Positions 1 to 55,439 of a stretch of 55,439 nucleotides of DNA are shown piece by piece (the stretch's first letter is position 1; each line of letters begins with the position of its first letter). The DNA lies in the NCBI GenBank assembly GCA_028717805.1, contig JAQUNC010000009.1, positions 1-55,439 of the forward strand. Direction: 5' to 3'. The translations under genes were made by a program, and so were the position numbers. The notes beneath the pieces are model-generated. The model was not told where the DNA came from. It searched no databases and worked only from the letters and a program-made list of their open reading frames with translations. The stretch comes from Atribacterota bacterium (GTDB lineage: Bacteria; Atribacterota; Phoenicimicrobiia; Phoenicimicrobiales; Stramentimicrobiaceae).

Positions 1-27
1 CATTATTTTTTGTTCCCTCCAAGGCAT
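1..27 (-). CDS. IS481/IS3-type transposase, N-terminal 9 codons only
   Basis: On the minus strand an ATG at 25-27 opens the peptide MPWREQKIM and runs off the left edge. An AAAGGAG ribosome-binding site lies about 15 bases upstream. The MPW(K/R)E start is characteristic of IS481-like DDE transposases, whose HTH and integrase core would follow. Only nine codons are visible, so the family call rests on this start plus the repeated end sequences just upstream. Confidence 0.55.
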
Positions 28-127
28 CAGATGAACACTCCTTTTACTAAGTTTTCATCTGTTATTTTATTAGAAAGTGTTACCTATGTCTTGAAGTTTT
101 TTGTTACTCATGTCCTGAAGTCGTACC
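1..127 (-). mobile_element. End of an IS481-like insertion sequence, cut by window edge
   Basis: The first codons of a transposase (1-27) are preceded, on the minus strand, by two imperfect direct copies of a GACATAGGTAAC-type motif, at about 76-95 and 101-121. Read on the minus strand they are ACTTCAGGACATGAGTAAC and ACTTCAAGACATAGGTAAC. I recall paired copies of this kind at the ends of IS481-type elements whose transposase starts MPW. The outer end is probably near 121-127, but no target duplication can be checked here. The rest of the element lies left of the window. Confidence 0.65.
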
Positions 128-150
128 AAAAGAATAAAGATACATAATTC

Positions 151-250
151 AAGGTGTAAGATAAAATTAGTCGTTTGTCGTTGGTAGTTAGTAGCTATTT
201 TAAGACAATCGAATTCAGTAATAAGTGACAAGTAATTAGTGATGAGCAAT
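151..250. repeat. Intergenic repeat family A, copy 1
   Basis: This stretch carries TAGTCGTTTGTCGTTGGTAG, then TTAAGACAATCGAATTCAGT, then a run of short near-repeats such as AATAAGTGA and TGATGAG. Closely similar copies lie at about 3510-3590 and 5448-5545, and a shorter one at 4224-4262. I found no plausible gene in it. The 61-codon open frame across 70-255 is made of the IS end plus this repeat and I do not accept it as a gene. Confidence 0.75.
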
Positions 251-336
251 ACCATTTATAAGTTGACCAGTTTACCTGTTGGCCGGTTAAATGCAAGAGT
301 TTACGGTTGACAGTTTACGGTTTTCAGACTAAGACA

Positions 337-435
337 ATACTAAGAATTCGGGCTTAAGTGAATGCTATAGTCTACCGGTCGAAACAGTATCGTGTATCGA
401 GTATTAAATACAAGAAAATAGTCTGCCGGTCAAAA
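337..435. repeat. Intergenic repeat family B, copy 1
   Basis: The core is ATAGTCTACCGGTC, followed by CAGTATCGTGTATCGAG and a second GTCTGCCGGTC. Related copies occur at about 1961-2110 and 5368-5446. All sit in gaps of the toxin-antitoxin island. No gene is visible here. Confidence 0.7.
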
Positions 436-442
436 ACAAAAA

Positions 443-1606
443 TTACAACTCAGTTCCTTTTTTAATTATATTGATGTAATCTAAAAAAATATATTTTTTG
501 TAACGCTTTTTACCGGAGATTTCTCTGATAATATTTATTTTTTCAAACTTTTTTATCAGTTGATTTGCTGTTTCTTTGCTGGTATTTAAATTCTTTACTA
601 TATCTGTGGATGTAATAATAGGTTTGATAAAAAGCAGGTTTAATAATTCAACTGCATAAATACTTGAAATCTTATTTAAGAAAAGTGTTTTTAGTAATTT
701 TTCTTTAAGTATGATTATTTCTTTGGCTAAGATAAGGGCTTCTTCTGAAACCTCTTTAATTCCTTCTAAGAAAAATTTTAACCACTCTTCCCATCTATCT
801 TGCTCTCTAATTTCCATTAATAAATCATAATATCTGCTTCTATTCTTTTTTAGATATACACTTAAGTATAATAGGGGGTGAGAAAGTATCTTCTTACAAT
901 AAAGATAAAAAGTGATAAGCAATCTACCTACTCTGCCGTTTCCATCTAAAAATGGGTGGATGGTTTCAAATTGAGCATGAATTAAGGCTATTTTAATTAA
1001 GGGAGGGATCTCATCTTTTTGATGAATAAATTTCTCCAGCTCTGACATTAGTTCAGGTACTTTTTCCGGTGGTGGAGGAACAAAAATAGCATCAGAAAGA
1101 GCAGCTCCGGGTAATCCTATCCAGTTTTGTATTTTTCTGAATTCTCCGGGGATCTTACTGGTACCACGAGTACCCTGGATAAGTATTTTATGTATTTCTT
1201 TAATCAATCTATTTGAAATTGGTAACTCAGATAGTCTTGCTATTCCGTAGTTAAGTGCTTTGATATAATTTATTACTTCTTTTACTTCATTGATATCTTC
1301 TTCTGGTTCCAAATTTGCTTCGAATCTCAAAACCCCCTCTAAGGATGCTTGAGTGCCTTCTATTTGCGAACTTAAAAGAGCTTCTTTTTTTACATACATT
1401 GCTATAAAAAGATCAGAATTAGGAAGAACATTAACCACTCCATCAAGTCTTGACAAAGCTCTATCTGCTTCTGAAAGTATATTTCTCAGTTTTTCACTAT
1501 ATTTTATTGGTTTTATTGATGGTAATGTTACAGGTATGAACGCTTTATATCCACCTGGTTGAATTAGATATTTTCCAGTTTGACCATCTTGCATAATCGA
1601 ATCCAA
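443..1606 (-). CDS. Fic family protein (AMPylase-like) with N-terminal inhibitory helix
   Basis: This 387-residue protein has the complete Fic core HPFLDGNGRVGR at about residues 217-228, with the catalytic His and the nucleotide-binding GNGR. An N-terminal Fic/DOC-type domain carries SSQIEG at about 79-84. This fits the [S/T]xxxE[G/N] inhibitory helix that blocks the ATP site in self-inhibited Fic proteins. The last 75 or so residues look like a winged helix (TSTDIVKNLNTSKETANQLIKK segment). Fic enzymes transfer AMP or other phosphate groups to protein hydroxyls. No separate FicT-type antitoxin lies next to it, as expected when inhibition is internal. It stands alone between repeats and has only a weak ribosome-binding site. 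Confidence 0.92.
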   Translation of the reverse strand: MDSIMQDGQTGKYLIQPGGYKAFIPVTLPSIKPIKYSEKLRNILSEADRALSRLDGVVNVLPNSDLFIAMYVKKEALLSSQIEGTQASLEGVLRFEANLEPEEDINEVKEVINYIKALNYGIARLSELPISNRLIKEIHKILIQGTRGTSKIPGEFRKIQNWIGLPGAALSDAIFVPPPPEKVPELMSELEKFIHQKDEIPPLIKIALIHAQFETIHPFLDGNGRVGRLLITFYLYCKKILSHPLLYLSVYLKKNRSRYYDLLMEIREQDRWEEWLKFFLEGIKEVSEEALILAKEIIILKEKLLKTLFLNKISSIYAVELLNLLFIKPIITSTDIVKNLNTSKETANQLIKKFEKINIIREISGKKRYKKYIFLDYINIIKKGTEL

Positions 1607-1719
1607 TCTTTTTAATTTTTTAAGTCCAGTATTTCTGTCTTAGAGTATTATTAGTTATTCTTAGTCCATTATACTTGACTTATAATATTTTTTCAACTTT
1701 TAAGTCAGGGAAATCTATC

Positions 1720-1878
1720 TTATTTCCACAAGAATTTGCCAATTGTTTTATTCAGTTTTTTGCCTACAATTTTATTTTTTGCCCGGCGGGCAATTTTCTT
1801 GGGGTCGCCGCTTGCTACTTTGCTGACATCATTGGCTGCCCGGGCTAATTTGTAGAGCATACTGACCAGTTTAGACAT
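1720..1878 (-). CDS. Small basic conserved-looking protein (52 aa)
   Basis: I chose the ATG at 1876-1878 because GGGAGGA sits about 8 bases upstream; a longer reading to 1908 lacks such a site. The product is very basic, with a helical N-terminal half (MSKLVSMLYKLARAANDVSK) and a Lys/Arg-rich stretch GDPKKIARRAKNKIVGKKL. I have an impression of similar small proteins annotated only as hypothetical in other anaerobes, but I cannot name a family. The charge would suit nucleic-acid or membrane binding; this is inference only. Confidence 0.6.
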   Translation of the reverse strand: MSKLVSMLYKLARAANDVSKVASGDPKKIARRAKNKIVGKKLNKTIGKFLWK

Positions 1879-1919
1879 GATTTTCCTCCCTTCTTGTTTG
1901 GGTAACAATGCGGGTTGGA

Positions 1920-1957
1920 TGGTTTTTTGGTTTTTTGGTTTTTTGTTTTTGGTTTTT
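1920..1957. repeat. GGTTTTTT microsatellite
   Basis: Four to five imperfect tandem units of GGTTTTTT lie directly upstream of the small basic gene and beside family B repeat DNA. It is slippage-prone low-complexity sequence. Confidence 0.8.
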
Positions 1958-1960
1958 AGA

Positions 1961-2245
1961 CTAATACTACTAAAGATTCAAGATTAAATGAATGTTATAG
2001 TCTACCGGTCTGCCGGTCAAAACAGTATCGTGTATCAAGTATGTAGTATCGAGTCAAAATACAAAAAATAGTCTACCGGTCACCCTGTCTTCCGGTCTGC
2101 CAATCAAATACAAAATAAGAAAAATAAAAGACGATTTAGGTTAGTGGTTTTAATTTCTTTCACTACATACACGATACTAACGACTCGATACTATTTTATA
2201 AGTGGATGAGATTGCTTTGTCGCTTCGCTCCGAGCAATGACAGAA
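1961..2245. repeat. Intergenic repeats: family B copy 2 and an ATTGC...GCAAT repeat
   Basis: Positions 1961-2110 repeat the ACTAAAGATTCAAGATTAAATG plus GTCTACCGGTC unit also seen near 5368. Positions 2200-2243 carry TGGATGAGATTGCTTTGTCG followed by CTTCGCTCCGAGCAATGACAG, a short element with ATTGC/GCAAT ends. Pieces of the latter recur near 3497, 4575, 6921 and 23757. No gene is visible in the 1879-2378 gap. Confidence 0.7.
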
Positions 2246-2378
2246 AAGAGGGCTCTGTCCTATGGCAAGATAACAGTATTCCGTATAACTTTAAAACAAT
2301 GTAAATACAATAAATAAATATATAATAAAAAGTTTTTTGGTAAAACCGAAGATGATTGAGAAATTTTATTTTACCTTA

Positions 2379-2627
2379 TTACACTGCTACATTTGATTTA
2401 TTCTCATTTCTGATTATAATTTCCGGGTTTTTGTTTTCTTTAGGAATCGGCAATTTTCTTTCTTTTAATAAATCCAGATGTTCTTCCATTCCCCATCTTG
2501 CCTGATAAATACAATCTTCTACAGAATGTCCAACTCCAGTGAATCCTTCAATATCAGGAGAATAAAAAGTAAAGAAGGTGGGATCTTCTGTTGCTTCTAT
2601 TACCAGCGAATATTTTAAATTAATCAT
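2379..2627 (-). CDS. HicB-like antitoxin
   Basis: This 82-residue protein has the HicB N-terminal fold pattern: YSLVIEATED, then SPDIEGFTGVGHSVEDC with the conserved Pro/Gly around the partial RNase-H-like fold, then a helix ending HLDLLKERKLPIP. HicB proteins neutralise HicA by binding it and often repress the operon. It lies 15 bases downstream of the HicA-like gene in toxin-first order, as usual for hicAB. No clear C-terminal HTH or RHH is visible, so DNA binding is uncertain. Confidence 0.88.
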   Translation of the reverse strand: MINLKYSLVIEATEDPTFFTFYSPDIEGFTGVGHSVEDCIYQARWGMEEHLDLLKERKLPIPKENKNPEIIIRNENKSNVAV

Positions 2628-2642
2628 TTTATAAGTTCTCCT

Positions 2643-2828
2643 TTATTTTAAACCTGCACTTTTTAAAATAAACTTACAGGTACCTGTTGGTACTTCTTTC
2701 GATCCATGGTAATCAATTCTAATTAATTTCTTTATTCCGGGTTTGCTATAATAGCGAATTGAACCTTTTTCCTTGACAATAGAGTAACCGTTTTTTTCTA
2801 AGATTCTAACTAATTCGCTGAATTTCAA
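2643..2828 (-). CDS. HicA-like toxin, variant lacking the usual catalytic His position
   Basis: The 61-residue product is a HicA double-stranded-RNA-binding-fold protein (LVRILEKNGYSIVKEKGSIR, then DYHGSKEVPTGTCKFILKSAGL). HicA toxins cleave mRNA using a His in a GSHH-like motif; here that place reads GSIRYY. A His remains in the following strand (DYHG). I know HicA-like proteins with a GSIR(Y/H)Y motif, so this may be a subfamily and not a dead copy. An upstream AAGGAGCAAG ribosome-binding site precedes the ATG. Confidence 0.85.
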   Translation of the reverse strand: MKFSELVRILEKNGYSIVKEKGSIRYYSKPGIKKLIRIDYHGSKEVPTGTCKFILKSAGLK

Positions 2829-2934
2829 AACTTGCTCCTTGTTTATTAATTATTAATAACTTTTTAATATTTTTTCCTATTTCTTATTATAAAGTAAGGG
2901 ATTCATATTTTCAATTTTGCTTTTATTTAAGTAA

Positions 2935-3225
2935 TTAGCTACTTTTTTTAGGAACAAAGTCAATTATTAAATCAGAATCACAGGCTTTGGCGATTCTATT
3001 TAACAGTTTTATGCTATATCCCTGATAATTATCGCTTTCATATCTTGATATAGCTGATTTTGTTGTGTTGATGCGTTTGGCCAGATCTGCCTGGGTTAAA
3101 TTTGCTTTATATCTAGCCCTGGCAATTCGTTCTCCGATACAAACATTTTGATATTCTTCATTAAATTTATCTCTAAATTCCTTGTTCTGCATTAACTTAT
3201 CAAAATAAGTTTTATCCTTTTTCAT
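2935..3225 (-). CDS. HigA-type HTH (XRE) antitoxin
   Basis: I start at the ATG at 3223-3225, which has AAGGA six bases upstream, giving 96 residues; a longer reading to 3273 would swallow the end of the truncated toxin. An XRE-type helix-turn-helix is clear: IGERIARARYKANLTQADLAK, then TTKSAISRYES. The ending DSDLIIDFVPKKSS resembles HigA antitoxins of two-gene HigBA loci. The first 14 bases overlap the upstream truncated HigB-like frame. With the toxin shortened, the protein may now act as an orphan repressor. Confidence 0.85.
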   Translation of the reverse strand: MKKDKTYFDKLMQNKEFRDKFNEEYQNVCIGERIARARYKANLTQADLAKRINTTKSAISRYESDNYQGYSIKLLNRIAKACDSDLIIDFVPKKSS

Positions 3226-3328
3226 AATAATCCTTAGCTGGCATCTTTCCTGTTTTAGTAAAATAAAATTCAACTTGAAATTTATATCCTTGGTAAAAAA
3301 TGTAATCTTCTTTTTTAGGAACTTTCAT
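3212..3328 (-). pseudogene. Truncated HigB/Gp49-like toxin (38 codons)
   Basis: On the minus strand an ATG at 3326-3328, preceded by AAAGG, opens a 38-codon frame: MKVPKKEDYIFYQGYKFQVE, then FYFTKTGKMPAKDYYEKG and a stop. The stretch VEFYFTKTGKMPAKDYYEK is what I expect at the N-terminus of a HigB/Gp49-like RelE-superfamily toxin, which normally runs to roughly 110-120 residues. Here it ends inside the start region of the HigA gene, overlapping it by 14 bases. The simplest reading is an internal deletion that removed the toxin core. A translated leader peptide feeding HigA is also possible. Confidence 0.65.
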
Positions 3329-3419
3329 ATAACAAGCCTTTCGATTAAAATGTTAGCATATATGCGAACTTATGTCAAGAATTTTACTCTTACTCTTCTT
3401 ATTTCAACTGGAATTTGTA

Positions 3420-3592
3420 AATTAAATACAAGAAAATATAGTGACAAGTACTTAGTGATGAGTAATAAGCAAATAAATACTGTGGGTATAAATGTATGAG
3501 ATTGCCTTATTAGTCGTTTGTCGTTGGTAGTTAGTAGCTAGTTTAAGACAATCGAATTCAGTGATAAGTGATGAGTGACCAGTAATGAGCCT
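3420..3592. repeat. Intergenic repeats: families C and A (copy 2)
   Basis: Positions 3420-3509 contain AAATACAAGAAAATATAGTG, short TAGTGATGAGTAA-type units and TATAAATGTATGAGATTGCC. This is followed at 3510-3590 by a second copy of repeat A (TAGTCGTTTGTCGTTGGTAG ... AAGACAATCGAATTCAGT). The C type recurs near 6880-6945. Confidence 0.7.
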
Positions 3593-3625
3593 AAAAACGA
3601 AAAACCATAAAATAAAAACTTTTTT

Positions 3626-3946
3626 TCACAATTCCAAGTTTAGTTCAATCTGGAGCGCTCTGTTTATTTCCTTCATAATATCAGCAGATAGATAAGTTAT
3701 TTTTTCACCTAACTCTGTTTTTTCAATAGTAAAAATTGAATCTGCCTGAAACTTTGTGGGCTTAGAAAATCCTTTTTTTACCAGGACTTCTATTGGATAG
3801 ACAGTATCTGTATTTTGAGCAGTACCAGGGATGACTACAACATCACTGCTGTACTGGTTCCCCAGATTATTTGAAACAACCAAAAGTGGTCTGATCTTCT
3901 TTTTACCGGGTCCCCAGTATACCTCTCCTCTTTTTGGGAAAATCAT
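3626..3946 (-). CDS. MazF/PemK-family endoribonuclease toxin
   Basis: The 106-residue protein shows the MazF signature: GEVYWG near residues 7-12, KIRPLLVVSNN with the catalytic-type Arg at about 19, and VVVIPGT with Thr at about 42. MazF toxins cut mRNA at short sequence motifs. Its ATG overlaps the antitoxin stop by four bases (ATGA), so the two are translationally coupled. Length and motifs look complete. Confidence 0.93.
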   Translation of the reverse strand: MIFPKRGEVYWGPGKKKIRPLLVVSNNLGNQYSSDVVVIPGTAQNTDTVYPIEVLVKKGFSKPTKFQADSIFTIEKTELGEKITYLSADIMKEINRALQIELNLEL

Positions 3947-4164
3947 AATTGCTCCTCTTTTTCCTGTCTTTTGATAACTTTTTGTTGTGCTTTACGTAGC
4001 TCAGAATAGGAATCAGATTTATTTGTATAATATTCTTTTAATTTGTCTTCTCTTAATTTGTTCAGAGAAATTCTAATTACATTAGAAACTGAGCCATGTT
4101 TTTCTTTTAATTCCTGGAGTAATTTACTATCAGATTCTGATAAATATATAGTATGTCTTGGCAT
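3943..4164 (-). CDS. Ribbon-helix-helix-type antitoxin of the MazF pair
   Basis: The 73-residue protein begins MPRHTIYLSESDSKLLQELK and continues SVSNVIRISLNKL, which fits a CopG-like ribbon-helix-helix DNA-binding half. A charged C-terminal tail (QQKVIKRQEKEEQ) would wrap the toxin. It lies upstream of the MazF gene with a four-base overlap. An AGGTGATA site precedes the ATG. The cognate role follows from position and layout. Confidence 0.85.
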   Translation of the reverse strand: MPRHTIYLSESDSKLLQELKEKHGSVSNVIRISLNKLREDKLKEYYTNKSDSYSELRKAQQKVIKRQEKEEQL

Positions 4165-4703
4165 TTATATCACCTCTTTATATGATATTATTATCATACT
4201 TAAAGGTATTTGTCAAAAAATTATGAAAGATAAAATTAGCCGCTGGTCGTTAGTGTTTAGCAAAAAATAAAGATTGTTTCACCCCCACCTTAGTCCTCCC
4301 CCCTCAAGGACGAACTAATCATCTAATAATAGTGACTGTTCCAGGGGGAGATGACCTGGCCGACTACAAACTCTTCCGGTATCATCATAACATATTCTCT
4401 TTTACTGTAACTACTTCTTATAGCTTTTGTTACTTCTTCCTCCTAATTAATTTATTCTATTTTATACTCCCTACTATCGTACGAGGGGGAGGAAATTGGG
4501 CTGGGAAATCCTTGACTCAAGGGAGGGAGACAAAAGAAGAGCTAAGTTCCACCTCAAGAGGGAGAAGATGAGCTCTGGATTCGCAATGACTTAATAAGTA
4601 GTTAGTAACAACGATAAGAGTGAGATTTTCTTCTAACTGAAAATATAGCTCACTAAATTTGGACTCGATACGCGATACTAAATATTACATACTGTTTTAT
4701 ATT
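4165..4703. other. 540-bp gap: repeat fragments and C-rich segment, no convincing gene
   Basis: The gap holds a short family A fragment at 4224-4262, a C-rich stretch around 4280-4312 (CACCCCCACCTTAG, CCTCCCCCC), a G/A-rich stretch around 4480-4570, and ATTCGCAATGACTT near 4580. It ends with ACTCGATACGCGATACTAAA, which resembles pieces of families A and B. A 79-codon open frame at 4332-4571 is built from these parts, has no recognisable domain, and I reject it. Confidence 0.6.
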
Positions 4704-4976
4704 CTATGGTCTTTTAAGGGTTCGGTCATGTTTACCTATATTGCGAAGTAATATATATTCTGATTGTTGATATTGCCAGGTCATGCGAATATCCCGATTG
4801 ATCCTGCATTCGAATATTTCTGCAGTTCCCTGGATTTTTTTTACCTGTAAAGAAGGGTGAAATGGTACTGTTGGATTTTGTAAAAAAATATCTATCTGTT
4901 TTTGAAATGCCTGTTGTTCTTCTTTTGTTAATTTCTGAAAACTTCTTTTAAACCGTTGGGTTATTTTGAACTTCAT
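4704..4976 (-). CDS. RelE/YafQ-like toxin
   Basis: The 90-residue protein has the RelE-superfamily layout: helical FKRSFQKLTKEEQQAFQKQI, then LQVKKIQGTAEIFECRINRD, then a C-terminal IGKHDRTLKRP with the His/Arg residues typical of ribosome-dependent mRNA cleavage. The ATG directly follows the stop codon of the AbrB-like gene with no spacer, so expression is coupled. Family members cut mRNA in the ribosomal A site; that role here is inferred from the family. Confidence 0.88.
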   Translation of the reverse strand: MKFKITQRFKRSFQKLTKEEQQAFQKQIDIFLQNPTVPFHPSLQVKKIQGTAEIFECRINRDIRMTWQYQQSEYILLRNIGKHDRTLKRP

Positions 4977-5252
4977 TTACTTTTTTAAATCTTTCATTAA
5001 ATCATCGGCATTATTAAAAGTTTTTACTCTGCCTTTATTGATATCTTCTTCTGCTTCCCTCTCTTCTTTTTGCCAATCTTTACTCCAGAACCAGGTCTGG
5101 CTTTTATCAATAATAACAACTGGTTTTAATACTATTTCTTCATCCCGAAGTTCAATGGAGATAGTATCTCCCTTTTTTAAATCCAATTTATCCATTATAT
5201 TTTTGGGAATGGTTATTTGAGAGTTGTCTCTGATTTTAGTCATTTTATCCAT
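4977..5252 (-). CDS. AbrB/SpoVT-domain antitoxin of the RelE pair
   Basis: I choose the ATG at 5250-5252 because AGGTG lies six bases upstream; an in-frame GTG at 5261 overlaps that site. The roughly 91-residue protein has a swapped-hairpin AbrB/MazE DNA-binding domain (SQITIPKNIMDKLDLKKGDT, then IELRDEEIVLKPV). An acidic, Trp-containing tail (SKDWQKEEREAEEDINKG) is suited to cover a RelE toxin. Pairing an AbrB-type antitoxin with a RelE-fold toxin is known. Confidence 0.87.
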   Translation of the reverse strand: MDKMTKIRDNSQITIPKNIMDKLDLKKGDTISIELRDEEIVLKPVVIIDKSQTWFWSKDWQKEEREAEEDINKGRVKTFNNADDLMKDLKK

Positions 5253-5337
5253 CTTTATCACCTGTATTGATATTAATAATTTTTTATTCTATTAATATAT
5301 TATAATAATAATTTATTATTTTGCAAGGGGAAAGACA

Positions 5338-5545
5338 GTTATCAGTTGACGGTTTTTGGTTTTTAAACAAATACCACTAAAGATTCAAGATTAAATGAAT
5401 GTTATAGTCTACCGGTCACCCGGTCTGCCAGTCCGCCGGTCGAAAGAAAGGTGCAAGATAAAATTAGTCGTTTGACGTTAGTCGTTAGTAGATAGTTTAA
5501 GACAATCGAATTCAGTAATAAGTGATAAGTAACCAGTATCGAGTA
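5338..5545. repeat. Intergenic repeats: family B copy 3 and family A copy 3
   Basis: TCAGTTGACGGTTTTTGGTT (also near 305 and 6724) is followed by a B unit with ATAGTCTACCGGTC and by an A unit with AATTAGTCGTTTGACG and AAGACAATCGAATTCAGTAA. The B-then-A order resembles a composite block. The 5253-5602 gap holds nothing else I can name. Confidence 0.72.
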
Positions 5546-5602
5546 CAAGACAATTCCAAAATCTATCTCTCAATCTTTATTAGTTAATTACTATTTGCCA
5601 AA

Positions 5603-6049
5603 TCAATGGTTATTTAATTGTAAATTTAAAATTTGTTTAGCCTTCTCTAAAAACTCCTCAGCTAATTTCATGATTGTTTCAGCGCCTATTTCAGACCACT
5701 CGTCATAATAATCAGCATTTTCTCTTAAAGTTTTTGCTTTTTGCATACCTTCTATAAGATGCACTGGTAATAATTTTTTCTCTACATAAAGGGCTTTAAT
5801 CGCAACAATAAGACAATGGTGACTTTTTTCTCGATAGTTATTAATGTAAAGCAATGCGCGAGCGGCATGAAACATTGAGTAATAGCATTGTACAGTAGAC
5901 CATTTATAATTTTTATTGTTTTCAAAACTTATTTTAGCTTGTTCAAAATCTGATTTAGCAACATTAAGTTCTTTTGGTGCCAATTTATGACCAGGAGTAA
6001 ATTTTTTGATTTTATTATTTTTTAGGCATCTTTGGAATTCAGGATTCAT
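5603..6049 (-). CDS. HEPN-domain protein of a HEPN/MNT pair
   Basis: The 148-residue helical protein carries a HEPN domain: AKSDFEQAKISFENNKNYKW, then YYSMFHAARALLY, then YREKSHH with Arg about 73 and His about 77-78, fitting the R-x4-6-H RNase-type motif. It overlaps the upstream MNT gene by 11 bases. In characterised pairs HEPN is the RNase toxin and MNT the antitoxin that AMPylates it. Here the motif looks complete, so the toxin may be active. Long by HepT standards because of about 25 extra N-terminal residues. Confidence 0.88.
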   Translation of the reverse strand: MNPEFQRCLKNNKIKKFTPGHKLAPKELNVAKSDFEQAKISFENNKNYKWSTVQCYYSMFHAARALLYINNYREKSHHCLIVAIKALYVEKKLLPVHLIEGMQKAKTLRENADYYDEWSEIGAETIMKLAEEFLEKAKQILNLQLNNH

Positions 6050-6578
6050 TTTTTGCTTCCCATAAAACTATCCCTCTTTCTATCTCTTGATAAAAAATTG
6101 GGTTTGTTTTTTCCATTTCAATATATTGTAGAGGTTTGCGGATAATTAGTTGTATTTTTTTGGAATATTTTTTTCTTTGCATTATCTTCTCAACTTCTTC
6201 AGTTAGATTTGTCACAATGAATAAATCAATATCACTATCCTCGGTATCTTCACCACGACTGGAACTGCCATATAAAATTATTTTACTGGTTTTTTGTTTT
6301 AGCTTTTTAATCAGGGGCATAAAATCTATTATAGTTTTTAACACTTTCAACTGTTTGACAACAGGATTTTCATCATTGATAGTGTACAAATATACATTTC
6401 CTTTTTGTTGTCTGTTGACAAGACTGGTTTTTACTAAATCATTTAAGGCAAAGTTAGCCCCGGCTTTACTCATTTTGGTAGCAATCTGAATCTCTTTTGA
6501 TAAAAATTCCTTGCCGGCTTTTTGTATTAAATATTCAATTACCTTCTGTGGATTTGTTTTAAATAGAATTTCTTTCAT
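6039..6578 (-). CDS. MNT-type minimal nucleotidyltransferase with N-terminal winged helix
   Basis: Residues 1-65 look like a winged helix (SKEIQIATKMSKAGANFALN). Residues about 98-125 carry the nucleotidyltransferase motif ILYGSSSRGEDTEDSDIDLF, with GS at 104-105 and the two metal-binding Asp at 116 and 118. MNT antitoxins transfer AMP to the partner HEPN protein. The added DNA-binding half suggests the gene also represses its own operon. Upstream lies an inverted AGCCTTATGGCT-type segment near 6605 that could hold the operator. Confidence 0.88.
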   Translation of the reverse strand: MKEILFKTNPQKVIEYLIQKAGKEFLSKEIQIATKMSKAGANFALNDLVKTSLVNRQQKGNVYLYTINDENPVVKQLKVLKTIIDFMPLIKKLKQKTSKIILYGSSSRGEDTEDSDIDLFIVTNLTEEVEKIMQRKKYSKKIQLIIRKPLQYIEMEKTNPIFYQEIERGIVLWEAKNES

Positions 6579-6805
6579 TTGAAATATCCTTCTGGATAAT
6601 ATATTAGCCTTATGGCTATTATTATAGCCGGAAAAATTTTCCCGTCAAATATTTTTTTGAGGAAACAAATGTTGGTGATTCTTGTTTTTTATTTTTAGCA
6701 AAAAAAATGTAAGATCAAAGACAGTTGTCAGTTGACGGTTTTTAGTTTTCAGGCAAAAATAAGTTACAAGTTGCAAGTTTCGAGATACAAGTTAAATATA
6801 TTTAA

Positions 6806-6850
6806 CCAACACATAGGTTACACTTTTGATTCAGGACATAGGTTACACTA
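6806..6850. mobile_element. Orphan IS481-like end
   Basis: Two copies of ACATAGGTTACAC (6809-6822 and 6836-6849) are separated by TTTTGATTCAGG. This is the same paired motif as at the left edge of the window (there on the minus strand), but no transposase follows within the 250 bases before nagB. It looks like a leftover element end, in opposite orientation to the one at 1-127. Confidence 0.55.
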
Positions 6851-6977
6851 TAGACCTGCTATTTATTAGCTACAGTAAAAAGTGATAGGTAATAAATGAT
6901 AAACAAATAATACTTTTTTGGATATAAATGGATGAGATTGCTTTGTAGATTAAGAGCAATAAAATATTTTTAGAAAA

Positions 6978-7050
6978 ACTATTTTGCTTTAGGAACAAAA
7001 TCAATTTTTGAATCAGACTCACAAGCTTTGACATTTTTATATTTAGATTT
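6978..7050 (-). pseudogene. Remnant of a second HigA-like antitoxin (C-terminus)
   Basis: The minus strand reads NVKACESDSKIDFVPKAK followed by a TAG at 6978-6980. This matches the ending of the intact HigA-type gene at 2935, where the corresponding part reads AKACDSDLIIDFVPKKSS. No HTH or start codon is found upstream. It is therefore the tail of a decayed paralogue, about 4 kb from the intact copy. Confidence 0.7.
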
Positions 7051-7099
7051 ATAGTCTTAGGGGAAGCGAAGGAGATTGTTTTATCCTTAGCTGGTTAGA

Positions 7100-7825
7100 T
7101 TAAAGTTTGCTGGCAGCATCTTGATCTAGAATAATAGATACCTCATTATGAAGCTGAAGGACAGTTGCTGGTACCTCAGTGCTGACTGGCCCCTTGATAG
7201 TCTTAACTATTACTGGAGATTTCTTTCGGCCACTAGCTAAGAGAATAATTTTTTCGGCCTTCATGATTGTTCCGATACCCATGGTGAGAGCTTGCCGGGG
7301 TACTTCCTTGATATCGTCAAAATATTTGACATTGGCGCGGATAGTTGCTTTTGATAAATTTACCAGGTGAGTCTTGCTATTCAGACCGATGGCCGGCTCA
7401 TTAAAACCAAGATGCCCATTATCACCAATACCCAATATCTGTAAGTCTAGGCCACCTCTTTTTTTAATGAGATCTTCAAATCTTTGGCATTCCTCATCGA
7501 TATTATCTGTTATTCCGTTTAATAAGTATATGTTTTCTTTATTGATGTTTATATGCTGAAAGAAGGTATCCCACATAAAATAATGGTAACTTTGCGGGTG
7601 CTCCGGGGATAGTCCATAATATTCATCCAGGTTAAAGGTAACCACTTGGGAAAAGTCTATTTCTCCTTTTTTAAACTTTTTAATCAATTCCTGATACATA
7701 CCCACCGGTGTCTGCCCGGTAGCCAAACCCAGGACTGTATTTTTCTTCCTGGTGATTTGATCGGCAACCAGCTGAGCAGCTTGAACACTTAGCTCATGAT
7801 AGTCCTTTACAATGACAACATTCAT
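7100..7825 (-). CDS. nagB: Glucosamine-6-phosphate deaminase
   Basis: This cytosolic enzyme converts glucosamine-6-phosphate to fructose-6-phosphate and ammonia. At 241 residues it is slightly shorter than the E. coli enzyme and lacks most of its C-terminal tail. Visible motifs are LGLATGQTPVGMY (phosphate loop), FNLDEYYG with the catalytic-type Asp, and GIGDNGHLGFNEP with Asp, His and Glu. Its start overlaps the nagA stop by four bases (ATGA), so the two are coupled. It is the last gene of a long minus-strand sugar locus, directly before the toxin-antitoxin island. Confidence 0.96.
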   Translation of the reverse strand: MNVVIVKDYHELSVQAAQLVADQITRKKNTVLGLATGQTPVGMYQELIKKFKKGEIDFSQVVTFNLDEYYGLSPEHPQSYHYFMWDTFFQHININKENIYLLNGITDNIDEECQRFEDLIKKRGGLDLQILGIGDNGHLGFNEPAIGLNSKTHLVNLSKATIRANVKYFDDIKEVPRQALTMGIGTIMKAEKIILLASGRKKSPVIVKTIKGPVSTEVPATVLQLHNEVSIILDQDAASKL

Positions 7826-9018
7826 AGCTCTTCTCTCCTGAAGATGACTTTTCCTGAAACCATAGTTAAGTCCACTTCAAAGTTTTTATTTAGTATGACT
7901 ATATCTGCATCTTTGCCTGGTTCCAGACTTCCTTTTTTATTATTTATACCCAGACACTTTGCTGGATTATAGCTGGCCATTTGAATGGCTTCCCCTAATG
8001 GAATGTCTGCTTTAGTTACAATGTTCTGTACAGCTTTATTCATGGTTAGAACGCTGCCGGCCAAAGTACCATCCTGGAGCCTAGCCTGTTCCTTAGCCAC
8101 TATCACTTTCTGTCCCCCCAGATCATAGGTGCCTTCCGGCAAGCCGGTTGCCCTAATGGCATCAGTAATTAGAACTATTTTATTACTCCCCTTCATCTGG
8201 TGTATTATTTTCAATATGATCGGATGGATATGTATTCCATCAGCAATGACCTCTACTGTTATTCTGGAATCAGATAAAGCGGCACCCACTATACCTGGCT
8301 CTCGATGGTGCAATCCTCTCATGGCATTAAACAGATGGGTAACATGGTTTAAACCGGATTGAAGGGCATCCTGCATCTCTTCATAGGTAGCATTAGTATG
8401 CCCTGCTGAGGCAATGATATCTTGTTCACACAGCCAGGGAATAAAATCCAGTGCTCCGGGCATTTCCGGTGCCAGGGTCACTAGGCGAATTAAATTGCCG
8501 GAAGCTTGATTGAAGGCCAGAAATTCCTCTTTGGAGAGCTGGATAATATCTTCTTTGTTTTGGGCTCCTTTTTTCTCCGGATTGATATAGGGTCCTTCCA
8601 GGTGTATTCCTAAAATCTCAGCTGCTCCGGTACCCTTTAATCTGGCTTCCCCGATGCTCTGGAGGCTTTTTATAATATCATCTTTGCTCATGGTCAGGGT
8701 GGTAGGAAGAAAAGCAGTGGTGCCATAATGACAATGGTTAGCAGCAATCTTTTTAATAGCTCCATACTCTCCATCCATCACATCTGCCCCATCGCCTCCA
8801 TGAACATGAAGATCAATAAAACCAGGCATAATGTATTTATTCCTAGCTTCAAGAATCTCTGCCTGGCCAAAACTGGAGGAGTCTTTGGTACTATCTTTAA
8901 TAGGTGTGACAGATATAATCTTCCCCTTTTCAATCATAATATGGCCTTCAAAAGATTGAAAAGGAGTAAAGATAGTACCATTTAAAATAACGGTTCTTTG
9001 TTCTTTATTACTCAACAT
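7822..9018 (-). CDS. nagA: N-acetylglucosamine-6-phosphate deacetylase
   Basis: The 398-residue amidohydrolase removes acetate from GlcNAc-6-phosphate to feed NagB. Visible metal and substrate motifs are DLHVHGGDGADVMDG, HLEGPYINPEKKGAQ with the metal-binding Glu, SAGHTNAT, HLFNAMRGLHHREPG and LITDAIRATG with the catalytic Asp. Length is normal. It follows the ROK kinase-like gene by about 95 bases and overlaps nagB. The pair implies that the imported sugar, or a product of it, is an N-acetylhexosamine. Confidence 0.96.
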   Translation of the reverse strand: MLSNKEQRTVILNGTIFTPFQSFEGHIMIEKGKIISVTPIKDSTKDSSSFGQAEILEARNKYIMPGFIDLHVHGGDGADVMDGEYGAIKKIAANHCHYGTTAFLPTTLTMSKDDIIKSLQSIGEARLKGTGAAEILGIHLEGPYINPEKKGAQNKEDIIQLSKEEFLAFNQASGNLIRLVTLAPEMPGALDFIPWLCEQDIIASAGHTNATYEEMQDALQSGLNHVTHLFNAMRGLHHREPGIVGAALSDSRITVEVIADGIHIHPIILKIIHQMKGSNKIVLITDAIRATGLPEGTYDLGGQKVIVAKEQARLQDGTLAGSVLTMNKAVQNIVTKADIPLGEAIQMASYNPAKCLGINNKKGSLEPGKDADIVILNKNFEVDLTMVSGKVIFRREEL

Positions 9019-9112
9019 TTCTCATTCTCATAATAAAATTATTTTTATTAAATATAGGTAGCCAATATATCATATATATGAAGCTCAATTTTAGTCAGTT
9101 CCCATTACTTCT

Positions 9113-10498
9113 CTAGTTCTCGCTGCTGATTAAGGGCAAGCTGGCAGCTGCTATGGATTGCCCCACTCTCCGGTTAGATTCATCTGGAAGATGCAGAGAA
9201 ATTTTATCATACAATTCTGTAAATTCTTCCCTTAAAACCTGGCTGGCCTGCTCTAAGATTATATGCCCTCCTTGGCCTGAAGTCACCCGGCCTAATATTA
9301 ATACATGTTCCAGATTATAAAAATCCGCGTAATAGGCAATGGCATATCCCAAATATATGCCAATAGTTTTAAATACCTGAAAGGCCTTTTGATCTCCTTC
9401 AGCCAGTAATTCCTGAACATGTGTTAATTGTTCCGCAAGTGTTTGTTCTTTAGGTAAGGTAACACCAGCTTTATTTGCCAGTCGTATCACAGCTATCTGG
9501 GATAAATATTGTACCCCACAGCCGGAGTCCTGGGACCAGGAATCAACCGGCGCCTTTTTATTAAAATCAATGGGTACAAAAGCCAGTTCATTTAATTGGG
9601 TGGTAATATTCCCTTTTCGATCTACATATCCCCCCGCTTCACTCGATCCCAGGGCAATGCCCAGCACTGCATTAGCCTGTAAGGACATGGAACCGGCTAG
9701 GGCGGTAACCTCTCCGTCATTGATTACCTTCAAAGGTACATTCCATTCCCTCTGGATGTCTATGAAAATATTTTTTATTCTTTTTTCAAAAAGACAGGGA
9801 GGAATGCTTCGAAACAAAGAGGCAGCCATCACCCGATTGTTGATATAGACACCAGCCGAACTCCCCCCGATAGAATCAACACGGGGCAGGTGTTGGGCAG
9901 CTCGTCGTAACATCGTCATTATTTCGTGATAATGGTACTCAGGATCATCCTGCTCACCGGGATCCCAGGGTACTTCCTCACTGAATACTACTTTTCCGTC
10001 TATAACCGCACTGACTTTTCTGTCACTTGCTCCCAGGTCAAAACCGATACGACAGCCCTTAAGTTCTCGATTGACAGGAATGGATTGTTCTTTCACATGG
10101 ATGTTTTGTCCTGTATGGTAGGCAACTACAGAAAATGGTTTCCCATAGATATCAGACATAAAATTGGCATCAAAAAAGCGTTTACCTTTTTTTGAATATA
10201 ATTCTTTAATATAATTTACAATATCAGTTGGGCCATCTATCACAATTTTATTTCCGCCATGAATCCAGAGCATTGTCTTTGTTAATCTTTCCACATAGGT
10301 ATAATTACTGGAATCAAATCCAATTCCCTTAGAAGAAATCTGAGTTTTATAAACTGAATAGAAGATATCATTCCTGGCAATACCAATTCTTAATGGAATA
10401 CCATTTTTTGCATTCCTCACTTTCTTAAGAAAAACACGATTCCATAAAGCAGCAGGGTAAAAATCTTCATCAAAAGAGAATATCTTTTTAAATTTCAT
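9113..10498 (-). CDS. ROK-family sugar kinase-like protein with long N-terminal extension
   Basis: The 461-residue protein has an ASKHA/ROK ATPase core starting at about residue 152 (GFDLGASDRKV, the phosphate-1 loop). A second loop follows at about 250-300 (INDGEVTALAG, then LGIALGSSEAGGYVD), and a C-terminal SRVTSGQGG-like adenosine motif reads LGRVTSGQGGHI. About 150 residues precede the core and match no domain I know. The usual zinc motif CxCGxxGC of many ROK proteins is absent. Lying between a Gfo/Idh oxidoreductase and nagA, it may phosphorylate the imported amino sugar. A non-kinase regulatory role remains possible. Confidence 0.72.
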   Translation of the reverse strand: MKFKKIFSFDEDFYPAALWNRVFLKKVRNAKNGIPLRIGIARNDIFYSVYKTQISSKGIGFDSSNYTYVERLTKTMLWIHGGNKIVIDGPTDIVNYIKELYSKKGKRFFDANFMSDIYGKPFSVVAYHTGQNIHVKEQSIPVNRELKGCRIGFDLGASDRKVSAVIDGKVVFSEEVPWDPGEQDDPEYHYHEIMTMLRRAAQHLPRVDSIGGSSAGVYINNRVMAASLFRSIPPCLFEKRIKNIFIDIQREWNVPLKVINDGEVTALAGSMSLQANAVLGIALGSSEAGGYVDRKGNITTQLNELAFVPIDFNKKAPVDSWSQDSGCGVQYLSQIAVIRLANKAGVTLPKEQTLAEQLTHVQELLAEGDQKAFQVFKTIGIYLGYAIAYYADFYNLEHVLILGRVTSGQGGHIILEQASQVLREEFTELYDKISLHLPDESNRRVGQSIAAASLPLISSEN

Positions 10499-10524
10499 CG
10501 ATAGTGTGCTTCCCCTTCATCGTT

Positions 10525-11775
10525 TTATTGTCTAACCACAATTTTGTTCTTTAGTCTGCTATCTTCTGCGTAGAAAGCCATTAAATGGCTTTCCATTGCT
10601 TCTTCTACAGCAGTTGAAAAAATAGATTTATCATTTTTTTGTATGGCTTTAATAAAATTAGATATAATCCTAAAATCCCCACCATAATGTCCGAAACCAG
10701 CATGCTTACTAAGCATATACTTATTCTTATCAAGAGTATCGTATACTATTTTTTGTTGATTTTTAAATAAAGTAATTTCTATGAAACGGGAATCTCCTAT
10801 CATTTCCCCTAAAGGACCCATCACTCTTGTTCTTCTGCTTCCAGTTGTAAAAGCAGACATGGTAAAGGAAGCTGTTATTCCTCCTTCAAACTCTATACAA
10901 ACTACCTGATGGTCTACTGCATCATTATCACAATGATACACACATCTTCCATAAGGACCTTCTCTCAAAGCCCGGATTCTTCCTTCGTATGTCAAATCAT
11001 GGGTGATAACATCCACTGGCCAACCAGTTACTTCGGGATCTAAATATAATTTCAAAGCAGAATACGGGCAATCCTCTTCAATGTCACAATTAATACATCG
11101 GGCAGCACTTCCTTTGGGAGCATTTTCTTTTTTAAAATGTAACAAAGAACCAAATGAGGCTATTTTTTGAAAAGGCTTCCCTACTAGCCACCTTAATATA
11201 TCTAAATCATGACATGATTTTGCCAGAATCATAGGACTTGATGTTTTTAAGTTTCTCCAATTTCCTCTGACATAACTATGAGCATGATGCCAATATCCAA
11301 CGGGTTCAATGTGCTCTATAGAGATAATTCCGCCAAGTATTCCCTCATCAATAATCTCTTTCATTTTTTTAAAATATGGTGTATGTCTCAACACATGGCA
11401 TACTCCGACAATTTTTTTATTTCTCTGGGAAACTTCTACAATTTCTTTACATTCTTCTTCATTTACAGCTATCGGTTTCTCTACTAGTACATGGTAACCT
11501 CTTTTTAAAGATTTAATGACAGGTAAATAATGAATCCTATCAGGTGTGGCTATAATAATAGCATCAGCAAACTTTTTTACTTCTAATGCTTCTTCATAAG
11601 TATGGAATATAAATTGCTTTTCCAGGGAATATTTTTTTGAAAATTCATTTCTATAGTATTCTCTAGGCTCGGCAACTCCAACTATTTTCATTTCATGTCC
11701 ATGATAAAGAGAATATTCTGCATAGGCATTGCCCCTGTCTCCTGCCCCCAAAACAATTACCTTAACCGGTTTCAT
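10525..11775 (-). CDS. Gfo/Idh/MocA-family NAD(P)-dependent sugar oxidoreductase
   Basis: I start at the ATG at 11773-11775, which has GGAG six bases upstream; an in-frame ATG four codons earlier lacks a site. The product (416 aa) has a Rossmann start VIVLGAGDRGNAY, the EKP motif HVLVEKPIAVN, and the catalytic-region CHDLDILRW. A Cys-rich insert (RCINCDIEEDCPY) may bind a metal, an uncommon addition. Members oxidise or epimerise sugars and sugar glycosides, often opening 1,5-anhydro or glycosidic bonds via 3-keto intermediates. It is 26 bases upstream of the ROK kinase-like gene. Substrate unknown. Confidence 0.88.
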   Translation of the reverse strand: MKPVKVIVLGAGDRGNAYAEYSLYHGHEMKIVGVAEPREYYRNEFSKKYSLEKQFIFHTYEEALEVKKFADAIIIATPDRIHYLPVIKSLKRGYHVLVEKPIAVNEEECKEIVEVSQRNKKIVGVCHVLRHTPYFKKMKEIIDEGILGGIISIEHIEPVGYWHHAHSYVRGNWRNLKTSSPMILAKSCHDLDILRWLVGKPFQKIASFGSLLHFKKENAPKGSAARCINCDIEEDCPYSALKLYLDPEVTGWPVDVITHDLTYEGRIRALREGPYGRCVYHCDNDAVDHQVVCIEFEGGITASFTMSAFTTGSRRTRVMGPLGEMIGDSRFIEITLFKNQQKIVYDTLDKNKYMLSKHAGFGHYGGDFRIISNFIKAIQKNDKSIFSTAVEEAMESHLMAFYAEDSRLKNKIVVRQ

Positions 11776-11895
11776 AAGGATCTCCATAGATATAGAATTT
11801 TTTTCTTAAAATATTATATTAGTCAACAAAATTTAATGCAGATGACTGAATAAACAATTAAAGACTATTTATTCTTTTAATTTAAATAAGAAAGC

Positions 11896-12405
11896 TCAGT
11901 AAGTTTTTTCTTCTGAATCAATAAAATAATGATGGTTGCAATACTTGTCTCCATCCATAATGGTCATTGTTCTTTTAAAATTAATCTTTTCATTAAAAGC
12001 TTTTGCTAATGGCTCATCTGCCAGACAAAAGAATTTTCCAATTTCAGGATTACCGATTTTTATAAAATATTCAGCCCAAGGGCATTTAGTAAACCTGAAT
12101 TTCACGCTATCTTCCTTAGATTCTACAACCTCATATTCGTGTCCCTCAGTTAACCCTGAAAGTAGCCAGTCTAAGAATGATTTTAAACTCTTATCTTTCT
12201 TATTCTGGAAAGCCTTCCGTGCATCATTTACCATGGAATCAATGAAGGCTTTTCTTGCTTCATCAATCACTTCTTGGCCAAACTTAGCTGATAAGTGCTT
12301 TATAGTATCAGAATAGAGAAGAGCCATAAGCCCTATGATATAATTTTGGCTTTCTTCCTTTTTCTTTTTAACTTCTTTGTCTTCTTGCTGGTCTTTCCTA
12401 ATCAT
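11896..12405 (-). CDS. L-2-amino-thiazoline-4-carboxylate hydrolase-like protein
   Basis: The 169-residue protein carries the family pattern FRFTKCPWAEYF, a following FCLADEPLAKAFN and a terminal MTIMDGDKYCNHHYF, with three conserved Cys and a His pair. This is the ATC-hydrolase-like family, named after a Pseudomonas cysteine-pathway enzyme but widespread in anaerobes with unknown roles. The first 20 residues are highly charged. It lies 28 bases after the ABC permease gene, inside the amino-sugar locus. I would not assume it acts on thiazolines here. TACCTCC on the plus strand gives a strong ribosome-binding site. Confidence 0.75.
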   Translation of the reverse strand: MIRKDQQEDKEVKKKKEESQNYIIGLMALLYSDTIKHLSAKFGQEVIDEARKAFIDSMVNDARKAFQNKKDKSLKSFLDWLLSGLTEGHEYEVVESKEDSVKFRFTKCPWAEYFIKIGNPEIGKFFCLADEPLAKAFNEKINFKRTMTIMDGDKYCNHHYFIDSEEKTY

Positions 12406-12433
12406 TTATACCTCCTTGAGAATAGTATTTTAT

Positions 12434-13411
12434 TTACTTGTTACTGAGAAAATAATTTTCTTTCATTGTGTCAATAAACATGGCTATTAAAATAATAAAT
12501 CCTGTAGTAGCCTGGATCAAGAATGCATTTACATGAGATAAATTCATAAAATTGTTTACAGATGAAATTAAAAGCACTCCTCCAAAAATTCCCAGTATTC
12601 TCCCTCTACCACCTGAAAGCTTTACACCCCCAATAACAGCTGCTGCAAATATATACATGATTAATCCGGAGGACATATGTGACGAAACTGAATTTAATCT
12701 ACCTGCTAAAACCCATCCAGCACAGGCAGCTAACAATCCACTTAAGGCATAGGCGGTAAGAACTGTTAATTCCACATTTATGCCAGCAGCCCTTGCAGCG
12801 TCTATATTACTTCCAATAGCATAGAATTTCCTTCCCAGTGGTGTATAGGTTAATATAATATGAAACAGGATATAGAGAAAAATAAGGAATATGATGGAAA
12901 CTGGTAATCCATAAATTTTTGCTCCTCCCAAGTAGTTAAAGGTACTGTTCAGCGGATAAATAGATTTCCCCTTACTTATATATACACTCAATCCTGTCAA
13001 TACAATCGACATGGCTAAAGTGGTAATAAATGGATTCATTTTTTGATATGCCACTAATAAACCATTGATAATCCCAATTAGAAAACCTGTAATTAACATA
13101 ATTATTATGGTTAACACCGGATTTAAAAGTAATCCCGATGCCAAAGAATCAGAAGAAATAAGCCATCCGGCTAAAAGTCCTGTAAAAACAAGTGTCGATT
13201 CAACAGTTAAGTCAAAGAAGCCACTGATCAAACATAAAGAACCGCCCAGTGTTAGAATACCTAATATAATTGAATGTACCAGTAAGTTCACAATATTCAA
13301 GTAACTAAAAAATGCCTTATTGACCATACCGGCAAAAAACCATAGTAATATCAATAAAATCCAGACAAAATTTTCAGAAATTAGACTGCTTAAATTTTTA
13401 TTACCTTTCAC
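12434..13411 (-). CDS. RbsC-type ABC sugar permease
   Basis: The 325-residue integral membrane protein has about eight to ten hydrophobic segments. It carries the BPD_transp_2 landmark ARAAGINVELTVLTAYALSG, with the EAA-like cytoplasmic loop that contacts the ATPase, and GGVKLSGGRGRI near the C-terminus. It would form the membrane channel, as a homodimer, for the sugar bound by the periplasmic protein encoded at 15025-16110. The start is a GTG with GAGGTGGAG just upstream. Gene order binding protein, ATPase, permease is typical. Confidence 0.93.
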   Translation of the reverse strand: MKGNKNLSSLISENFVWILLILLWFFAGMVNKAFFSYLNIVNLLVHSIILGILTLGGSLCLISGFFDLTVESTLVFTGLLAGWLISSDSLASGLLLNPVLTIIIMLITGFLIGIINGLLVAYQKMNPFITTLAMSIVLTGLSVYISKGKSIYPLNSTFNYLGGAKIYGLPVSIIFLIFLYILFHIILTYTPLGRKFYAIGSNIDAARAAGINVELTVLTAYALSGLLAACAGWVLAGRLNSVSSHMSSGLIMYIFAAAVIGGVKLSGGRGRILGIFGGVLLISSVNNFMNLSHVNAFLIQATTGFIILIAMFIDTMKENYFLSNK

Positions 13412-13446
13412 TCTCCACCTCTTGTTCGATAATCATTTTTAAAAAA

Positions 13447-14928
13447 TTAGACTGCCTCCAATTTACAAAAATCCTGCTTCCCATAACTTTCAATAATTTC
13501 ACCATTTTTAAGCACAATAATTCTATCACTCATTTCTATTAACTCTGTAATAGCTGAGCTTATCAGCAGGATAGATTTACCACTGCTGACTAAATCGTTC
13601 ATGATTTGATGAATATGTTTTTTTGCTTTAATATCGATGCCAAAAGTAGGATCATCCAGAATAAATACTTCTAAACCACTTCCTAATAATCTGGCAACCA
13701 TTACTTTCTGCTGATTACCTCCGCTAAGTTCTTCAATTCTTTGATCTATATTAGAAAGCTTGATATTCAGTTGTTTAACATATTTTTCTACAGTATTGCT
13801 TTCCTTCTTTATCTCTATTAAACCAATTATACTTAACAGTTTCTTCAGAAAAGTAATGGTAGCGTTCTCCCTGATAGATCTACCAGTTAACATACCCCAT
13901 TTTATCCTATCTTCAGGAAGATAGCCTATACCATTCGTAATTGCCTCTTCAACGTTATGGTTTTTAATTTTTCTACCTTTCAATATAATCTGTCCACTCT
14001 CAAAACGATCCAGTCCACATATTATCCTTACCAATTCTGTCCGCCCAGAGCCTTTTAATCCATATAAACCCAGGATTTCCCCTTTATTAAGATTAAAACT
14101 AACATCTTTGAATAAAGGTTTTTTTGAAATATTTTGCACCTGCAAAATAGTGTCTCCAATATTGACGTCTCTTTTTGGATAAAGGTCTGTTTCTTTCCCA
14201 ACCATATATTTAACAAGGCTGGTCAGGGTAAAGCTTTCAGTATTATTACAACATACAACCTCTCCATCTCTGAGTATGGTAACCATATCTGAAATTTTTA
14301 ACACTTCATCAAGGAAGTGAGAAATGTATATAAAACTTGTAGTATTACTTTTCTTTAATGACCTTATAAAATTAAACAAGATCTCTATTTCATGAATTGC
14401 TAGAGGTGCTGTAGGTTCATCTAAAACTATAATATCAGCTTGTTCTACAAAGAATGCTTTGGTGATTGCAATAATCTGCTGATTAACATAACTTAAATTG
14501 GCAACCTTTGTAGTAGGATCAAGATCCAATTCTAATTTTTTTAATAACTCATGAGATTTATTTTGAATTTTATCCCAGTCAATTAATATGCTTGACTGTG
14601 CTCTTGGCCAATCATTAAGAAAAAGATTTTCCCCAATCGATAATTCAGGCACAAGTTGAATTTTTTGTGGAATCATCGCAATTCCTATTTTTCTAGCAAC
14701 AGAAGGGGATAATTTTTTATATTCTGTCCCTTTTATATGAATTTCCCCAGAATCCTTATCTATCAATCCATACAAAATATTAACCAATGTGGTTTTGCCT
14801 GCCCCATTTTCACCAATAATGGCATGTATTTCCCCTTTTTCTAGGTGAAAATTTACATTTCTTAAGGCCCTTGTCGAACCAAAACTCTTACATATGTTCC
14901 TCAGGTTAACGATAGTATCTTTAGACAC
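13447..14928 (-). CDS. RbsA-type double ABC ATPase
   Basis: The 493-residue cytoplasmic protein has two fused ATP-binding cassettes. The first has Walker A GENGAGKTT and Walker B IIVLDEPTAPL, but its signature reads LSYVNQQ where LSGGQQ-type is expected. The second has a degenerate Walker A GLKGSGRTE, a good signature LSGGNQQ and Walker B FILDDPTFGID with Asp in place of the catalytic Glu. Degenerate second sites are known in RbsA/MglA-type proteins, so the pair can still form one working site. It powers the permease encoded downstream. Confidence 0.94.
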   Translation of the reverse strand: MSKDTIVNLRNICKSFGSTRALRNVNFHLEKGEIHAIIGENGAGKTTLVNILYGLIDKDSGEIHIKGTEYKKLSPSVARKIGIAMIPQKIQLVPELSIGENLFLNDWPRAQSSILIDWDKIQNKSHELLKKLELDLDPTTKVANLSYVNQQIIAITKAFFVEQADIIVLDEPTAPLAIHEIEILFNFIRSLKKSNTTSFIYISHFLDEVLKISDMVTILRDGEVVCCNNTESFTLTSLVKYMVGKETDLYPKRDVNIGDTILQVQNISKKPLFKDVSFNLNKGEILGLYGLKGSGRTELVRIICGLDRFESGQIILKGRKIKNHNVEEAITNGIGYLPEDRIKWGMLTGRSIRENATITFLKKLLSIIGLIEIKKESNTVEKYVKQLNIKLSNIDQRIEELSGGNQQKVMVARLLGSGLEVFILDDPTFGIDIKAKKHIHQIMNDLVSSGKSILLISSAITELIEMSDRIIVLKNGEIIESYGKQDFCKLEAV

Positions 14929-14961
14929 TTGAATTTCCCTTCCTGTATAATAATTACCTAA

Positions 14962-15003
14962 ATTTTACTATTTGGGGAAAGTATATTCCCCAAATAGTAA
15001 AAT
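14962..15003 (-). promoter_or_regulatory. Perfect 18-bp hairpin between binding-protein and ATPase genes
   Basis: The arms are 14962-14979 (ATTTTACTATTTGGGGAA) and 14986-15003, exact reverse complements, with a six-base loop AGTATA. The hairpin lies in the 96-bp gap after the binding-protein stop. On the minus strand no clear T-run follows, so it looks more like an mRNA-stabilising or partial-attenuation stem than a full terminator. It would favour binding protein over the membrane complex. Confidence 0.8.
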
Positions 15004-15024
15004 CATTCTTATTATAGTTTTTAT

Positions 15025-16110
15025 TTAGGATTTTTCCGGAGCTTTCCAGTCAATATTGCCCCACAAAGACGGATCATCAATATTGGTAAGATCTACTTTC
15101 CCTGGAGTCAATACCACTACAGGACCAGCTGGTCCTTCTACTACCGTAGCTGGAGCCCAATGTGGATGTTCATCAGGAATGTAATCCCCAGTAATTACAT
15201 CTCCTGGTTTAAGTTCTTTTTTCTCAGTTACATAATCAATCAATATTTGGGTGGCAATAGCTGAATGGACTTTAAAATTGCCATTAGAGGTATAATCCAT
15301 AACTCCTCTTTTTATCTTATCTAAGCCAATAGGCATTCCATCAATGCTAACCCAGATAATGTGATCCTCATCACCTGCTGGTTTTAATTTTCCAACTGTA
15401 TTCAGGGCAGATTCTACTCCATCAGATATATAGTCACTGGCAGTATATATGGCTACTATATCTGGATCTGAAGTTAAAACATCTCTTGTTATTTCATCTG
15501 CTTTAGGAATCATCCAATCACTTGGTTTCTCTATGAATTCGATGGCTGGATACTTTTCAATCTTTTCCTTTAATCCATTTGTTCTTCCAATCGAGTTGGG
15601 ATCTGTTAAGGTACCTACTACCCCTAAAACTTTCCCTTTTGGTTCACCATATTTACTGGTCAATGCATTGACCAAAAAGTCACCAGCCAGTCTACCTGCT
15701 GCTACTGGATCAGTTTTCACCACTGCCAAAACGCTACCACCCTCAATATCTGTATCAAATACAACTACCGGGACTCCTGCATCATTCGCCTTTTTAACAC
15801 CTTCGATGGCCAGTCTTGGATCTATCGGTTGAAGAACTATACCAGCAATATTTTTGCTGACTACAGCTTGGGTGATATAGTTTTCCAGAATATTAACTTG
15901 TGCTGCAGGATCAAAATTAGGATCACCCATAACAAAATCATAACCATTATCTATTGCAGTATTATAAGCTCCGACATAATGAGCCAAAGAACTTTCACCA
16001 GCAAATCCTACTTGTGGGATATATACAATAATATCTTTGGCAAATGAAGAAGTAATTACTGTAGATATAGCCAACAATACAATTAACAGGAACAATAAAG
16101 ATTTTTTCAT
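15025..16110 (-). CDS. RbsB-type periplasmic sugar-binding protein
   Basis: I start at the ATG at 16108-16110, with AAGGAG ten bases upstream; an ATG three codons earlier sits on that site. The roughly 361-residue product has a signal peptide (MKKSLLFLLIVLLAISTVIT, then SSFAKD) without a lipobox, so it should be free in the periplasm. The mature part is a type-1 (LacI-like) binding fold: VVVFDTDIEGGSVLAVVKTD, AGRLAGDFLVNAL and AIYTASDYISDG. The ligand is unknown; an amino sugar or N-acetylhexosamine fits the downstream genes. Confidence 0.92.
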   Translation of the reverse strand: MKKSLLFLLIVLLAISTVITSSFAKDIIVYIPQVGFAGESSLAHYVGAYNTAIDNGYDFVMGDPNFDPAAQVNILENYITQAVVSKNIAGIVLQPIDPRLAIEGVKKANDAGVPVVVFDTDIEGGSVLAVVKTDPVAAGRLAGDFLVNALTSKYGEPKGKVLGVVGTLTDPNSIGRTNGLKEKIEKYPAIEFIEKPSDWMIPKADEITRDVLTSDPDIVAIYTASDYISDGVESALNTVGKLKPAGDEDHIIWVSIDGMPIGLDKIKRGVMDYTSNGNFKVHSAIATQILIDYVTEKKELKPGDVITGDYIPDEHPHWAPATVVEGPAGPVVVLTPGKVDLTNIDDPSLWGNIDWKAPEKS

Positions 16111-16216
16111 TTTATCCATTCTCCTTTTATTTTTTTAATATATTGTACATTAATCTCTGCAATTTCAACTAAACAAGCAAAACCAGGGCATTAATACCCA
16201 CTTTAAGAACTCTCTG

Positions 16217-16236
16217 TTTTCTACTAAACCTCCTTT
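16217..16236 (-). promoter_or_regulatory. SD-like leader motif upstream of the rbsB-type gene
   Basis: On the minus strand this reads AAAGGAGGTTTAGTAGAAAA and lies about 110-125 bases before the binding-protein start. A nearly identical leader, with five extra bases, precedes the TctC-type gene at 50977-51001. No ATG, GTG or TTG lies at a usable distance downstream of the GGAGG here. Function unknown; it may be a fixed part of the 5' untranslated RNA. Confidence 0.45.
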
Positions 16237-16360
16237 CATTTTTTCTATCTACCTTATGCAAAGGGATTCTTTGCGATCTTCGGTAAAAAGCTTTTGGCAT
16301 GTTATTATTTAATAATCAGAAATTATTTTAAACTAATATTTACATATTTTTGAAATTTAT

Positions 16361-17575
16361 TTAAAGTAGACTAGGAAAAGAGAAATGAAACATTTCCTGC
16401 AAAGGGATTGAGGCAGCTGCAGTCATCCGGAAATCCTCTCCCAAAGAAGTAGGGCAAATTTCTAACTTATCTGTCAGGATTTCCAAAGCATTTGCCAGCA
16501 CTAATTGCTTAACTCGTGAAATAAGAAAGGGATTATTGTAAGCAATTTTTCCGCCCAAAATAATGATGTCCGGATTAATCAAATTAACTATATTAACAAT
16601 TCCAGCTGATAAATATACCGCAACCTCTTCCATTATTTCCCGGGCTAACAGATCGCCTTTCTCTAATGCACTACGAAAAATAGAATGAGTGATTTTATTT
16701 TTATCACCTTCTGCTGCTTCTAACATTATTGTCTCTTGGCCTTTCTCAATAGAAGATATTATTTTTAAGTAAATAGAAGGCCAGCTAATATAATTTTCAA
16801 GGCAACCCCTATTGCCACAATCACAAAGTATTCCATTGATATCAATACTGATATGACCAAATTCTCCAACACCACCACTTCTTCCGCGTAAAATGGAGCC
16901 ATTTACAATAATACCAGCTCCTACTCCATCTCCAATGGTAATATAAATCAGATTATTACATTTTTTATGTGCTCCATACTGTTTTTCAGCTAAAGCAATG
17001 GCATTGGCATCATTTTCTAACCATATATTTAATTTAAAATTTTTTTTCAAGATTTCCTTTAAATGAATATTTTTCAGCTTCAATTTTGTATTTTCGTAGA
17101 TAATGCCATCTTGTACATCAATAATACCCGGAGAAATCACTGAAATGCCTATGCATTTTTTTAAGTTAGGGCAATCTTCCAGGAAAACTTCAGTCACTTT
17201 TAGCAGATGATCTATGAATAATTCTCCTGTTAAATTGCTGATCGGAAATATTTTTTGTTTGATTACTTTGGCTTCTAAATCCATCTTTGAAATCATAATT
17301 TCATCATTGGTAATTGCAATTCCAATAACAAAGTGGTTTTCTGGAGAAAATTGTATCAGAATAGGCTTTCTACCACCGCTAGACTCACCTATGCTAGCTT
17401 CAGTTACTAATCCATGTTTAAGAAATTCTTGAATGGCCAATGATACTGTGGTAGGACTCAATCCATTTTTCTTTGCGATTGCACTACGAGAAATGGGACC
17501 TTCTTGGCGTATGGTCTTGAGGATAATATTCCTATTTAAATCCTGAATTAATTTTTGATTTCCAGTTCTTTTCAT
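16361..17575 (-). CDS. ROK-family transcriptional regulator (NagC/XylR type)
   Basis: The 404-residue protein starts with a winged helix ([20 protein letters not shown]). The ROK sugar-binding core follows, with [33 protein letters not shown] and the zinc site [10 protein letters not shown] near residue 240. Such regulators usually repress sugar genes and let go when the sugar binds. It is upstream of, and co-directional with, the ABC/NagAB locus, so that locus is the likely target. Two palindromes directly before its start suggest it also controls itself. Confidence 0.92.
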
Positions 17576-17599
17576 AGGAGACCTGTTTTATGTGATGAT

Positions 17600-17638
17600 A
17601 CTTTTTCCATTGGAAAAAGTAAGTATATTTTAATATAC
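17600..17638. promoter_or_regulatory. Tandem palindromes, candidate operator of the ROK regulator
   Basis: ACTTTTTCCA-T-TGGAAAAAGT (17600-17620) is a perfect palindrome with one central base. Three bases later GTATATT-TT-AATATAC (17623-17638) forms a second dyad. Both lie 25-65 bases before the regulator start, where an autorepressor would bind. I did not find exact copies upstream of the ABC or RpiB-like genes. Confidence 0.55.
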
Positions 17639-18025
17639 CATAACAAAATAAATGTTGTCAATAATTTTTTTCTAATTAGATTAAAGTCAATTTTTGAGGG
17701 ATTAGAAATTATGATTTCCCCTATGCAGCATCATTCAATAATGACTGCTCTCCTCGCAAGGACAGTGGGCTTATTATTATGATGACTGTGTTCACGAAAC
17801 AAAATTAATTGAAAAAAGAATTCCTGGTGAAAAAAGAAAATAAAAATGTAATTAGTAATACTTTTACAATGAATAATTCTTGTGGTATATTAAAAAAGTC
17901 AACTGGTCTTTTATCTATAATAACATAAACAGAATCGCTATATTGTTTTAAACATTTATAGATATAGAGCAACAAAATATGTTTTAAACTAAAGGATTTA
18001 AATTCATACAGGGGGGAAATTAATA
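17639..18025. other. Divergent intergenic region between ROK regulator and rpiB-like gene
   Basis: About 390 AT-rich bases without a recognisable gene. AGCAATAAAT-like simple sequence and an AGGGGGGAAATTA ribosome-binding site at the right end are the only clear items. Promoters for both divergent genes must lie in or near this region, but I cannot place -35/-10 boxes with confidence. Confidence 0.5.
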
Positions 18026-18478
18026 ATGAAAATTGCTATCGGGAGTGATAGAAGTACTGTACTTACTGAAGAAATAATTAATTATCTGGAAGAAAAGAAT
18101 TTTCAGCTGATACGTTGTGGTGCACTGGCTGGAAAGGAAGTTGATTATGTAGATGCAACAGAAGAGACAGCTAAATTAGTATCTTCACAAGAATGTGAAC
18201 AGGGCGTACTTTTTTGTAATACCGGAACAGGAGCCTCCATAATTGCTAATAAATTGCCGAATGTAAGAGCAGCCCTATGCATAGATCCTTATTCAGCAAT
18301 GATAGCCAAAAAAGCTAATAACGCTAATATAATTGTATTGGGGATCAGGCTGACCGGTATACCTCATGCTAAAGAAATAATCGATAAATGGCTGGAAACA
18401 GAACCATCAAAAGACCTGCCTTATACCAGATTTCATGAAAAAACAGATAAACTGGAAAAATACTATCGAGGTAGGTAA
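18026..18478 (+). CDS. RpiB/LacAB-family sugar-phosphate isomerase-like protein
   Basis: The 150-residue protein has the RpiB core GVLFCNTGTGASIIANKLPN, with the active-site Cys at about 64 and the anion-hole Gly residues. The N-terminal motif reads GSDRST where ribose-5-phosphate isomerase B normally has GSDHAG, so the conserved His is missing. The substrate may not be ribose-5-phosphate. It has a strong GGGGGG-type ribosome-binding site, stands alone on the plus strand and is followed by a good terminator. Neighbours handle sugars and inositol-like compounds. Confidence 0.85.
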   Translation: MKIAIGSDRSTVLTEEIINYLEEKNFQLIRCGALAGKEVDYVDATEETAKLVSSQECEQGVLFCNTGTGASIIANKLPNVRAALCIDPYSAMIAKKANNANIIVLGIRLTGIPHAKEIIDKWLETEPSKDLPYTRFHEKTDKLEKYYRGR

Positions 18479-18497
18479 TAAATAGCAATAATAACTT

Positions 18498-18536
18498 ACT
18501 CCCTACCCTTAATAAGATTGGGTAGGGAGTTTTTAT
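18498..18536 (+). terminator. Rho-independent terminator after the rpiB-like gene
   Basis: An 11-bp perfect stem, ACTCCCTACCC (18498-18508) with GGGTAGGGAGT (18520-18530), encloses an 11-base loop and is followed by TTTTATTTTA. It starts 20 bases after the stop codon. Its minus-strand complement faces the end of the 18570 gene and may serve both sides. Confidence 0.92.
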
Positions 18537-18569
18537 TTTATCAGGTGTTTTAAAATACTCTGTTAATAA

Positions 18570-19385
18570 CTACATAAGTTTACTTATATGGGATAGTGCT
18601 TGCCTGGCTGCATTATCGCCATCAGGCAAGGGCAAGGCTTCTATGCCAATATAACCATCATAGTTAACTTCTTTTAAAGTAGCTAATATTTCAGTAAAAT
18701 TAATGTGACCAAAGCCTGGTGCCCATCTATTACTATCAGCAAAATGTAAGTGAGATAAATAAGAAGAATATTTTTTTATGGTTTCCACTATAGATTTCTC
18801 TTCTATATTCATATGAAAAGAATCTAAATGCAAACCGATTAGGGGAGAGTTCACTTTTACAATAAACTTAGCAGTTTGTTCAGCAGTATTTAAATAATTA
18901 GATTCATATCTATTAATGGCTTCTAAAACTAGTTTTACATCTTTTTTTTGGGCATAATCGGCACATTCTCGTAAACAGGTAATTAATCTTTCTAAAGCTA
19001 TTTCTCGTTCATTCCTATCTTCGGGTAATAAACCTTTAATAGTACCAATTATTACCTTTGCCTTTAAAGGAGCAGCAAAGTCAATCTGATCTTTAATTCT
19101 TTGCACTGCAGTATTTCTAACACCTGCATTTGCAGAGGTAAAATGTAATCTTTCATCTACATAAGCCTGACCAGTCCCTATAGTAGAGACAATAAGATTA
19201 TTCTTCTTCACAGCTCCTATAATGGCAGGTATATCAATTGCCTTTGGATCTCGAATATGTAGTTCTACTGCTTTATATCCGATTTCCTTAGCTTTTTTTA
19301 TTCCTGATACATAATCTCCCTGAAATATAATTGGAGCAAATTTTGAACCAAGACTAGAAATAGTTACACTTAAATTTATACTCAT
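18570..19385 (-). CDS. Xylose-isomerase-like TIM-barrel sugar (phosphate) isomerase/epimerase
   Basis: The 271-residue protein is an AP-endonuclease-2/IolE-IolI type barrel. Metal-ligand segments visible are LVLEAINRYESNYLNT with the Glu, IGLHLDSFHMNIEE with Asp/His, HLHFADSNRWAPGFGHI and a C-terminal IGIEALPLPDG Glu. Relatives include inosose isomerase, 2-keto-myo-inositol dehydratase and ketose 3-epimerases. It is 55 bases downstream of the IolB-like gene and co-directional with a TRAP transporter, so a role in an inositol- or uronate-like pathway is likely. The exact substrate cannot be read from the sequence. Confidence 0.88.
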   Translation of the reverse strand: MSINLSVTISSLGSKFAPIIFQGDYVSGIKKAKEIGYKAVELHIRDPKAIDIPAIIGAVKKNNLIVSTIGTGQAYVDERLHFTSANAGVRNTAVQRIKDQIDFAAPLKAKVIIGTIKGLLPEDRNEREIALERLITCLRECADYAQKKDVKLVLEAINRYESNYLNTAEQTAKFIVKVNSPLIGLHLDSFHMNIEEKSIVETIKKYSSYLSHLHFADSNRWAPGFGHINFTEILATLKEVNYDGYIGIEALPLPDGDNAARQALSHISKLM

Positions 19386-19440
19386 AACAATCTTCCTTCC
19401 ATTTTTTTTGCAATAAACAATTCAATATTTTAAAAACTTA

Positions 19441-20202
19441 TTAAAAAAACTTGTTTTCCTGGTAAAGTTCCTGAATATTAAGGTCCATAAAATTTCGATC
19501 TCCAGACTTCCTGGCAGCCATACAGTAGATATAAGACATTTTACCTGCCGGACAAGCAACATTGGGATGATATCCTCTAGGAATGGAAATTAAGTCGCCA
19601 TCTCTGACAATGGCTACCTGGTAGGGATTATCTAAATCATCATATACACATTGTACTCCAAAAATATTTTTCATATTAAAATAGACATACACTTCCTCAC
19701 GTTTTTCTGCATGCTCATGAGGAGGCCAGGAAGTCCATCCTCCAGGGCTACTCTCACAAATACCCATCATTAGACGAGCGCAACTAAAATCACTATCTAT
19801 ATACTTCCAGACATCCCTTTGACTATTATTATTCGGGCTTCCGGCAATTGCATGGGTAGCTATATTTTTATCAATATCCTGAAAAGTTATATGGGTAAAT
19901 AGTGCATCAATATCAGAAGGAGCGCTATAATGCATCAACACACTTCCCTCAGAGTGTAGTTGCAATTCTGTTCTCCTTGGAACATATAGCATATCCTTCA
20001 AATTTGCAATCCCTTCCTTGTTTTCGCACTTAAACTGAACTGCTCCCCCAATTACTACCAGACAAATTTCTTCCTCCAGAGAATCAAGGATTAACTCCTT
20101 TTTTAATTCAATTCTTTGTACAGACACAAGTTCTAATCCTAACTCCTTGGGACCTTTTTTCTGAAGAAGATCTATGGATTTAAAATGATTTCCTATTTTC
20201 AT
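19441..20202 (-). CDS. iolB: 5-deoxy-glucuronate isomerase (IolB-like cupin)
   Basis: The 253-residue bicupin matches IolB: WTSWPPHEHAEKREEVYVYF with the metal His/Glu set, followed by GDLISIPRGYHPNVACPAG and YIYCMAARK. IolB turns 5-deoxy-D-glucuronate into 5-dehydro-2-deoxy-D-gluconate in myo-inositol breakdown. No iolC, D, E or G lies beside it. It may work with other loci, or in a shortened pathway with the TIM-barrel protein next to it. AAGGAAGGAATG marks the ribosome-binding site and start. Confidence 0.88.
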   Translation of the reverse strand: MKIGNHFKSIDLLQKKGPKELGLELVSVQRIELKKELILDSLEEEICLVVIGGAVQFKCENKEGIANLKDMLYVPRRTELQLHSEGSVLMHYSAPSDIDALFTHITFQDIDKNIATHAIAGSPNNNSQRDVWKYIDSDFSCARLMMGICESSPGGWTSWPPHEHAEKREEVYVYFNMKNIFGVQCVYDDLDNPYQVAIVRDGDLISIPRGYHPNVACPAGKMSYIYCMAARKSGDRNFMDLNIQELYQENKFF

Positions 20203-20376
20203 ACATTCCTTCCTTTAATTGAAGATCAGATATTTATAAATAAAAATCAATCCCTGCTTATAAATAGTATAATGATTATTTGACCAATTTTTAAAGTTAG
20301 CTTATTAAATTCTTACTATATTTTTTTAAAAGATAGAAGAGACTAAAATCATATGGATACAAAGGTTTGATTTAAT

Positions 20377-21657
20377 TTACTTGAATAAGAGATTTGGTAC
20401 AAACATAGTAATCGGCTCAAAATATGTTACTAACATTAGCATTAAAAACATCGGGATTAAGAATAGTAGCAATGGCTTTATAATGTCATTCATCTTAATG
20501 TCTGCTATGCCTAAGCCTACAAATAAGACTGTTCCCACTGGTGGTGTGCACAAACCTATACAAAGGTTTACTAGCATTATTATCCCAAAATGGATGGGTG
20601 AAAGACCTAAATTTGTTACTATTGGTAAAAAAATAGGAGTAAAAATGAGAATTGCTGGAGACATATCCATAAAAGTACCGACAATCAATAGAACAATATT
20701 AATAATAAATAATATGATATATTTGTTATTTGTAATTGATAAAAGGAGGTCCGCTACTAATTTGGGAATCTGTTCTAAGGCTAAAATATAGGCAAATGCA
20801 GTTGAAGTAGCTATAAGAAACATTACTACAGCAGTAGTATAGACGGTTTTTAATATAATTTCAGGCATATCTCTAATTTTTATTTCTTTATAAACAAAAA
20901 AACTAATTATAAATGCATACATAGCACCAAAAACAGATGCTTCCGTAGCAGTAAAAATACCTCCTAATATGCCAACAACAATCACTATCACCAAAAAAAG
21001 GCTTAATAAAGTCTCTTTTGTTATCTGTATTGCTTCTTGAAAAGAAGGCGTAGGATGGGATGGGTATTTTCTCTTTATAGAAATTATATAACTTACCACC
21101 ATAAGCGCAATGCCTATAATGATACCTGGAACAATTCCAGCTGCAAATAATTTTGCTACGGAAATTCCACCAGCCACAAAAGAATACAATATCATAGAAT
21201 TGCTTGGTGGGATAATAAGACCTATTGTGGAAGAAGTACAGGTAACTGCAGCAGAAAAATTCCGGTCATAGCCTTCTTCATTCATCATAGGTATCAATAT
21301 GGAACCAATTGATGAAGTATCTGCCACAGCAGAACCTGATATGCCAGCAAAAAACATGCTGGCTAATATATTTACTGCAGACAACCCTCCCCTAACTCTA
21401 CCAATTATTATATTACTAAAATTTACAATACGCCTGGCAATTCCTCCCTTCTCCATAATGTTTCCCATAAGAATAAAAAAAGGAATACAGGTAAGAACAA
21501 AACTATTAACACCAGAAAACATCCTCTGAAATACAATTATTAGGGGCAATCCTGCTAGAAAAATTGCCAACACTGAGGAAATTCCGAGTGCAAAAGAAAC
21601 AGGTATACCCAGGACTAAAAGTACGAAAAATGTAGTTATTAACACTAGGCTAATCAT
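20377..21657 (-). CDS. dctM: TRAP transporter large membrane subunit (DctM family)
   Basis: I take the ATG at 21655-21657 (MISLVLITTFFVLLVLG), with GAGGAAC upstream; a longer frame to 21696 adds a hydrophilic stretch overlapping dctQ. About 426 residues with a dozen hydrophobic helices. Landmarks are GISGSAVADTSSIGSILIP, IIPPSNSMILYS and PPVGTVLFVGL, all typical of DctM. It is the sodium-coupled transport channel working with DctQ and DctP. Its start overlaps the dctQ end by eight bases. Confidence 0.94.
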   Translation of the reverse strand: MISLVLITTFFVLLVLGIPVSFALGISSVLAIFLAGLPLIIVFQRMFSGVNSFVLTCIPFFILMGNIMEKGGIARRIVNFSNIIIGRVRGGLSAVNILASMFFAGISGSAVADTSSIGSILIPMMNEEGYDRNFSAAVTCTSSTIGLIIPPSNSMILYSFVAGGISVAKLFAAGIVPGIIIGIALMVVSYIISIKRKYPSHPTPSFQEAIQITKETLLSLFLVIVIVVGILGGIFTATEASVFGAMYAFIISFFVYKEIKIRDMPEIILKTVYTTAVVMFLIATSTAFAYILALEQIPKLVADLLLSITNNKYIILFIINIVLLIVGTFMDMSPAILIFTPIFLPIVTNLGLSPIHFGIIMLVNLCIGLCTPPVGTVLFVGLGIADIKMNDIIKPLLLFLIPMFLMLMLVTYFEPITMFVPNLLFK

Positions 21658-22150
21658 TTTTTTGTTCCTCTTTGCCTGAACACAATGATGATTCATCTTT
21701 TGAAAAAATCATTTCCAATGAAATTAGAATCATTAATATAGCACTAACGGGTACAATAATAGAAATATTGGACATTTTAATATTCATTTCCGGAATGTTT
21801 TGTTTACTGGTAATATTGATTAATGTTAATCCCTGACTAAACATTATAGATGAGAAAAGAAGGATTAACAAAGCCCCAAATTTAGTAGTCCATTTTTTTA
21901 TAATCGTAGGTAATAATTCTATGAAAATTTCAACTCCAACATGTTTTCTATTTCTCAAGACAATGGTACTACCCAAAAAAGATATCCATATCAGCGCATA
22001 TCTACTGTAGGCATCAATCCAGAAAAAAGACTGACCAAAGAGATATCGGCTTAAAACAGCAATAAAAAGAAAAATTGCCATAGAAACCAACAAAATAATT
22101 AATAACAATTTTACTAAGAACATAATAATATCTAATAATCTTGTAAACAT
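21650..22150 (-). CDS. dctQ: TRAP transporter small membrane subunit (DctQ family)
   Basis: The 166-residue protein has four predicted transmembrane helices and the DctQ signature FFWIDAYSRYALIWISFLG followed by RNRKHVGVEI. It pairs with DctM in the inner membrane. It lies downstream of the binding-protein gene after a large palindrome and overlaps dctM. The C-terminus is hydrophilic (KDESSLCSGKEEQ). Confidence 0.93.
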   Translation of the reverse strand: MFTRLLDIIMFLVKLLLIILLVSMAIFLFIAVLSRYLFGQSFFWIDAYSRYALIWISFLGSTIVLRNRKHVGVEIFIELLPTIIKKWTTKFGALLILLFSSIMFSQGLTLINITSKQNIPEMNIKMSNISIIVPVSAILMILISLEMIFSKDESSLCSGKEEQKND

Positions 22151-22179
22151 TTTACAATACGCCCTATAAACATTTTAGA

Positions 22180-22217
22180 TATATTAGGGAAGAATATTAA
22201 TATTCTTCCCTAATATA
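22180..22217 (-). promoter_or_regulatory. 38-bp perfect palindrome between dctP and dctQ
   Basis: The arms TATATTAGGGAAGAATATT (22180-22198) and its exact complement (22199-22217) meet with no spacer. In mRNA this would fold into a long stem just after the dctP stop. No T-run follows on the minus strand. It probably protects dctP mRNA or lowers dctQM expression. The layout matches the hairpins after the other two binding-protein genes. Confidence 0.8.
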
Positions 22218-22253
22218 CATTATATAAGATATTACTTATACTACTTTTTTTTA

Positions 22254-23231
22254 TTATTCAACCGCTTGAATTTTTTCAATATAACCTTCAAATTTTGGAG
22301 AGAGTTCTTCTTGTAAATGCTTCACTTTTTCTATGAAAGGAGTTTTATTAGATATTTCATTTATTTCCATAGTTTCACTTATTCTTTCAAGTGCTTCTTT
22401 CTCCTGTCTAGCCCATTCTTCCTTTACAAATTCTTGTGCTTCTTTACTTACTTTAAGGAAAATATCCTGATGTTCTTTGCTAAGTTTATTCCAGACATCA
22501 AGACTGATTACTAAATTATCTGGAATCATCATATGCTCATCTAAAGAGAAGTACTTTGCTACTTCATTGTGTTTCATTCTATCAACACTGGGAGGATTAT
22601 TTTCAGCGCCGTCGATTACTCCCGTTTGAATAGCAGTATATACCTCGGAAAAGGCAGTTGTTGTAGGAGACGCACCAAAGGCTTCCATGGTCTTAATCAT
22701 TATATCGCTTCCCATTACTCTTATTTTAAGACCTTTTAGATCATCAGGAGTATGAATAGATCGTACATTATTATAAAAACTCCTTGCACCGGCATCAACC
22801 CAAAATAATAATTTTAATCCTGCTTCTTCTGTATATCTGGCAATCTCTTCCCCAACTTCTCCTTCCAGTATTTTCCAATAATGATCTTTATCTCTAAATA
22901 AATATGGGATGCTAAAAATATCCATCATGGGGACAAAATTGCATAACCATCCACAAGAAGTTTTAGACAGTTCCAAAACGCCTGATTGGACTTGCTCTAT
23001 GGTTTCACCTAAATCACCGAGAACAGCATTGGGATAGAGGGTTATTTTAATCTGACCATTGGTTTCTGCAGCAATCCGATCAGCAAAAAATTTAAAGCCC
23101 TTTTCACCAGGTGCAGTCTCTGGTTGATCGGAAGAAAGCCTCATATTGATTACATTTTGTGCCATAGCAGTAGAACTTAAAAACATTATTAATGTAAGTA
23201 AACAAGCAATAAAAATAGAATATTTTTTCAT
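22254..23231 (-). CDS. dctP: TRAP transporter periplasmic binding protein (DctP family)
   Basis: The 325-residue protein has a signal peptide (MKKYSIFIACLLTLIMFLSS, then TAMAQ) without lipobox. The core shows ALGD-type segment YPNAVLGDLGETIEQVQSG, LKGLKIRVMGSDIMIKTMEA with the Arg that binds the substrate carboxylate, and FSEVYTAIQTGVIDGAENNP. DctP proteins bind organic acids such as sugar acids and uronates. With the IolB-like and TIM-barrel genes downstream, a uronate or keto-acid ligand is likely. AAGGGGAAA precedes the ATG. Confidence 0.94.
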   Translation of the reverse strand: MKKYSIFIACLLTLIMFLSSTAMAQNVINMRLSSDQPETAPGEKGFKFFADRIAAETNGQIKITLYPNAVLGDLGETIEQVQSGVLELSKTSCGWLCNFVPMMDIFSIPYLFRDKDHYWKILEGEVGEEIARYTEEAGLKLLFWVDAGARSFYNNVRSIHTPDDLKGLKIRVMGSDIMIKTMEAFGASPTTTAFSEVYTAIQTGVIDGAENNPPSVDRMKHNEVAKYFSLDEHMMIPDNLVISLDVWNKLSKEHQDIFLKVSKEAQEFVKEEWARQEKEALERISETMEINEISNKTPFIEKVKHLQEELSPKFEGYIEKIQAVE

Positions 23232-23941
23232 TATATATTTCCCCTTTTTTATTTTATATTACTTTTTTTCTTGATTTAAATGATTTGGATATACAAATTA
23301 AACCTACACCCATCACCTCCTATATTTATTCTAATATGTATTTTAAATGGCTTATTTTGTATGATTGTTTTAAAAAATTTATAAACAAATATCTCTAAAT
23401 AAAACTTAAATATCCTTTAAATAGAATAGCATTGCAATTCAATAAAAGTCAAAAATATTTTCTTTTTTTACTTATAGGCAATAGAAAATCTTGCCAAAAT
23501 AAATATTAGTTTTACTACCTGTCACTGTGTATGTGATAGAGAATGTAGATTTTCATAGAACTATATTTGATAGAATTTTTTGAATATAAATGTGTGGAAT
23601 TGCAAAATAGTCGTGAGTCGATGGCATTAAGTACTTAATTTTTGAACAATATGAAAATAAATATCTGTTCAGGTATTATTGGATGAGGTTATCACACCTG
23701 TATCTTAAGTTCAGTAAATATAATATATGGGCTTTCAATGAAAATAGAAATAGTCATTCGCAATGACAGGAGGGTTGGCGATTTGTAAGGTCAAAAGTTA
23801 TATCTTATATGGTATAAAGTTATATCAGGTTATAATTAGAATGCTAAAGAAGAACAAGACGAGCAAATGCTCGTCTTGCAATAAAAACAGTTATAGGTAG
23901 TTTTATCATTGTAATATTGTAAAAATTTTTTTGACTAATAA
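23232..23941. other. 710-bp gap upstream of dctP: leader, simple repeats, one hairpin
   Basis: Near 23300-23330 the minus strand has ATAGGAGGTGATGG and GGTTTAATTTG, loosely like the leader motif of the other importer operons; a 19-codon frame starts there but the SD-ATG distance is too short. Positions 23584-23780 carry fragments of the intergenic repeats (ATAGTCGTGAGTCGATGGCA, GGATGAGGTTATCACACC, ATTCGCAATGACAGG). No gene larger than this is visible. Confidence 0.5.
23855..23878 (-). terminator. Possible terminator of the PP-loop protein gene
   Basis: CAAGACGAG (23855-23863) and CTCGTCTTG (23870-23878) form a nine-base stem, extendable by GCA/TGC, with a short loop. On the minus strand it is followed by TTCTTCTTT. 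It lies about 65 bases after the stop of the gene at 23942. The U-tract is imperfect, so this is a moderate call. Confidence 0.5.
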
Positions 23942-24709
23942 TTAAGAATTATTTTTTAAAAACTCAGATGCAGATTTCAAGTAATGAGCAGCCTTTTCTA
24001 CTATCTGGGGTTCTATTTTAAAAACTTCCCGCCAGCCATTTTCAATGCTGCCGGTATATTCACGAGCCGCCCAGGGTCCGGTTCCTACCTGGAAACCATT
24101 GGTCCAGAAATAAAAGGGCGGCAACTGGATGTCGAAATATTCCAGATAAGCCAGTAAATCTTCATGATTCCAATTATAGATAGGAGCATAACGAACCACT
24201 CCATATTCGTCAACATCCATGCCTTCTTCTCCTGGATCATTACCATCTTTAGTTCTTCTACCCACTAGAATCATATCCAGGTTATTTCTCTGAAAGAACC
24301 TTTTTTGCCCTTCATTCTGGACAATTTTGAACCAGATGGAGGCCACTTCGGCCTGCTGAGGAAATAAGAGATGTTCGTTTTCGGATAACCATCTGAGGTC
24401 CTGACCGGTATTGACCACTTCCAGATTTTCCGGAGCATTTTCACTTACCAAATCTAGAACCTGCTGATATTCCAGATTGCAGCGCACCCAGAACACTCTT
24501 TTAATGTGCATTCCCTCACAGATGTGCTGTAGGACTATAGAGTCCTTACCTCCACTCCAGGATAGAGCCACTTTCTTATCCTTAATTAGTCTGGCAATTT
24601 TTTCTCTGGTTTCATTCCTCAATCTGAGTATTCTTTTTTCCAATTCTGCATCTTCCTGTAATCGTTCACGAATTTCATCCAATGCCTCCAGCCAGGCATC
24701 CTGCTCCAC
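23942..24709 (-). CDS. PAPS reductase-like PP-loop ATPase (adenine nucleotide alpha-hydrolase fold)
   Basis: The 255-residue protein has the PP-loop KVALSWSGGKDSIVLQH at about 47-63 and the fold's second segment LVGRRTKDGNDPGEEGMD. It lacks the ECGLH-type active-site Cys motif of true PAPS/APS reductases, so sulfate reduction is unlikely. Relatives include sulfur-transfer and DNA-phosphorothioation (DndC-like) proteins, but no dndB, D or E gene is near. The GTG at 24707-24709 has no good ribosome-binding site. A strong AGGAGG sits eight bases before an in-frame ATC at 24728-24730, so the true start is uncertain. Function unknown. Confidence 0.75.
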   Translation of the reverse strand: MEQDAWLEALDEIRERLQEDAELEKRILRLRNETREKIARLIKDKKVALSWSGGKDSIVLQHICEGMHIKRVFWVRCNLEYQQVLDLVSENAPENLEVVNTGQDLRWLSENEHLLFPQQAEVASIWFKIVQNEGQKRFFQRNNLDMILVGRRTKDGNDPGEEGMDVDEYGVVRYAPIYNWNHEDLLAYLEYFDIQLPPFYFWTNGFQVGTGPWAAREYTGSIENGWREVFKIEPQIVEKAAHYLKSASEFLKNNS

Positions 24710-24730
24710 CTTTTGTTTGACGCCTAAGAT

Positions 24731-25152
24731 AGTATCAACCTCCTTTTCTATTTAGGTTTAAAATAGTAAAATATTTTTTGAATATAATAAATATCTAATT
24801 TATCTAATTGTAATTAATAAAATAAATTTACAATCAGCAAAAATGTCATCCTTAAAATAAGGAGAATAAAGCGAGATTAACAAGCAGACGAAAATAACTT
24901 TCTTATTTTCTTAATAATTAATACCATAACCTCTTTTTAACCATAACATATTTTAGAGGTCATTTCAAGTTTGCTACTAAAAATGAGAAGAGAGGTATTC
25001 TCTCACAAGAGATTCATGCTATCAGTCATGGTAAGTGAGTGAAGAGGAGTAAAATCTTTCCGGGAAATGAAAAATGGAGGAAAATATATTACAATATAAT
25101 TATTATAAGTGTCATAAGTAGATATTTTATAAAAAAGCAGGGGAATTATAAG
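24731..25152. other. Gap between PP-loop gene and membrane spermidine-synthase-like gene
   Basis: The region is AT-rich and holds no gene I can support. An in-frame GTG at 25039 upstream of the next gene would add 38 residues of low quality (MKRSKIFPGNEKWRKIYYNI and on), which I treat as untranslated. AGAGGTATTCTCTC near 24993 is a weak dyad. Promoters of the two divergent genes should lie here. Confidence 0.45.
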
Positions 25153-27612
25153 ATGAATAGATTCCGGATTTCATTGAAATACTTCCTCTATCCTGGCATA
25201 TTTCTAATATCACTATCGGTGTTGATGTTTGAGCTGGCGCTAACCAGGATTTTTTCTATTATGCAATGGAATTACCTGGCTTTTATGATTATCAGTATAG
25301 CCTTTTTAGGTTATGGTGCCAGCGGTACCTTTCTTACAGTCACTCCTTCTCTAACTAAAAAAAATAGGAAGGAACAACTTCCTGGTCTATTATCCCATTT
25401 CGCCCTTATGTATGGACTCAGTATTTTTTTAGCCCTCTTTCTGATAAACCGCATACCATTTGATCTGTATCGCTTAAATGTAGACAGTTACCAATGGTTT
25501 TATTTAACCACTTATTATCTGGCAATAGCTCTGCCCTTTTTCTTTGCCGGTACCTGTATTTCACTGGCCATTACTCACCTACCTATGAAGGTAAGCAGAC
25601 TCTATTTTTATGATTTAACCGGGGCTTCTCTGGGATGTCTGGCCTTTTTATTCTTTACCAATCATATCAATATCATAAAGCTGCTTATTATGTTGTCTGT
25701 TTTTGGTTTCGCTTCTTCTTTTCTATTTTCTCTAGCTCAGGGCAAGAGACTCTTTTCCTTATTACCGCTTATCTTAATTATAATCTTAGCTTTGGTTAAT
25801 TTTTTCTCTTATTGGTCTTGGTCATTTTCTCTACCTATTAATCATTATAAAGAACTATTTAGCTTTTTACGGTATCCAGAAACCAAAATACTATACCAGA
25901 GGGAGAATAGCTTTTCCCAGATTAAGATCGTAGAAAGTCCGGCGGTAAAACATGCCCCGGGGTTGAGTCTCAATTTTAAAGAGAGAATACCAGAGCAACT
26001 GGGTATCTTAACTGATGACTCGGGATTGAGTGCCATAACCAGGTTTAATGGCAATATAGAGTCTATTTGTTTTACCGATTTTCTGTCCAATGCTCTGGGT
26101 TTCCACCTGAGCAGAAACCAGAACAGGGTGCTGGTTATTGGCTCCGGTGGTGGTCTGGATATTTTAAGTGCCATTTATCATGGCTGTACTGAGATAGAAG
26201 CTATTGAATTAAATCCTTTAGTGATTGATTTAATGAAAGGGCAATTTGCCGATTATTCCGGTCAATTGTACAACCGTCCAGAGGTTGCCATATTACCTGG
26301 AGAAGGCCGGAGTGTACTGAAGAATATTGACCATAATTTTGATCTGATTCAAATATCACTGGTAGGTTCTGCCACTGCCTCTACCGGTGGATTTCACAGT
26401 ATCTCAGAAAACTACCTTTATACGGTGGAAGGGATGATTGACTTTTTAGAGCATCTCTCTCCAAATGGAGTAATCTGTATTACCCGCTGGCTTCTTTTCC
26501 CTCCCCGAGAATCGGTCAAACTGACTACTATCGCTCTGCAAGCACTGGAGAAGGTGGGAGTAGAAAATCCGGAAAATCATATTGCCTTGATACGCAGCTG
26601 GGGTACCACTACCTTTATCTGCAGTCAAAAACCAATTGATGGAGAGATGATTGATATTATCATATCATTCTGCCAGGAAAGAAGTTTTGACTCTATCTAC
26701 TTTCCTGGAATTCGGCTAGAGCAGGCTAATCAAAATCACCGCCTGGAAAAACCTTATTACTATCTGGCCATTTCTGATTTAATGGAGCATTTTAGACAGA
26801 ATCGGATGAAGTCATTTTATCAGGACTACTTCTTTAATGTTAGCCCAGCCACTGATAATAGCCCTTTCTTCTTCTACTTCTTAAAGTGGAGTAATATCCC
26901 TACTATTATCCGGGATACCAGTTACTGGCAGCCTATTATTGAATGGGGAAATCTCATTGTCTTTGCCACTTTACTGCAGGGAATGTTATTTAGTTTAATT
27001 TTTATCTTTTTACCTCTTTTAATCAAAAGAGCATCCCCCGGTAAAGGATGGTATTTCCCACTGCTTTACTTTGCTGCTCTGGGATTAGGTTATATGCTGA
27101 TAGAGATTTCCTTTATTCAGAAATTTATCCTCTATCTCACCTATCCGACTTATACTACTTCCGCAATTATTTTCTCATTTCTATTCTTTTCCGGACTGGG
27201 AAGCCATTTTTCCCAACGCTGGCAGAGAAAAACAATTCACTATTTGAGATGGATTATTCCAGTAATCTGTCTTTTTCTGGTACTGTATCAGAGATTAATA
27301 CCGACTATCTTCCAATATACCTTCCACCTTCCCTTAATAGTAAGATTTTTACTGACCTGCTCCCTTCTATCTCCCCTATCCTTTCTGATGGGTATGCCCT
27401 TTCCTCTGGGTATCCACTTTCTGGCAGAAAGAAGGGAAAGAATGATTCCCTGGGTGTGGGCGACTAATAATTTCTGTTCTATTCTGGCTTCAGTTCTGGC
27501 AGTAATTATCGCTATTTCATCTGGTTTTCAGGCTGTAGGATATCTGGCAGCAGGTATTTATTTAGTGGGATTGTTTGGCATTGTGCAAGCAGGGAAAGTT
27601 TCCAGGTCATAG
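25153..27612 (+). CDS. Multi-helix membrane protein with spermidine-synthase-like domain
   Basis: I start at the ATG at 25153 (MNRFRISLKYFLYPGIFLIS), giving about 819 residues. Roughly six to seven N-terminal membrane helices are followed by a Rossmann methyltransferase-like domain at about 320-480, with LVIGSGGGLDILSA, then IEAIELNPLVID, and IQISLVGSATASTGGFH. More membrane helices then run to the C-terminus. The D-rich polyamine-site motif of true spermidine synthases is not obvious. Such membrane-embedded relatives are common in diverse bacteria and lack a firm function. It has no operon partner; the next gene is 210 bases away. Confidence 0.78.
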   Translation: MNRFRISLKYFLYPGIFLISLSVLMFELALTRIFSIMQWNYLAFMIISIAFLGYGASGTFLTVTPSLTKKNRKEQLPGLLSHFALMYGLSIFLALFLINRIPFDLYRLNVDSYQWFYLTTYYLAIALPFFFAGTCISLAITHLPMKVSRLYFYDLTGASLGCLAFLFFTNHINIIKLLIMLSVFGFASSFLFSLAQGKRLFSLLPLILIIILALVNFFSYWSWSFSLPINHYKELFSFLRYPETKILYQRENSFSQIKIVESPAVKHAPGLSLNFKERIPEQLGILTDDSGLSAITRFNGNIESICFTDFLSNALGFHLSRNQNRVLVIGSGGGLDILSAIYHGCTEIEAIELNPLVIDLMKGQFADYSGQLYNRPEVAILPGEGRSVLKNIDHNFDLIQISLVGSATASTGGFHSISENYLYTVEGMIDFLEHLSPNGVICITRWLLFPPRESVKLTTIALQALEKVGVENPENHIALIRSWGTTTFICSQKPIDGEMIDIIISFCQERSFDSIYFPGIRLEQANQNHRLEKPYYYLAISDLMEHFRQNRMKSFYQDYFFNVSPATDNSPFFFYFLKWSNIPTIIRDTSYWQPIIEWGNLIVFATLLQGMLFSLIFIFLPLLIKRASPGKGWYFPLLYFAALGLGYMLIEISFIQKFILYLTYPTYTTSAIIFSFLFFSGLGSHFSQRWQRKTIHYLRWIIPVICLFLVLYQRLIPTIFQYTFHLPLIVRFLLTCSLLSPLSFLMGMPFPLGIHFLAERRERMIPWVWATNNFCSILASVLAVIIAISSGFQAVGYLAAGIYLVGLFGIVQAGKVSRS

Positions 27613-27823
27613 TTCATATTTTTAAGTTTTCTAATAAAAGTATTGCGTCGTGCGTATTGCGTATTGCGTTAAAATTCAAAAAAATATAGTGCTATTAACC
27701 ATTATTGCGGTATTGCATTGTTCTATTAATACAATAATAGGTTAGCATTGGGTATAACTCTGTTGGTATAATAGATCTGGTTGTGTATATTATAATAAGA
27801 AGAAAGTATTATATATAATATCT
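27613..27823. other. Intergenic with GTATTGCG simple repeat
   Basis: GTATTGCGTCGTGCGTATTGC followed by GTATTGCGTT at 27641-27670 is a short tandem repeat of GTATTGCG, like remnants of the intergenic repeats elsewhere. No gene is visible; the promoter of the MEMO-CapA gene is probably here. Confidence 0.5.
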
Positions 27824-29542
27824 ATGAAAAAATTAGTTAAATTCATATTCATTCTTTTTATGTTTTATATCAGCGCTGTGCTTGTTTTTGGGGAAAGCAG
27901 TGATGAGAATTCTATTGCGGCAGGGGTAGTGCCCCATCACCTGCTGGCAAAGGAAATTATAGAAGATTTTTTTGGCTATATTATCCGACAGAAACAACTT
28001 CCTGATACTATAATCCTATTCAGCCCAGATCATTTCAATTGCTCTGCTCTGAAGAAAGAAAACTCTTTTATCAGTGTCTCTGGTGAATCAAGATCTGTTC
28101 GGTTGGAAGGGATAGCTGTAGATACTGAACTATTAAAAAAGTTGGCAAGGGACAATCATATCACGCAGGATCGGAGCGCGATACTTTCAGAGTTTGGTAT
28201 TACCAACTTATTAGCATTTATAAAAAAATATCTGCCGGAAACAAAAATTATCCCCATTATAATACCCGAAGATATTTCACTGGAAGAGGTAAATCGACTG
28301 ATAGTAACAATTGATAATAAGGCTTCTTCTAACACTGTGCTAATTGCCAGTGTTGATTTTTCTCATTATCTGCCATCTATAGCAGCAGATTTTCATGACA
28401 CAAAAAGCATTAGAGTATTATTAAATTTTGAGGAAGAAGAATTTAAAAATATAGAGGTAGACAGCTGGCAATCTTTATATGGCATTCGATTATTTGCCAG
28501 ATTAAGAGGGCATGAACAGCCCATAGTAATTGCTCATCGCAATTCTGTTGATTTTTTACCAAATGATGGAGATAAAACTACCTCTTATTTTTGTGCCGCC
28601 TTTCAAGAAGGACAAAGAAGAGATGATATTCTGGCAGAAACCGTTCTTCTGGCAGGGGATATGATGTTGGGACGAGGCCTGGAAAAATTAATGACAGAAA
28701 ATGGCATTTATTATCCCTTTCAGAAAATCGTACAGCTATTGAGGGGTGTGGATATTGTTTTTGCTAATTTCGAGGGACCAATTAAAGAGAATGTACCAGG
28801 AATTTCAGAAGATGAGGCTAAATTTGCCTCTCGTCCAGAGGTGTTGGAAGCAGTTAGATGGAGTCAGATTAACCTGCTATCTTTAGCCAATAATCATACT
28901 ACAGACCTGGGTGAGGAAGGATTGGAAGAGACCAAAGAATGGCTGCAAAAGTACCAAATTAATTTTATCGGTACTACACTGCCTGACCACCAGCACATAA
29001 AAAATAATTCTTTTTATACTGAACAGTACGTTTTTCTGGCCTTTAACCGCATATTGCCCTATATTGATTATCAAGAGAGTATAATTAAAGAAGTAGAAAA
29101 AACAAAGCAATCTAATCCAGGGAAAATTATTATTGTCAGCATACATTGGGGTAAGGAAAATGAATTAATCAGTTCTCCAATCCAAAGAGAATTAGCCCAC
29201 CAGATAATTGCGGCCGGTGCTGATGTAATTGTTGGGCATCATCCCCATGTGGTTCAGGAAATCGAATTAATAGATAATAGACCAGTCTTCTATTCGTTAG
29301 GAAATTTTATTTTTAACCAACAAGCTTATTCAGAAACCAGGGAAGGCTTGTTAATTGGGATAACAATGACAGCTGATAATCTTACCCTTTGGCTTTTTCC
29401 CATAAAAAACCAGGCAGGTCAGCCAATGCTATTGAGCCAGCTTGAGGCAGAAATATTTCTTAACAATTTAGCTAAAAAATCTGATAAAAGATTATGGGAG
29501 GAACTCAAAAAAGGTATAATAGAATTAGAAAGGACAAGATAA
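27824..29542 (+). CDS. Exported MEMO-like (AmmeMemoRadiSam protein B) / CapA metallophosphatase fusion
   Basis: The 572-residue protein has an N-terminal signal peptide or anchor (MKKLVKFIFILFMFYISAVL). Residues about 30-260 are MEMO-like, with GVVPHHLLA, ILFSPDHFNC and SVDFSHYLP carrying the metal-type His/Asp set. Residues about 275-560 are a CapA/PgsA-type calcineurin-like domain: LLAGDMMLGRG, ANFEGPI, LANNHTTDLGEEG, SIHWGKE and GHHPHVVQ. CapA domains are linked to poly-gamma-glutamate or cell-wall metabolism; MEMO's bacterial role is unknown. The export signal places both domains outside the cytoplasm. The DUF3160 gene follows within 30 bases. Confidence 0.85.
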   Translation: MKKLVKFIFILFMFYISAVLVFGESSDENSIAAGVVPHHLLAKEIIEDFFGYIIRQKQLPDTIILFSPDHFNCSALKKENSFISVSGESRSVRLEGIAVDTELLKKLARDNHITQDRSAILSEFGITNLLAFIKKYLPETKIIPIIIPEDISLEEVNRLIVTIDNKASSNTVLIASVDFSHYLPSIAADFHDTKSIRVLLNFEEEEFKNIEVDSWQSLYGIRLFARLRGHEQPIVIAHRNSVDFLPNDGDKTTSYFCAAFQEGQRRDDILAETVLLAGDMMLGRGLEKLMTENGIYYPFQKIVQLLRGVDIVFANFEGPIKENVPGISEDEAKFASRPEVLEAVRWSQINLLSLANNHTTDLGEEGLEETKEWLQKYQINFIGTTLPDHQHIKNNSFYTEQYVFLAFNRILPYIDYQESIIKEVEKTKQSNPGKIIIVSIHWGKENELISSPIQRELAHQIIAAGADVIVGHHPHVVQEIELIDNRPVFYSLGNFIFNQQAYSETREGLLIGITMTADNLTLWLFPIKNQAGQPMLLSQLEAEIFLNNLAKKSDKRLWEELKKGIIELERTR

Positions 29543-29569
29543 AAAATAAAAAATCAGTTGGTACAGAAA

Positions 29570-32173
29570 ATGAAAAAATTAAAAGAAAGTAAATTCCTTT
29601 TCAAAGGTATATTTACATTAATTACAATAGCAATTATATTAATATTATCTTTAACAGTTTCCCAGTCTCTGGCAGATGCAAATCCATTCAATAAACAATT
29701 AATTAATTCTGATAGTATTATAATAGAACCGGTCGAAATCAAGGCTCATATTCCGGGGCATTCCCTGCCTTTAAATACTACTAGCATTGAAAATTATCAG
29801 GACTTTTTTAAGAAGATACCTTTGACACCAGGGGCATTAAGCTTATTACAGAAGAATGCCTTTGTGGTTATCCCCACGCCTCTTGATATTGCCGAACAGG
29901 AGGTCTTTCTAGATTCTATCCGGGAATTAGCAAATCCTAAGGACGATTTTATCGCATATTATCAGGTATTGAAAAATATTGATGTACCTATTTTTATCAC
30001 TTCCGATTCTCTGCTGCACTATTATCATATCTTTTTTGATACTACTTTGATGCGCCTGGAGCGCGATCTTTTTTATCAGGATATCTGGGAGATAAGCAAA
30101 GAATTACTTAAAACATCCCTTAATGATTATAATTATGCTGAGAATGATTTAAAAGAGGCCGCCAGGAGAAATGTAGCCTACCTTTCAGTAGCTCTGGAAC
30201 TTATAAAACCCCAAAAAAGCCAGGTTGTAAGCGATGAAATACTAAAAGAAGAATATTGTTCACCAGAAATAGAGCCGGAAATTTGTGAGATGATGATTGC
30301 CGGGGTAAAAGATATTTATGGTGAGCAGGTCAGTTATCAATATTTCAGCCAGAAAGAATTTGAATACTATCATTTCGATGTGCCGAAAATTGTTCAGGAT
30401 TTAGTTGAAGAAGAGATAAATTTAATCCAGGAGCATAAAGGATGGGAGTTTTCTCCCATTTTCATTTATCAGGAAGATTATTCCCAATATGTACCCCGGG
30501 GACATTATACTAAATCTGAGAAACTAAAGAATTACTTTAAAGCTCTTATGTGGTATGGAAGAATGACTGCTTTAATTGAAGGCTCCCCATCCTTATTTGC
30601 AGGAGAATCTATGTGTAGTGGTGGTCTGGGAGGAATCATCTCTGAATATGATGCCCGGATACAAACCTTGCAAGCATTTTTATTGGCAGAAAAATTTGTC
30701 AGCAGCCAGAATATCCAGGAGCGATGGCATCGGATTTATAGCATTACCTCTTTTATGGTAGGCTTCTCTGACGATTTAGGTCCTTCTGAGTATGGTCAAG
30801 CATTGCAGGAAGTTTTTTCAGCAGAACAGGGAATGGCAAGTATAGAAAAGTTTGCTGAAAATTATGATAAGTTGAAAAAAGCTATTGGTGAATATCCTTA
30901 TGAGCCAAAAATATACAGTGGATTGGGTGCCTGTGAATTATTGATGCCCTGCCCTCCACTTAGTGATGAGGATAGCCAGAATTTAAAGATAAAGGCGAAA
31001 GAGCTTTTGTCTCAAACCAAGGGATTTCGACTGATGGGACAGAGGTTTACGCTGGATTCCTGGCTATTTTCAGAAATTGTCTCTCCCTATAGTGGTAAGT
31101 ATAACGGACCAAAACTACCCTTACCGACAGAGGAAAAGCCCTTTACCTTCAGCTGGAATGATGATTATGAAGAATTCAGGAATAACCGACCATTCACCTG
31201 GGTAAAAACAGAAGTGGATGCCTGTCCTCCTCCAGCTGCCAGGGAAGTTCGGGGATTTCCTCGAGGTTTAGACTTAATGGCTTTACTGGGTTCAGAAATA
31301 GCTTGGGAAATACTGGAAATTTCCGGAGATACTCAATATAGTGATTATGAAAAAACCTTCCGGAAGCTGAAAGACTATATTGACTCTATGGAACAGAAAG
31401 ACTGGTTCAGTAATCTTTATTTAAACTGGCTTTATGTCTTACAAGCATTGCATGGGGAATTCGGTGCAGGATACCCTACTTTCATGCAAACTAAAGCCTG
31501 GCTGGATAAAGAGCTTAACACCACCCTGGCTTCCTGGGCTCAATTAAGGCATGATACAATCTTATATGTAAAACAGAGTTACACTATGGCTGAAAAGGGC
31601 GGCTTTTTTCAACCTCCGGTAGTAGGCTATGTAGAACCCGTACCCGAATTTTATAGCAGGCTATTAAACTTAACCAATATGACTCTGGCAGGGTTTGGAA
31701 AATTAATTCCTCCCCAGATACTGGAAGATTTAAGAATAGATTCAGGATTGAAACGATTTACCGAAGCACTGGAGAGATTAATGGATATTACTAAAAAAGA
31801 ATTGGCCAATAAGTCATTGGAAGAAATAGATTATGATTTTATCGAAAATTTTGGCAGCATTTCTGCTAATTTAATTGGAATAATAGCTGGTGGAGATATT
31901 AGTCCAGACTCTCTAAAGTCAGTGATGATTGCCGATGTACATACTGAAGGAAATACTAAAAAAGTACTGGAAGAGGGCACTGGTTTTATTAATACTGCCA
32001 TTATTGCCTATAGGCTTCCCCAGGGGCATATCATTGTTGGGGCAGGTCCGGTTTTCAGTTATTATGAATTCAAGCAGCCGATGAGTGAACGGTTAACCGA
32101 TGAAGCCTGGAGAGAAATATTGGAAAACAATCCACCGAATGAGCCGGAGTGGATTAGAAATTTTTCAGGCTGA
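29570..32173 (+). CDS. Exported DUF3160-family protein
   Basis: I start at the ATG at 29570, which begins a signal/anchor segment (FKGIFTLITIAIILILSLTV). The roughly 867-residue product is DUF3160-like: FVVIPTPLDIAEQEVF, NIDVPIFITSDSLLHYYHIFFD, and near the end DVHTEGNTKKVLEEGTG with IVGAGPVFSYYEF. These are the landmarks I recall for this family of large secreted proteins of unknown function, whose last part is thought to hold a metal or catalytic site. Gene spacing of under 30 bases implies co-transcription with MEMO-CapA. The ribosome-binding site is weak, suggesting coupled translation. Confidence 0.82.
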   Translation: MKKLKESKFLFKGIFTLITIAIILILSLTVSQSLADANPFNKQLINSDSIIIEPVEIKAHIPGHSLPLNTTSIENYQDFFKKIPLTPGALSLLQKNAFVVIPTPLDIAEQEVFLDSIRELANPKDDFIAYYQVLKNIDVPIFITSDSLLHYYHIFFDTTLMRLERDLFYQDIWEISKELLKTSLNDYNYAENDLKEAARRNVAYLSVALELIKPQKSQVVSDEILKEEYCSPEIEPEICEMMIAGVKDIYGEQVSYQYFSQKEFEYYHFDVPKIVQDLVEEEINLIQEHKGWEFSPIFIYQEDYSQYVPRGHYTKSEKLKNYFKALMWYGRMTALIEGSPSLFAGESMCSGGLGGIISEYDARIQTLQAFLLAEKFVSSQNIQERWHRIYSITSFMVGFSDDLGPSEYGQALQEVFSAEQGMASIEKFAENYDKLKKAIGEYPYEPKIYSGLGACELLMPCPPLSDEDSQNLKIKAKELLSQTKGFRLMGQRFTLDSWLFSEIVSPYSGKYNGPKLPLPTEEKPFTFSWNDDYEEFRNNRPFTWVKTEVDACPPPAAREVRGFPRGLDLMALLGSEIAWEILEISGDTQYSDYEKTFRKLKDYIDSMEQKDWFSNLYLNWLYVLQALHGEFGAGYPTFMQTKAWLDKELNTTLASWAQLRHDTILYVKQSYTMAEKGGFFQPPVVGYVEPVPEFYSRLLNLTNMTLAGFGKLIPPQILEDLRIDSGLKRFTEALERLMDITKKELANKSLEEIDYDFIENFGSISANLIGIIAGGDISPDSLKSVMIADVHTEGNTKKVLEEGTGFINTAIIAYRLPQGHIIVGAGPVFSYYEFKQPMSERLTDEAWREILENNPPNEPEWIRNFSG

Positions 32174-32177
32174 TCCC

Positions 32178-32737
32178 TCATTTCCCCTTTTCAACGGTTT
32201 TAATTGATACAGAATGAACAACAGCAAGTACTTCTTCCAGGTATTTTTCAAATTCTGTTACAGGGGCATGAAAGCTGAACGTATAAAACAGGTCTCCTAT
32301 AATAGCACTATAGCGAAGATATTGATGATTGCTATTGCCTATCTTGATGGTATACAGAGCTTTAATTGCCAGGTATCCTGAAAAGGTACCCGGAACAGAT
32401 TCCTGAAAAATTGCCCCGGCTAACTCTAAACTTTCCTTATTTTCTGCCCATAGCTTTTTTAAGGTGTAATCCTCTCCAAATAACGGAGTTCCTAAAATCA
32501 TATTGAACCCTTGGAATCAGGAGTATCAATCAAGATTCCTCGTTCCTGGGAAGAATAATTAATCCATTTTTCCGGATAAATTAAAGAGATATCCAGATAG
32601 GCATAATGATATTGGTAATAAACATAACCTTCTGGCACTTCTACCTCCGGTAGCAATTCCTTTTGTTGACTATAGATGGTCTGGTTAAAGCTGAAAACCA
32701 ACAAAAATATAAAACAAAGGAAAATGATTTTTTTCAT
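32178..32737 (-). pseudogene. Exported PsbP/DUF1795-like protein, split by a frameshift
   Basis: The N-terminal frame starts at the ATG at 32735-32737 (GGAG upstream) with a signal peptide MKKIIFLCFIFLLVFSFNQT and runs to ISLIYPEKWINYS, then ILIDTPDSKGSI and a stop at 32498. The C-terminal frame continues FNMILGTPLFGEDYTLKKLW to the stop at 32178. Adding one base in the GGG at about 32509-32511 would join them into one protein of about 186 residues. The pattern ISLxYPxxW near the mature N-terminus suits PsbP-like/DUF1795 proteins. It may be a true pseudogene, a homopolymer sequencing error or, less likely, a programmed shift. Confidence 0.7.
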
Positions 32738-32900
32738 GTTTTCTCTGCTCCTCCTTTTTGCTTCTTTTTTTTGTTCAACTAAAACTTTAAACTTTGGTTT
32801 CAGCTTCAGAGCTTCAGCGAGCTTCAGGGTCAGGTCTTGAAATATCACTCTTTGTTATTTTTAAATTATAGATCCCTAATTTATTGATTCCTTATTTATT

Positions 32901-34982
32901 TTATTGTGTTAAACTTAAATTAAAAGTTTTATTAGTATCATCCTGCCATAGAAATTTTTCCAGCCAAGTATCTGGTCGAGCATGCCAGGTAGAATGGGTT
33001 CCTAAATCTTCTACCAAAATTTCACTGATACACCATCCCGGACCTGGGCCAGTATTATCATGTTTAATTTGAATTTTATTAATCTCGCCCAAATCAGATG
33101 AATTTACATAAATATTATCTATATCTCCTGTCTCGAAGGTCCCTAAATGTTTAATGGCAATATCATGAGGTGGGCTTGGTTTAGAATAAACATCATACCA
33201 GGAAGAAGTTCCTTTGTTTCCAAAAAGTTTAATGCTAATCTTAGCATCAGTTCCTGACAAGTCTTCGTTGCCCGTCTTTATTTGTACTCTATAACGACTT
33301 AGGAGTTTATCAGCAAATCCTGTAAAATCAATTTCCGGTAATTCTTTTCCTAATTTTCCTTCAACCAAGCTTAAATCATAGATATTGGGATCTATAAATT
33401 CAGGAGGTTCTCCAACATTATAACAATCGAATCTGAAAGTACCTCCCCCACCACAGTCCTCACCAGCTAAACCCATCCATACACTAACATCTTCACACAA
33501 ATCACAAGATGGATAGATGGCATGCTTATCTTCCGATGCATATACCAGTAACCTGTTATTATAAAATTGCAAGTTACTGCACATTACTTCAGAATGTGAT
33601 TTTTGTGTTGTGGTTAAGGCAACATCACCTTTATTACATACCCTTATTCTCTCCGTTTTGCCCTTCCAGGGCAAGATAAACATTAGCATCGGTACCAGCA
33701 CCCATTTTTGTGCCAGTAGTAATCTTGACTTGATACAAAACCTGGGTGGGGATTTGATCTGAACTGCCCTCTGGTTCAATTACGATAATGCTTACGGAAT
33801 CACTGTCCTGACTGCCTTTACTATCGCTAACCGTACAGGTAATGTGATAGGTTCCAGGAGTACCGGGAGCTACCCAATTCAAAGATGAAGTATTCCCTCC
33901 TACCAACTGACCATTAACAGTCCAGTTATACGTAAGCGTATCTCCATCCCCGTCACTGGCAGTACAGCTTAAATTGACAGCTTGATTCACTTCTACAGAA
34001 TTCTGACTGGAAACAAGCGAAGAAATGATGGGCGGATGATTTTCTTCTCCCTCAGAACCATCTGTAAAATCATTCACAGAAAGCTGGTACTCTCCTTCTC
34101 CGGAAGAACGGGATACCCTGATGTACCAGGGTCCGGTGGAATCAGCTACATAATCAAGAGTTTTAGTATCCCAACGGGTTATGGAAGAACCTCGTGAATT
34201 GTTGTTGGAATTTAACAAAGAAATGCTATAACTGGCATTGCCGGGAATAGTCAGCTGCAGAGTAATCAGCTGTCCTTCTTCTACTTCTAAACGATAGTAA
34301 TCATCATTGTCGCGATGACCTTCGCTGTCCTCTTCTCCAAGATCACCAATATAAGTACCCGATTGAATGAGAATTGCGTCTTCCCAGGTATCCGTCTCGG
34401 GTAATTGATCTCCTTCTAAAGGTGGTTTCTCTTCCTCTTCCTCAGTTTCCTCCTCATCTAACTGTAAAACGATACTTTCTTTCTGAAAAGCTACGTGATT
34501 ATCCTGAGGTGATTCCCGTTCTATCCTTATCAGAATTGTAGTTGCCCCGGGAATGAATGCCCTATCAATGCTTACCTGACCCTGACAGCTATAACCTACT
34601 GGATCATCTGAGGATGAAATGTTGGGAAGGATAACTGTTTTGGTCTTAAAAACTCCACCCATATTACCGCTTCCGGGAAAACCATAGATTAGTTTGAATT
34701 TTGCCTCAAATCCCCTTCCTCCATCGGGACGATCAGTAGCCAGAGCAGTAAAATCCAAGATTAAATCCTCATTACCAAGAGATATTCCCTCAAAAGTCCA
34801 CTCTGCATAATGTTGAAGCCCAAATCCCTAAGCCAGTTCCAGCCTTCAATTGAATCTCCATCTGACCGATAAGTACTGGCCTGTTTCTCACCATACCCTC
34901 TTGTCCAGGAAGAAAATCCAGTAAAAAACAAGATTAAAAGAAATAAAACCAACATTATAATTTTACTTTTTTTCATAACCAA
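32901..34982 (-). pseudogene. Secreted multidomain protein (PPC, PKD, PLAT domains), broken by at least two frameshifts
   Basis: Three frames in a row make one protein. The first (34761-34982) has a signal peptide (KIIMLVLFLLILFFTGFSS). Its other frame reads HYAEWTFEGISLGNEDLIL and leads into the second (33634-34758). That one holds a Glu-rich linker, a pre-peptidase C-terminal-like domain (NDDYYRLEVEEGQLITLQLT), a PKD domain (NHPPIISSLVSSQNSVEVNQ) and the start of a PLAT domain (YQVKITTGTKMGAGTDANVY). The third (32901-33779) has YASEDKHAIYPSCDLCEDV and a full PLAT domain (YRVQIKTGNEDLSGTDAKIS). Breaks lie near 34825 and 33640. Likely a cell-surface or secreted binding protein, now decayed. 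Confidence 0.72.
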
Positions 34983-35099
34983 CCTCCTTCTCTTTTTTTA
35001 ATTCTTTAATTTTATTTCTATTCTATAAATATTATTCCCTAAAATGATAGATTGTTAATCTCTTAATAATTATCTTGGCCATAAAATTTTTAATTACCC

Positions 35100-36260
35100 T
35101 CATTTAAAATTTAAATCATAACCAGGAGGAACTTTATAAAGCCCCTCAATCATGTGCTGTATTATTTCCGAAATATGGTTAAAATCCCGCCAATTATCTC
35201 TTGCAATGGTTGTTCCCTGCCAGATATTAAATCCTACTATACCGGAAAACGATTGGAGATAGGCAGCATATAGATTTCCAGGGAAACCACATAATCGAGA
35301 ATCCGGATTAATCTGAATCTCAGCAGCATAAAGTTGATAATTTCTCCAATGGGTGTCAATATGATAACAAAGATTCTTTCGACTTAGCTCATAGTTGTAA
35401 GTTATCTTCACCGGACTTCGAGGGTCATGACTTAAATAAAAAACAACCTTATCACCAACAATATTATTCCATTTATTTAATACTTGCTGCATCTGCCTGA
35501 AATTAGTACCATCATAGACTGCTACATAACCATCAAGCCAGCGGATAGTTCGGTTCCTTCCCCAGCCAAATTTGCGTATTAGCTCTCTTTCCTGGTAAGT
35601 TAATGAAGGCAAACTATCCACAACTTGAATCCGAACTGTTCGATTATCTACCCCTCCTCTATTATCCGTCACTTCACAGCTGATAAAATAATCCCCGGTT
35701 TGATGAGGAGCTGTCCAGGTTACAGTGGCACCGCTTCCTCTTAATAAGCCCTTGTTGGTATGCCAATAATAGGAAATGCCATCTCCACCTGTATCGGCAG
35801 CATGACAGGTCAATCTGCTATCTTGCCCTATTTCTAAGATATCAGGTTGGGCAATTAGACCGGAAATTATTGGGGGATTATTTTGGCACCAGGGAATTAG
35901 GTGAATAATCATACCTTTTTGATAAGTATCTTCTCTCATTATATTTCTGATTTGACCTAAAAAATAATCACCTTTAGTTATCCCGGGATCCAGATATAAA
36001 ACATCTCCCACGCTTACACTTATCAATTGCTGAGTAATTCTTCTGAATACCAGAATACTGTGGTCAGAAGAAATATAAATAAGTTCATTAAGCGAATCAT
36101 CATTTAACACTACTGTATTTATCGGTAGGGAATCCAGAGTTTCTGGAGAGATATTTTCGCTTGCTGCCATATCAACTCTAAATAAGGTGAAGACAAAAAA
36201 AGTACCTATTAAGGTAAATATAATTTTCAAAAAAGATTTACCGGGTTCGTGAGAAAACAT
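35100..36260 (-). CDS. Exported protein with PKD-like domain, function unknown
   Basis: The 386-residue protein has an N-terminal signal peptide after a short charged start (KIIFTLIGTFFVFTLFRVDM). A PKD/Ig-like domain spans about 130-215 (NNPPIISGLIAQPDILEIGQ, then GDYFISCEVTDNRGGVDN), close to the PKD domain of the broken gene before it. The C-terminal 160 residues (QMQQVLNKWNNIVGDKVVF to IVGFNIWQGTTIARD, then IEGLYKVPPGYD) have a layout reminiscent of secreted metalloproteases, but no HExxH zinc motif is present. I see no catalytic site. Probably paralogous in part to the neighbouring broken gene. Confidence 0.7.
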   Translation of the reverse strand: MFSHEPGKSFLKIIFTLIGTFFVFTLFRVDMAASENISPETLDSLPINTVVLNDDSLNELIYISSDHSILVFRRITQQLISVSVGDVLYLDPGITKGDYFLGQIRNIMREDTYQKGMIIHLIPWCQNNPPIISGLIAQPDILEIGQDSRLTCHAADTGGDGISYYWHTNKGLLRGSGATVTWTAPHQTGDYFISCEVTDNRGGVDNRTVRIQVVDSLPSLTYQERELIRKFGWGRNRTIRWLDGYVAVYDGTNFRQMQQVLNKWNNIVGDKVVFYLSHDPRSPVKITYNYELSRKNLCYHIDTHWRNYQLYAAEIQINPDSRLCGFPGNLYAAYLQSFSGIVGFNIWQGTTIARDNWRDFNHISEIIQHMIEGLYKVPPGYDLNFK

Positions 36261-36344
36261 AACCTGACTCCTCTTATTTTTTGAAATTCTAAATTATATT
36301 CAACAAGCTTGATCCCATTACATACTACCATCACACGCCAAAAC

Positions 36345-37001
36345 TTACTTTAATAATACTATTATCTCTAAATGGTTTAAAACCTTGGCAAAACCCTTTC
36401 TCATTACTTTAACTTCGACTTCATGTAACTTTTTATCATCTGCTGAATTAATATCACTACCAAATATTACTTTGTATCCTCTTTCATAAGCTTGCCTCGC
36501 TGTGGTGCTACAACAAAAATTGGTTAAAGTTCCACATATAATTACACTTTCTATGTTTAAATTTTTTAATATTGTATCTAAAGGAGTATCATAAAAAGCT
36601 CCATATGAAGGTTTATAAATTATTACCTCATTATCTAATGGTTTTAATTCATCATATATATTCCCTTTTTTAAACCACTCATTATCATTATCCAGTTTTT
36701 TATCATATCTATTAGGCATAAAACTTCCACTTCTAGGTCTATCTAATCCCATATGTGTATCTGCAAAAGCTGTATATATAACAGGAGCTTTAATAATTCT
36801 ACAATGTTCAATTAATTTCTTTATTTTTGGAACCTGTTTGGTAGCTTCAGGTACCCAAAATGGAGTCCAACTTGGTTTTACAAATTCATCTTGCATATCT
36901 ATGACAAGCAATGCTATTGAACTTATATCTACTTTAAAATCAGCTTTTCCTTTTTCATAGGCTTCTCTAGCGAAACCTAATACATCAGTTTGTGAAAACA
37001 C
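36345..37001 (-). CDS. Isochorismatase-family cysteine hydrolase
   Basis: The 218-residue protein has the complete catalytic triad of the family: Asp about 35 (LLVIDMQDEF), Lys about 130 (IIYKPSYGAF) and Cys about 163 in GTLTNFCCSTTARQAYERGY. Family members hydrolyse amides such as nicotinamide, ureidoacrylate and carbamoyl-sarcosine, or isochorismate. The long loop WTPFWVPEATKQVPK suggests an amidase branch. It stands alone with a TCCTCC-type ribosome-binding site; no neighbour reveals the substrate. Confidence 0.87.
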   Translation of the reverse strand: MFSQTDVLGFAREAYEKGKADFKVDISSIALLVIDMQDEFVKPSWTPFWVPEATKQVPKIKKLIEHCRIIKAPVIYTAFADTHMGLDRPRSGSFMPNRYDKKLDNDNEWFKKGNIYDELKPLDNEVIIYKPSYGAFYDTPLDTILKNLNIESVIICGTLTNFCCSTTARQAYERGYKVIFGSDINSADDKKLHEVEVKVMRKGFAKVLNHLEIIVLLK

Positions 37002-37409
37002 TTTTATTCCTCCTTAAGTTTTGTAGGTTTTAGGTTCAGGTCTCAACAAGCTGCTCGAGAATACCTAATAATATTACAGAAGATGAGGAAATAAAAAGGC
37101 ATTTTTAGTATAATAGTTTGTGAAATTGTGAAGCCTGACCCCTTATTCTTTATTTTTCAAGCAGAGGATTACTTTTAACCTACATTACCTTTTCTCTTAC
37201 AAGAAAAAGATTGAATCAGGTGGAGAAGAGATAAAAGATAAAATAAGGAAAGAAAACTAAAAGAAATGTAATTATTCTATATTATACTATTTTTGGAAAA
37301 AATCAGTAATAAAATTTATAGCAGAAAGGGGTAAATATAGTTTTCAGTCACTGGTAGTTAGGTTGGTATTTAGTAGTTAGATTAGAGTTTTAATTTTATA
37401 GTTGATTTC
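37002..37409. other. 408-bp gap, repeat-like fragments only
   Basis: The region includes GAAGCCTGACCCCTTATTC near 37130 and CACTGGTAGTTAGGTTGG with TAGTAGTTAG near 37351-37380, the latter resembling repeat family A. I see no gene, RNA or hairpin of note. Confidence 0.45.
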
Positions 37410-38384
37410 CTATCGAATTGCTTGATATCCTATAGACCATTTGCCACAACGATCGCCCCAGCGAGCAATCGGTTCACCATCAATCATTATTTCTATCACT
37501 TCACAATGATTGGGGCAACCGTCGCATTCAAATCCGGAAGTTTGATAATCCCGCTCAACTAACTCGAACCCATAAAAAGTAGAGGTACGGGGATTTTGCT
37601 CCATTTCTTCTTTGACCAATAAAGCCGCTCCTATAGCTCCCATTACCCGGTAATACTCCGGAACGATTATTTCATAACCTGTTTCCTTTTCAAAACTTTT
37701 CTTAATTCCGGAATTAGCAGCAACACCACCCTGAAAGAAGACAGGTGGTGAAATTCTCTTCCCTTTTCCTACATTATTAAGGTAATTACGCACCAATGCT
37801 TCACACAAACCGGCAATGACATCTTCTTTTTTATAACCCATCTGCTGCTTATGGACCATATCCGACTCCGCAAAGACTGTGCATCTTCCGGCTATGCGTA
37901 CCGGATTCTCCGAACGTAAAGCATAATTACCAAACTCTTCAATAGGAATATCCAAACGATAAGCTTGATGATCTAGAAAAGACCCGGTACCGGCAGCACA
38001 AATGGTATTCATGGCAAAATCAACCACTACCCCATTCTGGAGAATAATGATTTTAGAATCTTGACCACCTATCTCAAAGATGGTACGTACTTCAGGATTT
38101 ATATATAATGCTGCTACAGAATGAGCGGTAATTTCATTCTTTATAATATCGGCTCCCACTATAGCCCCGGCTAGCACTCTTCCACTACCTGTGGTACCAA
38201 CACCTATTACTTCTAAGGAAATACCCTTATTCTCTTTTTTAATAATAGAGAGCCCTTCCTTGATCATTGCAATTGGTTGCCCTTGAGTTCTCAGATAAAC
38301 ATCGCTAAGTACATTATTATTTTCATCCAATAAAACGAGATCAGTGCTTACTGCTCCTACATCAATCCCTAAAAATGTCCTCAT
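37410..38384 (-). CDS. 2-hydroxyacyl-CoA dehydratase activase-like ATPase (BadF/BcrA/HgdC family)
   Basis: The 324-residue ASKHA ATPase has a phosphate loop GIDVGAVSTD, IFEIGGQDSK, and two cluster-binding Cys at about 129 (TICAAGTGSFLD) and 168 (AGRCTVFAESDM). These match the positions that hold the bridging [4Fe-4S] cluster in HgdC-type activases. An additional CDGCPNHC near the C-terminus could hold a second cluster. Activases send one electron to a dehydratase at the cost of ATP. No dehydratase subunit genes are adjacent. It overlaps the upstream gene by four bases. Confidence 0.9.
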   Translation of the reverse strand: MRTFLGIDVGAVSTDLVLLDENNNVLSDVYLRTQGQPIAMIKEGLSIIKKENKGISLEVIGVGTTGSGRVLAGAIVGADIIKNEITAHSVAALYINPEVRTIFEIGGQDSKIIILQNGVVVDFAMNTICAAGTGSFLDHQAYRLDIPIEEFGNYALRSENPVRIAGRCTVFAESDMVHKQQMGYKKEDVIAGLCEALVRNYLNNVGKGKRISPPVFFQGGVAANSGIKKSFEKETGYEIIVPEYYRVMGAIGAALLVKEEMEQNPRTSTFYGFELVERDYQTSGFECDGCPNHCEVIEIMIDGEPIARWGDRCGKWSIGYQAIR

Positions 38385-39481
38385 GATACCATCACTACCT
38401 TCTTCCTTCTCTTTTTAAGCAAATCAATGAAAGCTTCTATACGGGTATTAAGACCTTCTTCACCAGTTTGCTCATCATAGGTCAATGTTAAAGTAGGAAA
38501 ATTTAAATCCTCGCTAACCTTTTTTAAAATAGTCTCGGCAACAATCTCAGGCATACAGGTAAAGGGAATAACCTGAATAGCTCCATCTAATCCTTCCCGA
38601 TGAGCCAACACCACATTACCCACAGTGGTTTGCCCTTCGCCGCCTACTGAATGTGCCAGGTAATGGTAGGCGGCTTCTTCAAACTCCTTCTCCTCCTTAA
38701 CGCTGTCCTTGAAAATTTTCAACCTTATAATAGGGCCAATCCAGGCTTCGATAGAATTTTTCCTTACTACCTCTACACCCAGATAACCAAGCTTCTCTTC
38801 CAGATGATGATTGGAGAAAGGCTCCAGAGAGACATAGAATTCCCCCACCAGGGCTATTCTAATAAGAATTTTCTTTTGAAAATCAGTAATTTCCTTAAAT
38901 TTACTTAGACTATCTTCTTCAATTTGCTTCAGCGTTTCCAGATCTTTTGCCTTCTTTATCTTAATCATGCTCTCCTTTAATGCTCGGGAGGATTCCCCTC
39001 TCTTCTTTTCCCTTGGTCGAACCTGTAATACTTTATTCTCCAGTTTTTCCATTAACAAAATTTTCTGCCAGGCTAATCGATATTGATTAATCATATAAGA
39101 CCAGCTTCTACCATTACGTAAGATATTAATATTATCCCATAGGGTCATCCAGTTTCCCCGGGGAATTTCCATAATAATCATTTTAAAGTCATATCCCAGG
39201 TCTATAAGTACATCACGCTGTACTTGAGCATAATAACCAAACCGACATGGTCCCCAGCCACCGGCCATAATTAGCCCTTCAGCACCGAGTTCCAGAGCCT
39301 CTATAAAATTACCCAGAGCAATCTTTAAAGGCAAGCAGCAATATTCCGGCGAATATCTGACTCCCAAGTCCAGAGTTTTTTTACTGTTTGGCGGCACCTC
39401 TGCCAGCTCATGTCCCATATCTGTAATAATAGTTTCATTAATCACGTCAATATTACCAAGACGGGGCAAAGCTAATTTCAT
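38381..39481 (-). CDS. DUF2229-type activase-associated protein, downstream paralogue
   Basis: The 366-residue protein has the patterns of the DUF2229/CoA-activase-associated family: DLGVRYSPEYCCLPLKIALG near the start with paired Cys, AGGWGPCRFGYYAQ, QVIPFTCMPE, and a C-terminal EQTGEEGLNTRIEAFIDLLK. It resembles the 39453 protein, above all in the ending. In many anaerobes these parts and the ATPase are fused into one very large protein; here they are three coupled genes. Role probably in delivering or holding iron-sulfur clusters or electrons, inferred. Confidence 0.78.
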   Translation of the reverse strand: MKLALPRLGNIDVINETIITDMGHELAEVPPNSKKTLDLGVRYSPEYCCLPLKIALGNFIEALELGAEGLIMAGGWGPCRFGYYAQVQRDVLIDLGYDFKMIIMEIPRGNWMTLWDNINILRNGRSWSYMINQYRLAWQKILLMEKLENKVLQVRPREKKRGESSRALKESMIKIKKAKDLETLKQIEEDSLSKFKEITDFQKKILIRIALVGEFYVSLEPFSNHHLEEKLGYLGVEVVRKNSIEAWIGPIIRLKIFKDSVKEEKEFEEAAYHYLAHSVGGEGQTTVGNVVLAHREGLDGAIQVIPFTCMPEIVAETILKKVSEDLNFPTLTLTYDEQTGEEGLNTRIEAFIDLLKKRRKKVVMVS

Positions 39482-40499
39482 TTCTCTTTTTCCTCCTGAT
39501 CATATCCAGAAAGCCCTCAATACGGGTATTGATACCCGCTTCTCCGGTATGCTCATCAAAAACAAATTCAGTATAGGCAACTCCAGGGTGCTGCTGGCTT
39601 TGATGATGAATCAGCTCACCTACCATGGAATCTTCTCCGCATTCAAAGGAAGTTAAATGTATAATTCCCTCCACCCGGTTTTCAAAATAATAAAAGGCAG
39701 CACCTGTTACTTTTCGGGAAAGACTCCAGAAAATTGGCTTGTATAGCTTTTTCAATTGTTTTTTAACAATATTAGGGGGCACCATTCCCGGTGTCAGCAC
39801 ATTAACCTTCATATTCTTCAACTTCTCTATCAAGTTTAAGTTAATATAGGAATCATTAATGAGATAATCGTGACCAACTACGGCAATGTTAATTGGTATC
39901 TCTGGTAATTGCTTCCTAGCACTATTAGTATCGATGTTTAATAGACCGGGTCTAAGTGTTTTGGGATCTAAAATGTTAGCCACATAATTTTTCTGGAAAT
40001 TCTCCCAGGAGGCAGAAAAGGCTCTGGAGATAGCTAAAGAATTTTCAGTTACCAATTGCCCTACCTGAAATAAACTATTCTTCCAGGTACCATAAGACTT
40101 TCTAATATCAACAACCGGATTGATAATTGGGCATAAAGAAGTAAGGGAAGTTTTTACCATGTCCGGAAGACCAATAATCTTGGGGCAAAAGAAGGCACCC
40201 TTTTCAACACATACCATTCTAGGAATCAACATATAATCTACCTGATCGGCTAAACTTAATACATGTCCATAGAACGCCTTTACCGGCAGGCAGACCTCGC
40301 TTAGAGAAGAACGTATTCCTAAATCAAGAATATTTTTATTAGTAGACTTAGAAAGTATTACCTCTGCTCCCAGGCGAGTTAAAAACTCTTTCCAGAGAGG
40401 GTAGTATTCATAGAAATAGAGTGCATAAGGTATACCAATCTTTTTCTGCTTCATTTTCTTTACCGCTTTCTTTAAAGCAGGATTAAAATACCTAAACAA
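39453..40499 (-). CDS. DUF2229-type activase-associated protein, upstream paralogue
   Basis: The 348-residue protein begins KKIGIPYALYFYEYYPLWKE, as does the N-terminal part of DUF2229 proteins, followed by LGIRSSLSEVCLPVKAFYGH and FECGEDSMV with conserved Cys. It ends FDEHTGEAGINTRIEGFLDM, very like its downstream neighbour. It overlaps that gene by 29 bases, so the three-gene set is tightly coupled. First gene of the unit; the exported methyltransferase gene lies only 21 bases upstream of it. Confidence 0.78.
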   Translation of the reverse strand: MFRYFNPALKKAVKKMKQKKIGIPYALYFYEYYPLWKEFLTRLGAEVILSKSTNKNILDLGIRSSLSEVCLPVKAFYGHVLSLADQVDYMLIPRMVCVEKGAFFCPKIIGLPDMVKTSLTSLCPIINPVVDIRKSYGTWKNSLFQVGQLVTENSLAISRAFSASWENFQKNYVANILDPKTLRPGLLNIDTNSARKQLPEIPINIAVVGHDYLINDSYINLNLIEKLKNMKVNVLTPGMVPPNIVKKQLKKLYKPIFWSLSRKVTGAAFYYFENRVEGIIHLTSFECGEDSMVGELIHHQSQQHPGVAYTEFVFDEHTGEAGINTRIEGFLDMIRRKKRNEISFAPSW

Positions 40500-40520
40500 G
40501 ATTTAATAAGTTTAATCAAT

Positions 40521-41243
40521 TCACCTGAGCATGGGTACAAAAAGAACGCCAGTAATTCCTTCCGAAACTCTATTGCCTTCTTTGATATAAATTTTCATTA
40601 AGGTTTGAATCATCCACACACTACCGACCGGAATGACCATTCGTCCATGCTCTGGATGTAATTGTTCTAATAAAGGTGGAGGTACATGATCGGGAGCACA
40701 GGTAACTATAATAGCATCAAAGGGTGCTTCCTCCTCCCAGCCATAATAGCCATCTCCAACCATAAATTTAACATTATTATAACCCAGCCTGTTTAGCAGA
40801 TCTTGTGCCTTTAGGGATAATGATTCGTAAATTTCTATAGTATAAACTTCCCTTACTATTTCTGCTAAAATGGCGGCTTGATAGCCAGAGCCGGTACCTA
40901 TTTCCAGGACTTTTTCTTCTCCAGTTAGCTCCAGTAATTGAGTCATTAAAGCGACAATATAGGGTTGGGAAATAGTCTGACCTTCACCAATACCTAAAGG
41001 ATAATCATTGTATGCTTCATCCTTAACTCGGCTATCTACAAATTCATGTCGGGGAACTTTTCTCATGGCCGCCAAGACTAGTGTATCGGTAATATCTCGG
41101 GCAACTAATTGACTGGTTACCATCTTCTCTCGACGTTGATGGTAGACAGATTCTTCTGTTTCCTGTGAGAAGATTGCAGTGTCAAACATCATTAAAGAAA
41201 GGATTAATATGAGAAAAAGAAATATTATTTTAAATCTTCTCAT
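40521..41243 (-). CDS. pcm: Protein-L-isoaspartate O-methyltransferase with signal peptide
   Basis: I start at the ATG giving MRRFKIIFLFLILILSLMMF, with GGAGGTG about nine bases upstream. The roughly 240-residue enzyme has the PCMT core: VPRHEFVD, GEGQTISQPYIVALM, VLEIGTGSGYQAAILA (SAM site) and IIVTCAPDHVPPPLLEQL. It repairs isoaspartyl damage using S-adenosylmethionine. The hydrophobic N-terminus followed by FSQET suggests export or anchoring outside the membrane, which is odd as SAM is cytosolic; some bacteria do have such exported forms. It precedes the activase set. Confidence 0.9.
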   Translation of the reverse strand: MRRFKIIFLFLILILSLMMFDTAIFSQETEESVYHQRREKMVTSQLVARDITDTLVLAAMRKVPRHEFVDSRVKDEAYNDYPLGIGEGQTISQPYIVALMTQLLELTGEEKVLEIGTGSGYQAAILAEIVREVYTIEIYESLSLKAQDLLNRLGYNNVKFMVGDGYYGWEEEAPFDAIIVTCAPDHVPPPLLEQLHPEHGRMVIPVGSVWMIQTLMKIYIKEGNRVSEGITGVLFVPMLR

Positions 41244-41627
41244 TTTATTATCCACCTCCATTCAACCTAAGCAGTAAAATAGGTTAAACACTAGTGGCGA
41301 TTAGCTTTTTTATCTAATAATCAGCCTGTAGTAAATAATGTTACCCTTTTATCGCTTTTTTTTCAAGATTGCTTTTCAGTAAGTTAGTCTTTCTTAAATT
41401 GTTATTTTTTAAAATCTCCTTAAGTTTAATCTTTTTTTCAGCAATAAATCCCCTTTTGCTTTTACTTTTAAGTCTTTTTGAGCAAAATTTTAGTAAAAAT
41501 ATCCTCTATTTTTACTGTTACTGGACTACAAAATAATATCCCATGACTTATTATATACCAAAAACATTTTATTAATAAAAAATTACTTATAAAAAATTAA
41601 ATAATAGCTGATTCAGGAGGTAACTAA
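41244..41627. other. Divergent promoter region, no gene seen
   Basis: About 390 AT-rich bases between the pcm gene and the sigma-like gene. TTAGCTTTTTTATCTAATAATC and long T runs are present, but no ORF, RNA structure or repeat that I can name. An AGGAGGT site lies at the right end. Confidence 0.45.
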
Positions 41628-41927
41628 ATTTTTATCATGAAAATAATGAATAAATTAATACAAAAGGCTAAAGGTGGAGATAAGGAAGCTATGGCACAGT
41701 TAATTGAGCAATTTAATCCTCTCTTAAAAAGACAGGCTAGCTTTTTCAAGCTATTGGGACTGGAATATGAAGATGCCTATCAACAGGCTGTTTTATACTT
41801 TATTTCCGGTGTTTACCAGTACCGGCTGATACCACCGGTAACCTTTGCCGGATATATGAAGAAAAGGATTAAATGGGGGCTTTGGGTGTATTGGAGAAAA
41901 CTGTATGGGAATCATAGTGGGAAATAA
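41628..41927 (+). CDS. Sigma-factor region-2-like protein
   Basis: The protein of about 96-99 residues (KAKGGDKEAMAQLIEQFNPL, then LGLEYEDAYQQAVLYFISGV and WVYWRKLYG) has the helix pattern of sigma-70 region 2: an N-terminal helix, a core-binding helix with E-D-x-x-Q, and a Trp/Tyr-rich end. It has no region 4; that lies in the next gene. The first ATG is at 41637, but AGGAGGT is at the right distance for an in-frame ATT at 41628, a rare start codon used by infC, and too far for the ATG. A two-gene sigma such as B. subtilis RsoA/SigO is the known precedent. Confidence 0.65.
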   Translation: MFIMKIMNKLIQKAKGGDKEAMAQLIEQFNPLLKRQASFFKLLGLEYEDAYQQAVLYFISGVYQYRLIPPVTFAGYMKKRIKWGLWVYWRKLYGNHSGK

Positions 41928-41929
41928 AG

Positions 41930-42055
41930 TTTTTAGTTGTCAGTTCATTTTGTAAAGAACAACCAATAAGCTCTTCTTATATTATGACTATATTTTTGCT
42001 CTCTACGATCGACTACCGACACACGACAAACGACTATCGACTAGCAACGTATGAC
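41930..42055. repeat. Repeat-like block separating the two sigma-like genes
   Basis: TTTTTAGTTGTCAGTTCATT is followed by CTACGATCGACTACCGACAC and GACAAACGACTATCGACTAG. The latter is a reverse-complement relative of repeat family A (TAGTCGTTTGTCG). The block fills almost the whole gap between region-2 and region-4 coding parts and looks inserted. Confidence 0.55.
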
Positions 42056-42077
42056 TTTTTTAATTATGGGGGATTGA

Positions 42078-42317
42078 ATGAATTATCATGACTTAGAAAA
42101 TCACTTACTAAATATTGTTATTGAGGAATGCTTAAGTAAGCTTGCTTGGCAGGAACGGAAGATTATTTTGCTCTATTACTGGTGTGGGTATCGAGATGCG
42201 GAAATTGGAAATATGCTGGGTAAATCCCAGCAAATAATTAACTACAGGCGTAACCAGGCTTTAAAAAAGATTAAACAAACATACTTAAAGGGATTCCTTC
42301 CTCCTGAACAATCTTAA
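42078..42317 (+). CDS. Sigma-70 region-4-like DNA-binding protein
   Basis: The 79-residue protein is a region-4 helix-turn-helix: CLSKLAWQERKIILLYYWCG, then RDAEIGNMLGKSQQIINYRR with the recognition helix, ending QALKKIKQTYL. It has its own ribosome-binding site (GGGGGA). It lies in the same reading frame as the region-2 gene upstream, separated by a repeat-like block. Together the two make one full small sigma factor. Whether they work as two chains or as leftovers of one broken gene cannot be told from sequence alone. Confidence 0.75.
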   Translation: MNYHDLENHLLNIVIEECLSKLAWQERKIILLYYWCGYRDAEIGNMLGKSQQIINYRRNQALKKIKQTYLKGFLPPEQS

Positions 42318-42418
42318 AATATTATGGATAGTTAAAGCTAACAATATGATAATAATTAGTGCAGAAATCTTCTCTGGGTAATATTACCAATTACGTCAGA
42401 CTGCAGGTAACAATTTGT

Positions 42419-43366
42419 CTATTTATTAGCAGTAGATAGAAAGATTTCCTGATAGGCCAGGGCGATCTGGGCAGCTATGCAGGCATTATGTTTTAATAGT
42501 TCTATGTTTGCTTTTAAACTTCTTCCATCACTAAGATCTTTTATTTTATTGAGCAAATAAGGAGTAAGTTTTTTACCTTTAATATTATCCTGGTGGGCTA
42601 ACTTCATAGCTTGTTCTATCCAGTGATCAACCTTCTTTTTGCTAAGGGCAAATTCAGTGGGTACCGGATTGGTTATTAATAAACCGGTCCCTAATTTCAA
42701 TCGTAAATGAGCCCAAACCACTTGAGCTGCTTCCCAGCTATCTTTTAAAGGATAATCAACTTTCAAATGACTGGATTGACTATAAAAAGCAGGTAAATCT
42801 TCTGTCTGGTAACCTAATACCGGAACACCTACAGTCTCTAGATATTCCATGGTATGGGGAATATCTAGAATAGCCTTGGCACCAGAACAGATTACCGCCA
42901 CTGGAGTCCTGGCAAGCTCAGTTAAGTCAGTAGAAATATCCATAGGATATTCTCCTTGGTAATTATTATGAACTCCTCCAATGCCACCGGTTGCAAAGAA
43001 TATTATCTGACAGTGATGAGCTATCCACATGGTTAAAGCTACAGTGGTTCCTGCATTCATGCCCTTGGCAATAAGAGAGGATAAGTCTCTCTTGCTGGCT
43101 TTAATAGTACTTTTAGAATGGGCAAGCTTCTCAATTTCATCATGACTTAAACCCACCTTTATCTTACCATCTATAATGGCAATAGTAGCAGGAATAGCTC
43201 CCTGTTCACGTATATTCTTTTCCATCTGGAAAGCTGTATCAATATTTTCCGGAAAGGGCAAGCCATGGGTGATAAGATTAGATTCAAGTGCCACAACCGG
43301 TTTGCCTCTTTTACCTTTGCCGATTGCCTCTCTTATTTCTTCTGAAATTTCAAAATAATCCATCAT
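42419..43366 (-). CDS. psuG: Pseudouridine-5'-phosphate glycosidase
   Basis: The 315-residue enzyme splits pseudouridine-5'-phosphate into uracil and ribose-5-phosphate. Motifs: VALESNLITHGLPFPEN, KASKRDLSSLIAKGMNAGTT with the catalytic Lys, FATGGIGGVHNNYQGEYPMD with metal-binding Asp, and ICSGAKAILDIPHTMEYLET. Length is normal. Its ATG shares one base with the stop of the kinase gene (TAATG), so the two are coupled. Together they recycle modified RNA bases. No pseudouridine transporter is adjacent. Confidence 0.96.
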   Translation of the reverse strand: MMDYFEISEEIREAIGKGKRGKPVVALESNLITHGLPFPENIDTAFQMEKNIREQGAIPATIAIIDGKIKVGLSHDEIEKLAHSKSTIKASKRDLSSLIAKGMNAGTTVALTMWIAHHCQIIFFATGGIGGVHNNYQGEYPMDISTDLTELARTPVAVICSGAKAILDIPHTMEYLETVGVPVLGYQTEDLPAFYSQSSHLKVDYPLKDSWEAAQVVWAHLRLKLGTGLLITNPVPTEFALSKKKVDHWIEQAMKLAHQDNIKGKKLTPYLLNKIKDLSDGRSLKANIELLKHNACIAAQIALAYQEIFLSTANK

Positions 43367-44334
43367 TATAAAATCCTGAATATTCTTACCATTTGTTTTT
43401 TAACCATAACTTCATCAAGCTGGGGATAGACCGACTCAGGAGAATTAACCGTTAAGACTGAGATAATAAGACCTATTTGAACCGACTGGTAAAGTCTATA
43501 ATTATGATATAATCCGTAGGCTATTCCAGCTACCAGTGCATCACCTGCTCCAGTACAGTCTACCATTTTTCTTCTCCTGGTATTAATAAACTCTCCCTCT
43601 GGAACCTGCACTGAATAAATATAAACACCCTGAGTGCTGTTAGTCAAGATAATGTTCTGAACACCTTTTTTCATGAGCCTTTCTATGGCTCTCTCTCGAT
43701 CAGCAGAATTTTTTATTACTAGACCGGAAAGAGCACCAAGCTCACCGATGTTAGGAGTGAGATAATTAATTTTAGGTAAAATTCCTAATAATTTTCTGCT
43801 TTTTACTATTGATACTGGATCAACAATCATAGGTATGTTTTCTCTGCTACATAAAGAGGCAACATAATGAATTGCTTGGGTAGTAAGATTGGTATCCATG
43901 ATAACAAGGCGGTTTTTCATTATAATCCCGGATTTGGCAATAAGATAACGGGGAGTGACCCTTTTCATAATCACAGTATCACTTACGGCAACCTGCATAT
44001 TTCCCTTTTCATCCAATACAGCTATATACTTTCCGGTTGGATCCTTTTTGGACAGAATGACATCTCTGGTCTGAACATGGGCCTTTCTTAGCTTTTCCAA
44101 AATCTCTCTGCCTTCCTCATCATCACCTACTACAGTTAAAAAGTTTACCGGGATGTTTAGTAATCCCAAATAATGGGCAATATTTCTCCCAACACCGCCA
44201 TGACTAATCCGTATGGTTCCGGGATTGGAAGTATCCCATTGAAGAACATTTTTAGGCTTTCCTTTTATATCAATATTGGTACCGCCGATAACCACAATGC
44301 CCTCTTTTTCTTCATCAGAAAAATTCATAATCAC
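43366..44334 (-). CDS. psuK: PfkB-family kinase, probable pseudouridine kinase
   Basis: The 322-residue ribokinase-like enzyme has GVGRNIAHYLGLLNIPVNFL near the N-terminus and the C-terminal anion hole/base motif DCTGAGDALVAGIAYGLY. It begins IVVIGGTNIDIKGKP, as pseudouridine kinases do. Coupling to psuG makes pseudouridine the likely substrate: kinase first, then glycosidase. No fused helix-turn-helix is present. An inverted repeat TTTAACCAT/ATGGTTAAA with a 26-base spacer lies in the 131-bp gap upstream. Confidence 0.9.
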   Translation of the reverse strand: MIMNFSDEEKEGIVVIGGTNIDIKGKPKNVLQWDTSNPGTIRISHGGVGRNIAHYLGLLNIPVNFLTVVGDDEEGREILEKLRKAHVQTRDVILSKKDPTGKYIAVLDEKGNMQVAVSDTVIMKRVTPRYLIAKSGIIMKNRLVIMDTNLTTQAIHYVASLCSRENIPMIVDPVSIVKSRKLLGILPKINYLTPNIGELGALSGLVIKNSADRERAIERLMKKGVQNIILTNSTQGVYIYSVQVPEGEFINTRRRKMVDCTGAGDALVAGIAYGLYHNYRLYQSVQIGLIISVLTVNSPESVYPQLDEVMVKKQMVRIFRIL

Positions 44335-44465
44335 TTCAGAAAACTTCCTTTAATCTTAGAGTAAATCTGCATTACTATAGCGGGTGATTTTAAGAAACTC
44401 CTAATTTTTTAACCATTATCCCCTTGTAAAATCTGCTTTTCATGGTTAAATAAAAAACCAATAAT

Positions 44466-45323
44466 TTAAGTTAAGTTGAGATACAATTCTCTTGCTCCAT
44501 GTGAACTTCTAACCAGAGGCGCAGAGGCAACTCCTTTGAAACCCATCTGATAAGCCGTTTTTTTATAGAATAGAAACTGTTCCGGGGAAATATATTCCAT
44601 AATAGGGTGATGCCGGCGGGAAGGTGTTAGATACTGCCCTATGGTTAACATATCACAATCTACTGATCTTAAATCATGTAAAACTTGAATTACTTCCTCT
44701 TCCCTTTCTCCCAAACCAACCATTATTCCTGATTTGGTTATTATTTCCGGGGCAATCTCCTTGCTATTGCTTAAAACAGCAAGAGAACGATGATAGTCCG
44801 CTTTTGGTCTTACCTCATTATATAAGCGGGGTACTGTTTCCATATTATGATTTAATACATCGGGAGCAGCTTGAAGTACACCAGCTAATGCTTTCCAGTC
44901 TCCAGCAAAATCCGGAATAAGCACCTCTATTAATAATTCTTCTGAAAACTGTTGTAATTTCTGAATAGTCTGAATAAATTGAAATGCTCCGCCATCCGAC
45001 AAATCATCGCGAGTTACTGAGGTAATTACTACATATTTTAAACCAAGCTCTTGTACTGCCTGCATTATATGCTCCGGCTCATAAACATCAACCGGTTCAG
45101 GTTCTCCTTTCTGAACATTACAAAAAGTACAATTCCTGGTACAATATTTGCCTAAAATTAGAAAGGTAGCAGTCTTTTTGCTAAAACACTCCAGAAGATT
45201 AGGACACATGGCTTCCTGGCATACTGTATGGAGTGATAGACGATTTAGCAAGGAAATAAGCTGTTCGGTCTCTTCATTCTTTCTATATTTTATCCTTAAC
45301 CAATCTGGTTTTCTGGTAATCAT
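44466..45323 (-). CDS. lipA: Lipoyl synthase (radical SAM)
   Basis: The 285-residue enzyme inserts two sulfur atoms into octanoyl groups on lipoyl domains. Both cluster motifs are present: the auxiliary cluster [12 protein letters not shown] and the radical-SAM CTRNCTFC. The C-terminal RSSHGA carries the conserved Ser that ligates the auxiliary cluster (usually RSSY/RSSH). Also visible: [13 protein letters not shown]. Its start overlaps the lipB end by four bases. Lipoate is needed for 2-oxoacid dehydrogenases or the glycine system. Confidence 0.96.
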
Positions 45324-46030
45324 TCTAATAGCTCCATACTTTGAAGTAAGGTTGTTTTATCTTCCCAATAAGGCTTTAGACGAAAAACTTCTCCAAAGCA
45401 TTGTATAACCTGCTTTTTCACTATGGCAATATCCTGCTTTTTATCTGTTAATTTTTTAATGGAAGTTACCCCTTTACCGGTAATACCACAGGATAATATC
45501 CATTGAAAGGCAGTTAAATCGGTGTTGACATTAAAGGCGAATCCGTGCATTGTAACTCCGGAGTGAATTGATAAACCAATAGCAGTGATTTTATCATTCC
45601 CCACCCAAACTCCGGGATATTCAGGAATAGGACCAGCTGCAATTTGATAATATTTATTGAGTAATTGAATAAAAACTTCTTCTAAAGCTCTTACTAATTC
45701 CTTAATTCCGGGTACATGATTTAGAAAGCGCATAATGGGATAACCTACAATCTGCCCGGGACCGTGATAGGTTACATCCCCACCTCGACCAATAGAGCAA
45801 ACCTTTACACCCTGTTCTGCTAAAAACTCTTTTGGTGCTAGAATATTACTGCTGTTACCTCTTTTTCCTATAGTGATTACCGGTTCATGTTCCAGAAGGA
45901 GTAAAGTATCATCGATACGGTCTTCCTGTCTTAATTTAAGCAATCTTTCCTGAATTAATAATGCCTCTTCATAATCAATTAATCCTAAATCAACGATTTT
46001 TATTTTCTTTTCTCCTGATAGCTGATTCAT
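45320..46030 (-). CDS. lipB: Octanoyltransferase
   Basis: The 236-residue enzyme moves octanoyl from acyl carrier protein to lipoyl domains for LipA. Motifs: [54 protein letters not shown] with the catalytic Lys region, and [12 protein letters not shown] with the acyl-binding Cys. It is followed by lipA with a four-base overlap and preceded by a flavin reductase-like gene 30 bases upstream. A complete de novo lipoate pathway is therefore encoded here. Confidence 0.96.
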
Positions 46031-46060
46031 AGTACTATCCCCACTATGTTATTATATCTT

Positions 46061-46747
46061 TTACTCAGTAATGCCAGGAAAATAATCTTTTTTTATCTTT
46101 TTCCCATCAACACCAAGCTCGTGCAAGGCTTCTTCTACCGACTTAACCATAACCATAGGGCCAGATATATAGAAAATTCGCTCGGCTATATCTGGAACTA
46201 CCTTTTTAATTAAAGGGATGTCACAGCGCTGTGGTGAAAAAAGATAAACAATGTCTAACCTATCATACTGTTTTGCTAATCGTTCTATGGTATCCTTAAA
46301 AATAATATGATTTTCATTCTTATTACTGTAAATCAATATAATATCCTTGTTTTCTTCCCTTTTTTCCAATTCCAGGAGAATAGAATGATAGGGAGTGATG
46401 CCAATTCCACCAGCAACAAAGACTAATTTTTTATCCTCCACATTTATGGTAAAGCTCCCATCAATTTTAATAGCCTCTACTATATCTCCTGCCTCTTTGG
46501 TAAAGAGAGCCTTTTTGAAAGAACTGCTTTCTGCAAATAAATAACGGGTAGTAAGTCTAATCTTTTTTTGAAAGGGTGGCGAAGAGATGGTAAAAATACG
46601 GGTATCTCCCCTGTTATCGGGATTATCATGAGGAACCTTATAAAGAACATACTGTCCTGCTTGCCAAGAAATGGGTTCCTGTGGTTGGAGGATAAAACTG
46701 AAAACATCATCAGTTTCTCTTAGCTTTTCTTCTATTAGAAATTTCAT
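46061..46747 (-). CDS. Ferredoxin-NAD(P) reductase-like FAD protein
   Basis: The 228-residue protein has an FAD domain (WQAGQYVLYKV, then TRIFTISSPP with the R-x-x-T/S flavin motif) and an NAD(P) domain (FVAGGIGITPYHSILLELE, IYSNKNENHIIF, and YISGPMVMVKSVEEALHELG). No ferredoxin or other electron carrier is fused, so it should pass electrons between NAD(P)H and a separate partner. It lies 30 bases upstream of lipB; it might supply electrons to LipA, which is inference from position. Confidence 0.87.
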   Translation of the reverse strand: MKFLIEEKLRETDDVFSFILQPQEPISWQAGQYVLYKVPHDNPDNRGDTRIFTISSPPFQKKIRLTTRYLFAESSSFKKALFTKEAGDIVEAIKIDGSFTINVEDKKLVFVAGGIGITPYHSILLELEKREENKDIILIYSNKNENHIIFKDTIERLAKQYDRLDIVYLFSPQRCDIPLIKKVVPDIAERIFYISGPMVMVKSVEEALHELGVDGKKIKKDYFPGITE

Positions 46748-46937
46748 TTTTAGCCCCTTTACTCAATATAATTAAAAGATAGTTTTTATTAGATTGATTA
46801 CAATTATAACATATTAACCAATTTGAATACTATGATAATAATCAATAAGGATATAGAAATTTTAAGAAGAAAATCGGGAAGTATATTAGAAATATTTTAA
46901 ACTCTATTGACGTTCATAGACTTATGTTCTGGTCTAC

Positions 46938-47693
46938 TTAGTACGCAGTTAAACCTCCGTCAACCGGTAGAGATACCCCGGTGAGAAAGGATGACTCATC
47001 ACAGGCTAAGAAAAGAGCGGCATTAACTACATCATTAACTGTTGCTAATCGTCCCAATGGAATCTCACCAAGCCTTTCTTGCAATCTTTCAGGATCTGTC
47101 AACATCTTATTTACCAGATCAGTTCTTACTGTAGAGGGGTGCAGAGAATTAATTCTGATACCTTCTTTAGCATATCTGACCGCTGTGGATTTAGTTAACA
47201 GGGTAATAGCCCCCTTAGATGCTGTATATGCTTCCGGAGTATATTTGTGTCCTACCAATCCACAAATGGAAGACATATTGATGATACTTCCACTTTTTTG
47301 TTTTCGCATTACTGGCAAGATATGCTTGGTCCCCAGAAAGACACTCCTGACATTCACCCGCATCATGGTATCCCATTCCTCAACCTCCATCTCTTCTATT
47401 GGTTTTCTTATATTAATTCCGGCATTATTTATTAAAATATCTAATTGTTGATAAGAATCTATTAGGTAAGATATCAGCTTCTTCCAATCCTTTTCTAAGG
47501 TAACATCCATGGGAAAAAATTCAGCCTTTCCGTCACTCTGTCTAATTTTATTCTCCAAATCCTTTCCGGATGAATTGTCCAAATCACATAGCAATACTAA
47601 TGCTCCTTCGCGGGCAAAGCGCAAGGAAATAGCAGAACCAATTCCTCCAGCTGCTCCGGTAATAATAGCAATTTTTTTAGCTAACCTATCCAT
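46938..47693 (-). CDS. Short-chain dehydrogenase/reductase
   Basis: I start at the ATG at 47691-47693 (MDRLAKKIAIITGAAGGIGS), with AAGGAAAG upstream; this leaves a five-base gap to tctA. The 251-residue SDR has TGAAGGIGSA (cofactor loop), LINNAGINI, MSSICGLVG with the catalytic Ser, and YTASKGAIT with Tyr-x3-Lys. An Asp after the second strand (LCDLDN) favours NAD over NADP. As last gene of the tricarboxylate-transporter operon it probably oxidises or reduces a sugar acid or polyol. Confidence 0.92.
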   Translation of the reverse strand: MDRLAKKIAIITGAAGGIGSAISLRFAREGALVLLCDLDNSSGKDLENKIRQSDGKAEFFPMDVTLEKDWKKLISYLIDSYQQLDILINNAGINIRKPIEEMEVEEWDTMMRVNVRSVFLGTKHILPVMRKQKSGSIINMSSICGLVGHKYTPEAYTASKGAITLLTKSTAVRYAKEGIRINSLHPSTVRTDLVNKMLTDPERLQERLGEIPLGRLATVNDVVNAALFLACDESSFLTGVSLPVDGGLTAY

Positions 47694-47698
47694 ATTTA

Positions 47699-49237
47699 TC
47701 ACTTTCCTTCTTGTATCGTTTCAGCATTTATCTGAGCATGTTTTCTAGTATACTCAATTGTTCTGCGAAAACCACTGTAGGCAATTAATACAATGGCAGC
47801 CAGTAAAACTATGCCCACCGGTCTCCCTAATAGAGGTATCAGACTTCCACGGCTCTGCATCAGTGCTTGGCGGAAACTGATATCGGCCAGAGGTCCTAAG
47901 ATAATCCCCAGAACCAGTGGTGCCATAGGATAGTCTAATTTACGCAGAACATAGCCTAAAATACCAAAGAAAAAGGTTACTTTTATATCAAAAATCCTTA
48001 CTCCTCCTGCATAAGCGCCGATTACCGTAAGGGGTAAAATAAGGGGCATTAAAATTTCTCTTCTCAATTTTAATAATGAAGCAATGGGTTTGGCAATTAT
48101 TAGTCCCCATATTAACATAAAGCATGTTGCTATTAAAAGAGAGATAGCAACTTCATAAAGAAATCCGGGATGTTCAATGGGCAACATTGGACCGGGTTGA
48201 ACGCCATGAAGCCAGATAGCAGCAAGAAACATAGCAGCAGGAGGGCTTCCCGGAACCGCCAGAGTTAATAAGGGAATCATGGCCCCTCCGATTACGGCAT
48301 TATTGGCTGTTTCAGCAGCAGCCACTCCCTCCAGACATCCGGTACCATATTTTTCTCCCTGTTTAGAACTTCTTTTTCCCACATCATAAGCCACCCAGGC
48401 TCCCACATCTTCTCCTGCTCCGGGTACCGCACCAATACCTACTCCAATAATTCCCGAACGTATTGCGGTAGGAATAAGGGAGCAAATAGTTTTCCAGCTG
48501 GGTATAACTTTGGTAACTTTACCCAGGATTTTATAGGGAACCTCCTGTTCTAAAACAATTAGAATTTCCGAAATACCAAATACCCCAATCAAAGCGGGGA
48601 TAAGAGATATTCCACCCTTTAATTGTAACAATCCAAAGGTAAATCTAGGGTAGGCATAGACTTTGTCCAAACCAATCATAGCAGTAAAAAATCCTAAAAA
48701 GCCTACCACCCATCCTTTTATCGGATCTTTCCCGGTAGACAGGTTGCCACAAATCATGACACCAAATACAGCCAGGAGAAAATATTCCCACTGACCGAAT
48801 TTTAAAGCAATCTTGTATACAAAGGGGGTGAGAAAAATAAGACAGGCTATACTTATCAACATGCCAATAAAAGAAGAAATAACACCAGCCCCTATTGCTA
48901 ATCCTCCTTCTCCTCTCTTAGCCAGGATAAATCCGTCTATGGCGGTAGCCGCAGCAGCTGGTGTACCAGGGATGTTAACCATAATGGCGGAATAACAACC
49001 ACCCATTATAGCTCCCACATAAACTCCCAGTAAAAAGGAGATAGCTAAATCAAATTGCATGCCATAACTCAAATTGATAAGCAAGGCTAAAGCCATAGTG
49101 GCTGTCAAACCCGGAATTGCCCCCACAATAATGCCCATAAATGTGGCACCAGCTAAGACTAAAATATTTGTTAAGTAGAGCTGGGCTGAAAAAGCATGGA
49201 AAAACATACCTGCCTGATGTAAAAATGAGTCAAGCAT
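47699..49237 (-). CDS. tctA: Tripartite tricarboxylate transporter large membrane subunit
   Basis: The 512-residue protein has about twelve hydrophobic helices. The family signatures are GAIPGLTATMALALL near residue 40 and its internal repeat GAVPGAGEDVGAWVAYDVGKR near 280, which form the substrate site. Other landmarks are GGCYSAIMVNIPGTPAAAAT and GSPPAAMFLAAIWLHGV. It works with TctB and the TctC binding protein to import carboxylates by ion symport. It sits 31 bases after tctB. Confidence 0.95.
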   Translation of the reverse strand: MLDSFLHQAGMFFHAFSAQLYLTNILVLAGATFMGIIVGAIPGLTATMALALLINLSYGMQFDLAISFLLGVYVGAIMGGCYSAIMVNIPGTPAAAATAIDGFILAKRGEGGLAIGAGVISSFIGMLISIACLIFLTPFVYKIALKFGQWEYFLLAVFGVMICGNLSTGKDPIKGWVVGFLGFFTAMIGLDKVYAYPRFTFGLLQLKGGISLIPALIGVFGISEILIVLEQEVPYKILGKVTKVIPSWKTICSLIPTAIRSGIIGVGIGAVPGAGEDVGAWVAYDVGKRSSKQGEKYGTGCLEGVAAAETANNAVIGGAMIPLLTLAVPGSPPAAMFLAAIWLHGVQPGPMLPIEHPGFLYEVAISLLIATCFMLIWGLIIAKPIASLLKLRREILMPLILPLTVIGAYAGGVRIFDIKVTFFFGILGYVLRKLDYPMAPLVLGIILGPLADISFRQALMQSRGSLIPLLGRPVGIVLLAAIVLIAYSGFRRTIEYTRKHAQINAETIQEGK

Positions 49238-49268
49238 TGTTTAAATCTCCTCTTTTCCCTTAGTAAAT

Positions 49269-49754
49269 TTATGGTAAAGGTATACGAAAAAATCTGGTAA
49301 AAAAAGTACTTATTAAGAATGAAGTTGTAATAGAAATAATTATTATCTTAATAAGGTTTGCTGATTTTAAATAGTACAGAGTGAAGAATAGATATAAAAC
49401 TGTTGCTATGGTAAAGTGAATTCTATCAATTAAGATAAAAATATAAATAACCATGAAGACGATTAAAGTCATTACTCTACGAACCTGAATATTCTGAAAG
49501 AGATGAGTAAACTTAAATTTTCTAAGACCAGATTTGATTTGCTCATAGCCTTTTCTGCGCCAGGATGATGAAGTCAGTATGCTTCCTAAAAAAATAAAAA
49601 TTATTCCCAGAATAAAAGGAAAAAATCCGGGAGCATCTAAAAAGGTCTTATAAACTTTCATATTTAAGGAAGCCCGGATAGCAACTCCACCAAATACAAT
49701 TAGAAATAAACCCATCATAAGATCTGCAGCAGCCATTTTATCCATTTTTCCCAT
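49269..49754 (-). CDS. tctB: Tripartite tricarboxylate transporter small membrane subunit
   Basis: The 161-residue protein has four hydrophobic helices and the TctB pattern DLMMGLFLIVFGGVAIRASL, then PGFFPFILGIIFIFLGS. The C-terminus is a hydrophobic pair of helices (LIKIIIISITTSFLISTFFT). It lies between tctC and tctA. The ribosome-binding site is weak; a nearby in-frame ATG at the fourth codon is an alternative start. Confidence 0.92.
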   Translation of the reverse strand: MGKMDKMAAADLMMGLFLIVFGGVAIRASLNMKVYKTFLDAPGFFPFILGIIFIFLGSILTSSSWRRKGYEQIKSGLRKFKFTHLFQNIQVRRVMTLIVFMVIYIFILIDRIHFTIATVLYLFFTLYYLKSANLIKIIIISITTSFLISTFFTRFFRIPLP

Positions 49755-49787
49755 ATCATTTATCCACTCTTAGCAAAATAAAGTAAC

Positions 49788-49822
49788 AATGAGAGAAGGG
49801 ATTTCAAATCCCTTCTCTCATT
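49788..49822 (-). promoter_or_regulatory. Long hairpin between tctC and tctB
   Basis: AATGAGAGAAGGGATTT (49788-49804) pairs perfectly with AAATCCCTTCTCTCATT (49806-49822) around one base, so a stem of about 15 pairs with a short loop. It starts 20 bases after the tctC stop on the minus strand. No strong U-run follows. Same location and style as the hairpins after the other two binding-protein genes. Confidence 0.82.
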
Positions 49823-49841
49823 AAAGATAATTTCTCTTGTT

Positions 49842-50900
49842 TTAGAAGTTTTTCTCTTTTTCCCAATCCCAATCTGCTAATTTAGGAATAGCAAAACCTT
49901 CTGGTGATTTTTCTGCCAATCCACTATCATAGAGAGCCCAGGAGTATCCTGCTTCAGAGAAGGATAAGAATTTATCTGCTTCCTCACCATAATAACCTAC
50001 AATATTTAGGGCTTTTGTGTCAGCAAATTCCTTAATTTCTGGCTGTTCAATCGCCCATAAGAAAGCTTCATTTAACTTGTCAATAATATTCTGCGGTGTT
50101 TCTCTTCTAATTAAAACAGGCCAGGTCTCGGAAAGTAACGGCACATTTTCACTGTCCTCCAGTAAATCAGTAATAGAAGGAATAATAATATCATCAACAG
50201 GATAAGGATCAGCAGTTGTGACAACCAGCGCCTTTAATTGACCGGCTTTCACGAAATCAACAGCGGATGAAAAGGTACACATGGCTATATCTACTTCTCC
50301 TGCATATAAAGCAACAGCTGCATTCCGACAGGATCCAGCTGTTACATAGTTGGGAGAAGGAATATCCGCTATTTGAAATATTGCTTCGACAAGAACATGG
50401 GGACCTACACCAAAACCTGAGATACCAAAGTTTAAATCTTCTTCTTTAATCGCTTTCATTGCTTCTTCAAATGTTTGGATAGGAGAATCGTCTTTAACCA
50501 ATAAAGCAGCTGGTCCATTAAAAGGATGCCAGGAAATCCAATCTCGCCATGAAGTATTACTGGTGCCCATTACCCGGAAACCAGAAAGCGGACCGGAACC
50601 AGTAGCAAACATATTATATCCATCGGCTGGTTGAGAAAGTACATGTTCTGCCGCTACCGCACTGGATGCACCTTCCATATTAACTACATTAACTGTTTCA
50701 CCCAGATATTCCTCCATCTTAGCTAATATTGGTCTTACTGCCGTATCAGTACCCCCACCTGCTCCAAATCCAACAGTTACCACTGGAGTACCCTTAGGCC
50801 ACAACTTCTCACTTTGAGCTAAAACATTTTGCCCTCCAGCTAATAAAATGAGCAAGCTTATCATTATTAATAAAAAGATGCATTTATTTAAATTTTTCAT
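49842..50900 (-). CDS. tctC: Tripartite tricarboxylate transporter binding protein
   Basis: The 352-residue protein has a signal peptide (KCIFLLIMISLLILLAGGQN, then VLAQ) with no lipobox. The TctC/BugT fold shows VTVGFGAGGGTDTAVRPI, VVNMEGASSAVAAEHVLSQ and GEVDIAMCTFSSAVDFVKAG. Length is slightly above the usual 320. Ligands of the family include citrate, tartrate and other carboxylates; neighbours suggest a sugar acid. AAGGAGG precedes the ATG at about eight bases. Confidence 0.94.
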   Translation of the reverse strand: MKNLNKCIFLLIMISLLILLAGGQNVLAQSEKLWPKGTPVVTVGFGAGGGTDTAVRPILAKMEEYLGETVNVVNMEGASSAVAAEHVLSQPADGYNMFATGSGPLSGFRVMGTSNTSWRDWISWHPFNGPAALLVKDDSPIQTFEEAMKAIKEEDLNFGISGFGVGPHVLVEAIFQIADIPSPNYVTAGSCRNAAVALYAGEVDIAMCTFSSAVDFVKAGQLKALVVTTADPYPVDDIIIPSITDLLEDSENVPLLSETWPVLIRRETPQNIIDKLNEAFLWAIEQPEIKEFADTKALNIVGYYGEEADKFLSFSEAGYSWALYDSGLAEKSPEGFAIPKLADWDWEKEKNF

Positions 50901-50976
50901 TATATTACCTCCTTAAATTTTCTATCAAAATAGTAATTTACACCTACAGTAGATAGTCAATCTAGCCTGTTATTTA

Positions 50977-51001
50977 TTTTCTGCTAAACCTCACCTCCTT
51001 T
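50977..51001 (-). promoter_or_regulatory. SD-like leader motif upstream of tctC
   Basis: On the minus strand this reads AAAGGAGGTGAGG followed by TTTAGCAGAAAA, about 75-100 bases before tctC. It matches the leader at 16217-16236 apart from a five-base TGAGG duplication and one substitution. A GTG follows the GGAGG but leads only to a six-codon frame. It overlaps the end region of the upstream gene's gap, so it is transcribed. Confidence 0.45.
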
Positions 51002-51013
51002 GATTATTACCAA

Positions 51014-51907
51014 CTACTCCTTCCTCAAGGAAATTCCATTCATTTTCTCATAAAACAATGCCAGTCCGGCATGATCCACTTCGGTATGACCGTCAGCCAT
51101 CAAGGCCTGCATCATCTCCATGACCTGGGCAGTTAAAGGCATGGTATTATGAAGTTCCTGACTGGTCTGTAAGACATTGGTCAGGTCTTTAACATGTAAT
51201 CTCATGCGGAATCCGGGATCATAGTTTCCACTGAACATACGGGGTGCCTTGTCCGTGAGACACTGGCTGCCGGCCAGTCCGCCCCGGATGGCTTCAAAGA
51301 TACGCTCGGGATCCACGCCAGCCTTCTTACCCAAGAGCAGGGCTTCAGCCACAATGGCGATATTGACCGCCACAATAGCCTGATTAACTAATTTAGTGGT
51401 GCCACCAGCACCAATATCACCGACCAGAACCGGTTTACCCATTACCTCTAGAATGGGTTTACAATGATGGAAAATCTCCTCTTTCCCCCCTACCATTATG
51501 GCTAAGGTTCCCAATTGGGCTTTCTCCTGTCCCCCACTTACTGGGGCATCTAACATATCTATACCTTTCTTGGCCAGCTCCCGGGCAAGGGCTTGAGAAA
51601 CTAAGGGGGCAATGGAACTCATGTCGATGAGGATTTGACCCTGACGGGCTCCTTCTAAAATGCCTTGTTTGCTAAGAATAGCCTTCTGGACATCGGGTGA
51701 GTTGGGTAACATGGTGATGATAATATCACAATTTTTAGCCACCTGGGCGCAGGATTCTCCCCGGTCGGCACCTTCTTTGGTTAGACCATACAGGGCTTCC
51801 TGATTTATATCGTAAGCTATAAGGGGATAGCCTGCCTTGAGTAAATTTTTGGCCATGGGAAAGCCCATAATACCTATTCCGATAAAACCGATTTTTGGTT
51901 TGGACAT
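51014..51907 (-). CDS. garR: Tartronate-semialdehyde reductase-like (2-hydroxy-3-oxopropionate reductase) beta-hydroxyacid dehydrogenase
   Basis: The 297-residue enzyme has the cofactor motif GFIGIGIMGFPMAKNL, substrate-site DMSSIAPLVS and DAPVSGGQEKAQLGTL, and the catalytic Lys in GAGGTTKLVNQA. The sequence is closer to GarR/GlxR than to 3-hydroxyisobutyrate dehydrogenase by my reading, but the two are hard to separate. GarR reduces tartronate semialdehyde to glycerate in sugar-acid breakdown, which suits the TctCBA importer downstream. The coding DNA looks less AT-rich than its neighbours, which may mean recent transfer. Confidence 0.85.
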   Translation of the reverse strand: MSKPKIGFIGIGIMGFPMAKNLLKAGYPLIAYDINQEALYGLTKEGADRGESCAQVAKNCDIIITMLPNSPDVQKAILSKQGILEGARQGQILIDMSSIAPLVSQALARELAKKGIDMLDAPVSGGQEKAQLGTLAIMVGGKEEIFHHCKPILEVMGKPVLVGDIGAGGTTKLVNQAIVAVNIAIVAEALLLGKKAGVDPERIFEAIRGGLAGSQCLTDKAPRMFSGNYDPGFRMRLHVKDLTNVLQTSQELHNTMPLTAQVMEMMQALMADGHTEVDHAGLALFYEKMNGISLRKE

Positions 51908-51964
51908 AATAAAACTCCTTTCTTGAAAAAAGTTAAAACTTTATCTTAATTTTAAATACATAAT

Positions 51965-52894
51965 TCATTCAAGTAAAGTTTCAACTTCCTTTATAATTGC
52001 TTGGGGTGTTAAACCATAATATTCCAGTAACTCCTCATGAGTCCTGGCAGATTGACCAAACTGGTCTTTTATTCCTATCATTTTGATGGGTATCATCCTA
52101 TCGCATAGTGTTTCTGCAATGGCACTTCCCAATCCCCCAATAATGCTATGTTCTTCAGCGGTAACAATCCCTTTTACCCCTTTAATATGTTTCAATACCT
52201 CTTCCAGATGTAAAGGCTTAATGGTACTTACATTAACTACTCGCACTGAAATTCCCTTTTCCCTTAAGATTTCATGAGCTTGTAATGCCTGAAACCCCAT
52301 TATGCCGGTAGCAAAAATAGTAATATCCGAACCTTCGGCCAAGCAGTACATTTTCCCTATCTCAAATACTGTATGGTGACTTGTTAGGATCGGTAATGAA
52401 CTGCGGGTAATTCTGATATAAATTGGCCCTTGATGTCTTAGAGAGGCTCGCACTGCCTGGCGAGTTTCATCAGCATCTGCCGGAACAATAACAGTCATAT
52501 TTGGAATTGCTCTCATAATGGCAATGTCTTCTACTGATTGATGAGTAGCACCATCACCAGCATCTGATAAACCACAACTGGAACCTACAATTCTAATATT
52601 TAAATTGGGTAGAGCTACTCCCTGTCTTATCTGGTTATAGGGCTGACCAGCAGCAAAAACAGAAAAGGAATTTATAAATGGTATTTTCCCCGCTAAAGAT
52701 AAGCCAGCAGCTACAGAAACCATATTTTGCTCTGCTATACCCATTTCAAAAAATCTTTCCGGCATCTCTTTTTCCAAAAAGATAGTCATGGTAGAGCCAC
52801 ATAAATCCGCATCCAGGGCAACTACTCTCTCGTCCATCCGGGCAACTGCCAATAACTCTTTGCCATATGCTTCTCTTAAATCTTCCATTTTCAT
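51965..52894 (-). CDS. Transketolase, C-terminal (pyrimidine-binding) subunit
   Basis: The 309-residue protein is the second half of a split transketolase: EMGIAEQNMVSVAAGLSLAG with the catalytic Glu for thiamine diphosphate, GSSCGLSDAGDGATHQSVED, and the C-terminal domain VNVSTIKPLHLEEVL. It starts 11 bases after the N-terminal subunit. Split transketolases in sugar-acid operons may act on unusual ketoses. It needs the partner subunit for activity. Confidence 0.93.
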   Translation of the reverse strand: MKMEDLREAYGKELLAVARMDERVVALDADLCGSTMTIFLEKEMPERFFEMGIAEQNMVSVAAGLSLAGKIPFINSFSVFAAGQPYNQIRQGVALPNLNIRIVGSSCGLSDAGDGATHQSVEDIAIMRAIPNMTVIVPADADETRQAVRASLRHQGPIYIRITRSSLPILTSHHTVFEIGKMYCLAEGSDITIFATGIMGFQALQAHEILREKGISVRVVNVSTIKPLHLEEVLKHIKGVKGIVTAEEHSIIGGLGSAIAETLCDRMIPIKMIGIKDQFGQSARTHEELLEYYGLTPQAIIKEVETLLE

Positions 52895-52905
52895 CGATTT
52901 TTACC

Positions 52906-53733
52906 TCATACCTTGATACTGGCAATATCTTTACGGGCTTGCTCATACTGCTCTGGAGTTAAAGAATTATTGTGGAAGCTATAATTGTTCTCGGCAAAAG
53001 AAACACCTTTCCCCTTGATGGTATGAGCAATGATGGCACAGGGAGAATTTTTCACCTGATCTGTCTGATCTAAGGCAGCAACAATCTCAGTCATATTATG
53101 TCCATCAATTTCCCAGGTTTTCCAGCCATATGCCTTAAATTTTGCTCTAATATTACCGATATCGTACCTTTCTTTAATAGCACCGCTGGCCAGAAGCTGG
53201 TTCTTATCAACAATTGCTACCAAGTTATCTAAACGATAAAAATTAGCACAGGTAATTGCCTCCCAGATCTGTCCCTCGCACAATTCACCATCTCCGATAA
53301 TTACGTAAATACGATAATTTTTATGATCTAATTTTGCAGCCAACGCCATTCCCACACCAATAGATAATCCTTGGCCTAATGAACCAGTATTCGCTTCAAT
53401 GCCCGGTGTTCTTATTTCTGGATGTCCCTGTAAAATAGAACCAAGCTCTTTAGTCTTTTTTAATTCGGATTTAGGGAAATATCCTAACTCTGCTAATGCG
53501 GCATATTGGGCAAGAACAGAATGTCCTTTACTAAATATAAAACGGTCACGTTCTGGATCATCAGGATTTTTGGGATTAATCTTCATTTTGTAAAAATATA
53601 GGGCAGTTACCAGATCAGCAGAGGACATGGAGCCACCAAGATGACCTTTTTTATCAATTCCGATGCAGTCTAAAATTCCTTCCCTGACAATCTTTGCTTT
53701 TCTTTCCAATTCTCTGATTTTTTTATTTTCCAT
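52906..53733 (-). CDS. Transketolase, N-terminal (TPP-binding) subunit
   Basis: I take the ATG at 53731-53733 with CGGAG eight bases upstream. The 275-residue half has GHLGGSMSSADLVTALYFY, SKGHSVLAQYAALAELGY, TGSLGQGLSIGVGMALAAK and the thiamine motif GDGELCEGQIWEA followed by LDNLVAIVDKNQL. It moves two-carbon units between sugar phosphates together with the C-terminal subunit. First gene of the operon; a GntR-type palindrome lies about 180 bases upstream. Confidence 0.94.
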   Translation of the reverse strand: MENKKIRELERKAKIVREGILDCIGIDKKGHLGGSMSSADLVTALYFYKMKINPKNPDDPERDRFIFSKGHSVLAQYAALAELGYFPKSELKKTKELGSILQGHPEIRTPGIEANTGSLGQGLSIGVGMALAAKLDHKNYRIYVIIGDGELCEGQIWEAITCANFYRLDNLVAIVDKNQLLASGAIKERYDIGNIRAKFKAYGWKTWEIDGHNMTEIVAALDQTDQVKNSPCAIIAHTIKGKGVSFAENNYSFHNNSLTPEQYEQARKDIASIKV

Positions 53734-53908
53734 AGATATTACTCCGTGGAAATATAGCACTTCCTGAATATTATTCCCTTAGTCAGACCATGATTCGTCT
53801 CTTAATAAGATTTATTTCAAAAAGATACAGTTAATCTCTTGATGGTCTCATAACTTAAGTCTTCTCAAGTTTTAAGAAACATTTTTTAAATAAAGTTATA
53901 AGATAACA

Positions 53909-53921
53909 GTTGTATTACAAC
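53909..53921. promoter_or_regulatory. Candidate FadR/GntR operator before the transketolase operon
   Basis: GTTGTA-T-TACAAC is a perfect dyad and contains TTGTATTACAA, which fits the TNGTNNNACNA consensus known for FadR-subfamily regulators. It sits between the operon start and the gntR gene. The core TGTATTACAA recurs at 54846-54855 upstream of gntR itself. Confidence 0.62.
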
Positions 53922-53929
53922 ATATTCTT

Positions 53930-53945
53930 AACTAATATATTAGTT
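53930..53945. promoter_or_regulatory. AACTAATATATTAGTT palindrome
   Basis: A perfect 16-bp palindrome lies nine bases from the candidate FadR/GntR operator. It could be a second operator half-set or an AT-rich promoter element. Evidence is the symmetry and position only. Confidence 0.4.
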
Positions 53946-54029
53946 GCATTTATCGCTAATGTCAAGGGAGTTCGTAGAAACTTCTGGTTCTATTTAAAAT
54001 TATTCTAAGTAGTAGAAAATCTTTTTTAG

Positions 54030-54719
54030 CTACATATAAAGATGTAAGTATTTTTCATTATTTTCCAGGTGTTTCTTCATTAACTTTCTTGCTTCTTTTT
54101 TATCTCTCTTTTCAATGGCCTGGATTATTTTTTCGTGAAAATACAAGCCGGGTTCGGTCCCCATAGCTTCTACAATTTTAATCATGTGGTTTCGGAAAAA
54201 ATCTTTAATAACAAAATTTGCTCTAATAATAATGGGGTTTTTGGTAATTTGTGATAATGCCAAGTGGAAATTAAGATCTTCAAAGGCAAATTTTTCCAGA
54301 TTGTTCTCTTTATATCTATTCATTTCTTGCAAAATATTTTTTAATCTCTGAATATCTTCTAGAGAAGCTCTTTCCACTACCAATTCGATGGAGCCAATTT
54401 CTACTATTTTTCTATATTCATGCATGTAAACGGCTTGAGAACGATCAAATTGAATAAGCGGCAAAAGGGAACTGATGAATGAATCAGTAAAAGAGTGTTT
54501 AACAAAAGTACCCTGCCCTCTTTTCTTTTCTAAAAGATCAAGAACCACTAAAGCTTGCAAAGCCTCTCTTATAGTTATTCTACTGACATTTAATATCTCG
54601 GTCAGTTTATTTTCGGAAGGTATTTTATATCCTGGCTTCCACTTCCCAGTAATAATTTGGTCTTTTAACTGTTCAAAAACCTGGCTGGTTAATTTTTCTG
54701 TTTTTTTAATTGATTTCAA
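54030..54719 (-). CDS. FadR-subfamily GntR transcriptional regulator
   Basis: The 229-residue protein has the GntR winged helix (IITGKWKPGYKIPSENKLTE, then VSRITIREALQAL and KKRGQGTFV) and an all-helical FCD ligand domain. Metal/ligand residues show in FAFEDLNFHLALSQITKNPI, and the C-terminal His lies in RKLMKKHLENNEKY. The start is a TTG with GGGAG upstream. It is upstream of and co-directional with the transketolase/Tct operon and divergent from the asparaginase gene; both flanks contain a TGTATTACAA motif. Ligand is probably a sugar acid. Confidence 0.92.
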   Translation of the reverse strand: MKSIKKTEKLTSQVFEQLKDQIITGKWKPGYKIPSENKLTEILNVSRITIREALQALVVLDLLEKKRGQGTFVKHSFTDSFISSLLPLIQFDRSQAVYMHEYRKIVEIGSIELVVERASLEDIQRLKNILQEMNRYKENNLEKFAFEDLNFHLALSQITKNPIIIRANFVIKDFFRNHMIKIVEAMGTEPGLYFHEKIIQAIEKRDKKEARKLMKKHLENNEKYLHLYM

Positions 54720-54845
54720 GATCTTTCTCCCGTCAATAAATTTCTTACTATATATTATTGGTAATGAGTTTTATTCCAGGTCCTAGTTAGCTTGTATTTG
54801 TATTTAGATTATTCTTTCTTTAGTATATTATAATATGTTGTCATA

Positions 54846-54855
54846 TGTATTACAA
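54846..54855. promoter_or_regulatory. Second TGTATTACAA motif, between gntR and asparaginase gene
   Basis: TGTATTACAA is identical to the core of the candidate operator at 53909. It lies about 130 bases upstream of the gntR start, in TATGTTGTCATATGTATTAC context. One outer base of the FadR consensus is not met, so it is the weaker site. It would allow autoregulation. Confidence 0.5.
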
Positions 54856-55083
54856 TAATATTTAAATAACAATGATAATTAAACATGGGCAAGCTAATGG
54901 GCATAGAGAGGACTTTTCTGAAATAAAATGATAGAATTATGGTAATAAAGATATAAAATATGATTTTCTTATACATAAGAACGTGTTACTCAGTTTACAG
55001 AACTAAACAAGGCATATTATAGAAAGCTATTTTATTAAACTTAGTACTTGCTGATGTACAAGATGTAATAATAGGGGTAAGAA

Positions 55084-55439
55084 ATGAAAAGGAAAGAGAG
55101 AATTCTGGTTATTTTTACCGGAGGGACAATTGCCAGTGGATTACACAATAAAGTGACCAGTCCCAGTAAAAAATCATTTCAGTTATTATATGGTTATATC
55201 AAACATTTTGTCCAGGATAAGAATATTGATTTAATCTGTTATGAGCCGTGGGGAATACCCGGGGAAGACAGCTCCAACCTGGATCCAGGAAACTGGATGA
55301 AAATTACTTCACTTGTAGTTCGAGAATTAGACAATCAGCTGGGTGGTGTATTAATCGTGTATGGCACAGATACCATGGCTTATTTATCTTCCTGGTTAAG
55401 TCTTTGTTTCCCCGATATTGGTATTCCTATTATTTTGGC
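55084..55439 (+). CDS. Asparaginase/glutaminase family protein, N-terminal part
   Basis: The first 118 codons are visible before the right edge. VIFTGGTIASG carries the first catalytic Thr and LIVYGTDTMAYLSSWL the Thr-Asp pair of the second motif (usually HGTDT). AGGGGTAAG precedes the ATG. The family deamidates asparagine or glutamine to give ammonia. Divergent from gntR with a 364-bp gap; whether it belongs to that regulon is unknown. Confidence 0.88.
   Translation, partial: MKRKERILVIFTGGTIASGLHNKVTSPSKKSFQLLYGYIKHFVQDKNIDLICYEPWGIPGEDSSNLDPGNWMKITSLVVRELDNQLGGVLIVYGTDTMAYLSSWLSLCFPDIGIPIIL

Follow-up and report, generated by a model that had tools for sequence, protein, structure and literature searches.

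A putative two-chain sigma factor encoded by adjacent region 2 and region 4 genes in an order of the Atribacterota

Two small adjacent genes of an Atribacterota genome, one related to sigma factor region 2 (R2) and the other to sigma factor region 4 (R4), probably encode a genuine two-chain alternative sigma factor, as judged from comparative data and structural models. Both lie in the window, the whole 55,439-nucleotide stretch analysed here, which belongs to a genome (G000) of 2.27 Mb in 92 contigs. The original prediction had offered this as one of two readings, likening the pair to RsoA/SigO of Bacillus subtilis; conservation of the pair, selection on both genes and the predicted folds support it. 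Relatives that carry the same split refute the other reading, in which an insertion divided a sigma gene.

Results

Two genes for regions 2 and 4

Regions 2 and 4 are encoded by two genes on the same strand, 150 bases apart (Table 1). The starts are separated by 441 bases and the genes thus share a frame, as had been described. Each had also been described as having its own ribosome-binding site; a Shine-Dalgarno AGGAGGT precedes R2, and GGGGG stands before R4. The start of R2 had been placed at 41628, where there is an in-frame ATT; the ATG lies at 41637. Since the ATT is only 6 bases past AGGAGGT (15 bases for the ATG), the N-terminus of R2 is open by three codons. The flanking genes at 40521-41261 (-) and 42419-43366 (-) are presumably pcm and psuG, respectively. 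An Rfam scan of window positions 40000-44000 gave no match, and a terminator scan of 41250-42450 found none.

In Pfam, R2 matched HTH_16 over the cut-off (1.4e-5) and Sigma70_r2 below it (0.0053; 17 bits against a cut-off of 24), while R4 matched both Sigma70_r4_2 (3.9e-9) and Sigma70_r4 (2.5e-8) over their cut-offs. The best NCBIfam matches, SigF/SigG-type models for R2 (1.8e-6) and the sigma70-ECF superfamily for R4 (3.6e-10), were below the models' own cut-offs.

Table 1. Features of the gene pair and of the upstream blocks (window positions unless another contig is named).
Feature	Position	Strand	Details
Promoter-like block upstream of R2	41504..41554	+	CTCTATTTTTAC - 8 - GACTACA (41524-41530) - 18 - TATTAT (41549-41554)
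R2 Shine-Dalgarno AGGAGGT	41615..41621	+	From sequence
R2 (sigma region 2 gene)	41637..41927	+	ATG, 96 aa; a start at the in-frame ATT (41628) would give 99 aa
Gap between R2 and R4	41928..42077	+	150 bases, intergenic
Stretch akin to an intergenic repeat family of the window (at 168-192 and 3511-3542)	42005..42036	-	From alignment
R4 (sigma region 4 gene)	42078..42317	+	79 aa
Promoter-like block before the DUF1659 cassette	G000 C45:15991-16028 (L187 5992-6029)		Conserved in seven genomes of the family

Distribution and age of the split

The R2 search covered 119 genomes, including the 24 genomes of the order and counting the window's own. Matches at E <= 0.01 occurred in 23 of the 119, and strong homologues (E below 1e-15) in 14, all among the 24 of the order. 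An R2 profile run over 50 genomes of the phylum retrieved the same 14 genomes plus G007, whose R2 is a remnant interrupted by three stops and in which R4 was not found. The other profile matches, apart from one 74-aa frame in G022 (9.1e-5), lie in frames of 211-412 aa and are for that reason read as ordinary sigma factors. R4 matches at E <= 0.01 were more widespread (45 of 119 genomes), the strong ones again falling in the same genomes of the order. G088 yielded 21 R4 matches (e.g. C79:15949-16122), and the listed ones belong to frames some 420-1050 aa long that may be LuxR-type regulators.

Fifteen of 16 R2 loci entered the pair measurement, which gave 14 measurable pairs from 12 genomes; G006, whose R2 is cut by a contig end with R4 about 0.6 kb downstream, gave no measured pair, and the locus of G010, whose contig ends after R2, was the one not entered. 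R4 lies just downstream of R2 on the same strand in 14/14 pairs. Measured to the likeliest R4 start, the gap ranges from a 4-base overlap to 260 bases and is below 60 bases in six pairs (-4 in G013, 0 in G004, 38 in G001, 51 in G017, 53 in G014 and 59 in G021), the other values being 122, 150, 172, 192, 218 and 260. Both copies in G022 have a gap of 150 with a TTG start, nearer ATG starts being possible in one copy. No fused R2-R4 form was found among the 119 genomes searched or the 50 genomes of the phylum, although the relatives include MAG assemblies, in which gaps, stops and absences may be assembly effects. In the genomes searched, the family thus does not carry regions 2 and 4 in one chain, as ordinary ECF or group IV sigma factors do.

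These data bear directly on the insertion reading, by which a repeat split one sigma gene in this lineage, leaving two halves that are both still translated. The common frame of R2 and R4 and the 32 repeat-like bases in the gap would fit such an event, whose probability we now put close to nil. It fails because the pair is present in 14 of the order's 24 genomes, with gaps of varying length and frames that agree in only 6/14 pairs, and no fused homologue turned up. Relatives with the same split but no repeat-derived block, a test set beforehand, were found. The frame agreement itself was considered as a trace of a former single gene and ruled out on the same count of homologous pairs. By its distribution, the division into two genes is old and predates the divergence of the order's pairs, with intergenic repeats entering some gaps afterwards.

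Phage or plasmid origin of R2 was also ruled out: no R2 relatives were found in viral contigs or, at E 0.01, in 72,556 plasmid records, and phages contributed only three records, about 31% identical, of which two belong to one phage.

Repeat-related sequence in the gap

The gap had been described as filled by sequence related to a repeat family of the window. This holds for about 32 of the 150 bases, roughly a fifth, which are clearly repeat-like, and not for the rest. Positions 42005-42036 align at 78% to the inverted copy of a family found at window 151-240, 3494-3583 and 5448-5537. The likeness is beyond chance: its score of 34 was equalled in 1/1000 dinucleotide shuffles of the gap and by 0/220 other 150-base tiles (window 8000-41000). 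Searched against its own genome, a 156-base piece containing the gap gave no other match beyond 16-21 bases. The three copies, near the window start, form an intergenic family of GTCGTTNGT-like units, and by eye, related units occupy gaps in some relatives.

The long gap of G002 holds a GTCGTTAGTCG-type intergenic repeat and those of G009b and G022 a TCATTGCGAGC...GTGGCAATCTC-type repeat, with a related form in G008; the 53-base gap of G014 is mostly a small hairpin (all by eye). Because the long gaps carry differing repeats, the repeats entered separately. Judged by these comparisons, the repeat DNA between R2 and R4 is a later passenger and not the cause of the split.

Both chains resemble sigma domains and are constrained

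The pairs of clade I (G000, G001, G002, G004, G006 and G009, with the remnant in G007) lie at or near the pcm-psuG locus. Among them, dN was 0.17-0.26 for R2 with dS from 1.2 to saturated (NG86; 10 pairs, dS saturated in 4), and 0.28-0.54 for R4 with dS from 0.86 to saturated (15 pairs, saturated in 6), third codon positions being the most changed in every comparison. Clade II, the sister lineage, likewise showed constraint on both chains (36 pairs each) with one exception, R4 of G008 versus G009. The invariant residues of R2 fall in sigma regions 2.1-2.3, including the aromatic region 2.3. Going by the substitution patterns, both R2 and R4 are working proteins under constraint.

AlphaFold models of the single chains reached a pLDDT of 93.0 for R2 (15 sequences of the order) and 84.2 for R4 (16 sequences). 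Per Foldseek, the best 50 matches of each chain were sigma factors or sigma-containing complexes, R2 matching sigma region 2 domains (best E 0.017) and R4 sigma region 4 (best E 0.0011), with TM-scores to the query of up to 0.82 (reached by R2). Profile searches against the PDB gave SigF (1l0o, 1.3e-6) as the best match of R2 and WhiG (6pfj, 8.5e-9) as that of R4. Against the two-chain reading, the Sigma70_r2 match of R2 is under the Pfam cut-off and the Foldseek E-values are modest, none being below 0.001 for either chain.

Were the pair to act as a sigma factor, R2 would sit on the clamp of the core polymerase and open the -10 element, with R4 binding the flap and the -35 element. A promoter-specific holoenzyme would form only with both chains, in effect an AND gate. 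Assembly of the two on polymerase and the AND logic are what we infer beyond the observed split, conservation, selection, fold and linkage in relatives. It is also conceivable, and in our judgment unlikely, that the chains form no joint sigma factor, R4 acting alone as a helix-turn-helix regulator and R2 serving as a decoy or adaptor that binds polymerase or an anti-sigma factor. R4 does resemble UPF0122/YlxM-type HTH proteins as well, and it occurs by itself: G010:C34 (L099 4579-4797) has a winged helix-turn-helix (wHTH) gene and then R4 only, without an adjacent R2, and in another family of the phylum an R4-only protein of 118 aa precedes DUF2922 (G030:C126, L063 729-1085). Nevertheless, R2 retains the sigma 2.1-2.3 core with its aromatic region, and the two genes adjoin in every measurable pair, both constrained, which argues for the two-chain sigma factor.

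A candidate target cassette

In clade II clusters, an SF2 helicase with a C-terminal Trans_reg_C domain and a DnaD/HTH_36-type wHTH protein precede R2 and R4, and a cassette follows. Its order is DUF1659, DUF2922, a Holin_LLH-like membrane protein, a Peptidase_M15_3 protein and a YvrJ-like protein. DUF1659 stands directly after R4 on the same strand in seven of the nine readable clusters (two in G022 and one each in G009, G021, G008, G017, G014, G019 and G013), and in G022:C51 and G013 only a YvrJ-like ORF remains downstream of R4. Clade I genomes have the cassette at sites unlinked to the pair. In the window's genome, the same helicase lies on C45 and DUF1659 starts 2.8 kb and two genes after it, at the contig end, with the rest of the cassette at the start of C53; these contigs presumably adjoin. 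The holin match is weak in the window's genome (0.025, below the cut-off) and over the cut-off in G022. YvrJ matches at E <= 0.001 were obtained in 18/51 genomes, five of them over the Pfam cut-off; YvrJ-like genes lie at the cassette end, and in the window's genome this gene is unlinked to the pair.

The target genes, called unknown in the original prediction, can thus be narrowed to one candidate: this cassette is the most likely predicted target of the pair, at what we would call slightly less than an even chance. Its holin-like and M15 members suggest, tentatively, a role in the envelope, lysis or export. There is also a fair-sized possibility that the two-chain sigma factor is real and serves another regulon, its linkage in the sister lineage being incidental or derived from a paralogous system. 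The promoter-like blocks of pair and cassette differ, as described below. G007 keeps the cassette and its block despite a broken R2, and G008 keeps a family-type cassette and block without a clade I pair. Across 24 genomes, the association of pair and cassette is weak (13/1/5/5, Fisher p 0.028), and it disappears once the count is limited to genomes with a completeness of 80% or more (12/1/4/1, p 0.49). In contrast, the same-strand linkage in clade II points to the cassette as target, and the available excerpt of PMC8103513 places yvrJ in the regulon of the known two-chain SigO-RsoA.

Also against this target, cassettes outside the order (e.g. G127, G269 and G029) were seen with no adjacent sigma pair. 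DUF1659-DUF2922 with M15 and YvrJ-like or holin-like genes was seen, likewise with no sigma pair beside it, in the distant lineages G127, G269, G029 and G037 (L188-L190, L200 and L197).

Promoter-like blocks

Upstream of R2, three boxes with the same spacings are conserved in 5/5 clade I genomes, 70-113 bases before the start codon (consensus: a box near CTCTNTNTTNAS, 8 bases, GACTACA, 18 bases, TAT/TAC); in G009 the spacings are unchanged and CTGC stands in place of CTCT. This is the sole place in the window's genome with fewer than three mismatches to the block, and a search there for further copies gave three other matches, each with three mismatches, as many as the reversed control. GACTACA alone is weak, as 35/1000 shuffled sets also have a common 7-mer.

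A different block, TTTTGTAWTTT-7-TTTNTGCTTTTAC, precedes DUF1659 in 7/7 readable clade I-type cassettes (G000, G002, G004, G006, G007, G008 and G009), its spacer being one base shorter in G004. The window's genome has it in a single place, and no second site came within three mismatches (control 0). A unique, conserved block at a single cassette is what a single-target sigma factor would need, and the putative sigma pair may read it.

A promoter common to pair and cassette was looked for by pairwise alignment and weight matrix and was not supported. Most of the 20 upstream-to-upstream alignments of pair and cassette scored no better than shuffles, the best being G000 versus L108 (2/200 shuffles) and versus L105 (6/200). 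The weight matrix gave its window hit a score of 10.0 (3/200 shuffles for G000), true sites scoring 43-51, and nothing convincing in four other genomes. The differing blocks and shuffle-level alignments thus lend no support to a common promoter.

The block upstream of the clade II wHTH gene, GATACA - 17 - TCTAAT (TG precedes the second box), resembles an extended -10 promoter of the housekeeping type. It was rejected as the pair's own target, being housekeeping-like and unchanged where the R4 helix differs.

Separately, some clade II genes carry a perfect 7-10 bp inverted repeat immediately 5' of the Shine-Dalgarno sequence, about 17-27 bases before the start: DUF1659 in 8/9 cases, DUF2922 in 3/10 and R4 in 3/8 (<= 1/300 shuffles in these cases). 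The stems differ but are complementary (GCAATTAACC, CTAATTGACC, GGATTTACC, GCTAATTGGC and others).

Comparison with known systems

PF14184 (YrvL), which we take to be the family of the SigO regulator YvrL, gave no hit over the cut-off in 24 genomes and one sub-threshold hit in G005, with a positive B. subtilis control. As excerpted, PMC8103513 describes SigO-RsoA (YvrI-YvrHa) of B. subtilis as dividing sigma-4 and sigma-2 functions between two small genes of one operon, written yvrI-yvrHa with the sigma-4 gene first; the excerpt of PMC10141391 assigns the domains of SigO and RsoA in the opposite order and lists SigO at 22.54 kDa. The window pair is similar in having sigma-2 and sigma-4 on separate small genes; a YvrJ-family gene also closes the candidate cassette, which lies beside the pair in the sister lineage. 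In contrast, R2 comes first and R4 second in all 14 pairs, and R4 spans only 66-91 aa. Given the reversed order, the far smaller sigma-4 chain and the absence of YvrL, the pair would be another two-chain sigma factor and not SigO-RsoA itself, in a comparison by gene order, size and descriptions.

The pair also recalls Orf8/Orf7 of Tn916, which combine a small HTH_16 gene with a sigma-region-4 gene, as R2 matches HTH_16 over the cut-off; we take it that the HTH_16 family and the region-4 protein Orf7 occur in Tn916. The accessible part of a Tn916 paper (PMC11658703) holds nothing on Orf7/Orf8 as a sigma factor. Unlike these, the window pair has ordinary chromosomal surroundings (pcm and psuG), and no plasmid relatives of R2 were found. 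Group V sigma factors of the TcdR/UviA type are linked to the holins TcdE/UviB, and the likeness is of a sigma factor dedicated to a small set of genes that includes a holin. However, those are single-chain sigma factors, and the cassette described here showed no toxin gene. TcdR is treated as hard to class in the excerpt of PMC8103513.

No second natural two-chain bacterial sigma factor besides SigO-RsoA was found in the literature searched, so that SigO-RsoA is essentially the only characterised example, and the pair would add a smaller, long-conserved example from an uncultured phylum. The 14 natural pairs, with their differing gaps and frames, form a natural series on whether sigma-2 and sigma-4 need tethering. 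The pair is likewise the first testable regulator candidate for the DUF1659-DUF2922-YvrJ cassette; the name DUF2922 was absent from the literature searched, and DUF1659 appeared in a single paper.

Module replacement in clade II clusters

Clade II clusters raise the speculative and rather improbable idea of a minimal two-chain sigma factor with exchangeable promoter-reading parts, in which R2 stays constant while the -35 helix of R4 and the DnaD-like wHTH are swapped between loci. If true, the two-gene split would let the promoter specificity of a lysis or export cassette change without touching the polymerase-binding chain. The comparisons within G008/G009 and G022 indicate that the parts that read DNA are exchanged as modules, the polymerase-binding chain being constant. 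Recombination is the simple cause of such replacement, and selection for changed specificity is possible.

The clusters G008:C47 (L091 1-3766) and G009:C80 (L089 6003-9477) are near-identical, with 89-100% DNA identity in all 30-base blocks of R2, DUF1659 and DUF2922 and in most blocks flanking the wHTH gene. The wHTH domain of the DnaD-like gene is replaced (blocks at 7-70%), as is the last third of R4, the recognition helix (60-76%). R2 of these two genomes differs by seven silent changes and zero amino acids; R4 has a dN of 0.15 versus a dS of 0.19. In the two G022 copies, the wHTH half differs and R4 is 93-100% alike.
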